The notes under the pieces: generated by a model
Databases searched by the model: none
Told to the model about the DNA's origin: nothing
The model's input: only the letters and a program-made list of their open reading frames with translations
Program-made: the position numbers and the translations under genes
NCBI GenBank assembly: GCA_021824565.1
Contig: JAKAKL010000147.1
Coordinates: 1-38,222, forward strand
Direction of reading: 5' to 3'
DNA from: Bacteroidota bacterium
GTDB lineage: Bacteria > Bacteroidota > Ignavibacteria > Ignavibacteriales > Ignavibacteriaceae
Length of the DNA stretch: 38,222 bases
Part shown: positions 1 to 38,222 of the stretch, in pieces
How the letters are laid out: the number at the start of each line of letters is the position of its first letter
How positions within the stretch are numbered: the first letter of the stretch is position 1

Positions 1-230
1 AGCAAGAAGAAATATATGAAATGATATTTCATATTTAGCGAACTCCGGGCAGATTCCGCGCCATTCGCATGAAACAAACGATTACGGTTATGTCTTTAGT
101 AATTCAAATGACGATTTAATGTTTATTCCGCCTTAAGCGCCTGCCGGGTACATCCTCCTTTTTGTTTGGATTTATTAAGGAATTTATTTTACGCTGAGTT
201 CGCGAAGAAGTTGCTTCTATCTTCAATTTT

Positions 231-246
231 GTCCGCTGCGGCGGAC
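231..246. repeat. GC-rich hairpin in the gene-free left end
   Basis: The first 272 bases carry no gene I can support. Within them GTCCGC and GCGGAC form a perfect 6-bp stem with a TGCG loop (231-246). A second small dyad lies at about 17-35 (TATGAAAT / ATTTCATA). The GC-rich stem lies just downstream of the minus-strand gene ending at 273 and could end its transcript, but no T-run follows in that direction. Confidence 0.4.
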
Positions 247-272
247 CGGCTGGGGAGATGCTTTTTATTTTA

Positions 273-491
273 TTATAGTTTTTTAAATAAAGATTTGTTT
301 TTTGTAAGCCAATAATAAATTGGCAGGAAAAGTAACATTAAAATTGCTGTTTGGATGATAAATGGTCTCAAGGTATCGCTTGCGGAGTGGGAAACTGAAT
401 CTATTCTAATAAAATTTAATATAGTTATTGTTATAAATAAAATAGCCAAAAGAAATTTGCCCCGGCTTATTAAATTATTTCTACCAATCAT
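273..491 (-). CDS. Small two-helix membrane protein, unknown function
   Basis: A 72-residue protein with two hydrophobic stretches (about residues 13-30 and 45-62) separated by a short polar Ser/Asp-rich segment and ending in a lysine-rich tail, so it is probably an inner-membrane hairpin. A good Shine-Dalgarno (CCGGAGATG) lies a few bases upstream of the ATG. I do not recognise a family. It is the last gene of the minus-strand string and lies directly after an attC-like site (592-784), so it is best read as the gene of one integron-type cassette. Small membrane proteins of unknown function are common in such cassettes. Confidence 0.6.
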   Translation of the reverse strand: MIGRNNLISRGKFLLAILFITITILNFIRIDSVSHSASDTLRPFIIQTAILMLLFLPIYYWLTKNKSLFKKL

Positions 492-591
492 TTTTACATC
501 TCCGGTTATTTAAAATCTTCTTCATCCCAAAAATATATTTAGCATATACTTTTAATAATACAAAAATATAGATCCAATATTTCTATCTCGC

Positions 592-784
592 CCCTAACCG
601 GCAGCCCAGAACAAGGACGCCAAGTACGGCAGCTACTTTTTAATTACTAAAAAATTTTCTTGGAACCAACTACCTTGAACAAAACTGCCGACACGATACT
701 GCCAAGCCGAAACTACCAAAAAGCCGAATACGAATACAGTTTATCCTCCTTAAGCGTGCTGTCCGGCTGAATGTCGGGTTATAA
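592..784 (-). other. attC-like recombination site A
   Basis: The outer boxes are CCCTAAC (592-598) and GTTATAA (778-784), which resemble integron R boxes. In the 3' arm an extrahelical-type T762 and G769 are separated by six bases (CCGGCT). The 5' arm pairs through AGCC (603-606) and CAG (607-609), so the stem is less perfect than at sites B and D. The site sits between the PIN toxin gene (ending 795) and the small membrane gene (491), where a cassette attC belongs for minus-strand genes. Confidence 0.5.
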
Positions 785-794
785 ACCGACGATT

Positions 795-1229
795 CTATAA
801 TGTTCTAACCTTTACTGATTTTTCTTTTGTTAAACGTATAAAGTCTTTGGAGTTTAACGTTAATATCTCATCTACTTTTGCTTTCAATGCGCATTCAACT
901 ATAATCGCATCATAGACAATACCTCCAGAGTAGTTTGAATTACTCACATTTTCAATAATCTTAAAATAATCTGCATCAGCGAGATAAACTATTTTCGCAA
1001 TTCTCTTGATGTTGTTTTCAATTATCTGTTTTGCTACTAACGGTGTGATTTTAGGTGTAAAAGGTGCGCTTGTTAAAACACTATATATTTCTAATATTGA
1101 ATGAGCCGAAACAAATATTTCAAATTCTTTGTCCTTTGCCTTCATTAAGAATGATAATGATGATTTATGTTTCGGATGGGATTCAACAAAAGCCGCGATT
1201 AACACAGAACTATCGAATAAAATTTTCAA
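795..1229 (-). CDS. PIN-domain ribonuclease toxin (VapC-like)
   Basis: A 144-residue PIN-fold protein. It opens with the typical KILFDSSVLIAAF strand carrying the first acidic residue (D6). A central acidic segment (around YDAIIVECAL) and a final acidic strand (ILTLNSKDF) would complete the metal site. VapC proteins are Mg-dependent RNases that cut tRNA or rRNA and are held in check by an adjacent antitoxin. The start is a TTG two bases after the antitoxin stop codon, and a GAGGA Shine-Dalgarno lies inside the antitoxin's last codons, so the two genes are translationally coupled. The pair lies between two attC-like sites, as expected for a stabilising toxin-antitoxin cassette. The family call is secure; the RNA target is unknown. 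Confidence 0.85.
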   Translation of the reverse strand: MKILFDSSVLIAAFVESHPKHKSSLSFLMKAKDKEFEIFVSAHSILEIYSVLTSAPFTPKITPLVAKQIIENNIKRIAKIVYLADADYFKIIENVSNSNYSGGIVYDAIIVECALKAKVDEILTLNSKDFIRLTKEKSVKVRTL

Positions 1230-1231
1230 CT

Positions 1232-1492
1232 CTAATCCTCGTTTGTTAATAATTTTTTCATCCGTCTATTTCTATCGGATTTTATCAAATCGCCTTTATT
1301 ATCATCCAAACTTCCAGTGAAAACTAGAATTCCATTTCTATCAACTACCGGCTCTTTATCTTGAATTAATTCTATAACAATGCGTTTCCCATCTTCAGAA
1401 ATGTTCAATGTAGACTTAATATTAATGCCAAGACGTTCGCGAAGTCTTTTAGGAATTATTATCCGCCCGAATTTATCTAACGTTGTTACCAT
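1232..1492 (-). CDS. AbrB/MazE-type antitoxin (VapB-like)
   Basis: An 86-residue protein with an N-terminal SpoVT-AbrB swapped-hairpin DNA-binding domain (residues 1-45; DKFGRIIIPKRLRERLGI is diagnostic) and a polar, flexible C-terminal tail expected to wrap the toxin. It precedes the PIN toxin gene by two bases. Such antitoxins normally dimerise, repress their own promoter and neutralise the toxin. An AAGGAAAA ribosome-binding site precedes the ATG. The leader (1500-1557) contains TTGGCAATTT and an inverted counterpart (GCCAAT, with ATTGGCAA on the other strand), a plausible autoregulatory operator. Together with 795-1229 it forms one cassette. Confidence 0.85.
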   Translation of the reverse strand: MVTTLDKFGRIIIPKRLRERLGINIKSTLNISEDGKRIVIELIQDKEPVVDRNGILVFTGSLDDNKGDLIKSDRNRRMKKLLTNED

Positions 1493-1499
1493 AGTTATT

Positions 1500-1546
1500 T
1501 TCCTTTTTTAGGTATTGGCAATTTAGGGTAATATTTTGCCAATTTC
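1500..1546 (-). promoter_or_regulatory. Candidate operator upstream of the toxin-antitoxin pair
   Basis: ATTGGCAAT (1514-1522) and TTTGCCAAT (1536-1544) form an inverted repeat just upstream of the antitoxin ATG. This is the arrangement expected for an autorepressing AbrB-type antitoxin. It is inferred only from the dyad and its position. Confidence 0.4.
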
Positions 1547-1557
1547 AACATTAAGGT

Positions 1558-1783
1558 TTATAACGGATTACCAATAACCCGCCACCCATAACGAACGGGC
1601 TGCAATGAAATGACCAAGCCGATGATTAAGCCGGAGGTGCGTAACTTTCTCAAAACGCACCGGAGGCAAGTTTATTAATTTTGTACGAACACTTTGAATG
1701 AGTTAGCCGAACGAAAAAGGCAATACCAAAAATTGCAAATTGCCTGCACCGTGTCTGCGGTCGGGTTGATGGGATTGTTATGC
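1558..1783 (-). other. attC-like recombination site B
   Basis: The outer R-type boxes are TTATAAC (1558-1564) and GTTATGC (1777-1783). In the inner L-type stem, AACCCG (1576-1581) pairs with CGGGTT (1762-1767), flanked by CCAC/GCGG and AT/AT pairs. T1761 and G1768 have no partner and would be extrahelical. This T-N6-G pattern on the strand opposite to the genes is the structural hallmark of integron attC sites. The central spacer is variable. The site separates the nuclease gene (ending 1791) from the toxin-antitoxin cassette. Confidence 0.7.
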
Positions 1784-1790
1784 GTATTTT

Positions 1791-3110
1791 TTATAAATAT
1801 TGTTCTAACTTTTTAAATACAGATTCATACGTAAATGTATCTGGATAAAACTCTATAAGTTTATAGTTGTTATTTTCACAAAGCATTTTTTTCTTTTCAT
1901 CATTTTGTTGGCGAAGTTTTAAACCTTCTTTGCCGCCCCAATGTTTGAACTCTTCATAATGCTGCTCACCTTGACATTCGATTGCCAATTTTCGTGAAGG
2001 GATAAATACATCTAGTTCTAAACCTTCTAATTCCTTGCCACGATAATGATGAATGACTTTCTCATTTACAAATATGTCATCAATTATTTTGAATAAAATC
2101 TTTTCACTTATTCCAAGCTTTCCAACAGGTGGAAATTGAAATATTTTTCTAACAAGATTCTCAATTTCATTTTCTTTTTTTCGTTCAGGTAAAATATCCA
2201 TCCAGTTTGGATATTTATCGCCGTATATTTTTCTTCTATATAATTCAAAGTATGGATGATATTTTCTTTGAAATGCTGATTGTCCCCAATAATTAAGTTT
2301 TGGAGTTTTACGGGTGCACATATGACAAATTCCGTCAACAATTTCAACTTCCTTTATATGTTGTTTAAAAATATTATCAAAGGAGTAACTTAAACGAGCC
2401 ACATCATCTTTTATGTCAAAATAATTAGCAAAGCAACTACAAGTATATATTTTTCCAGTTACTCTGTTTATAAAGAGAATAGGATAACTAGCACAATTGG
2501 GACTAAATTCTTCCAAGTCATTTTTATTAAATAAATAATTATAATAATATTTTTCTGATAGGGGGTTTAACAATTCTTTCGTAAAAAATAATCCCAAGAT
2601 TGCAAAATAACATTTGCGTTTTCGTGAGGATATATGATAAGAGTATCCATTGAAGTAGATTCCTTTTTCTGAAGCTATCTCAATATTATAATTATCTGAA
2701 ACAACAGGGAAAGCAAAATTTCCAATTGAAAAGGAGTTATAATATGCAAAGGGATAATATGAAGGGAAATAAGTTATATCTCTATCTTGATTTGATGAAG
2801 ATATACTATCGGTATCAAATCCACGAGTAGATAATGATTCTAGTAAAGTAAGACTACTATGATATTTATCTTTAATGGGAAAGGTTTCTATAATTTTTCC
2901 AGTCCCTAACTGAGTATATAAAGCTAAAGGTTCATCTTTTAATGGAATTTCTGATTTTATAATTTCCTTATAGAACTCTGAGTATAAACATTTCTTTAAA
3001 TCACCAAAATAGTTTATCCTTTTATTTAGTGGATACGAAAAAGCATTATCAAAAGCCGAAAAAATCATAGCTTTTGAAATATTAAGATGATATGTTTTAT
3101 TTATTTTCAT
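1791..3110 (-). CDS. Predicted zinc-binding, PD-(D/E)xK/Vsr-like endonuclease
   Basis: A 439-residue protein whose last ~75 residues look like a restriction-endonuclease fold of the Vsr/homing-endonuclease type: an acidic strand LDVFIP (D367), then AIECQGEQHY (E378, Q380, H384), and later a basic helix with QQNDEKKKMLC. The middle region contains TCSCFANYF and CHMCTRK, two cysteine pairs that may bind zinc. The N-terminal two thirds are rich in Tyr/Phe/Ser and match nothing I recognise. Translation starts 7 bases after a collapsed attC-like site with no clear Shine-Dalgarno. Such nucleases act on DNA, but the target here is unknown. It could be a lone restriction enzyme or an anti-phage effector. 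The nuclease call is moderate and rests on the C-terminus only. Confidence 0.6.
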   Translation of the reverse strand: MKINKTYHLNISKAMIFSAFDNAFSYPLNKRINYFGDLKKCLYSEFYKEIIKSEIPLKDEPLALYTQLGTGKIIETFPIKDKYHSSLTLLESLSTRGFDTDSISSSNQDRDITYFPSYYPFAYYNSFSIGNFAFPVVSDNYNIEIASEKGIYFNGYSYHISSRKRKCYFAILGLFFTKELLNPLSEKYYYNYLFNKNDLEEFSPNCASYPILFINRVTGKIYTCSCFANYFDIKDDVARLSYSFDNIFKQHIKEVEIVDGICHMCTRKTPKLNYWGQSAFQRKYHPYFELYRRKIYGDKYPNWMDILPERKKENEIENLVRKIFQFPPVGKLGISEKILFKIIDDIFVNEKVIHHYRGKELEGLELDVFIPSRKLAIECQGEQHYEEFKHWGGKEGLKLRQQNDEKKKMLCENNNYKLIEFYPDTFTYESVFKKLEQYL

Positions 3111-3116
3111 TGATAC

Positions 3117-3144
3117 GCATAACGGCTTGAGTTGCGGGTTAGGC
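3117..3144 (-). other. Collapsed attC-like site C (28 bp)
   Basis: GCATAAC (3117-3123) is followed directly by GGCTTGAGTTGC and then GTTAGGC (3138-3144). Compared with site D (4113-4301), this is one arm (CGGCTT, G, AGTTGC) plus both R-type boxes, with the other arm and the spacer missing. The TAA stop of the upstream gene lies inside the R box. It probably arose by deletion within an attC and would be a poor recombination substrate. Confidence 0.55.
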
Positions 3145-3777
3145 AGTTAACTTGATTATGCTTCTTGATATTTTCTTTTTATTAGAGTAAATATTTTTGT
3201 TTTCAAATTTTTTTAAATAGTTTATCGTTTTATCTACACTAAATAAAAAGTTTTCATTTTCTTTTAATTCAGCAACAAGTTTTTCTATTTCTAAATGGTC
3301 GTATATTTTCCATTTATAATGGATAAAAGAATTTCTTTTTTCAAATAATTTATCAATTATTTTTAAATGCTTTCTATTTAATGGTTTTAAAAAAAGGAGT
3401 TGCCATAACCAGGTATATTTATCCTTTATCTTTGTAGAACGAATTATTTCAGGATAATAAGTAGAAGTAATATTATTTCGCTTAAGTGATAATAAGATTA
3501 TATGATTGAACCAATGTTCTATCCAAAGGGCGTAGAAGATAAGTGCTGAATGAAAATCCGATGTTTCTAAAAAACCTCTTGCGTTAGTTAACAATCTTTT
3601 TGTAAAATCAATAGATAGTTCAAAATCCGAAATTGAATTAATATTCTTAAATAAATAATCTTTTATTTCAAGTCGAATTTGTTCATCAGTTTTATCCTTA
3701 GTTTTTATAATTCCATCACGAATTAAATTTTTACTAAGTTCATCAATAATATCATTTATTTCATTTTCTTTTTTCAT
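3139..3777 (-). CDS. HEPN-like domain protein
   Basis: A 212-residue, largely helical protein. A central segment (about residues 60-155) reads like a HEPN four-helix domain. One helix (FHSALIFYALWIEHWFNHII) is the type found in HEPN/RiboL-PSP-like proteins, and a later helix carries KRNSFIHYKW, whose R148-N149-x3-H153 matches the RNxxxH catalytic motif of HEPN ribonucleases. Many HEPN proteins are RNases in toxin-antitoxin or phage-defence systems, and others are non-catalytic scaffolds. The last codons and the stop are formed by the adjacent attC-like site. It shares a cassette with the small membrane protein at 3815-4081, 37 bases upstream, which might be its partner. Function is inferred. 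Confidence 0.55.
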   Translation of the reverse strand: MKKENEINDIIDELSKNLIRDGIIKTKDKTDEQIRLEIKDYLFKNINSISDFELSIDFTKRLLTNARGFLETSDFHSALIFYALWIEHWFNHIILLSLKRNNITSTYYPEIIRSTKIKDKYTWLWQLLFLKPLNRKHLKIIDKLFEKRNSFIHYKWKIYDHLEIEKLVAELKENENFLFSVDKTINYLKKFENKNIYSNKKKISRSIIKLTA

Positions 3778-3814
3778 TTATAAATTTCCCACTTAACAAT
3801 CGAAAAACTAAATT

Positions 3815-4081
3815 TCAAGAGTTGTTTTTATACCATTTTTTAATTTTATCATAATTTAATTGGAAAATCACGGAGATAATTAATATAGCTACAATTTCTA
3901 AAATTAATTGTTCTAAATTAATATAACCATATGAATCCGAATTTCGTTGAGGATATGAAAGTAAGAAACCAAAACTATTACTTGAACCATAATATGACCG
4001 CCAAATTACTGGCGGGAATATAATTGCAATCAATGTGAAAATACTGAAAAACATAATGCCGGGTTTGAATTTAATATTCAT
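3815..4081 (-). CDS. Small two-helix membrane protein, unknown function
   Basis: An 88-residue protein with hydrophobic segments at about residues 10-28 and 59-76, joined by a Ser/Tyr-rich loop, and a basic C-terminus. A clean AAGGAG Shine-Dalgarno lies upstream of the ATG. It is the first gene after attC-like site D and lies 37 bases before the HEPN-like gene with no site between them, so the two appear to share one cassette and could be co-expressed. I do not recognise a family. A membrane-anchored antitoxin or immunity partner for the HEPN protein is possible but unproven. Confidence 0.55.
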   Translation of the reverse strand: MNIKFKPGIMFFSIFTLIAIIFPPVIWRSYYGSSNSFGFLLSYPQRNSDSYGYINLEQLILEIVAILIISVIFQLNYDKIKKWYKNNS

Positions 4082-4112
4082 GAATAAACTCCTTATATTT
4101 TACTGACTTACT

Positions 4113-4301
4113 GCCTAACGCCGTTGCAACTAAGCCGCCGCCCAGAACAGACGACTAAGTTAGAACGACTAATTAATAATTATAAAATAATTTTTCATAG
4201 TAGTAGAAGTTTGAACAAGAAACTTTACACGGAACGACTAACAAGAGCAACTAAAAATGCCGAATGCGAAAAAAGCGGTCGGCTTGAGTTGCTTGTTATG
4301 T
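4113..4301 (-). other. attC-like recombination site D (best preserved)
   Basis: R-type boxes GCCTAAC (4113-4119) and GTTATGT (4295-4301) bound the site. The inner stem pairs GCAACT (4126-4131), AAGCCG (4132-4137) and CCGC (4138-4141) with AGTTGC (4287-4292), CGGCTT (4280-4285) and GCGG (4275-4278). All 16 pairs are perfect, and only T4279 and G4286 are left unpaired. Two extrahelical bases, T and G, six apart on the strand opposite the cassette genes, are what integron integrases recognise in folded attC. The ~130-base central spacer is long for an attC and variable in sequence. Confidence 0.75.
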
Positions 4302-4307
4302 AACCGT

Positions 4308-5024
4308 TTATACATTGCCAGCCACAACTAATGTGGAATGATTTTTTTCTAAACTAAAACCTATTTTGGGTTTATTACATAATTTAAAAAACTTTGCAAA
4401 GTATTTTGACAAATCATAAGTATTGGAATTGGTTACTTCAATAATTAATGATTCTAAGTCTCTAATAAAATCTTTACTTGAGATATTTTCGAGTCTTTCA
4501 ATTTTTTTTGGTTTGGATAATCCAACTTGATTAGGACTTAAATACATTAAATAAGGTAAGGCAACCATCAGACCTTTTAGTGGAATATTTTTATTCTTTT
4601 TAAATACCTTCTCTAACTTTGGGATATCTTCGCTCAATGTTTGTTTAAATTGTTTTTTATCATAATCATTTAAAAATTGTTCGGGTTCAAATCCAAGCTC
4701 AATGAATTCTTTATAAAATCTATGATGACAAAATTCATTATAGAGATGCCCTATCATTTCTGCACCGATATTTTCTTCGTCTACAAAAAAAGGACATTTC
4801 ATTCCAAGTAATTCATATTTTATATGCAATAGTTCGTGTGTGAAACAAGCTATTGGATATTCTGATTTTTTTATACCTATTGTTGCTTTTTCATTATATA
4901 GCTTTGAAGTCCAAGAATCTCCTTCTTCATTAATCAATTCAATATTAGTTTTACTTTTTATTTCATTAAATAGATTTTGATTTTTCGAATCAACTAATTC
5001 TTCTATTTTATAAATCAAATTCAT
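4308..5024 (-). CDS. HExxH-containing protein, possible zinc peptidase
   Basis: A 238-residue protein with a THELLHIKYE helix at residues 62-71. HELLH (63-67) is a zincin-type HExxH motif, and acidic residues follow in VDEENIGAE (81-89), one of which could be the third ligand. No signal peptide or membrane segment is visible, so it is probably cytoplasmic. The rest is charged and helical and belongs to no family I can name. No Shine-Dalgarno precedes the ATG. It is bounded by attC-like site D downstream and by a GTTATGT box (5037-5043) just upstream, so it is the gene of one cassette. The peptidase role is inferred from a single motif. Confidence 0.55.
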   Translation of the reverse strand: MNLIYKIEELVDSKNQNLFNEIKSKTNIELINEEGDSWTSKLYNEKATIGIKKSEYPIACFTHELLHIKYELLGMKCPFFVDEENIGAEMIGHLYNEFCHHRFYKEFIELGFEPEQFLNDYDKKQFKQTLSEDIPKLEKVFKKNKNIPLKGLMVALPYLMYLSPNQVGLSKPKKIERLENISSKDFIRDLESLIIEVTNSNTYDLSKYFAKFFKLCNKPKIGFSLEKNHSTLVVAGNV

Positions 5025-5036
5025 AATGATTAGGTT

Positions 5037-5067
5037 ACATAACTATTATTTAAGCCGATTACACCGC
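5037..5067 (-). other. attC-like half-site at the end of the array
   Basis: ACATAAC (5037-5043) repeats the R-type box of site D, and AAGCCG with CACCGC follows within 25 bases, as in one L arm. I find no matching second arm before the hairpins at 5080-5224, so this is probably the truncated last site of the array or a remnant. Confidence 0.35.
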
Positions 5068-5079
5068 ACTCATTTTGGC

Positions 5080-5111
5080 GTGATAGCCCGATTTGTATTT
5101 CCGCCTATCAC
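5080..5111. repeat. Hairpin with conserved 18-nt loop, copy 1
   Basis: GTGATAG (5080-5086) pairs perfectly with CTATCAC (5105-5111) around an 18-base loop of the form CCCGA...TTCCGC. The loop resembles that of the next hairpin although the stems differ, so this is a small REP-like family rather than a simple duplication. Confidence 0.6.
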
Positions 5112-5188
5112 TCCATCTGAATTTTAGCATAATCTTCATAACTTGTTTTAATTTTTAATGTTAATTATTATTTTCATTTTATTCACTG

Positions 5189-5224
5189 GATTGTTAGCCC
5201 GAAATTTCCTTCCGCCTAACAATC
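5189..5224. repeat. Hairpin with conserved 18-nt loop, copy 2
   Basis: GATTGTTAG (5189-5197) pairs perfectly (9 bp) with CTAACAATC (5216-5224) around the 18-base loop CCCGAAATTTCCTTCCGC. A TTTTT run follows on the plus strand, so it could also act as a terminator for plus-strand transcripts. No gene is visible from here to 5447. Confidence 0.6.
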
Positions 5225-5447
5225 TTTTTCTCTTATCCGTCTAACAAACTTTAAAACCCAGGACCGGTATATAAGTATCTCACAAATATCTTTTGAATTA
5301 TTAATTTGATTTGCTCTAAGACTTGAGTGCCGGTTTGCCGTGTTCTGCGACCTGATAATCCAAAGAAGATTTCCTTCTCTGTCATTCCTATTTCCCGCTG
5401 TGTGTACCAAAAAGCTTTCCCTCAATAATTATCTTTTTGAAAGATCA

Positions 5448-5479
5448 AAGATGACATCATTTCCGAATGATGTCATCTT
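5448..5479. terminator. Perfect 14-bp hairpin, terminator-like
   Basis: AAGATGACATCATT (5448-5461) and AATGATGTCATCTT (5466-5479) form a perfect 14-bp stem with a TCCG loop. No long T-run follows on either strand and no gene ends close by, so it may be a repeat or mobile-element end rather than a working terminator. Confidence 0.45.
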
Positions 5480-5543
5480 CATATCTTTAATTTAATTATT
5501 CCTTCCGCTTTATCCAAGAATAAAATAAAATATTTTTTATACC

Positions 5544-5924
5544 GTAGCACAGACTTTAGTCTCATAGGCGTCAACTTAATTTTTCTTCCGAATCTTCTAA
5601 CTTCTATAATCATTTGACCTTAACGTGATAAAAATATTTATTTATCCTCTACGAGGATATCCTATCTTTTGGATTTATTTGTTTCTACAATAATTAAAAC
5701 ATCTACGATGTTTTTTAACCTCGTAGAGGTCAAATTGTTGTAGGAAAGAGTTCAATCTATATTGCTAAATCCTCGTAGAGGATTAACAAATTCATGGGTA
5801 TTCGTTAGAATTTTTTATAATTTTATTCTCAATATTGTAAATCTGCAAATCCTTAAGTTGACGCTAATGAGACTTTAGTCTGTGTGTGCAAAAATCTAAA
5901 ACTTCAGACTAAAGTCTGTTCTAC
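5544..5924. mobile_element. MITE-like element with terminal inverted repeats
   Basis: Two nested inverted repeats bound about 380 bp with no gene. The outer pair is GTAGCACAGACTTTAGTCT (5544-5562) against the complement of 5906-5924 (one mismatch). The inner pair, 5547-5579 and 5853-5884, matches over roughly 30 bp with a few differences. Each end also contains the self-complementary AGACTTTAGTCT/AGACTAAAGTCT. The interior holds four short hairpins with a TAC/GTA loop. Non-coding length, terminal repeats and internal palindromes fit a MITE or a REP cluster moved by a Y1-type transposase elsewhere. No target-site duplication is obvious. Confidence 0.55.
5643..5784. repeat. Four hairpins sharing a TAC/GTA loop
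   Basis: The stems are TATCCTC/GAGGATA (5643-5659), AAAACATC/GATGTTTT (5696-5714), ACCTC/GAGGT (5718-5730) and AATCCTC/GAGGATT (5768-5784). All close on a three-base TAC or, inverted, GTA loop. The stems differ by compensating changes while the loop is constant, which suggests selection on a folded form. Confidence 0.55.
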
Positions 5925-5938
5925 GCTATTCACCTTGC

Positions 5939-6670
5939 CTATTGCGCAGCAGGCGGCGGAGTTTCTGGAGGTTTATTGTTGTTCTTTTTATTCTTCTTTT
6001 TATTCGGCCCGCGTTTTCTTATTTTGATGCCAAGCTGTTCAAGCAGAGCGGGCTTTTTGCGTAATGCAACTTTAGCGCTTGCTTTGTACTCGCTTATCCA
6101 CGTATTCATATCAATGAATGCTTTGATCTTTGCTTTTGTAGCATCGCTAGCCAGCCCCATCGCTGTAACTTGATCTTCATTCGCTTTTTCATAGACAGAA
6201 AATTTATTCCGCTCGCTGTGCATTATCTCAGGCGTATATCCTCTTAACAAAATATACGCGGAAATATCCGCATCGGCTGCGGCGTTATCAAAAAGAGTAT
6301 AGCCGGCTTTAAGGAAGTCCGCTATTGTTGCAGGCTCGCTGCCTACTAGACCCACCTTTACCAGTTCCGGTGAGTTTGCTAAATATTTGCCTCTTAGTAT
6401 CTGCGCTAAATCCTGGTACGCAGTATGAGCGGCAAGCTTAGAACTGGCTTCAGCCTTGGTAGCATCTCTGGCAATGCCTTCCTGCCGTGCCTGGTCCTTT
6501 AGCGATTGAAGTGCAAATACGATTTTACTTCTACCGGATTGAAGTTCGGTCTCATCATAGCCTTTAAGGGCTACAAGGGCTTTTATCTCTTCAATCGATA
6601 GAGAATTATCTACTAAGATTCCTGCGGAAGTTATTTGTTCAGCTTCCGTACCTCGAGATTTTGCGGACAT
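5939..6670 (-). CDS. Internally duplicated helical protein, unknown function
   Basis: A 243-residue soluble protein built from two similar halves. Residues ~28-110 and ~134-216 share the order: short helix, L-x-GY-[DT]-x-E, x-S-[GE]-R-x-K, a helix ending in DATKA, and a final segment with [AL]LL[EK]QLGIK-type character. The last ~30 residues are a Lys/Asn then Pro/Ala-rich tail (PPETPPPAAQ) that is probably disordered. No signal peptide or catalytic motif is visible. A GGAAAGG Shine-Dalgarno precedes the ATG. The long 21-bp tandem array (6725-7271) lies directly upstream, so a shared history or regulatory link is possible. I do not recognise a named family. Confidence 0.65.
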   Translation of the reverse strand: MSAKSRGTEAEQITSAGILVDNSLSIEEIKALVALKGYDETELQSGRSKIVFALQSLKDQARQEGIARDATKAEASSKLAAHTAYQDLAQILRGKYLANSPELVKVGLVGSEPATIADFLKAGYTLFDNAAADADISAYILLRGYTPEIMHSERNKFSVYEKANEDQVTAMGLASDATKAKIKAFIDMNTWISEYKASAKVALRKKPALLEQLGIKIRKRGPNKKKNKKNNNKPPETPPPAAQ

Positions 6671-6724
6671 TTTTTCGCCTTTCCATTTGTTATTAAATAA
6701 GGATTAATTAAATTCAAAATTTTA

Positions 6725-7271
6725 CTTCCTATCTCCCATAAATTGCCTTCCGGTTATTATGAGCTGTCTTATCATTTAACTAATTCGCCTTCCTATTTAA
6801 ATGTGACATCTTCTTAATTATTTACCTCATCTTCCGGTTAAAATACTTCATCTCCCTAATTCAATGCGACATCCTCTCATTCAAATGGCTCATCTACTTA
6901 AATATTTACACCATCTTCTCAATTCTTTGTCTCATCCTCCTAATTATTTACTTCGCATTCTCATTCTTTTTCTTCAGCTGCACATTTCTTTATCATGCCT
7001 TCCTATTTAAATATGATATTTTCTGAATTATATATCATATCTTCTTATTTAAATGCCATATCTTCCGAGTTATTTGTCATATCTTACTATTTAAATGTCA
7101 TATCTTCATAATTATATGTTATGTCTTCCTATTTAAATATCATATCTTCTTATTTAAATATCATATCTTCTTATTTAAATACCTCATCTTCATAAATATT
7201 TATGTTATCTTCCTAATTTCTTAGCTTATCTTCCATTTAAAATGATTTGTCTTCTTAATTCTTTGCATCAT
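6725..7271. repeat. Degenerate 21-bp tandem repeat array (about 26 units)
   Basis: The array is a run of 21-base units of the form CTTC-YTATTTAAAT-RTCATAT on the plus strand. From 6789 to 7271 the phase is exact (483 bp = 23 x 21), although individual units share only about half their bases. Units starting at 6999, 7041, 7083 and 7125 carry TTTAAA while the units between them carry ATTATA or GTTATT, giving a 42-bp higher-order period. Three more units extend to 6725. 21 bp equals two helical turns, so AT tracts recur on one DNA face. The array has no CRISPR spacers and no complete ORF, and it fills most of the gap between the divergent genes at 6670 and 7600. Confidence 0.85.
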
Positions 7272-7280
7272 TTTTTGGTC

Positions 7281-7300
7281 AAGATAGCTCTGCCAAAGAG
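7281..7300. other. Short hairpin in the leader of the MFS gene
   Basis: AGCTCT and AGAGCT form a 6-bp stem around GCCAA in the stretch between the tandem array and the transporter gene. The remaining ~300 bases up to 7599 are AT-rich and show no gene. A clear promoter is not identifiable by eye. Confidence 0.3.
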
Positions 7301-7599
7301 CTGTTTGTTTCAATTATTTATTTTAGAAATAACCGGAAAGAAAATAATCATTAAAAGAAAAGCCGCCAAATCAAAAAGCGAACTGAAGGGAAACTGCTAA
7401 TAAAATTTTTTTCTATGCCTTAAAGCGACGAGACTATAAATTCTACTTCCCGCGTAAGGTGAATAATATATCCTTCAAATAATATTATCATTGAAAAAAA
7501 TTTTTTTAGGAAGAGTTATTTATTTAACGGAATTGTGTTAATTTATTTGCATTAAAATAATTTTATCCGGTTAATCATAATAAAAGGATTAAAAGCGGT

Positions 7600-8862
7600 A
7601 TGGATAATAGATTACTTAATCAGTATGAAAAGCCAACCTCGCTTCATTTTAGGATTTTATTCATGAGCTGGGCTGGCTGGGTTTTTGACTTTTACGATCT
7701 GATTCTTTTTTCTTTCCTTCTTATTCCTATCGGGAATGAACTTCATCTATCTTCAATAGAGCTTTCATTTGTGCTTGGTTCCTCGCTTGCCGCTACCGCG
7801 CTTGGCGGCGTTATCTTCGGCGTTCTTTCAGACCGCTTCGGCAGAAGAAGCGTTCTGCAATGGACTATCCTTACATACAGCATTGGAACTTTCCTTTGCG
7901 GTATATCTTCCGGTATCGAAGCTCTGCTGTTCTTTAGAATTATTACTGGGCTTGGCGTCGGCGGAGAATGGGCGACAGGACAGACTTACATCAGCGAAAC
8001 GTTCCCCGCAAAGAAGCGCGGAAGGTACGGCGCTTTTATGCAGACCGGCGCGCCTTTCGGAATTGTGCTGGCTTCAATAGTCGGCGGATTTATAGAGCAG
8101 CAGATCGGGTGGCGTTCTTGCTTCTTCCTTTCCGTTACTCCCGCTCTTTTAATTTTATTTATTAGAAAGAAACTTCCGGAATCCGATGTATGGCTTGAAA
8201 AGAAAAAAATAAATTTGGAAGCTTCACCGGTTGATACTGCGAAAAAGGAACCGAATAAATTCTTTATGTTATTTAATAATGAATACCGCAAGGTATTTAT
8301 CAAATGTTTGATACTTGCGATATTTGATATGTCGGCTTACTGGTTTACATACACATGGCTGCCTGCGTATCTGCATCATGAAAGGCAATTCACGCTTACG
8401 AAATCCGCGGCTTGGATGCTTATAACACAAGCCGGCGGACTGCTTGGTTATTTTACGTTCGGGTTTTACGCTGATAAATTCGGCAGACGTCCGGCGTATT
8501 CCGTGTATTCAGTCGTGATGGCAATAGGATTAATTATGATAACTCTATTGTGGGATTATGTCGTAAATTTTCCGCCGCTTATTTTAAGTTTTATGTTCTT
8601 TGTAGGATTCGGCACCGGCATGTTCAGCGGGTACGGTCCTCTGTTCGCGGAATTATTCCCGACGTCGATAAGGAATACTGCAATGGGTTCGGCGTTTAAT
8701 CTCGCGAGAGGTATTCAATTTTTTACCCCGGTAATCATAGCGACAATAGCAATCAATTACGGCTTAGGCGGAGGTATTTCATTAGCGGCTTTGTTTGCTC
8801 TGCTTACCGGCGCATGGATATGGGTCTTCCCGGAAACCAAAGGCAAGGAAATTATAATTTAA
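7600..8862 (+). CDS. MFS transporter, sialate/carboxylate:H+ symporter type
   Basis: A 420-residue, 12-helix major facilitator. The N-terminal GWVFDFYDLILFS helix with an intramembrane Asp, the loop 2-3 motif SDRFGRRS, and GLGVGGEWATGQTYISETFP followed by KRGRYG match the metabolite:H+ symporter group (SHS/AAHS-like; the NanT, ShiA and Jen1 families share these signatures). The second half repeats the pattern (ADKFGRRPAYS, LFAELFPTSIRNTAMG). It probably imports an organic acid or sugar acid with protons across the inner membrane. The substrate cannot be read from sequence. An AAGGA Shine-Dalgarno precedes the ATG. It stands alone, followed by a strong hairpin at 8887-8925. Confidence 0.85.
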   Translation: MDNRLLNQYEKPTSLHFRILFMSWAGWVFDFYDLILFSFLLIPIGNELHLSSIELSFVLGSSLAATALGGVIFGVLSDRFGRRSVLQWTILTYSIGTFLCGISSGIEALLFFRIITGLGVGGEWATGQTYISETFPAKKRGRYGAFMQTGAPFGIVLASIVGGFIEQQIGWRSCFFLSVTPALLILFIRKKLPESDVWLEKKKINLEASPVDTAKKEPNKFFMLFNNEYRKVFIKCLILAIFDMSAYWFTYTWLPAYLHHERQFTLTKSAAWMLITQAGGLLGYFTFGFYADKFGRRPAYSVYSVVMAIGLIMITLLWDYVVNFPPLILSFMFFVGFGTGMFSGYGPLFAELFPTSIRNTAMGSAFNLARGIQFFTPVIIATIAINYGLGGGISLAALFALLTGAWIWVFPETKGKEIII

Positions 8863-8886
8863 AAAATATTTGGGAAGTTTGCGTTT

Positions 8887-8925
8887 GTCCTTTGCGTGGA
8901 TTGGCTTTTCTTTCACGCAAAGGAC
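8887..8925. terminator. 12-bp stem hairpin after the MFS gene
   Basis: GTCCTTTGCGTG (8887-8898) and CACGCAAAGGAC (8914-8925) pair perfectly around a 15-base loop, 25 bases after the transporter stop. It could terminate or stabilise the mRNA 3' end. A T-run is lacking, and similar TTTGCGT-type palindromes also occur as dispersed repeats, so the role is uncertain. Confidence 0.5.
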
Positions 8926-9084
8926 ATAAATATCTTGCCGCTCCAGAATAAGGCGAATTAATAATTTCGTAATCTTTAGTCTGAAATACTTATCGTTATA
9001 TTACATAAATTATCTTTGAAAAAATTTTCTTAAGATTATATTATCCGCAAAGTATTTTGTTCGGCGGTTAGCTAAATTCGCTGT

Positions 9085-10089
9085 GTGAAAAAATTATTTT
9101 TGATGAACCGGAACTATTTAATATACATCTTGATCGGCTTTTTGTATGCAGGCTGTGCAATAGGGACTGACTATTACCAGCTTGGAATTAGCGATTACCA
9201 GGCGGGAAATTATGCAAAAGCCATAGAGGAATTTAAATTATCGATAAAGAAAAATCCCAAAGATTCTCGGAACTATTTTAACCTCGGCAAAATTTACGGA
9301 ACTTTGGGAAAGCATCAGGAAGCCATAGATAATTATAGTAAGGCGGTAAAGCTGAACGACGAAGATTCGCTGTCGTATTTAAACCGCGGCATCGAGTATC
9401 TCCAGCTTGAAGATTATCTAAAAGCAGAAAAGGATTTTGACGAAACTCTGAGAATCGATAACGAAAACTTTACGGCTTATTTCGGAAGAGCATATATAAA
9501 ATCTTATAACAATGATTATAAAGGCGCCTTGAGCGATTATGACTCGTCATTAATTTATAATCCTTCTTATGAGAAGACTTATGTTAACCGCGGTAATGTT
9601 AAAGGCGAGCTTCAGGATTATCCCGGCGCGATTGAAGATTACACAAGAGCAATTGAATTAGACTCAACCGATTATAACGTTTATTTGATCCGCGGATTTG
9701 ACAGAGCCTTGTTGGAGCAGTTTGATCTTGCGATAGATGATTTCTCAAAAGTCATCGAGCTGGATTCGACTAATAAAGATGCTTTCTTTTTCCGCGGCGA
9801 CGCTTACCGTGTAGTAAATGATTTCGATGACGCAGTGGAAGATTTTTCCACTATCATTAAGATTTTTCCTGATGAGGCAAAGGCGTATTTCAAAAGAGGG
9901 ATGACGAGGGTGGACATGGGCGAAGTGAATAAAGCATGTCCGGATTTGAAGCAGGCGGGCAAGATGGGTTACTTTGATGCTTACGCGGAAATAGAAAAAT
10001 ACTGCAAGGAAAAAGTTAAGCCAAAGCATGAGCAGCTTAAGAATCATAATACAGTGAATGGAAGCAAGAAGAAAGGGAAGAAGCTTTGA
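9085..10089 (+). CDS. TPR-repeat lipoprotein
   Basis: A predicted lipoprotein with a hydrophobic signal segment ending in LYAGC, followed by about eight tandem 34-residue tetratricopeptide repeats (YYQLG..., YFNLGKIY..., YLNRGIEY..., YVNRGN..., YFKRGM...) and a Lys-rich tail. TPR arrays are protein-binding scaffolds, and in Bacteroidota such lipoproteins often serve envelope assembly. The longest start is GTG at 9085. ATG at 9103 is in frame and leaves a better-proportioned signal peptide. Neither has a Shine-Dalgarno. The stop overlaps the TTG start of the deacetylase by four bases, which starts a tightly packed series of four genes. Confidence 0.8.
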   Translation: MKKLFLMNRNYLIYILIGFLYAGCAIGTDYYQLGISDYQAGNYAKAIEEFKLSIKKNPKDSRNYFNLGKIYGTLGKHQEAIDNYSKAVKLNDEDSLSYLNRGIEYLQLEDYLKAEKDFDETLRIDNENFTAYFGRAYIKSYNNDYKGALSDYDSSLIYNPSYEKTYVNRGNVKGELQDYPGAIEDYTRAIELDSTDYNVYLIRGFDRALLEQFDLAIDDFSKVIELDSTNKDAFFFRGDAYRVVNDFDDAVEDFSTIIKIFPDEAKAYFKRGMTRVDMGEVNKACPDLKQAGKMGYFDAYAEIEKYCKEKVKPKHEQLKNHNTVNGSKKKGKKL

Positions 10090-10721
10090 GATATTCATAT
10101 GATCCGCCCGGAATAATAAAATATTTTTTTAATGATTTTATCTGGACGACGCGGAACAATAAAATCTTACTTACATTTGACGATGGACCATTAGCAGAAA
10201 CAACTCCGATGATATTAAGGACGCTTGAAGAACTAAAAATCAAAGCAGTGTTCTTCTGCGTCGGAGATAATGTTGAAAAAAATTCTGATCTTGTTTCAGC
10301 GATAATAAAAGAAGGTCATCAAGTCGGCTGTCACATGCTTCGCCACGAGGTAATTACAAAGCTGAAAAATGAAGAAGTAAAAAACCAAGTAAATAGTTTT
10401 GAACTGATGTTAAAAGAGAAGCATAATTATGATGTAAAATATTTTCGTCCTCCGCACGGAAGATTTGATCTTAAGACTAAAGGTCTTTTGGCGGAAATGA
10501 AAATGAAAAACATTATGTGGTCGCTGTTGACCTATGATTATAAAAATGATATAAATCTTGTTAAATTTGCCGTCTCAAAATATTTAAGGAATAATTCTAT
10601 TATAGTACTGCATGACAGTTTGAAGTCGAAAAGCGTAGTTGTTGATTCGATAAAATATATTGCTGAAGAAGCACAGAAGAAAGGATTTGATATTGGAGAG
10701 CCGCAGGAATGTTTGAAATAA
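10086..10721 (+). CDS. Polysaccharide deacetylase (NodB domain)
   Basis: A 211-residue NodB-fold carbohydrate esterase (CE4). Catalytic motifs are present in order: TFDDGP (30-35, base and metal Asp), metal histidines H83 and H87 in GCHMLRHE, RPPHG (121-125), MWSLLTYD (144-151) and VLHDS (174-178). It would remove N-acetyl groups from an amino-sugar polymer such as a surface polysaccharide, peptidoglycan or poly-GlcNAc. No signal peptide or transmembrane helix is visible, so it may act in the cytoplasm on a lipid-linked precursor or be exported another way. The start is TTG inside the preceding stop, with AAGGGAAG upstream. The gene overlaps the next by 13 bases. Confidence 0.85.
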   Translation: MRYSYDPPGIIKYFFNDFIWTTRNNKILLTFDDGPLAETTPMILRTLEELKIKAVFFCVGDNVEKNSDLVSAIIKEGHQVGCHMLRHEVITKLKNEEVKNQVNSFELMLKEKHNYDVKYFRPPHGRFDLKTKGLLAEMKMKNIMWSLLTYDYKNDINLVKFAVSKYLRNNSIIVLHDSLKSKSVVVDSIKYIAEEAQKKGFDIGEPQECLK

Positions 10722-11800
10722 TTTTTCTTGTTGTTCTATGCGGATATTTTATCCAGTCCGTGCTATTTATTATCGGCGTAAGCAAAATATTTCCGCGCCT
10801 TGATGGAGATAAACTGCCGGATGCTACGGTTATAGTTGCGGCGCGAAATGAGGAAGCGAATATACTCCGCTGTTTAAGCTCCCTTGAAAATTTAATCTAT
10901 CCGGTGAATAAACTGGAAATAATTATTGTGGACGATAGATCGACTGATTCTACGGGAAGCATAATAGACAATTTTATAAGCGGGAAGCCAAGGTTCAAAA
11001 AAATAATTACAAAAAAAGAAATCGGAAGATTGAAAGGAAAGACAAACGCGCTCGCAAACGGAATCGAAATTGCAAAAGGCGAGATTATTCTAACTACGGA
11101 TGCGGACTGCGAAGTAAACCCTAAATGGGCATACACAATTGCTTCATATTACCGTGAAGATGTAGCCGCGGTGAACGGCTTTACAACGCAGGTTGCTGAT
11201 AATTCTTTCAGCGGTATGCAGGCAATTGATTTTATTTACCTGCTTATTGCGGCATCCGGGACAATAAATTTAAAAGAACCGATTAGCTGCATCGGCAATA
11301 ATATGTCGTACCGCAGAAGCGCGTATTTAGAAGTTGGAGGATATGAAAACTTACCGTTCAGCGTTACGGAGGATTTTAATTTGCTCAAAGCAATTTACAA
11401 GCTGAAAAAATATAAAGTGATTTATCCTCTTGACAAAGATACCTTAATAACTTCCATTCCTTGTAAAACATATAAAGAATTATACCGTCAGAAAAAGCGC
11501 TGGTCGGTTGGAGGTCTCGGAGTGCCGCTTAGAGGCTATTTCATTATGGTCTGGGGATTCTTTACAAATTTATGCTTGCTGCTTACGCCTTTATTTTTCT
11601 CGCATGTATGGTTATATTTGGCGGTCTTTAAAATAGCGGTTGACTTTTTATTATTATTTCCGGTTCATAAAATATTGGGCATACAAAAAAACTTAAAATA
11701 TTTTTTCAACTTTCAACTTTATTATGTCATATATGTTGTGGCAATCCCTTTTATACTTGCCATAAACCGTAAGGTAATCTGGAAGGGAAGAGAATACTGA
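10709..11800 (+). CDS. Membrane glycosyltransferase, family 2 (processive type)
   Basis: A 363-residue GT2 enzyme with one N-terminal transmembrane helix (residues 3-25) and two or three C-terminal ones (from about 275). Motifs are VVAARNEE-type (VIVAARNEE, 42-50), VDDRS with DD 75-76, DAD (131-133, nucleotide-sugar/metal), TED (220-222, catalytic base) and QKKRW (261-265), the Q/RxxRW motif of processive synthases such as cellulose, hyaluronan and poly-GlcNAc synthases. It would polymerise or transfer a sugar at the inner membrane. Paired with a NodB deacetylase, a partly deacetylated amino-sugar polymer or glycolipid is likely. It overlaps the deacetylase gene by 13 bases, and its stop overlaps the next start. 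Confidence 0.85.
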   Translation: MFEIIFLVVLCGYFIQSVLFIIGVSKIFPRLDGDKLPDATVIVAARNEEANILRCLSSLENLIYPVNKLEIIIVDDRSTDSTGSIIDNFISGKPRFKKIITKKEIGRLKGKTNALANGIEIAKGEIILTTDADCEVNPKWAYTIASYYREDVAAVNGFTTQVADNSFSGMQAIDFIYLLIAASGTINLKEPISCIGNNMSYRRSAYLEVGGYENLPFSVTEDFNLLKAIYKLKKYKVIYPLDKDTLITSIPCKTYKELYRQKKRWSVGGLGVPLRGYFIMVWGFFTNLCLLLTPLFFSHVWLYLAVFKIAVDFLLLFPVHKILGIQKNLKYFFNFQLYYVIYVVAIPFILAINRKVIWKGREY

Positions 11801-12780
11801 TGCTTTTATTGTGTAATTATTATTTGACTTATCGATGCAATGCATTCTGCGAATTTTGTCATTTCGGGATACATGAGAATTTTAAAGATACGCCTTTTGC
11901 TAAGCTTGAAGATTTCAAATCCAATGTAAGTCAGCTTGCTTCGCTGGGAGTAAAGTTTATTGATCTTACCGGCGGCGAGCCTCTTCTTCATAAAGACATT
12001 CATCTCATGGCTGAGTTTGCTAAGAACTTGAAAATGCAGACGAGTATAACTACCAACGGTTTACTGTATCCTAAGTTTGCGGAGAAATTAGCCGGCAAAA
12101 TTAATCTTCTCCATTTTTCTCTTGATTCGCCCGACGAAGAAGAGCATAATAAAATTAGAAAAGTCAATTGCTATAGCCACGTATTTAAAAGCATCGGCAT
12201 AGCAAAATCTCTCGGAGAATTTCCCGATATTTTATTTACGGTTACTAATGAAACTTTTAAGAAGCTGCCGGGGATGCATCAAATAGCATCCGAGCAAGGC
12301 TTGATGCTTATAGTGAATCCGGTATTTTCTTATTTCGGTAATCCGGGTCTTTCAAACGAAGCTATGGATTTTATCGAAGAATATATAGACGGCAAGCCCA
12401 ATATCTATATGAATAAAGGCTTCATAAAGCTTCGACGCGACGGCGGGAATAATATTTCCGATCCGAAATGCAAAGCTGTTTCCCGCGTCGTTGTTATTTC
12501 TCCTTACAACGAAATTATTCTGCCGTGCTACCATTTTGAAAATGAGAGAATAAAAATCGATAGACCGATTAAAGAACTGCGCGAAACAGAAAAACTAAAA
12601 TATTTTAAAAAGATGGAAGGCAAGTTTGATTTTTGCCAGGGCTGTACTGTGAACTGCTACTTTGAACCTTCTTTTGCTTTCCCGACTAACTATTACGCGC
12701 TTATAAGCCTCACCTCAAAATTTAAATACGGGTATAACAAGCTTGTTAAACAAAAAATCAAAAAGAAAATAAAAAGTTAA
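11800..12780 (+). CDS. Radical SAM enzyme with SPASM-like C-terminus
   Basis: A 326-residue protein with the radical-SAM cluster motif CNAFCEFC (C13, C17, C20, CxxxCxxC) next to the N-terminus, the GGEPLL motif (about 57-62) and a TIM-barrel-like body. A cysteine-rich C-terminus (C226-type CKAV, CYHFE, FCQGCTVNC) probably binds an auxiliary iron-sulfur cluster (SPASM/Twitch). Such enzymes make difficult modifications of lipids, peptides or cofactors. ATG overlaps the glycosyltransferase TGA (TGATG), so translation is coupled and a role in the same glycan or glycolipid pathway is likely. The substrate is unknown. HpnH-like lipid enzymes and peptide maturases are both conceivable. Confidence 0.8.
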   Translation: MLLLCNYYLTYRCNAFCEFCHFGIHENFKDTPFAKLEDFKSNVSQLASLGVKFIDLTGGEPLLHKDIHLMAEFAKNLKMQTSITTNGLLYPKFAEKLAGKINLLHFSLDSPDEEEHNKIRKVNCYSHVFKSIGIAKSLGEFPDILFTVTNETFKKLPGMHQIASEQGLMLIVNPVFSYFGNPGLSNEAMDFIEEYIDGKPNIYMNKGFIKLRRDGGNNISDPKCKAVSRVVVISPYNEIILPCYHFENERIKIDRPIKELRETEKLKYFKKMEGKFDFCQGCTVNCYFEPSFAFPTNYYALISLTSKFKYGYNKLVKQKIKKKIKS

Positions 12781-12795
12781 ACGGACCAGATCTAA

Positions 12796-13626
12796 ATGCA
12801 GAAATATACTCTTTCCTCTTTGCTCATTATTTTAATTACAAATATTTTATTAGGGCAGACAACTGAAACATGGTTTCCCTCAAAGCTGAATATTAAACCT
12901 TACACGGCAAACATACTGGAAGCGCGCGACGGCTTCTCTTATCTTTTCGGCGAACAGAAAATCAGGCTTGATGCCGGCTTATCTTCGGATGTTTACCAGG
13001 TTCAAAATGGAAATTCAACTCTCTCATTCGGCGCAGATGTATTTACTTTTACCAGATTAAGAAGCGAAAATAATTTCCGTTTTCCTGTTGAAACAATAGA
13101 TTATTTTTTCGGATTTAATTCCGGCTATAAAATTGTTAATGGTAATAATGAGTACGGCTTTCGTATTCGTCTCAGTCATATAAGCGCGCATCTGGTCGAC
13201 GGCAGCTATGACGGGCAGAATTCAGTTTGGAGGAACGGAAGAGTTCCTTTCGTTTACAGCAGGGAGTTTATCGAAGCGCTTCCGTTCTATTCAATTAATT
13301 CTTTTAGAGTTTACGGCGGATTCACTTATTTATTTCATCGCATACCGGATACAATCGGCAGAGGGATTTACGAACTTGGCTTCGATTATTATTTGAGGAA
13401 TTATGTTTCGGAAAGCATTACTCCTTTTCTCGCCGATGATTTTAAGATCAGTCAAATTGATAAATATTTCGGGAACAATGTTTTTAACGCCGGGATAAAG
13501 TTTGGTCATTATGACGGTAAAGGATTCAGCCTTATTTTCTCTTATATTTCAGGTAAAAGCATTCACGGTCTATTCTATGATGTGAATGAAAATTATGCAT
13601 CAGTTGGATTTAATTTCGATTTATAA
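12796..13626 (+). CDS. DUF1207-like outer-membrane beta-barrel
   Basis: A 276-residue protein with a signal peptide (cleaved near LLGQ, residue ~22) and alternating amphipathic strands ending in NFDL. The segment FRIRLSHISAHLVDG matches the conserved Arg/His/Ser-His-Leu block of DUF1207 outer-membrane proteins. A barrel of unknown function is likely. It starts 16 bases after the radical SAM gene, and the protease gene begins three bases after its stop, so it is probably in the same transcript. No strong Shine-Dalgarno is visible. Confidence 0.7.
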   Translation: MQKYTLSSLLIILITNILLGQTTETWFPSKLNIKPYTANILEARDGFSYLFGEQKIRLDAGLSSDVYQVQNGNSTLSFGADVFTFTRLRSENNFRFPVETIDYFFGFNSGYKIVNGNNEYGFRIRLSHISAHLVDGSYDGQNSVWRNGRVPFVYSREFIEALPFYSINSFRVYGGFTYLFHRIPDTIGRGIYELGFDYYLRNYVSESITPFLADDFKISQIDKYFGNNVFNAGIKFGHYDGKGFSLIFSYISGKSIHGLFYDVNENYASVGFNFDL

Positions 13627-13628
13627 AA

Positions 13629-14639
13629 ATGCCCGATTCCATTAAAGATATATACGAACATGAATTCGGATTGCCGCAGCCCGAAAAAGAAAAGAATAAT
13701 TATCTTCTTCACATTGGCTTATTCTTATTAACGTTCATTACCACGACGATTGCAGGTGCGCAATGGATCAGCGGTCAGCCGGGTCCGTATCAATTTTCTT
13801 TCATACTTAAAGGACTTCCTTATTCCATATCAATTATGTTTATTATTTCCTGCCATGAGTTCGGTCATTACTTTGCGGCGCGTTATCATAAAGTAAAAGC
13901 AACTCTTCCGTATTACATTCCTTTTCCTCCAATTTTGATCTTCATAAATTTTGGTACAATGGGCGCTGTAATTAAAACAAAGTCTATCATCCCGACAAAG
14001 AAGGCAATGTTTGATATTGGTGCCGCCGGTCCTATTGCAGGATTTATTGCTTGCCTTATTGTTCTTGTTTATGGATTTACACACGTGCCTGGAATAGAAT
14101 ACTTGCTTAAAATTCATCCTGATTTTTTCTCTCCGGATTTCGGCAAGAACGGAATCGAGCTCGTCTTCGGCAATACTCTTTTATTTTCATTACTAAAAGT
14201 AATTTTTATTCACGGCTCGCAGTTCTTCCCGCCTATGTCCGAAGTATATCATTATCCATATCTGTGCGTAGGCTGGTTCGGACTCTTTGTAACAGCTATG
14301 AATATGATTCCTATAGGACAATTGGACGGCGGACATATTGCTTATACAATGTTCGGTGAGAAAAAACATTTTAATATTGCGCTTGTTTCTTTTTTTATTT
14401 TGCTGGCTCTCGGTTTCCTCGGCTTGTTTGAAGAACTGTTAAACCTGGATTTTTCCATTGGCTGGACTGGCTGGCTTTTGTGGGCGCTGCTTTTATTCTT
14501 TGTAATTAAATTAAAGCATCCGCACGTTCCCGATGATTCCGAGCTTGATTTTAAACGAATGCTTCTTGGTTACTTCAGCTTTTTTATATTTATAATTTCT
14601 TTTTCGCCTACTCCTTTTATGATAGCGATGCCTAAATAA
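13629..14639 (+). CDS. Site-2-type intramembrane metalloprotease (M50)
   Basis: A 336-residue polytopic membrane protein with HEFGH (76-80), the zinc-binding HExxH of site-2 proteases, and GQLDGGH with D233 as third ligand. Between them lie the typical hydrophobic strand-loop and the GAAGPIAG motif. S2P enzymes cut transmembrane segments, often of anti-sigma factors or signal-peptide remnants. No PDZ domain is visible, which puts it with the short, PDZ-less bacterial S2Ps. It starts three bases after the DUF1207-like gene, and a lipoprotein gene follows. Confidence 0.85.
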   Translation: MPDSIKDIYEHEFGLPQPEKEKNNYLLHIGLFLLTFITTTIAGAQWISGQPGPYQFSFILKGLPYSISIMFIISCHEFGHYFAARYHKVKATLPYYIPFPPILIFINFGTMGAVIKTKSIIPTKKAMFDIGAAGPIAGFIACLIVLVYGFTHVPGIEYLLKIHPDFFSPDFGKNGIELVFGNTLLFSLLKVIFIHGSQFFPPMSEVYHYPYLCVGWFGLFVTAMNMIPIGQLDGGHIAYTMFGEKKHFNIALVSFFILLALGFLGLFEELLNLDFSIGWTGWLLWALLLFFVIKLKHPHVPDDSELDFKRMLLGYFSFFIFIISFSPTPFMIAMPK

Positions 14640-14698
14640 TTATGAGTATAAAATTTTTTACCTTGAGCAAGTATGTCAATAACCTAATATTTCATCAA

Positions 14699-15478
14699 AT
14701 GAAAAAATATATTTTAATCTTACTGCCATTATTTTTCCTGGGATGTAAAAAAGATTACAACGCCATTGTTGATCCGCCGCAGACGCTATATCAGGCTGTT
14801 TCAGTTTACAGCGCCGACAGTTTTATTTATTCTCCTGCTGATTCACTTTTCAAGTTTCAAATAGTTTTATCCGGTGTTTCAAATATAAATTCTGTCTCGT
14901 ATGATATTTTTGGTCCGGATAACATGACTGTAAATTCTTCTCCGCTCGCTTTAACTCTGCAAGGTGCGTCTTCAAGCGATACCGGCAGTTATGCAGCTTC
15001 ATTCCCGATGAGCCAAAGCTATCCAAGCGGCAATTATGAAATTAAATTTTATGTAACCGATAATAACGGTAATACATCGACTATTGCCGTTCATTCGTTC
15101 AAATACAACAATGGCTTTAGCGCTTCACTGATACTTTCAAATTTAGTTTGCCCGGATACCGTTACTGTGGGTTCAACAACTATTCAAATTACTCTTTCCG
15201 TAACAGTAAAAGATTCTGCGGGTCTTAGTGATGTTCAATCTGTATTCTTTAACTCATATATTCCGCCGGACGGACATCCGTCTTCATCAAATCCGTTTAT
15301 TATGTATGACGACGGCGATCTCGCTCACGGCGATCAAGTTGCAGGCGACGGAATTTATTCACTTATCGTTAATCTTCCGCCTTCCGCTCCGAAAGGAACT
15401 TTCCGATGGGAGTTTCAAGCGAAGAATTACAGCGGCGAATACAGCAACAAAATTATTCATTATGTGGTTGTAAAATGA
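14699..15478 (+). CDS. Surface lipoprotein with Ig-like/choice-of-anchor-type domain
   Basis: The likely start is ATG 14699, which gives MKKYILILLPLFFLGC, a textbook lipoprotein signal with Cys at residue 16. The frame extends 19 codons upstream without adding a signal feature. The mature part is beta-rich, probably two immunoglobulin-like domains. DDGDLAHGDQVAGDGIYS near residue 215 is the Asp/Gly-rich signature seen in choice-of-anchor-type extracellular domains. The stop overlaps the start of the beta-propeller gene (ATGA), so the two are co-translated and may act together on the cell surface. Confidence 0.7.
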   Translation: MKKYILILLPLFFLGCKKDYNAIVDPPQTLYQAVSVYSADSFIYSPADSLFKFQIVLSGVSNINSVSYDIFGPDNMTVNSSPLALTLQGASSSDTGSYAASFPMSQSYPSGNYEIKFYVTDNNGNTSTIAVHSFKYNNGFSASLILSNLVCPDTVTVGSTTIQITLSVTVKDSAGLSDVQSVFFNSYIPPDGHPSSSNPFIMYDDGDLAHGDQVAGDGIYSLIVNLPPSAPKGTFRWEFQAKNYSGEYSNKIIHYVVVK

Positions 15479-17052
15479 AATTAAAATTTGGCAGCGTTAT
15501 TCTTCTTGTTTTTTTATTTGTCGAAGTTTCATATTCACAATTTTCACCCCGCTCATATAATATGACGCAGGATAAAAAAATGCAAAAAGCTCTTTCAAGC
15601 GGGATGACTTCTAATAATAGTATCAGCGATATTCTTGTGGTTAATGCTAATACAATATGGCTTGGAACAGACAGCGGCGTCAGTCTTTCTACAGACGGCG
15701 GATCGACCTGGACAAACTTTGACGGCAATCCCGCTTTCGGTAATCAAAGTGTTTCCGCTATCGGTTATGATAAATATGATAACACTTTCTGGGCTGCCAC
15801 TGCCACGTCTGAAAACAGCAGCGGTCAGATAGTTCCTGTCGGCACTGGACTAAAATATACAACAGATAACGGCAATTCCTGGATATCAATTTCGCAGCCG
15901 ATGGATAGTCAATCAGATACAATTGTAGCTTACGGGAATAATAAATTAAGAGCGCTTCCGGTTACTGTTCCGGAACAAAATCTGATTTATGATATAGCTT
16001 TTACTCCCGGCACAATTTGGATAGCTACCTTTGCGGGCGGGTTAAGAAAAAGTAGCGACATGGGAAAAACGTGGCAGAGGGTCGTCCTGCCTCCAGATTA
16101 TTTAGATTCTATAAAGCCATCCGATACGCTGGACTTTTGCATGCAGCCTGTTGCCGGCAGCTTTTGCAGCGAAGATAATTTAAATTATAGAGTGTTCTCT
16201 GTTATTTCTACTAACGATTCAACTTTGTACGTCGGTACTGCCGATGGAATTAATAAATCGACTGATAACGGAATTAGCTGGCAAAAGTTTACTCATCAAA
16301 ACGAAAGCAATCCGATAAGCGGAAACTTCGTCGTCGCTCTCGGCTATAACAATTCTGATTCAACTGTTTGGGGAGCAACGTGGCAGGCTGAAGATCCAAC
16401 TGAATTTTACGGCGTTAGCTATTCGAGTGACGGAGGCGCCAATTGGCAAACTTCACTAAGCGGTGAGAAAGTACATAACTTTGCATTTAGAAATAAAGGC
16501 GAAGTTATTGCACCTTCCGATGACGGCGCGTTCAGAACCGGCGATAACGGCGCAAACTGGATTACTCCTAATTCAATTACTGATCCTATTTCCAAAGCTT
16601 CAATACTTACAACAACTTTTTACGCGGCGGCTTTTCAAGGTAGCAGCGTTTGGGTCGGCTCTGCAGACGGCTTGGCAAGACTTGATGAAAATGGTAACGG
16701 ATTATGGTCCGGTACATGGAAAGTATTTTATGCTTCGCAGCCGGTGGCTTCAGCATCGCAGACTTATGCTTTCCCGAATCCGTTTAATCCGCGAAGCGAT
16801 ATTCTGCGATTTAAATATAGTACGAACGGCAAGAGCGTTCCGGTTACAATAAGAATATTTAACTTCAGCATGCATTACATCAGAACGATAATCCAAAACG
16901 CTCAAAGAAATTTTTCTTCTGATTCTACTCCAATAGATACCTGGGATGGTAAAGATCAAAACGGCAATATCGTTCCAAACGGAGTTTATTTTTACCGCGT
17001 CGATGCCGGATCTAATTCACCTGTTTACGGAAAAATTTTAGTTGTTCAATAA
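15475..17052 (+). CDS. Secreted beta-propeller protein with T9SS sorting domain
   Basis: A signal peptide (to about residue 22, VSYS) is followed by repeated propeller blades with TIWLGTDSGVSLSTDGG, TLYVGTADGINKSTDNG and WVGSADGLARLDENG, the type seen in sialidase-like and two-component-regulator propellers. The C-terminal ~90 residues (FPNPFNPR..., TWDGKDQNG, VPNGVYFYRV) form a FlgD-like/T9SS type A sorting domain. It should cross the outer membrane by the type IX system and be anchored or released. ATG 15475 overlaps the lipoprotein stop and directly precedes a signal peptide; the frame is open upstream but adds nothing. PorV-like barrel genes follow. Confidence 0.8.
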   Translation: MKLKFGSVILLVFLFVEVSYSQFSPRSYNMTQDKKMQKALSSGMTSNNSISDILVVNANTIWLGTDSGVSLSTDGGSTWTNFDGNPAFGNQSVSAIGYDKYDNTFWAATATSENSSGQIVPVGTGLKYTTDNGNSWISISQPMDSQSDTIVAYGNNKLRALPVTVPEQNLIYDIAFTPGTIWIATFAGGLRKSSDMGKTWQRVVLPPDYLDSIKPSDTLDFCMQPVAGSFCSEDNLNYRVFSVISTNDSTLYVGTADGINKSTDNGISWQKFTHQNESNPISGNFVVALGYNNSDSTVWGATWQAEDPTEFYGVSYSSDGGANWQTSLSGEKVHNFAFRNKGEVIAPSDDGAFRTGDNGANWITPNSITDPISKASILTTTFYAAAFQGSSVWVGSADGLARLDENGNGLWSGTWKVFYASQPVASASQTYAFPNPFNPRSDILRFKYSTNGKSVPVTIRIFNFSMHYIRTIIQNAQRNFSSDSTPIDTWDGKDQNGNIVPNGVYFYRVDAGSNSPVYGKILVVQ

Positions 17053-17061
17053 GAGGGAAAT

Positions 17062-18054
17062 ATGAAAAAAATAATTGCAATAACATTTATCATTTCAATC
17101 GGAATTTTTGCGCAGCCTAAGTTCAGCCCGATAAGTACAATGCCAGGAGCATTTAGCCGCATGGGATTCGGAGCGCGCGGTATAGGAATGGGTAATGCCA
17201 TGTCCGCCGTTACCGAAGGGAATTTGGTTTCTTATTATAATCCCGCGCTTACGGTATTTCAGGATAATAATTCATTTCAAACTTCGTACACCTTTCTGTC
17301 TCTTAATCGTTCTCTTAACTTCTTAAGTTTTACAAGAAGATTTGACTTCCATGCGACCGACTCGTCCGGCAATCAATATGTAAGATCGAGCGCAGGAGTT
17401 AGTCTAGGCGTTATCAACTCGGGCGTAAGCAATATTGATGGGCGCGATGGACAGGGCAATCCGACCGGCAATCTTTCTACAAGTGAAAACCAATTTTTCA
17501 TTGCTCTTGCAAATAGGTTCTCTAATAAATTTTCAATCGGCTTGTCGTTTAAATTTTATTACTATAAGCTTTATGAACAAATTTCTGCTTCCGGATTCGG
17601 ACTTGATGCTGGCGCTCTTTATCATCTAAACGATCAATGGAATATTTCGTTTATGATTACAGATATAAACAGCAGTTATAAATGGGACTCGACTCCGCTA
17701 TACCAGGAGAACGGCACTACAACTAATGATGCATTCCCTCTGCTGAAAAAAGTCGGTGTGAGTTATGAAAATAAAAATTTAGGTTTGATAGCTTCTCTTG
17801 AATTTGAAAGCAGTACAGGCTTGTCAAACATAGTGCGAGCAGGTGTTGAATATAATATATATGAAGGCTTGTATCTTCGCGGCGGTATTGATCAACTCAA
17901 CTTGAGCAATTCTGATTATCCGGCAAGCCCTTCACTTGGCTTTTCATATTATAAAACCTTCGGCAAAATTATTGTCGGTGTTGATTATGCTTTTGTTGTT
18001 GAACAATATTCACCAAGCGATGAGCATGTTATCGGCTTAAATGTTAATTTTTAA
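17062..18054 (+). CDS. PorV/UPF0164-like outer-membrane barrel
   Basis: A 330-residue protein with a signal peptide (cleaved near FAQ, residue 18), the N-terminal block FSRMGFGARGIGMGNAM...YYNPA typical of the PorV/PorQ/FadL-like group, and beta strands to a terminal aromatic (NVNF). PorV is a T9SS outer-membrane shuttle that receives substrates from the translocon. A GAGGGAAAT Shine-Dalgarno lies nine bases after the propeller gene. The order lipoprotein, T9SS substrate, PorV-like suggests that this copy serves the neighbouring propeller protein, which is inference. Confidence 0.75.
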   Translation: MKKIIAITFIISIGIFAQPKFSPISTMPGAFSRMGFGARGIGMGNAMSAVTEGNLVSYYNPALTVFQDNNSFQTSYTFLSLNRSLNFLSFTRRFDFHATDSSGNQYVRSSAGVSLGVINSGVSNIDGRDGQGNPTGNLSTSENQFFIALANRFSNKFSIGLSFKFYYYKLYEQISASGFGLDAGALYHLNDQWNISFMITDINSSYKWDSTPLYQENGTTTNDAFPLLKKVGVSYENKNLGLIASLEFESSTGLSNIVRAGVEYNIYEGLYLRGGIDQLNLSNSDYPASPSLGFSYYKTFGKIIVGVDYAFVVEQYSPSDEHVIGLNVNF

Positions 18055-18170
18055 TTAGAGTGATCTTCAGAGTTCAAACATGATTTACAAAGCAGCACGA
18101 CAATAATTCATGTTTCAGATAATGATCAATTTTATTTCAAAGGAAATACAAGTTTATATCAGGATAAATT

Positions 18171-19070
18171 ATGCGTAAAATTTTTCTAATTGTTATAGTA
18201 TCCGTAGCATCTCTGCTTGCACAATCAGCCGGCAACAGCGGATTATCTTTCCTTAAGATGGGCTTCGGTGCGCGGAACATTGCAATGGGAGATGCAGGCG
18301 CTGCTGCTTCGAACGATGTAACAGCGTTATTTTATAATCCCGCAAAGCTCGCGGATGTTGAAGGCAATCAGGTAATGCTTATGCATAATGCATGGATCCA
18401 GGATATTAACAGCAATTTGCTCGGCGCTAAAACTGATATTTTTGGAATCCCATTTGCGCTTGGATTGAACGTTACTTCTGTTAATGACATACCGATTAGA
18501 ACGCAGGCAAGCACCGATCCTATTTCTACTTTTAACGCCGAATATTTCTTCGGCAGCATGTCCACGGGATTCTATGCAGCGAAGAATATTTCCGTCGGCG
18601 CCACAATAAAATTTTTATATGAAGGTATATATATCGATCAAGCGAACGGTCTCGGATTTGATCTCGGTGTAAATTATAAAACACCGGTTGAAGGCTTAAG
18701 CGCCGCTGCTGTAATTAGGAATCTCGGCTCGATGAAAAAACTAAGCTATGAAAGCACAAAGCTTCCTACCGAAATCCGTGTTGGACCGGAATATCAATTT
18801 ACTTTGCCAGGAGATAAGTTCGGTGTTAACGTTGCGGCAGAGTTTTTAAAATATACTCCGACAAATGATGTACACTTTAATTTCGGTGCCGAAGTAATTT
18901 ACGATAATTTAATAGCGTTGAGAGGGGGCTATCAGTCTAATTACATTTCAAAAGATTTTACCGGCGGAGTCGGGCTGATGTGGGGCAATTTAAATTTTGA
19001 TTATGCTTTCACTCCTTTTGAGTTGGGACTAGGTACAGCCAATACTATTTCGCTGAGCTTTAAGTTTTAA
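18171..19070 (+). CDS. PorV/PorQ-family outer-membrane protein
   Basis: A 299-residue paralogue of the preceding gene, with a signal peptide (to LLAQ), SFLKMGFGARNIAMGDAGAAASND...FYNPAKLAD, and strands ending in SLSFKF. The family includes PorV and PorQ, barrels that work with the type IX secretion and sortase steps. An AGGA Shine-Dalgarno precedes the ATG after a 116-base gap that holds no gene. It ends at a strong bidirectional terminator (19076-19096), which closes the plus-strand run that began near 9.1 kb. Confidence 0.8.
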   Translation: MRKIFLIVIVSVASLLAQSAGNSGLSFLKMGFGARNIAMGDAGAAASNDVTALFYNPAKLADVEGNQVMLMHNAWIQDINSNLLGAKTDIFGIPFALGLNVTSVNDIPIRTQASTDPISTFNAEYFFGSMSTGFYAAKNISVGATIKFLYEGIYIDQANGLGFDLGVNYKTPVEGLSAAAVIRNLGSMKKLSYESTKLPTEIRVGPEYQFTLPGDKFGVNVAAEFLKYTPTNDVHFNFGAEVIYDNLIALRGGYQSNYISKDFTGGVGLMWGNLNFDYAFTPFELGLGTANTISLSFKF

Positions 19071-19075
19071 ATTAA

Positions 19076-19096
19076 GAGGCGGCATTTTGCCGCCTC
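19076..19096. terminator. Bidirectional intrinsic terminator
   Basis: GAGGCGGCA and TGCCGCCTC form a 9-bp GC-rich stem with a TTT loop, exactly between the convergent genes ending at 19070 (plus) and 19102 (minus). The A/T-rich flanks allow it to serve both directions. Confidence 0.75.
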
Positions 19097-19101
19097 AAAG
19101 T

Positions 19102-19566
19102 TTAGAAAGGAGACTTAACTACAAAATATAAGCCCGCCCTCGGATTAAAACGATAATATATTCCTCCAAAGAAATAGAATCTTATCCCGCGATGCCTAAC
19201 TACCCGATAGCCGCGCGGAAGATATGTTACTTGTAATCCGACAGGCGCTGTAATAACGATATATCCTTCCGGTCTTCTTTCATAGAACTCGCCGTGATGG
19301 AAATAATAATCCCTGTCTTCATAACGTATTTCCCGGTAGTCTTCATCCCGTTTGTCCCATCTGTGTCTTTCATGGTCATCACGGTTTTCCCGATAGTAAC
19401 TTTCATCATGATGATCTCTGTCTCCGTGCTTATACCAGCCTTCATGACGTCCGCGGTCATGATGTTCATCTCCTCTATCCTGAGCGCAGATATTTATCGA
19501 CAGCAAAAATGAAAAGGCTGAAATCAACAAAAGGAATTTTGTTATTTTCAAAGCATGTATTTTCAT
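19102..19566 (-). CDS. DUF6515-like secreted protein, His/Arg/Asp-rich
   Basis: The start at 19566 (MKIHALKITKF) is preferred because AAGGAGAT lies eight bases upstream. A longer frame to 19584 would overlap that site. The signal peptide (~residues 1-28) is followed by ~70 residues very rich in His, Asp, Arg, Glu and Tyr, then a compact domain: YYFHHGEFYERRPEGYIVITAPVG...LPRGYRVV...YFFGGIYYRF, which is the DUF6515 pattern. The function of this periplasmic or surface family is unknown. The charged His-rich segment could bind metal, which is speculation. Confidence 0.75.
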   Translation of the reverse strand: MKIHALKITKFLLLISAFSFLLSINICAQDRGDEHHDRGRHEGWYKHGDRDHHDESYYRENRDDHERHRWDKRDEDYREIRYEDRDYYFHHGEFYERRPEGYIVITAPVGLQVTYLPRGYRVVRHRGIRFYFFGGIYYRFNPRAGLYFVVKSPF

Positions 19567-19770
19567 CTCTATCTCCTTCATCATTGTTTATGTATAGAAT
19601 ACTTCTCTTTTGTCATTCATATTTGCAATTAAAAGAAAAATTTAATTCGGAGATGTTATATATCTCATGACATTTTTGCCGATTTTTTCTTTGAAACCTA
19701 AGTTGCTAATTTGTATCAAACATCATAAATTCTTTGTACTTTTTATACAACTTTATGAAGGAGATTTAAG

Positions 19771-19971
19771 ATGAAAAAAAATATGGGTAATGCTGACAGA
19801 TACGCTAGAATTTTTCTCGGTATCATAATTGCCGTTCTCGGAATCGTTTTTCAATCGTGGTGGGGACTATTGGCAATACTTCCGATAGGCACAGCGTTCA
19901 TGCGCTTCTGTCCTGCTTATGTACCTTTTGGTATATCTACCGCAAAATCGAAAGAAGAAAAAGCAAGCTGA
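19771..19971 (+). CDS. DUF2892/YgaP-like inner-membrane protein
   Basis: A 66-residue protein with KKNMGNADRYARIFLG, then two hydrophobic segments (about 14-30 and 32-48), and FCPAYVPFGIST. The N-terminal MG-x-x-D-R motif and the CP-x-Y near the end of the second helix define the DUF2892/YgaP transmembrane family. The full-length YgaP adds a rhodanese domain, absent here. GAAGGAGAT precedes the ATG. The 204 bases between this gene and the divergent DUF6515 gene show no other feature. Confidence 0.8.
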   Translation: MKKNMGNADRYARIFLGIIIAVLGIVFQSWWGLLAILPIGTAFMRFCPAYVPFGISTAKSKEEKAS

Positions 19972-20144
19972 TCATTAATGCTGACTACTTGTTTGCTTAG
20001 ATAGCAGATTGAGTATAATTTATTATTGGAATAAATATTCTTTTCTTACTTTTAGAAAGAAAAGAGGAGGGGACAATATTATTATTTGTTTACGAAATTT
20101 TTATTCTTGAAATCTAGTCTCAACAAGTTTCATCTATTAAATAA

Positions 20145-20172
20145 AAAAGCCGCCATTTTACTGACGGCTTTT
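20145..20172 (-). terminator. Terminator of the cytochrome operon
   Basis: AAAAGCCG and CGGCTTTT form an 8-bp stem with A/T flanks suited to both directions. It lies 57 bases beyond the stop of the last minus-strand cytochrome gene (20229), where the operon should end. Confidence 0.65.
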
Positions 20173-20228
20173 CTGTTTGCTAAGAGAATGTTTGCTTTAA
20201 TTTCCTCTTACTTAGCTTACCTTTTGAT

Positions 20229-21155
20229 TTACTTAACTGTTTTATTCTTAATTAGAATTTGTTTTATAGAACTCGAAACAACCGAGCCTCTTACATCAGC
20301 TGTGCCGTTTATATGTAATGATTGATTGATAATGTTTCCATTCTCATCGACAACATTACCGTGGCATGTAAAGCATTCTGTTAGAGGAATTGGACCAATG
20401 TGTCCTTTAGGCGGCAGATCGTGGCAAGAGCCGCAAACAGCCTGGCTGCCGTCTACCTTATTCCATTGAACCGTTACATTATTTCCTACCATGACTGAAT
20501 CAGTAAACGCAAACTGGTTAGTACTTACGGCAGAACTCTTTCTGTATTTGAAATTGCCGTGGCAGTAAGTATTTGCACATGTGCCTGCATTCGGATCAAA
20601 AGATGCGTTTGATGCAATATTTGTTATTGCAGTTCCTGAAAGAGTAATAATATTATCGGGCGTTGCATCAAGATGACCTGAAGCATAGACTGATGATGGA
20701 ACTACATGGCATGTATTGCATGGAATTGTATTACCAAGAGTATTATTGTATAAGTGACTTGTATGAGCGCCCACTGTTAATGATGCAGTGGAAGTATCGC
20801 CGTTTACATCGCGGGGAGGAGCAATAAATGTATAAGTTGTGTCAGCGAAATTGCCGTGGCAAGTATTGCATGCTTCAGGACCTTGAGGAGCCTTATGGCA
20901 TGATTTGCAGCTTGCGCCGGTAGTACCGCCGCTGTAATCAGCAGCGTGGCAGTTCTGGCACTCTTTCATGCTCCAGTTATTTGCTTTAACAACATTACCA
21001 TGGAAATTCGGAGAAGCCGGATCTAAGTTTCCAGGCTGATGAACGCTAAGCTGCGGAGTAGTCGGGATATTCTTTTGCAGATCACTGCAGCCGGCAATGA
21101 CTAATCCTAATATTAATACTGAGAGCAGACTTATTAAATAATATTTTATTTTCAT
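20229..21155 (-). CDS. Seven-haem lipoprotein cytochrome (CxxCH / CxxxxCH type)
   Basis: A signal peptide ends in VIAGC, so this is a lipoprotein. It has six CxxCH motifs (CQNCH, CKSCH, CNTCH twice, CGSCH, CFTCH) and one longer CANTYCH (CxxxxCH). The mix of CxxxxCH and CxxCH is typical of the Geobacter-type outer-surface cytochrome repeat. The start at 21155 is chosen because GGAGG lies nine bases upstream; a TTG at 21161 is in frame but too close. It directly follows the 14-haem gene, overlapping or abutting its stop, and ends the operon. It is probably an outer-membrane, possibly surface-exposed, electron carrier. The C-terminal ~30 residues lack haem sites. Confidence 0.85.
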   Translation of the reverse strand: MKIKYYLISLLSVLILGLVIAGCSDLQKNIPTTPQLSVHQPGNLDPASPNFHGNVVKANNWSMKECQNCHAADYSGGTTGASCKSCHKAPQGPEACNTCHGNFADTTYTFIAPPRDVNGDTSTASLTVGAHTSHLYNNTLGNTIPCNTCHVVPSSVYASGHLDATPDNIITLSGTAITNIASNASFDPNAGTCANTYCHGNFKYRKSSAVSTNQFAFTDSVMVGNNVTVQWNKVDGSQAVCGSCHDLPPKGHIGPIPLTECFTCHGNVVDENGNIINQSLHINGTADVRGSVVSSSIKQILIKNKTVK

Positions 21156-21157
21156 TT

Positions 21158-22369
21158 TCAATGTCCTCCATTTGCGCCGTGGCAGTAACCGCAGAAACCA
21201 ACACCGGCAGGTGAAGATGGTGAAGAGCCAGTATGGCAGTTAAAGCAGATAGAGCCCTGGCTTGTATGCCAATCGCCGTGAACATCATGCATATAATTTG
21301 CAGGATGCGTCTTTGGATTAGTTCCTTTTATGCCGTCCGGATCGGTATGGCATTGAATACATACCGGGTCGCCGCCCTGAACATCATGGCAAGCTGCGCA
21401 GCTTTCGATATCTCTTCTTGCAAGAGTAGCATGCTCACCGCCTCCTGTGCCAACGCCGATAATCATAAATCCAGGCTCAAGATGTGAAGCAGGCTCAATG
21501 CCTCCTAATGAAAAATCACCTTGCTTGGATTGATGACAGCTTGCACAGAAAGTCTCGATCTGATGGCATGACTGGCATTCTGAAGTCTTACCTTTTGCTT
21601 CAATACCGTGTGTGAACCTCCAGTTAAGATCATGAACTCTAGTAATCTGCTGCTGCTTTACGCCGCTGCCAGGATTACTCGGAGAATACGGCTGGTAGAA
21701 ATCATTTGGAGTATTCTTTTCTGTAATCATATTAGTGCTGGTATGGCATTCCTGGCATGAAGCATTATCGTGGCACATTATACAATTTGCATTGAATTCT
21801 TTCGCCGCAAATTTATGAGTGTGCAGGAAATCATTGCTCTTATGAGACTGAGGTTTAAGATCGGCAGTAGAAGTATGACATCCTTCGCACGCGCTTACCG
21901 TACCGGTTTTATTGCTGTGGCAAGAATAGCATGTTTCCATATTCGGATTAGGCTGAACGGCATCTTCTGCATAATCAACATCAAATATTCCCTTGTGGCA
22001 TGTTTCGCATTTTATTTTCTGTTTGCCGATGTGAAAGCTATGATCGAATGTAAGCTCAGCCTTAGTCTGAATGAGAGGCTTATAAACGTTATCATAATGA
22101 CATTTTTCACATTTGGTTTTATCTGTTACATCATGACATGTGGAGCAGTTATCATGAGTCGGCATAAGACTATCACTTAGCGATGTGCTTGTAGGGACTG
22201 CAACGTGACAGTCTTCGCAAGCGGCATTGCCGTTATGAGTCTTGTGCGAAAATTTAATAATGCCCTTGTTGCCTGTTTGTAACGGATCGTTCTTAACAAA
22301 GAACGCGCTGAAAATAAAGACCGCAGCTACAAGAGGAAGTACAAAAATATAAATGTATTTTATCTTCAT
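21158..22369 (-). CDS. Fourteen-haem c-type cytochrome
   Basis: A 403-residue protein with an N-terminal signal/anchor helix (residues 4-24) and fourteen CxxCH motifs (CEDCH, CSTCH, CEKCH, CETCH, CYSCH, CEGCH, CIMCH, CQECH, CQSCH, CASCH, CAACH, CIQCH, CFNCH, CGYCH), roughly one per 29 residues, plus many distal His candidates (FSHKTHNG, FDHSFHIG). Such a dense haem wire would carry electrons through the periplasm. It lies between the porin gene (10-base gap) and the seven-haem lipoprotein gene. The porin next to it suggests a porin-cytochrome conduit. The weakly cleavable helix may leave it anchored to the inner membrane. Confidence 0.9.
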   Translation of the reverse strand: MKIKYIYIFVLPLVAAVFIFSAFFVKNDPLQTGNKGIIKFSHKTHNGNAACEDCHVAVPTSTSLSDSLMPTHDNCSTCHDVTDKTKCEKCHYDNVYKPLIQTKAELTFDHSFHIGKQKIKCETCHKGIFDVDYAEDAVQPNPNMETCYSCHSNKTGTVSACEGCHTSTADLKPQSHKSNDFLHTHKFAAKEFNANCIMCHDNASCQECHTSTNMITEKNTPNDFYQPYSPSNPGSGVKQQQITRVHDLNWRFTHGIEAKGKTSECQSCHQIETFCASCHQSKQGDFSLGGIEPASHLEPGFMIIGVGTGGGEHATLARRDIESCAACHDVQGGDPVCIQCHTDPDGIKGTNPKTHPANYMHDVHGDWHTSQGSICFNCHTGSSPSSPAGVGFCGYCHGANGGH

Positions 22370-22379
22370 TTTACATCAG

Positions 22380-23657
22380 CTAAAAATTTGTATTAAACCA
22401 GTAATTGAGCTTCAAGAACATTCTGAAGTCATTTCTGTAGATTTTATTATCCATATACTGACCTTGCAGATCAAACGAAACTGCGCGCCACGGGCGGATG
22501 TTAAAGCCAGCTAACGCCGCGGTTAAATCATTTGTCGGTGCAAGGGGATCGGTGGACAGCCTGTACTTTGTATATGATACGCCGGCTGAAGGAGTTAAGA
22601 ATCCATTGAAGAATGTATACGCAGCGTAGCATGATATTGCATCAAGCTCGCCGGCATAACCGAACGTCTTACGATAGCTGAGACTTCCGTAGTTTGTATT
22701 TAAGCCTACGGTAACTCTCTGAGAATTGTCGTCCTGGTAAATTACATCTCCGTATCTGCCGGTAATAGTAAAGACGTTGTTTAGTATATAGTCGGCGCCG
22801 ACTTCAAATTCCTGGCTGTTGCCGTAATCGAATACTGAAAATATCGAATTATAACTGATCATAGGGGCGCGGTAGTTATAATAGGCATTCAGCTTCAATT
22901 TATCGGTAGCCTGGTAATCGCCGTCGAATTCGACTTTGGATGTTCTATTAAAATTGAAATCATAATCTAAACGGGAAAAAAGATTGAGCTTAGACTTCAG
23001 ATCATAATTAACTTCTGCCGATGCAAACTGATACTGCAGGGAATTATTGCTGATCAATACCTGTATGGGATTAAGATTAGCATCAAGCCTGGTTGCCCAG
23101 TAATCCTGCGGCTTAAAATTTTTATCGACATAGCTCAAAGACATCTGGAAGTTTTGAACAGCAACAGTAGTGAACTTGCCGCCGAAAATAAAATCCTGAT
23201 CCCACTGGTGCTTAATCTGGAGCCCTTCATAAGCAGGAACATCGCCGCCGTAATAAGCGTTAAACTTATAGGCGCTTTTTTGGAGATCAACATTTATTCC
23301 GTCGTATACGCCGCCAACAACGCTGTTGAATATGGGCTGGCGTCCTAATTTAATTGTAGCAAGGTCAAATAAGTCTCTTACCTCCAGGTAAAGGTTATAA
23401 AATCTGAATACAGGGTCGTTTAACATTTTTATGCTTGAGATATTTCCCTCATAGTTAAGATAAGTACGAAGAGAAACATTGCCCTGATTAACGTTTAGAT
23501 TTAACATTTGATACGCTCTCACGTAGTTATCGGAAACGGAAGTGGAGTCGTATCTTTCAAATGAATATAGGGAAGAAGAAAATCTGCCGTTTATACTTTG
23601 GGGAAGCATAACGGCAGAAAATCCAACAATTAATAATAGTGTTAAAAGATTTTTCAT
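22380..23657 (-). CDS. Outer-membrane porin/barrel of the cytochrome operon
   Basis: A 425-residue protein with a signal peptide (to about MLPQS) and dense amphipathic beta strands (SLRTYLNYEGN, KLNLFSRLDYDF, LKLNAYYNYRAPM) ending in the barrel-type C-terminus FNTNF. There is no plug domain. Its place between cytochrome genes suggests it forms the barrel of a trans-outer-membrane electron conduit, as MtrB or PioB do, although I see no direct sequence match to those. It starts after a 41-base gap from the tetrahaem gene. The barrel is clear; the partner assignment is inference. Confidence 0.75.
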   Translation of the reverse strand: MKNLLTLLLIVGFSAVMLPQSINGRFSSSLYSFERYDSTSVSDNYVRAYQMLNLNVNQGNVSLRTYLNYEGNISSIKMLNDPVFRFYNLYLEVRDLFDLATIKLGRQPIFNSVVGGVYDGINVDLQKSAYKFNAYYGGDVPAYEGLQIKHQWDQDFIFGGKFTTVAVQNFQMSLSYVDKNFKPQDYWATRLDANLNPIQVLISNNSLQYQFASAEVNYDLKSKLNLFSRLDYDFNFNRTSKVEFDGDYQATDKLKLNAYYNYRAPMISYNSIFSVFDYGNSQEFEVGADYILNNVFTITGRYGDVIYQDDNSQRVTVGLNTNYGSLSYRKTFGYAGELDAISCYAAYTFFNGFLTPSAGVSYTKYRLSTDPLAPTNDLTAALAGFNIRPWRAVSFDLQGQYMDNKIYRNDFRMFLKLNYWFNTNF

Positions 23658-23698
23658 TTTAGTTTTCGTTTCATGTATGTAAGCGAATACTATTAATT

Positions 23699-24268
23699 TT
23701 ATTTAGCTTGCGGAATAGGATGTTTAATCTTATCCCATAAAGCATTTACATCGACAGTCTCACCTGCTTTAATAGTCGGGCTTTCTGAATTATGGCAGGT
23801 AACACAGAATGTTTTTAGATCGTCGTGCAAAACGAGACCACTTTCAACAGCCTTTGCTTTGTCTTTCATAACCGAAAGATTTTTATAATCAGCGCCGGCG
23901 CCATGGCATGTTTCGCATTGAACACCATCAGCAATATTGAATTTAGGACCGAGCATAGACTTATCTACGTTATATTCCGGTGCATGGCACTTTAAGCATT
24001 CAGGTGTTTCAACAGCCGGTGTAGAGAAGCCTTTTTCTTTAGCAATCTTATTTGCTTCGTCAGTCTGCAAAGTCTTGTATGCAGAAGCGTGTTTGCTGTT
24101 CTGCCAGATAGACAACTGCTGACCTTGCTTTTCGGTCTTATGACACATACCGCATGTTGCAGTACCTACAAAGCCGTGCTTTGGCATTACGGTTTTTGTA
24201 GAATCGCTTGCAGCCAGCAATAGAGTAGAAGACAATAAGAGCACAGATATAAATAATTTATGAAACAT
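23699..24268 (-). CDS. Tetrahaem cytochrome c554-like protein
   Basis: A 189-residue periplasmic protein with a clean signal peptide (to LLLAAS) and four CxxCH motifs (CGMCH, CLKCH, CETCH, CVTCH). The spacing, FVGTATCGMCHKTEKQGQQLSIWQNSKHASAY, and DGVQCETCHGAGADY match the cytochrome c-554 family, which also occurs in hydroxylamine and nitrogen-cycle chains. A strong AGAGGAGGAAAG Shine-Dalgarno precedes the ATG. It is the second gene of the operon, after a hairpin that may separate its expression from the first. Its likely role is periplasmic electron transfer between the quinone pool side and the conduit. Confidence 0.85.
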   Translation of the reverse strand: MFHKLFISVLLLSSTLLLAASDSTKTVMPKHGFVGTATCGMCHKTEKQGQQLSIWQNSKHASAYKTLQTDEANKIAKEKGFSTPAVETPECLKCHAPEYNVDKSMLGPKFNIADGVQCETCHGAGADYKNLSVMKDKAKAVESGLVLHDDLKTFCVTCHNSESPTIKAGETVDVNALWDKIKHPIPQAK

Positions 24269-24320
24269 ACTTTCCTCCTCTTATAGGAAATTTATTATTA
24301 TTATTTTTTAATTAAAGAAT

Positions 24321-24356
24321 GAAGAGTTCATCTATAGTGATATAGACGAACTCTTC
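24321..24356 (-). terminator. Hairpin between first and second cytochrome genes
   Basis: GAAGAGTTC (24321-24329) pairs with GAACTCTTC (24348-24356). The inner TCTATA/TATAGA pairs extend the stem after one mismatch, with a GTGA loop. On the minus strand an A/T-rich tract follows. It lies 11 bases after the nine-haem gene, so it could partly terminate transcription or protect the upstream mRNA and set unequal levels within the operon. Confidence 0.55.
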
Positions 24357-24366
24357 GCTAATTGAA

Positions 24367-25947
24367 TTACTTCAATAGAATCATTTTCTTAACCGTAACG
24401 AAATTCTTTGCTTCCAACTGATAGAAGTAAACACCAGATGAGAAGGAGCCTGCATTCCAGGTAGCTTTGTAGCTTCCGCGGTTTAAGAAAGAATTAATAA
24501 GAACTGCAACCTGTTTACCGAGAGCGTCATAAACGGTTATCTTAACGTTGCTGCCTGCCGGAATCGTGAACTCGATAGTAGTAGTAGGATTGAACGGGTT
24601 AGGATAATTCTGGCTTAAGGTATAAGTAGAAGGCATATTATTAGAATATTCTTTTATACCTGTCGGGTTGAAGCTTGCAATTGCATCTTTCAGTAATTTT
24701 TGTTCGAGACGTGCATTATGAACGCCGTGGCTTCCATCGCCGGAAACAGCGCCCAGGTTATAGTTAGCTTCTTTAAAGGTTAAAGAAGCAGAGTCTGCAT
24801 GTGTAGCATTGTTCAACTTAGCCTGCAATACGCTCATCAAGCTGTCGGTAGTAGTCTGAACGCCTCTGTAATCGAACATCTTAGCGTGGTTTGAAGTATC
24901 AACTACCGAATAGAAATCGCTGTGGCAGGAAGCGCAAGCTTGAACAGTAGGTTCAAAAGTGTGTCCTTGTGCGAGACCTGATTTATAAACATGGCAGTTA
25001 ATACATCTTGAAGTAGCCGCAAATGTATGAGCAGAATTCTGGTAAGTTTGACCAGGATACCTGTATCCAAAAGTTAACGCACCGTCCAAAGCTGGACCGT
25101 TATCTTCATGAACAGCAGTATTAACGTTAACAGAATCGAGATAAACGCTGTGGCATTGATCGCAGATAACAGCCTTGTTTGTAACAGCCATACGAAGCTG
25201 TTTCGGATTAGCATCGCTGTGAGGATCGTGGCATGCAACGCATGTCAAAGGCTGAATAGCGCTTCCGGTAACTAAGATGGTATCTCTGTAAGCTGCCGGG
25301 TTCTGCATGTAGAGGATAAAGTTTTGAGCAACGTGGCATCTTACGCATGATTTATTCTTTAGAACAACATTAGTAATGGTAGCACTGCTCGATGTTGAAA
25401 TAGCGTGCTTGGATAAACTCCATTCATCCATGAAAGGATTATGCGAGCCTGAATGGCATTTACCGCAAACATCAGCCGCAACACTTGGAACATTAGTAGT
25501 TCCATAGATGAATCCCCAGTGATCGGTTGACAGGTTGCCTGTGCTATCACCAAGCGGACCATGACAATCTTCGCAGCCTACGTTTTTAGTTCTATTAAAT
25601 CCGGCTGCATTAGTAATAGTATAACCTCTTTTTGAAGTGTCTGCTTTTACATATTCGTCAGCACCGCCGTTAACAATAGAAGTATCCCAGCCGGTGGTGT
25701 GGCATTGCAGACATGAATATGATAAAATACCGCTCAAAGAATCATAAGCTTGAGCGTGTTTGGTAAGTTTCCATGAGTCGTAATAGTAATGTTTTGCAAT
25801 CCCATTGTTCACTGAAGAGTGACAGGATCCGCAAGAAGTACCTTCCGCATCACTTGGACTACCGGCGCCCAGGTAGAAGTCCTGAGCCATAGTAAAATTT
25901 GCTGCCATTGCTAGCGCAAATATTATAGTAACAATTTTGAGTTTCAT
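24367..25947 (-). CDS. Nine-haem cytochrome with T9SS sorting domain
   Basis: A 526-residue secreted protein with a signal peptide (to TMAQ), nine CxxCH motifs (CGSCH, CLQCH, CEDCH, CGKCH, CVRCH, CVACH, CDQCH, CINCH, CASCH) in residues ~35-345, a helical linker, and a complete C-terminal type IX sorting domain (YPNPFNPTTTIEF, ALGKQVAVL, GVYFYQL, ends KKMILLK). It should be exported to the cell surface or medium by the T9SS, making it an extracellular multihaem cytochrome. It leads the minus-strand operon with a tetrahaem carrier, porin and two more cytochromes. A TTGACA lies at 26011-26016 upstream, but no good -10 accompanies it. Confidence 0.9.
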   Translation of the reverse strand: MKLKIVTIIFALAMAANFTMAQDFYLGAGSPSDAEGTSCGSCHSSVNNGIAKHYYYDSWKLTKHAQAYDSLSGILSYSCLQCHTTGWDTSIVNGGADEYVKADTSKRGYTITNAAGFNRTKNVGCEDCHGPLGDSTGNLSTDHWGFIYGTTNVPSVAADVCGKCHSGSHNPFMDEWSLSKHAISTSSSATITNVVLKNKSCVRCHVAQNFILYMQNPAAYRDTILVTGSAIQPLTCVACHDPHSDANPKQLRMAVTNKAVICDQCHSVYLDSVNVNTAVHEDNGPALDGALTFGYRYPGQTYQNSAHTFAATSRCINCHVYKSGLAQGHTFEPTVQACASCHSDFYSVVDTSNHAKMFDYRGVQTTTDSLMSVLQAKLNNATHADSASLTFKEANYNLGAVSGDGSHGVHNARLEQKLLKDAIASFNPTGIKEYSNNMPSTYTLSQNYPNPFNPTTTIEFTIPAGSNVKITVYDALGKQVAVLINSFLNRGSYKATWNAGSFSSGVYFYQLEAKNFVTVKKMILLK

Positions 25948-26385
25948 AGTGACCCCGAATAGATTTTTTATATTTTACAAATACATCATTTTTTGATGAC
26001 TGTAAAATGTTGTCAAAAAGCAAACCAAAAGTATTGTAAGTAAATTCATCAAAATTTTATCTTTTCCTTTTCAAACGTGAGAAAAGACACAATGAGTTCT
26101 CTTACGAGAGAAAAACGAAAATTATGCTTTAATATGAAGTTGTGTAATGTTTAGCATAATTATTTTTCCCTTATCATAGGATATTTTCATCCAGTCTTTC
26201 TCAGTTACTGAATAGCACTAAAGAAAAATATTTAAAATTGTTTTGTAATTGTGAATTGTTGTTGCGACATGAATTGTGTGAAGGCAAGAGTATGTACGAT
26301 TGTCAAACGCAAGGCATAGAAATATTATTAGCGGAAAAAAAATTTTAGAGTCTGCAAAATAATTTGTGCGATTTGCAATTTACTT
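25948..26385. other. Gene-free leader region upstream of the cytochrome operon
   Basis: No gene is supported here. A TTCTCT/AGAGAA hairpin with a TACG loop lies at 26097-26112, and the sequence is AT-rich. It probably holds the operon promoter and, near its right end, the terminal sequence of the adjacent transposase remnant. Confidence 0.4.
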
Positions 26386-26640
26386 TTATATCATAGACAT
26401 CAGCCTTTCTTCAAAGACAATTGAAAAATTAGAAATAATAACTGACGAGTTTCTTATAGGCATAGTGCCCATCTTTGATAAATCTTTATAAGCAAGATAA
26501 AGCATTTTAAAAATGCATCATCCCTCCAAGGCGGGCAAGCTATTCGGGAAAAGGGAACTTGTCTTAATAACTTTCCTAAGCTGCCGTTGAACCGACTCAA
26601 CATAATTTGAAGTGTAAAATAACAGTTTTTATTTCTTCAG
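26386..26640 (-). pseudogene. IS256-family transposase C-terminal remnant
   Basis: Read on the minus strand, two out-of-frame pieces give YTSNYVESVQRQLRKVIKTS and then LYLAYKDLSK...GTMPIRNSS, ending in VFEERL and a stop at 26386. These match the end of mutator-type (IS256) transposases, where the usual wording is YTTNAIESLNRQLRKVTK and LLYLA...KKWTMP.RNW. At least one frameshift and an internal stop separate the pieces, and the DDE core upstream is missing, so it is dead. Confidence 0.65.
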
Positions 26641-26744
26641 TTTATTTAAAGTAGTTTGCCTGATTATTCCGGTTCTATCTCCAGGACTTTGCAGCCAGAG
26701 ATTACTTACTTGCCAGGCGTTCTTCAAGTTCCATTAGGTTTTCA

Positions 26745-27125
26745 AGTGCAGCCTTTTCTGTCGGCGCAGCGCTTGCGCTTCTTGTAACCGGCAACTCACT
26801 ATCATTCGTGGCAACTATAGGATTAATAGCTTTAGCCGGTATTGAAGTCAAGAACACTATACTTCTAGTCGACTTTACAAATCAGCTTAGAAGGGAAGGT
26901 AAAACACTTGACGAGGCTATAAGAGAAGCCGGAGAGTTAAGGTTTCTTCCTATTATTCTCACTTCACTAACGGCAATCGGAGGTATGCTCCCGATAGCCT
27001 TATCAGATAATCCTTTAATTTCTCCGCTTGCAATTGTAATAATCGGTGGGCTGGTTAGCTCGACTTTATTATCTAGACTTGTTACGCCTGTTGTTTACAA
27101 GTTACTTCCGCCAAAGATTGTATAG
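26745..27125 (+). pseudogene. RND efflux permease, C-terminal fragment
   Basis: The frame VGAALALLVTGNSLSFVATIGLIALAGIEVKN...LLVDFTNQLR...AIREAGELRFLPIILTSLTAIGGMLPIAL...PVVYKLLP is the last ~120 residues of an AcrB/MexB-type inner-membrane pump (transmembrane helices 10-12). A complete pump has about 1,030 residues, and nothing upstream codes for the rest. The match decays left of about 26745, next to the transposase remnant. A GTG at 26808 could start a short peptide, but no Shine-Dalgarno is seen. It is a truncated remnant, probably left by the IS256-type insertion or by a deletion. Confidence 0.75.
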
Positions 27126-27256
27126 GATTATCATTTATTTAAATTAGAAAATCAATAAAAATTATAGACTTAGATAAAAAAGGAAATCTAACTTTAATAA
27201 AATAGATTATAGATGATAAAGCAGAGAAAGTATCAAGGAAATAGAATTAGATTAGA

Positions 27257-27312
27257 GGGCTTTCACATGGCTTTCAGAGGGGTTTCACAAGGGATTCAAA
27301 GGGGATTGACAC
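27257..27312 (+). repeat. Five-unit 11-bp tandem repeat
   Basis: Units are GGGCTTTCACAT (12 bases), GGCTTTCAGAG, GGGTTTCACAA, GGGATTCAAAG and GGGATTGACAC, giving a GGGNTTCANAN period of 11 bases. The remainder of the 380-base gap between the pump fragment and the phosphatase gene shows no gene. Confidence 0.65.
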
Positions 27313-27505
27313 GGTATGAATAAAATGTCTTAATACTATGTAATTCAAATAATTACCGCAAATAATATAAAAAAATAATGGCGTGTAATCAATGCATTAT
27401 AATCCCCATTATAGAGCGGCAAAGTTTAAGATTGTAGGAGTAACGCGGATATGAAATTAGCCTGAAGTTAAGATGATAATGCCGGCAATAAAATCAGCGA
27501 ATAAT

Positions 27506-28603
27506 TTAGTCGTCTTTGCGAATTATTATAAGAGAAAGATCATCATTGACAGGAGCGTCGCCTACGAAATTATCTACCGCACCGACAACAGATTCACCGA
27601 TCTCATCAACATTTTTCGAACTTAGTTTCGATAGAGTATTAATAAGTCTGTCTTTATCAAAGAATTTACCCTCTTCATTTTTTGCTTCGGTAACGCCGTC
27701 GCTGTAAGCGAAGAATATTTCGCCTTTTGCCAATGACAATTCTTCTTCCCGGTACGAAAAATCTTTTGTCATTCCAATGGCAACATTACCTTTAGAAGTT
27801 TCTTTAACAATATTGTCTTGAATAATCATCGGCGGGAAATGTCCGGCGTTCACATAACCGAGCTTTGTATCGCCGGGCTTAATCTCGACATAAACCATGG
27901 AGGCGAATATGTTCTTCAGGCTGTCGCGGTAGAAGATGGAATTTATTTTGGAGACTAACCTGGAAAGCGAATCAAAGTCGGCTGCTAATGCTCTAATCGT
28001 AGCCTGGAGTTTAGCCATCAAAAGTGCGGCGTGCAGTCCTTTACCGGCAACATCGGCAAGAATGATACCTACTCTATCGTCATTTATGCTAAGATAATCT
28101 ACGAGGTCTCCGCCTACTTCGTTAGCAGGTCTTGTGAAAAGCCAGATAGACCAGCCGGGTACTTTTGGACTTCTTTCGGGCGTAAGAGCGCGCTGAACTT
28201 TTCTACCCGCTTCAAGTTCATCTTTAGCGAGAAGCTTATCTTTTAATTCGAGCATAAGAACAATAAATATTATTCCTCCTCCTACAAGCCCGGTATTATT
28301 TATTTGCAGACTGCCGTTATCGACAAGGATGCTTGTTCCGAATAAAACTATGAATAAACCAACAGCGGTAAGTATCCTGCGCATCGGCGTTAAATGAAAG
28401 AACAGGCTTCTTGTCATTGAATATGCAAGATACAGAACTGATTTAACACGACCCATTGTTTCGAGATTTTTTTTCTGTTCCTCTGTTAAATAAAACTCTC
28501 TCAGCTCTTTGAGCTCGTGTTTGAATTCTCTAATGAAGTTAGTGTTTCTAATGTCTTCTCGTAAGACCCTGGCAAATTTCCTGTTGGTATCTTTGTTTTC
28601 CAT
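27506..28603 (-). CDS. SpoIIE/RsbU-type PP2C serine phosphatase, membrane-bound
   Basis: The start at 28603 (MENKDTNRKF) is preferred. The frame stays open 34 codons further, but that stretch is Cys/Phe-rich and unlike the family. After a ~75-residue charged helical N-terminus come two hydrophobic segments (about 80-100 and 105-125) and a PP2C catalytic domain: EAGRKVQRALTP, GGDLVDY, ILADVAGKGLHAALLMA, YVNAGHFPP, SDGVTEA and DDLSLIII, with the metal Asp residues present. RsbU-type enzymes dephosphorylate anti-anti-sigma factors and switch stress sigma factors. No partner gene is adjacent. Confidence 0.8.
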   Translation of the reverse strand: MENKDTNRKFARVLREDIRNTNFIREFKHELKELREFYLTEEQKKNLETMGRVKSVLYLAYSMTRSLFFHLTPMRRILTAVGLFIVLFGTSILVDNGSLQINNTGLVGGGIIFIVLMLELKDKLLAKDELEAGRKVQRALTPERSPKVPGWSIWLFTRPANEVGGDLVDYLSINDDRVGIILADVAGKGLHAALLMAKLQATIRALAADFDSLSRLVSKINSIFYRDSLKNIFASMVYVEIKPGDTKLGYVNAGHFPPMIIQDNIVKETSKGNVAIGMTKDFSYREEELSLAKGEIFFAYSDGVTEAKNEEGKFFDKDRLINTLSKLSSKNVDEIGESVVGAVDNFVGDAPVNDDLSLIIIRKDD

Positions 28604-28705
28604 GCAAGTATTAAAAAATTGACAAAAGAAATTATGCAATAGAGTTTTTACAAACAAGCAAATGATGATAAACGGCAGATTTGTATTTTGAGATAAACAT
28701 AGCAT

Positions 28706-29177
28706 GAATTAAAAACAGTTTCAGCGAAATTTAAGTAATTGCGTTGTATGATTAATTAAATGATAGGTGAAAAAACCTTAGGAAATTACATGATAACTTA
28801 ACACTAAAAAGGTAGAGTAAGACTCTTCGGATTGCATCACCTTTATCAGCATGATTTCAGGATATAGCCCTATCGGCGGAGTTTTAAAACAAGTGCAAAG
28901 TATAGTTGAAACACTGTATTATCTTCAATAAACAATTATGATTCGACTCTTTTTAAAATTGATTTTATTATATGGGAAAATGAGACATAGATATATAGCT
29001 TTATGCTAAATATATTATAAAAAATGGTGTATAGTTTTTGTACTAGCTTATTGACAAAGCTAACCGAATTCGCAAATACTTTTGTTTTACTACCGAAAAT
29101 AATTCATTTAAAATAATTTTTGATAATCTTAAAAATGAATTAAATTTATTTTCAAATTTTAATTTAATTTTTCTAAG
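28706..29177. other. AT-rich gene-free stretch before the defence-type island
   Basis: About 470 bases with no credible gene or RNA. Base composition falls from the backbone level to very AT-rich, and stays so up to the right end of the window. This marks the left flank of the island. Confidence 0.5.
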
Positions 29178-29212
29178 GTTACTTTTATTACAATTTAGTT
29201 ACATTTATAACC
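29178..29212 (+). promoter_or_regulatory. Candidate activator-binding repeats (UAS 1)
   Basis: GTTAC occurs at 29178-29182 and 29198-29202 (20 bp apart, about two turns), followed by inverted ATAACC at 29207-29212. The second copy begins 57 bp before the -24 GG of the sigma-54-type promoter. The same pentamer in inverted form (GTAAC) begins 57 bp before the other such promoter (see 33623-33658), so both are candidate sites for the RtcR-like activator. Confidence 0.5.
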
Positions 29213-29253
29213 ATTAAATATTTAAGGGATGAAATTCTTCTTCAATCTCCAAT

Positions 29254-29269
29254 TGGCACACCGATTGTC
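29254..29269 (+). promoter_or_regulatory. Sigma-54 promoter upstream of the ATPase operon
   Basis: TGGCACA-CCGA-TTGTC has the -24 GG (29255-29256) and -12 G (29267) with the required ten-base gap; the consensus is TGGCACG-N4-TTGCW. TGGCAC and TTG match fully, and the C of the -12 GC is T. Transcription would start near 29280 and give a ~107-base leader before the ATPase ATG. Sigma-54 promoters need an AAA+ activator, and one is encoded in this island (32088-33626). Confidence 0.6.
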
Positions 29270-29386
29270 ATATAGGGGAAAACAATAAAAATGCGATGAC
29301 AGATTCAAATTTAACAACGCAAGATAAATACGAGCTAAACCTTCATTTGTTCATGAACTAATTTAAAAACTATATTAATAAACTTT

Positions 29387-31135
29387 ATGATTAAAAAAAT
29401 CAGAATAAAAAATTATAAAGCTTTTAGAGACTATAATGAAATTGAAATAAAACCAATTACAATATTAGTTGGACCTAATAGTGCTGGTAAAAGTTCATTA
29501 CTTAAATTAATATCAAAATTAAAAAGTCGATATGAAACAATATTACTTGAAGAATTGAATTATAATAACACTACTTTTTTGAGTAATAAAAATCCAATTG
29601 AAATTAAAATTGAATACGGATTCGAGAATAAGTCATTTATAAGTAATTTTTATTTCATGGAAAATAAACTTAATGTTGAGACTACTAAAAGAGAAGAAAA
29701 AAACAATAGCCGCAATATAAAAAAGTGCAGTAAAGATTTTAGCTTAAATTATATAAATGGATCATATCCTGTCATAAATTGGGATGGATTAATCAAATTA
29801 GCTAAACAAAATCTCGAGCATAATTATAGAGATGAAATAAAAGAAATAAATAATTTATTAAAGGCTTTTAAAAACGGGCATTTTTTAGAAGTTTGGGATA
29901 TAATAAGACCAATTCAAGATATTATTTATGAGGATTTTATCAAGGAAGATCAATCTAATATTTCGTTTAATGGTAATCCCTTCTATATAGAATTAGAAGA
30001 TAAAAGTGAATTTGAAGTGGCAGATGATATATTAAAGCATTGCAAATATGAAATTCCAGAATATGAGCAGCTCGATTTTATTTATAAAAATGATAAAATA
30101 TTATCAAAAAGATTTAATGAAATAGAAAAATCAATTATATATGATAACTCTACAAAAACAAGAAATATCCTTCTGGATATGTTAAGAAATATCAAGCCCC
30201 AACTAAAATATGACGAAATATTGAGCTCCAAAATCATTGTGTCGTTATGTGTAGTAATATTTTCAGCTAGATTAAGATATGAATTATTGAAGATCAAAAA
30301 AGAATATTTAAATAATATAAAGAAGATTGGCTTTGGCAAGTTAACAAAATATAGCTTACCAAAAATAATAAATATAAACCCATTACGTGGTATACCAAGA
30401 AATTACTATGATAAAAGAGAACTAGTTGAAAATTTTCAAATTCCCATTGAATACTTGGATATGCATAACAATTTAAATGATCTTCAAAATGCTGTAAACA
30501 AGCTACTGAAGCGAATGGAAATCAATTATAAATTGATCATAAAAGAAATAAGGCATAAGAATTTAAATGAAAGGATCTATGCCGTAAAATTAAAAGATAT
30601 TATAACAAACTATGAATATAATCTTAATGAATTGGGATTTGGAATTTCACAAATACTTCCAATCATTAGCAATATTTACATTAATAATCGACGAACATAT
30701 TATGAACGACGAAGCTTTGATTTTGAATTTAAAAGTAACTCCAATATCTATCTAGTTGAACAACCAGAAATACACTTGCACCCAAAACAGCAAACATTAC
30801 TTGCTAAACTTTTCTATGAATTACTATTTGATGAAAAGTTATATGACCAAATGTCGGACAATTATTTGGACATAAATGAATATGATGGGGATAAAGTAAT
30901 TATTGAAACACATTCTGAGCATTTAATAAGAGGATTACAATTATTAGTAGCACAAGGGAAAATAAAACCTGAACATTTAGGCATCTACTATATTAATAAA
31001 AATAATGAAGGTGAAAGTTCAATAAAACTAATGGAAGTTAATGATAACGGTTTATTTAAAGAAGCATGGCCGGAAGGTTTTTTCGATCAGCATTATAAGC
31101 TTGCTAAAGAGTTATTATTTGCAAAGAGGAAATAA
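29387..31135 (+). CDS. AAA ATPase, OLD/DUF3696-like
   Basis: A 582-residue ABC/SMC-type ATPase. Walker A GPNSAGKSS is at 29-37, after the RIKNYKAFRDYNEIEI N-terminus typical of OLD/RecF-like proteins. Signature-like NELGFGISQILPII comes before the Walker B LVEQPEIHLHP (456-466; E458/E461), then the switch His in ETHSEHLIRG. The last ~60 residues (ESSIKLMEVNDNGLFKEAWPEGFFDQHYKLAKELL) match the DUF3696 tail. There is no TOPRIM domain. A ~330-residue charged helical insertion lies in the middle. Such ATPases act as sensors in several phage-defence systems with a separate effector. The stop overlaps the next start (TAATG). The gene is very AT-rich and sits under a sigma-54-type promoter. Confidence 0.8.
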   Translation: MIKKIRIKNYKAFRDYNEIEIKPITILVGPNSAGKSSLLKLISKLKSRYETILLEELNYNNTTFLSNKNPIEIKIEYGFENKSFISNFYFMENKLNVETTKREEKNNSRNIKKCSKDFSLNYINGSYPVINWDGLIKLAKQNLEHNYRDEIKEINNLLKAFKNGHFLEVWDIIRPIQDIIYEDFIKEDQSNISFNGNPFYIELEDKSEFEVADDILKHCKYEIPEYEQLDFIYKNDKILSKRFNEIEKSIIYDNSTKTRNILLDMLRNIKPQLKYDEILSSKIIVSLCVVIFSARLRYELLKIKKEYLNNIKKIGFGKLTKYSLPKIININPLRGIPRNYYDKRELVENFQIPIEYLDMHNNLNDLQNAVNKLLKRMEINYKLIIKEIRHKNLNERIYAVKLKDIITNYEYNLNELGFGISQILPIISNIYINNRRTYYERRSFDFEFKSNSNIYLVEQPEIHLHPKQQTLLAKLFYELLFDEKLYDQMSDNYLDINEYDGDKVIIETHSEHLIRGLQLLVAQGKIKPEHLGIYYINKNNEGESSIKLMEVNDNGLFKEAWPEGFFDQHYKLAKELLFAKRK

Positions 31136-32037
31136 TGAACCAAGAAATTATTATTGAGAAATCATTTATAAGATATTTAGAAAACAGCAAATTGTCATTT
31201 AAAATTTCTGAAGCTCAAAAATGTGTAGAGGTTATAGAGCAAAATAATATTATCAGTGATGAAAATGAAGATATTTATAAAGATTATCAGGAAGAACTAG
31301 AAAAAATTAGCAATTCTGATTTAAGAATATTAATTGCAGAATTAATTTATGAGTGGAAGGAGAAAAAAACAAAACAAGTTACGTTTACTTATAATAAAGA
31401 AAATATTCTTGAATTAACTAAACTTTCAAAAGACAAGATTTTATTTAATCCTACATTAACAGCTAAAGAAATTAATAGAATACTAAAAGCTAATTCTGAT
31501 GTTGAAGTTCATAATAAAGATACATTTATCAATCCAGAACCATATCATAGATTAAAAAATATTGATATTAGGATAAAGCTTAATAAAGATGTCTATTATG
31601 ATATAAGATTACTTTTTGAACCGTTTATTAGATGCTCTGAAGAAATTACAATAATTGATCCTTTTCTGCCTAACAACAATGCATTGCAAAATGTAAAAGT
31701 TATTTTGAATCATATTGCCAATAGGAAAATAAATTTAATTACTCACTCAGGCCATAACTATGTTCACAAATATGGGAATAAAAATCCAACTTTATACGAA
31801 AGTAATTGGGTCAATTTCCAAAAATTTATTAGTGAATTAAAAGGAAAAAACAATCAAGTACAAGTAAGTGAATTCAAAAATAGAAAACACCAAGAAAGAT
31901 ACCTGATAACAAATGATGTAAAAATTATTTTACCTGGTGGGATGGATTTTCTTGATGAAAACGGATTCCCTAACATAGAAGATGAAAACTTTGAGATTAT
32001 GGAATTGGCATTTACAAGAATCGATGAGGAATCTTGA
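31135..32037 (+). CDS. Partner protein with PLD/MIT_C-like C-terminus
   Basis: A 300-residue protein translationally coupled to the ATPase. The first ~110 residues are helical and charged. The C-terminal ~150 look like a single phospholipase-D-like fold: a strand ITIIDPFLP (residues ~171-179), then LITHSGHN, and HQERYLITND...ILPGGMDF, where H252, R255 and D261 followed by Gly-Gly resemble a degenerate HKD motif (MIT_C-type). PLD-like proteins include nucleases and lipases, and some only bind. Paired with an OLD-like ATPase, an effector role in defence is plausible. No family is certain. Confidence 0.55.
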   Translation: MNQEIIIEKSFIRYLENSKLSFKISEAQKCVEVIEQNNIISDENEDIYKDYQEELEKISNSDLRILIAELIYEWKEKKTKQVTFTYNKENILELTKLSKDKILFNPTLTAKEINRILKANSDVEVHNKDTFINPEPYHRLKNIDIRIKLNKDVYYDIRLLFEPFIRCSEEITIIDPFLPNNNALQNVKVILNHIANRKINLITHSGHNYVHKYGNKNPTLYESNWVNFQKFISELKGKNNQVQVSEFKNRKHQERYLITNDVKIILPGGMDFLDENGFPNIEDENFEIMELAFTRIDEES

Positions 32038-32087
32038 ATTATTAATTTATAAATTCGAATAGTTTTAAACCCAAAAAGTATTTATTT

Positions 32088-33626
32088 ATGATTTATTTCT
32101 CTTTCATCGGCAACCACGATAAAATCTCATCTTCAAATGAGTACGGCGCATTTTATAATATCTTCATCAATTACAAAAACGATATTTCTAAAATATTTGT
32201 TTTCACAACACCTAAAACTGATAGAGCCGATTATACCGAAATCGCAAATGAAAATATTAAAATAATAAAATCTATAAAAAAAGAAATTGAAATAACTCCA
32301 GTTCAAATTGACTTAGCAAATCCAGTTGACTTTGATTTAGTTTATCCCAAAATGCTGGATGCTTTATTAAATATAATTGAAGAAAACAATATTAAGGATG
32401 ATGAGAAAATAATTAATATCACCTCCGGCACTCCCACAATGTCGGCTTGCTGGGTTTTACTTGCTCAATCCGGACTAATCAAAAATACAAAATTAGTTCA
32501 GTCATTTGAGCAGCAATACTCCCGAAGTGGCAAGACCACACGGGAAGTTAATTTTGATATTGATGATTTTCCAACAATTAAGGCTCCTTCGGCGCTAAAG
32601 CGGCAGCTTACCATTACCTCCCGCGAAAATAAGGAACTGAAAAATAAATTAGTTCAAGAAGAATTGGATAGAAAAGTACCTGATTTAATCGGTACATCCA
32701 AAGCAATAAGAGATGTAAAAGATCAGATTGTTCATGATATAAATGATAAAACACATGTTTTAATAATCGGCGAAAGAGGAACCGGTAAGGAAGTAATTGC
32801 AAATTCAATATGGAAATTATATCATAAAAAAAATGACGAAAAGTTGAAAACAGTTGACTGCGGTTCATTTCCAAAAGAACTAATCCAGTCTGAATTATTC
32901 GGTCATACAAAAAATGCTTTTACCGGCGCTAATACTGAAAGGGAAGGCATCCTATCATTAGCAAAAGATAAAATGATTTTCCTTGATGAGATTGGAAACC
33001 TGTCTCTAGATGGTCAGCAGAAACTTTTAAGAGTTCTTTCACATGGCGAAATAAGAAAGTTAGGTTCAGATGAAGTTGACAATATAAGTATTCAAATAAT
33101 TGCTGCAACTAATAAAAACATAGATGACCCGGAACTATTTGCGCAGGATATTAAAGACAGGTTCGACGAAATAATATCCCTTCCTCCATTAAAGAACAGA
33201 AAAGAAGATATTCCTTTGCTGATAGATCATTTTATGAAGATATACTCAGGAAGCAATAAAACCTTATCACCTATCCAGATTGATAAAGCATTATATAAGA
33301 AATTAATTAATTTTGACTGGCCCGGCAATATAAGACAGCTAGAGAAATGGGTGCAAAAAATAATACGCAGATTCAGCGAAGGCGGAACCATAAAATTAGA
33401 AAACCTGCCGGAAAGATTTATAGATGACCTTATCGACGACAACTCAGACGATTTTATTCTGCCGGAACTTCCGCTGCTAATACCATTAGATGACTATGTT
33501 GAAAAAATTAGGGAGAAAGCAAGAAAAATGTCGGACAATAATATGTCGGAGGTAGACAGACTTCTAAATCAAAAATTAGGGACAGAGAAACAGAGGCAGT
33601 ACAGGGAAAGGAATAAGAAAGAGTAA
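32088..33626 (+). CDS. RtcR-like sigma-54 activator with CARF-type sensor domain
   Basis: A 512-residue regulator. Residues 1-180 form an RtcR/CARF-like Rossmann domain: MIYFSFIGNHD at the N-terminus and INITSGTPTMSACWVLLA (109-126), the nucleotide-binding loop shared with CRISPR-associated CARF proteins. Residues ~205-430 are a sigma-54-interacting AAA+ domain: GERGTGKE (Walker A, 228-235), NAFTGA (276-281; normally GAFTGA), MIFLDEIG (Walker B, 296-303) and FDWPGNIRQLEKW. The last ~45 residues are basic (SEVDRLLNQKLGTEKQRQYR) and may bind DNA. E. coli RtcR senses RNA 2',3'-cyclic phosphate ends and activates RNA repair genes. No rtcBA is present here, and the neighbours are defence-type genes with sigma-54-like promoters. 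Confidence 0.85.
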   Translation: MIYFSFIGNHDKISSSNEYGAFYNIFINYKNDISKIFVFTTPKTDRADYTEIANENIKIIKSIKKEIEITPVQIDLANPVDFDLVYPKMLDALLNIIEENNIKDDEKIINITSGTPTMSACWVLLAQSGLIKNTKLVQSFEQQYSRSGKTTREVNFDIDDFPTIKAPSALKRQLTITSRENKELKNKLVQEELDRKVPDLIGTSKAIRDVKDQIVHDINDKTHVLIIGERGTGKEVIANSIWKLYHKKNDEKLKTVDCGSFPKELIQSELFGHTKNAFTGANTEREGILSLAKDKMIFLDEIGNLSLDGQQKLLRVLSHGEIRKLGSDEVDNISIQIIAATNKNIDDPELFAQDIKDRFDEIISLPPLKNRKEDIPLLIDHFMKIYSGSNKTLSPIQIDKALYKKLINFDWPGNIRQLEKWVQKIIRRFSEGGTIKLENLPERFIDDLIDDNSDDFILPELPLLIPLDDYVEKIREKARKMSDNNMSEVDRLLNQKLGTEKQRQYRERNKKE

Positions 33627-33658
33627 CATCCATTCTGTAAAAAGTAACATATGTAACC
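33623..33658 (+). promoter_or_regulatory. Candidate activator-binding repeats (UAS 2)
   Basis: GTAACAT at 33623-33629 and 33644-33650 (21 bp apart) and GTAACC at 33653-33658 lie just after the regulator stop and 52-87 bp before the -24 GG. An ATTCTG...CAGAAT dyad also frames part of the region. GTAAC is the reverse complement of the GTTAC pentamers at 29178-29202. The third copy begins 57 bp before the GG, as the second GTTAC copy does at the other promoter. Confidence 0.5.
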
Positions 33659-33708
33659 AGAATATTAAACAGAACCTTATTAACAAAGTAATTTGGTTCA
33701 AAACATAA

Positions 33709-33724
33709 TGGCATGTCATTTGTG
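33709..33724 (+). promoter_or_regulatory. Sigma-54 promoter upstream of the helicase operon
   Basis: TGGCATG-TCAT-TTGTG has GG at 33710-33711 and G at 33722, ten bases apart as required. As at 29254, the -12 element reads TTGT instead of TTGC. The predicted start near 33735 would give a leader of only about four bases before the ATG at 33739, which is unusual. Confidence 0.55.
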
Positions 33725-33738
33725 TTTAATAGGGTGCT

Positions 33739-34200
33739 ATGGAAACAACATCATACATAAAAAATAAAAATAAATTAAAAAATGCAGTTCAATTTATTGG
33801 ACAACTAAAAAATTGGAAAGTAATTGAAGCTAATGGGTTGAACAAATGGATTATATACGAGAAGGGAGAACTTTTAGCACGAATTGAATATGAGTTAACA
33901 CCGGAAAATTTATTATTAAAAATTTCTACCCCGGTTTTAGATAATGTTTCTATTTCGGACGAAATTATGGTAAGACCTTTGTTGCTTGAAAAAAATATTA
34001 GGGAAATATTAAAATCCGATAGACTTGTATTAATTGATGATATATTTTATTTATACAAAAATGTAAAAATCGATATTAAAAAACAGAATTTTAAAGCACA
34101 TCTATTAAACATTTTATCCGAAATTATTACTTCGGTCGACATTATATCGGTAAATGTGGAGATAAAAATAAATAACTTTATGCAAACAAGGCTTAATTAA
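33739..34200 (+). CDS. Small protein of unknown function, first gene of helicase operon
   Basis: A 153-residue soluble protein with no signal peptide, cysteines or catalytic motif that I can see. The secondary structure suggests alpha+beta: an N-terminal helix (NKLKNAVQFIGQLKNW), a beta meander (KWIIYEKGELLARIEYEL), and a C-terminal helix-strand (FKAHLLNILSEIITSVDIISVNVEI). It lies under the second sigma-54-type promoter and three bases before the NERD-helicase gene, so the two are co-expressed. It may be an accessory or sensor subunit of that nuclease-helicase. I do not recognise the family. Confidence 0.6.
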   Translation: METTSYIKNKNKLKNAVQFIGQLKNWKVIEANGLNKWIIYEKGELLARIEYELTPENLLLKISTPVLDNVSISDEIMVRPLLLEKNIREILKSDRLVLIDDIFYLYKNVKIDIKKQNFKAHLLNILSEIITSVDIISVNVEIKINNFMQTRLN

Positions 34201-34203
34201 AAA

Positions 34204-36069
34204 ATGGCTGTTATTTATCCTGACTTAGAGACAATTATAAATCTTAAACAAAAACCTGAAAAAGGAGAGATTCATTTACTGGAGTTTTTAATTAATAATT
34301 TAAATGACGACTATGAAATTTATTTTCAACCTTATTTAAATGGAGATAGACCTGACATTGTTGTACTTCGAAAAGATTCCGGGTTGTTAATAATAGAAGT
34401 TAAAGATTGGGATTTGGTTAATTACACAGTTGATAGAAAAGGAAGATGGAGCCTTTTGGACGGAACAATGATTAAATCTCCTTTTTCACAAGTTCAAAGT
34501 TATAAAGAAAACATTTTCGAGTTGCATATTGATGATCTATTATCCAAGCAAATCAAAAATTCCCAAATGTTCACTACTGTTTCCTGCGCGGTGTATTTTC
34601 ATAATTATTCTTTAAACGAAATAAATAAATTAATATTTCCGGAGGGAAGCGAAGAAAAATATAAAAAATGGTTGAACTATATTACTATTTGGGGAAATAA
34701 TTCTCTGAGAAATAATATTTTACAAGATTTTTTACATAAGAAGTATTTGGATAGAAAATCAAAATTATTTGATTTTGATTTATACTTAAAGATAAAAAGA
34801 TATTTACAACCGCCTAGACACTTAATCGAGCAAGGAAAAGAAATCAGATATTCGGATGAGCAAAGACAGTTAATAGTTAGTAAACCCGGCGATCAAAAAA
34901 TAAAGGGTGTGGCCGGTTGCGGAAAAACTCTAGTACTTGCCAAGAGAGCTGTAAATGCATATCTAAGAACTAAAGGGAAAGTATTAATCCTAACATATAA
35001 TATCACACTTCGGAATTATATACATGATAAAATAAATGAAGTTAGAGAAGATTTCGGGTGGGATAATTTTTTAATTCTGCATTACCATGAATTCTTTACA
35101 AGCCAGGCAAATAATTTTAACTTAACATTAGACACCAAAACATCTTATGAAGAAAATGATTTTTTTGAAAGAGTAAAAGTAAAGTTGCCAAAATATGAAG
35201 CAATTTTTATAGACGAAGCGCAAGATTATAAGTACGAATGGTTTTTCATTATTAAAAAGTATTTCCTTACTCAAGGTGGTGAATTTGTAATTTTTGCGGA
35301 TGAAAAGCAAAATATTTACGAAAGAAATTTGGACACTGATAAAAAGACTAAGACTAATATCCCAGGGAGATGGAATGAACAGCTAAAAACAACAAAGCGC
35401 TTATCAAATTCTATAATTCAATTAACTAATAATTTTCAAAATACTTTTTGGAAGAATAAGTATGTACTGGATAATATAAAATTAAATCCCTCTCAGCAAG
35501 AATTATTTTCTGATGAAAAAATTGTATATAAGTTTATAGAAGGAAATATAAATTCTACTAATATAGTGAATTATATTTTTGAAACTATATATAATAATAA
35601 TATCCATTCAAATGATATTGGCATTCTTGGTCCTGAAATTGATTATTTGAGGGAAGTTGATTTAAATATTAGAAAGTTAAAAAAAGAGAAAACGAGAACT
35701 ATGTTTGAGACTCATGAGATATATGAGTATTTAAAAAATAAATATATTGAGAAAGGCATGAAAGGTGATAATCTTAACAAAAGCCTTAAAGAAGAGGTCG
35801 AAAGAGTACGTCGAAGCAAAAAATTTAATTTTTGGATGAATCCGGGTACAATAAAAATTTCTACTATTCATAGTTTTAAGGGCTGGGAGATTGATACATT
35901 ATTTTTAATAATTACTGAAAAAATAGAAGAAAAATATATATTTTTGGAAGAATTAATCTATACAGCACTTACGAGAGCTAAAAGGAATTTATGTATTATT
36001 AATTTCAATAATACAAATATTCATGTATTCTTTAAAAATAATATTAATAATGAATCTACAATAATCTAA
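34204..36069 (+). CDS. NERD nuclease - SF1 (UvrD/Rep-like) helicase fusion
   Basis: A 621-residue protein. Residues ~15-180 form a NERD nuclease domain: GDRPDIVVLRKDSGLLIIEVKDW with D51, E65 and K67 as a PD-(D/E)xK active site. Residues ~215-620 are a superfamily 1A helicase: YSDEQRQLI (Q-motif), GVAGCGKT (Walker A, 235-242), ILTYNITLRNYI (motif Ia), DEAQD (337-341, Walker B), STIHSFKGWE and YTALTRAKRNL (motif VI). One-protein NERD/helicase enzymes (the staphylococcal Nhi type) degrade phage DNA. It is transcribed with the preceding small gene, and a retron RNA follows immediately, so it may be the retron's partner as well as a stand-alone defence. The overall architecture is secure. Confidence 0.85.
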   Translation: MAVIYPDLETIINLKQKPEKGEIHLLEFLINNLNDDYEIYFQPYLNGDRPDIVVLRKDSGLLIIEVKDWDLVNYTVDRKGRWSLLDGTMIKSPFSQVQSYKENIFELHIDDLLSKQIKNSQMFTTVSCAVYFHNYSLNEINKLIFPEGSEEKYKKWLNYITIWGNNSLRNNILQDFLHKKYLDRKSKLFDFDLYLKIKRYLQPPRHLIEQGKEIRYSDEQRQLIVSKPGDQKIKGVAGCGKTLVLAKRAVNAYLRTKGKVLILTYNITLRNYIHDKINEVREDFGWDNFLILHYHEFFTSQANNFNLTLDTKTSYEENDFFERVKVKLPKYEAIFIDEAQDYKYEWFFIIKKYFLTQGGEFVIFADEKQNIYERNLDTDKKTKTNIPGRWNEQLKTTKRLSNSIIQLTNNFQNTFWKNKYVLDNIKLNPSQQELFSDEKIVYKFIEGNINSTNIVNYIFETIYNNNIHSNDIGILGPEIDYLREVDLNIRKLKKEKTRTMFETHEIYEYLKNKYIEKGMKGDNLNKSLKEEVERVRRSKKFNFWMNPGTIKISTIHSFKGWEIDTLFLIITEKIEEKYIFLEELIYTALTRAKRNLCIINFNNTNIHVFFKNNINNESTII

Positions 36070-36076
36070 GGTTATA

Positions 36077-36226
36077 AAAAAGCACTTGTGTAAGCGATAT
36101 AAATTTGGACTGTGTAACTGCAGTCGTAATTTCAAGGTGTTATTATACTTTATTAGGTCTAGTGAAATCCTTATACAATAGAATAGACCTACCATGATAA
36201 GCAGATATATCCGGCAAGTGCTTTTT
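36077..36226 (+). ncRNA. Retron msr-msd RNA
   Basis: The 12-base a1 repeat AAAAAGCACTTG (36077-36088) and its complement CAAGTGCTTTTT (a2, 36215-36226) bound ~150 bases and end eight bases before the reverse transcriptase ATG. After a1 comes TGTAAGCG, resembling the conserved branching-guanosine context (AGC) of known retrons. A GACTG/CAGTC stem-loop follows (msr). Then TAGGTCTA and TAGACCTA form an 8-bp stem extended by TTATTAT/ATGATAA, a plausible msd hairpin. Order and size fit a retron ncRNA. The exact cDNA ends cannot be read. Confidence 0.75.
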
Positions 36227-36234
36227 AATTTTAT

Positions 36235-38115
36235 ATGACAAAAAATATTTATACTGAAATATTTAATAACAAGTATTCTGCTACTTTAAAAGAAAAGATT
36301 AATAATCATAATATTGATGAAATAAGAGATTATATTGGTAAAAGAAGGTTTTCTAATCAATATTTAAACTGGTTATTAAAGCATAACGAGATCAGTAGTG
36401 ACGCTAAAAATATATTTGCAGATGAAATTAAAAAAAGAAAAGTAGTAAATGATAAATTACTCCAAGATTTTTTACTAATATTCAATAAGGAAAGTGTTGT
36501 AAAGTTCCTAAATACAAAAATAAGATCTTTAACTTATGTTTTATATGTAATTAGTGAGAATAAAAAATACACCGAATTTACTATTAAGAAAAAAAATGGT
36601 AAGGAAAGGATTATTTCATCACCAAATCTTGCATTAAAAAAATGGCAAAAGAAACTTAACGAAGTTTTGCAATTATGTTATATTAATAAAATAGCTGTAC
36701 ATGGTTTTATTGCTAACAAATCGATTATTACAAATGCATTTACACATATAAAAAAAAGGAACGTACTTAATATTGATATAAAAGATTTTTTCCCCTCTAT
36801 TAATTTTGGCAGAATAAGGGGTTTGTTTCTTAATAGTCCATTTAATTTTACGAAAGAAGCTGCCACTATATTAGCTCAAATTTGCACTTTTAAGAATCAA
36901 TTACCTCAAGGAGCACCTACCTCACCGATAATATCAAATTTTATTTGCAGCCGTTTAGATCAAAAAATGACAAAATTAGGACAGAAGTATTATTGTACTT
37001 ATACAAGATATGCTGATGATATTACTTTCTCTAATACAAAAAACAACTTACCAGAAAACTTAATCGAAGAAATAATAAATATAATACGTGAAGAAGGCTT
37101 TGAGGTTAATGAAGCTAAAGTTAGAAATCAAACAAGGGTAGTGAGACAGGAAGTTACCGGTCTTACGGTGAATGAAAAGATAAACATAAACCGTAAATAT
37201 ATTCGTAAGGTTAGGGCTATATTACATTCGTGGGAAACAGAAGGTTATGAAACTGCTTCAAAGAAGTTCTTTGGGAAATATGATAGGCATAGATATAAAA
37301 GACCGAGTTTAAGAACTTCAATTAAGGGTAAAATTGAGTTCATAGGAAGCATACGTGGGAAAAATGATGATTTATACAAGAAATTATTAGAGAGATATAA
37401 AGTGCTTATAGGAGATCCGAATGTTGAGAAATATGAGGTATATAGAGAAGCAAAAAAACAAGAAAGAGAAAAGTTTAATAAAGCAATTGAATCTAAAAAG
37501 AAATTAAAATGGATGAACTATGATAAAGAGTTAAAACATAATCCTAAGGAGTTGGTAAAAAGTTTGCAGTTACTTTCTAATCCTAGTGCTAATTTGAGAA
37601 ATTTAGTACATAAACCCAGTCAAAATGAAAGTTTTGATTTACCTTCAATTTTTAGAGCGGCAAGGTGTGAATTTAATAAGATAAAAGTCAACTTACCTTC
37701 ATTTGTCCGTCATTTAATAGAGAAAAAACTATTTGAAGTTTATAAGAAAAATGGTTTCGAAATATGGAATAAAAACAAACTATGCCCTCTGGTATCGGAT
37801 GAACAGTTTTATAAGCAAATACAATCATTTAAGAGAAAATATCGATTTGGGAAAGCCGATATTGAAGAAACAAATCTATATACGGCATTGCAAAAAATGA
37901 TTAAAGAAGATGATTTATCAAAGCTTATTGGGAAAATAGATATTGATGTTAAAGTCGAAGAAGCTAACTTTTATACTGACGTTGATGCAGTGATAATATC
38001 AATTAGAAAAATATTAAATATGTGCATAAGATTTGGCAAAGATGATAATTATAAATTGAAAATTGACTATTATAAAGAAGGTAGAAGAAAAATTCTTGAA
38101 ATATGTCATCTATAA
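36235..38115 (+). CDS. Retron reverse transcriptase with unknown C-terminal extension
   Basis: A 626-residue protein. RT motifs: NIDIKDFFP (motif A, D181/D184 region, from 179), LPQGAPTSP (motif B, from 223), RYADDITF (motif C, YADD 259-262) and VTGLTVN (from 307), the VTG signature that distinguishes retron RTs, followed by SIKGKIEFIGSIRG. A typical retron RT ends near residue 390. A further ~235 residues follow (a Lys/Glu-rich linker to ~430, then a helical domain with SIFRAARCEFNKI, FVRHLIEKKLFEVY and a C-terminal ISIRKILNMCIRF) that I do not recognise. This extension is the likely fused effector. The msr-msd RNA lies directly upstream. Confidence 0.85.
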   Translation: MTKNIYTEIFNNKYSATLKEKINNHNIDEIRDYIGKRRFSNQYLNWLLKHNEISSDAKNIFADEIKKRKVVNDKLLQDFLLIFNKESVVKFLNTKIRSLTYVLYVISENKKYTEFTIKKKNGKERIISSPNLALKKWQKKLNEVLQLCYINKIAVHGFIANKSIITNAFTHIKKRNVLNIDIKDFFPSINFGRIRGLFLNSPFNFTKEAATILAQICTFKNQLPQGAPTSPIISNFICSRLDQKMTKLGQKYYCTYTRYADDITFSNTKNNLPENLIEEIINIIREEGFEVNEAKVRNQTRVVRQEVTGLTVNEKININRKYIRKVRAILHSWETEGYETASKKFFGKYDRHRYKRPSLRTSIKGKIEFIGSIRGKNDDLYKKLLERYKVLIGDPNVEKYEVYREAKKQEREKFNKAIESKKKLKWMNYDKELKHNPKELVKSLQLLSNPSANLRNLVHKPSQNESFDLPSIFRAARCEFNKIKVNLPSFVRHLIEKKLFEVYKKNGFEIWNKNKLCPLVSDEQFYKQIQSFKRKYRFGKADIEETNLYTALQKMIKEDDLSKLIGKIDIDVKVEEANFYTDVDAVIISIRKILNMCIRFGKDDNYKLKIDYYKEGRRKILEICHL

Positions 38116-38181
38116 TGCTTAAGTTGGAAAGATACTTTTGAAAAATTAACTTATGTATAACAAAACTTCAGGAGTATCAAA

Positions 38182-38222
38182 ATGCCGTCAGAAAAAAGAA
38201 AACACAGCGCAGAGTTCAAAGT
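38182..38222 (+). CDS. IS3-family transposase OrfA, start only (runs off the window)
   Basis: The last bases encode MPSEKRKHSAEFK, matching the opening of IS3-type OrfA proteins (the usual form is a basic stretch then [YH]S.EFK). AGGAGT lies nine bases before the ATG. An insertion sequence therefore begins at about 38.12-38.18 kb and marks the right flank of the retron; its left inverted repeat is not certain. Confidence 0.65.
   Translation, partial: MPSEKRKHSAEFK

Follow-up and report, generated by a model that had tools for sequence, protein, structure and literature searches.

The degenerate 21-bp array in the window (the whole stretch of 38,222 nucleotides analysed here) lies directly upstream of a gene for a 243-aa PQLLE family protein, on the same strand, and belongs to this gene, which the initial annotation had overlooked. 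We read the array as a tandem series of protein-binding sites on double-stranded DNA that forms one module with the neighbouring gene, and assign this reading a probability of about 0.58. By guilt by association, we infer binding and function for the neighbouring protein, which is probably the ligand of the phased sites. A tandem array of two-turn units beside the gene of a small helical protein without known function is a widespread bacterial arrangement and apparently an undescribed one: literature searches turned up nothing against the earlier statement that no such element had been described, no literature was found under the PQLLE name, and DUF6261, a second family with arrays, is named in one paper, on daptomycin resistance in streptococci to judge from its title. 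The features are listed in Table 1.

Table 1. Coordinates of the array and adjacent features in the window
Feature	Position	Strand	Basis
PQLLE family (NF052641) gene, 243 aa	5939..6670	-	ORF, NCBIfam, AlphaFold2, internal duplication
Spacer from array to start codon, 76 bp, presumed leader	6671..6746	-	position only
Degenerate array of 21-bp units, 25 units	6747..7271	-	chained units, column counts
Divergent MFS transporter gene, outside the module	7600..8862	+	MFS_1, E 1.8e-48

The autocorrelation of 6725-7271 was 0.606 at 21 bp and 0.642 at 42 bp, compared with 0.372 at the top lag outside the 21-bp series and with a maximum of 0.426 in 500 Markov simulations over all lags from 5 to 89. The degenerate 21-bp array is therefore real, and the 42-bp alternation described for it is also real but modest. 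A chaining script permitting steps of 19–23 bp placed 25 units of 21 bp (24/24 steps of exactly 21), so the array starts at about 6747, two units past 6789; the 23 units previously assigned to 6789-7271 are there, but that extent was too short. A still weaker unit at 6726-6746 may be part of the array. Tandem Repeats Finder located the better-kept part at 6991-7241, with periods of 42 and 21 and 0% indels, and together with the uniform steps this bears out the exact phase without net insertion or deletion that had been claimed. Conservation on the gene strand is highest in a GAAG block and at one A (25/25 units). A scan that considered stretches of 126 bp or longer at a threshold of 0.62 detected no other array of period 15–69 bp in the window. 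A CRISPR array was rejected as an identity, since the units run head to tail, are degenerate and lack spacers, and Rfam gave 0 matches within the window. Elsewhere in the window, positions 29387-38115 are AT-rich (24–33% G+C in most 1-kb steps) and contain, by eye, an AAA-type ATPase, a sigma-54-type activator, a UvrD-like helicase and a reverse-transcriptase-like ORF; this region looks like a defence or mobile island.

The 243-aa protein matched the NCBIfam model NF052641 (‘PQLLE family protein’) with an E-value of 3.7e-31 and 108.4 bits, above the curated cut-off of 80; it matched no Pfam family at 0.001, and no PDB relative was found by sequence. NF052641 is an uncharacterised family in NCBIfam, and its name is silent on arrays. 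AlphaFold2 (36 sequences) predicted an all-helical protein without strands (pLDDT 92.8, pTM 0.79), with two internal repeats that each have one 56-residue helix. The halves of the protein align as an internal duplication (hhalign E 2.1e-21), and since they are repeats of one another, each molecule should have a pseudo-twofold build. Using this model, Foldseek gave a best PDB match at E 0.054 (McpS ligand domain), the VIA structural search a best Z of 10.1 (3tul_D), within the usual range of its output for helical bundles, and BFVD no match at E<=0.001; none of these structural searches pointed to a known DNA-binding fold. Most PQLLE proteins are acidic (mean net charge −4.5 and median pI 5.25 over 36 sequences), which argues against a simple DNA-coating protein; that of the window is basic (+8, pI 9.4) and has a lysine-rich tail. 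The intergenic DNA downstream of its gene (5640-5800) holds several CCTCTACGAGG-type palindrome copies.

The presence of the array tracks the PQLLE gene rather than the divergent MFS gene. Such an array was seen at none of the 11 other loci with homologues of the MFS gene (L016-L026, some cut by contig ends), and a role as part of the regulatory region of that gene was rejected on this ground. The 243-aa gene was found in 4 of 59 genomes (its own, which is counted, and relatives), and of 395 genomes from the phylum, 9 had a match to NF052641; upstream of nearly every match was a 21/42-bp periodic stretch, different in sequence each time. The initial annotation would have taken absence of the array from all relatives as a refutation; the array type is present in them, with a sequence that is unconserved even where the proteins of the genes are 71% identical. 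A scan of named genomes yielded 44 further PQLLE loci, labelled Bacteroidetes, Ignavibacteriae, Cyanobacteria, Chloroflexota, Aminicenantes, Chitinispirillaceae, Bacillota MAG and Deltaproteobacteria MAG. Non-pathogenic, culturable carriers include Ekhidna lutea DSM 19307 and Reichenbachiella agariperforans DSM 26134 (L057 and L060).

Among 59 non-redundant PQLLE loci, an array of 20/21-bp period was located upstream in 47 and only downstream in 3, compared with control-period arrays in 4; a PQLLE gene is usually accompanied by an array. In loci with an upstream array, this lay at a median of 87 bp from the gene (measured to the stop-to-stop frame), with the array of L053 1.07 kb from its gene. 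Nine loci had no array at the threshold of 0.60: in four (L046, L056, L083 and L088) a contig end leaves 2–172 bp of upstream DNA, in three (L038, L085 and L091) a shorter or more degenerate array is visible by eye, and in two (L063 and L070) none is seen. The set omits repeats of the same place (L009, L015 and L048 for the window; L042 for L013; L011 for L014; L012 and L055 for L038; L067 for L047; L076 for L040; L096 for L039), retains L052 despite low-complexity AT and a control period, and scores L082 and L095 as upstream on the array preceding their second PQLLE gene. Around 57 PQLLE loci (flanks of 1.5–4 kb, some ending at contig ends), no neighbour family occurred in more than six, apart from PQLLE itself and its shadows; the smaller clusters were antisense shadows, translations of arrays, one 6-locus group and one 4-locus group with sensor-like ORFs. 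Conserved neighbours, including a par operon, were thus rejected as a recurrent component. Three loci showed individual peculiarities. The PQLLE gene of L047/L067 (G377:C24) is broken by one in-frame stop, and its upstream array is kept; in L061, a second array of 40-bp period (4803-5099) lies downstream of the PQLLE gene and precedes an ORF resembling an endonuclease of the very-short-patch type; and in genome G001, a CRISPR-like array with a period of ~66 bp and a repeat with an ATTGAAA end stands directly before the PQLLE array and gene (G001:C17:149111-151961, L235-L247).

The unit step was examined in 45 non-redundant arrays, that is, the 47 upstream ones minus L064 and L081, which nearly duplicate L039 and L077. 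With chaining that allowed 19–23 bp and penalties favouring 21, the 521 steps comprised 455 of 21, 64 of 20, one of 22 and one of 19 bp, so that 519 measured 20 or 21 bp. The arrays ranged from 4 to 35 units; 20-bp steps occurred in 15 of the 45, and the mean step was 20.2–20.6 in some (L040, L057, L059, L060, L062, L077 and L089). A further set of 24 arrays gave 264 steps of 21, 29 of 20, 9 of 22 and 2 of 19 bp, most of the 22-bp steps belonging to DUF6261 arrays, where the script has poorer resolution.

These steps bear directly on codon phasing, one of two explanations originally offered for the constant phase, and on the corresponding proposal that the array encodes a protein of seven-residue repeats. 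The open plus-strand frame of about 80 codons described for the window does exist (6784-7026), and open heptad frames occur in other arrays too; a 21-bp repeat is, however, expected to leave some frame stop-free by chance. Stops on the minus strand are likewise present, in 18, 19 and 13 of 23 units for the three frames respectively. Variation by codon position was found in 0 of 42 arrays of exactly 21 bp, and the period-3 harmonic of column variation was below chance (z −2.4, 41 arrays). Codon phasing was rejected because of the frame-shifting 20-bp steps and the absent codon-position variation; coding of a seven-residue-repeat protein is already refuted as a general explanation, and we leave it next to no probability.

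Helical phasing, the other explanation, fared better in one of its forms. The second harmonic of column entropy (10.5 bp) reached z 11.2 over the 41 arrays with at least 7 start positions, being the strongest of ten in 24 of them and individually significant (p<0.05) in 14. It was again raised in the 24 further arrays (z 4.8), a set only partly unseen, as 11 had already been examined (2/11 at p<0.05). Within the window’s own array, this harmonic was again the strongest but fell short of significance (p = 0.091), and several arrays are without a 10.5-bp component (p 0.97 in L082 and 0.90 in L089). AT content had no 10.5-bp component over the 41 arrays (z 0.3). Conservation with a period of one turn, without composition of that period, is the mark expected of a protein that contacts the helix on one face only. 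The protein-binding form of helical phasing is therefore upheld by the 20/21-bp steps and the 10.5-bp conservation, and the bending form is unsupported. The latter corresponds to intrinsically bent DNA, in which helix-phased AT tracts would produce the curvature with no need of a specific protein. The AT-richness of many arrays, that of the window included, and a short A run in the common motif are in its favour, but the missing AT harmonic and an unchanged step in the GC-rich arrays L041 and L049 make this exceedingly unlikely.

A weak motif, C..gtAG.AATGATTtt, was common to the 44 arrays with at least 6 units when these were aligned by rotation and strand. Its score was 2320.6, where 25 draws of pseudo-arrays from neighbouring DNA gave 1474.9 ± 46.9; on the gene strand only, the values were 2106.0 and 1219.9 ± 45.4. 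Descent among related arrays accounts for part of this score. The orientation of the motif relative to the gene was 28:16, within the null range (24–31 of 44). Its core is near-palindromic, and dyad symmetry was in excess in aggregate (z 5.5 over 44 arrays and 5.8 over 41) and individually significant in only 11 of the 44; strong palindromes were only moderately in excess (27 versus 10.8 expected).

A position upstream of the gene, as in 47 of the 59 loci, would also suit an array acting as RNA, with a repeat transcript that is processed and bound by the protein in the style of a type III toxin-antitoxin. In such systems (ToxIN), tandem repeats with little sequence conservation between loci lie upstream of a small gene, and the ToxN toxin fold contains strands. 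The PQLLE arrays resemble them in being tandem, upstream of a small gene and variable in sequence between loci; they differ in the 20/21-bp repeat with its DNA-face signature, the weak RNA folding and the helical protein. Four arrays (L059, L060, L082 and L095) fold better than column-permuted arrays on both strands, and complementarity of left with right half-units is slightly better within than between units (+0.016 ± 0.007, 33 arrays). Against this, the mean folding z over 44 arrays was only −0.31 (sense) and −0.49 (antisense), and RNA structure was discarded as the explanation on account of this weak average; in addition, the array lies downstream of the gene in three loci. A ToxN-like endoribonuclease was rejected because the PQLLE model is all-helical without strands and there was no Pfam match. 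Since the step is locked to 20/21 bp and conservation recurs once per turn, B-DNA fits and RNA does not, and we hold action as RNA to be very unlikely.

Arrays of this kind also accompany DUF6261 genes. In G001, an array of the 21/42 class precedes a gene matching PF19775 (E 1.2e-20), a model whose name is likewise silent on arrays. The prediction of arrays at other DUF6261 genes held in 6 of 9 newly fetched loci (L255, L256, L258, L260, L262 and L263), each with an upstream 41/42-bp array of at least 0.56. The misses were L259 (0.53, at 41), L257 (0.56 only at a 60-bp lag) and L261, the last two having no 41/42-bp array upstream of the gene. Among 120 random 1.3-kb stretches, drawn from two genomes in which PQLLE had no match, 0.56 was reached by none and 0.53 by three, a comparison in which the background was scored at lags of the 20/21 series only and the foreground at all lags from 12 to 63. 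Homology between DUF6261 and PQLLE was not demonstrable (hhalign probability 9.5), in contrast to a more distant PQLLE branch that is demonstrably homologous to PQLLE.

The arrays extend beyond both families. In 719 kb of the window’s genome outside the window, 18 of the 22 arrays with a period of 15–69 bp belonged to the 21/42 (41) class, including three that showed the 42-bp period alone. None of the 18 adjoins a gene found by the PQLLE model; by eye, four adjoin small genes with a helical or a helical-plus-fibronectin-III appearance, and the others lie by ordinary genes. Contig C20 alone has eight arrays of the 21-bp class without a PQLLE match, which rules out that arrays are exclusive to PQLLE genes. 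No arrays of the 21/42 class were found in 400 kb of each of two genomes without a PQLLE match, compared with 2 in 320 kb (G093), 2 in 390 kb (G377) and 4 in 400 kb (G001) of genomes with one. The arrays outside PQLLE loci and this comparison of genomes therefore indicate a genome-wide class that is enriched where such genes are present. Two genes, at G000:C5:135102-135713 and G000:C115:28107-28730, combine a front part that looks helical with a fibronectin-III-like end, and each has a 21-bp-class array directly upstream; they are perhaps a third array-linked family, the fn3 in such array-adjacent genes being just under the Pfam cut-off.

This distribution raises two further alternatives. The first is that another common factor, for example a nucleoid protein, binds the arrays, and the small helical protein is a partner, effector or regulated product. 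One array type shared by PQLLE and DUF6261 without demonstrable homology, the many arrays adjoining ordinary genes in the window’s genome, and one array sequence that recurs at 9 places on 8 contigs (another recurs at 2 places) are all in its favour. It accounts poorly for PQLLE genes nearly always being near an array. Moreover, the array sequences of the window, C41 and C10 loci, all from one genome, differ so strongly that recognition of them all by one specific factor is difficult to envisage, and we regard a common factor as unlikely. The recurring sequence is a dispersed, self-complementary 42-bp array family (G000:C20:191797-192320 and 8 other places), whose translations keep a heptad pattern, ending similarly at the two loci L174 and L180.

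The second alternative is a hypermutable satellite that the protein, or replication slippage in two-turn steps, maintains or amplifies, and whose presence near these genes serves no binding function. Near-perfect, recently expanded arrays exist (L013 and L054), copies are dispersed, and sequences diverge completely between loci, as would be anticipated of such a satellite. A weak common motif and 10.5-bp conservation are unexpected of neutral satellites, however, and the link to particular gene families persists across phyla. We therefore rate a satellite of this kind as quite improbable, less so than action as RNA.

Among known systems, plasmid centromeres (parC/ParR, parH/ParG, parS-omega and sopC/SopB) consist of tandem direct or inverted repeats that vary in number and to which a small, also repressing protein binds; in type Ib partition they precede the par operon (PMC5016525). 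The likeness lies in tandem repeats beside a gene, seen here up- or downstream in 50 of the 59 PQLLE loci. The PQLLE loci differ in having no recurrent ATPase or actin- or tubulin-like partner gene (ParA, ParM or TubZ type) and in the dispersed chromosomal copies of arrays. Proteins of the ParR/ParG/omega type also have ribbon-helix-helix or winged-helix folds with strands, whereas the PQLLE model has helices only. Iterons of Rep-controlled plasmids are spaced about two turns apart. They share with the arrays direct repeats about two helical turns apart beside the gene of the binding protein, in so far as PQLLE is that protein; they differ in that Pfam and NCBIfam revealed no Rep domain here, that there was no plasmid match, and that the arrays have 4 to 35 units of hardly conserved sequence. 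Searches of plasmid, phage and viral collections gave no match to the probed family members, and the L038 protein had none in 72,556 plasmids. An iteron or centromere identity was rejected, because the fold, the motor or Rep gene and the plasmid location were each tested for and not found in the loci and collections searched. As no known system has these parts, we consider the system categorically new; if any tandem row of binding sites counts as one kind, the arrays are a new form of a known sort.

In the module that we favour, each protein site would span two helical turns, and all sites would therefore face the same side of the helix. The adjacent gene’s product, the PQLLE protein, would be the ligand, its two internal repeats conferring a pseudo-twofold shape that would match a site of two turns. 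Copies bound side by side may form a filament-like complex, which could repress its own promoter and/or mark, bridge or condense the array DNA, in a manner likened to that of iteron- and centromere-binding proteins on plasmids. Cooperativity and function (autorepression, marking or bridging of DNA) are thus what we infer from the arrangement. A broader scheme, possible though doubtful, is a chromosome-wide DNA-organising system in which small, pseudo-symmetric helical proteins of at least two unrelated families would each polymerise on their own two-turn array, array copies at many chromosomal sites would allow the protein to bridge or mark distant loci, and selection would keep the helical step and not the sequence.

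If the proposed module is correct, at least two protein families of no known function would gain a role, namely DNA binding in phased rows, and degenerate repeats that look like junk, and at which several contigs end, would become a recognisable functional element. The entropy harmonics inside the repeat are a simple computation that can be applied to other satellites. Evolution would then be keeping the helical step of DNA at these loci while nearly all of the sequence varies freely.
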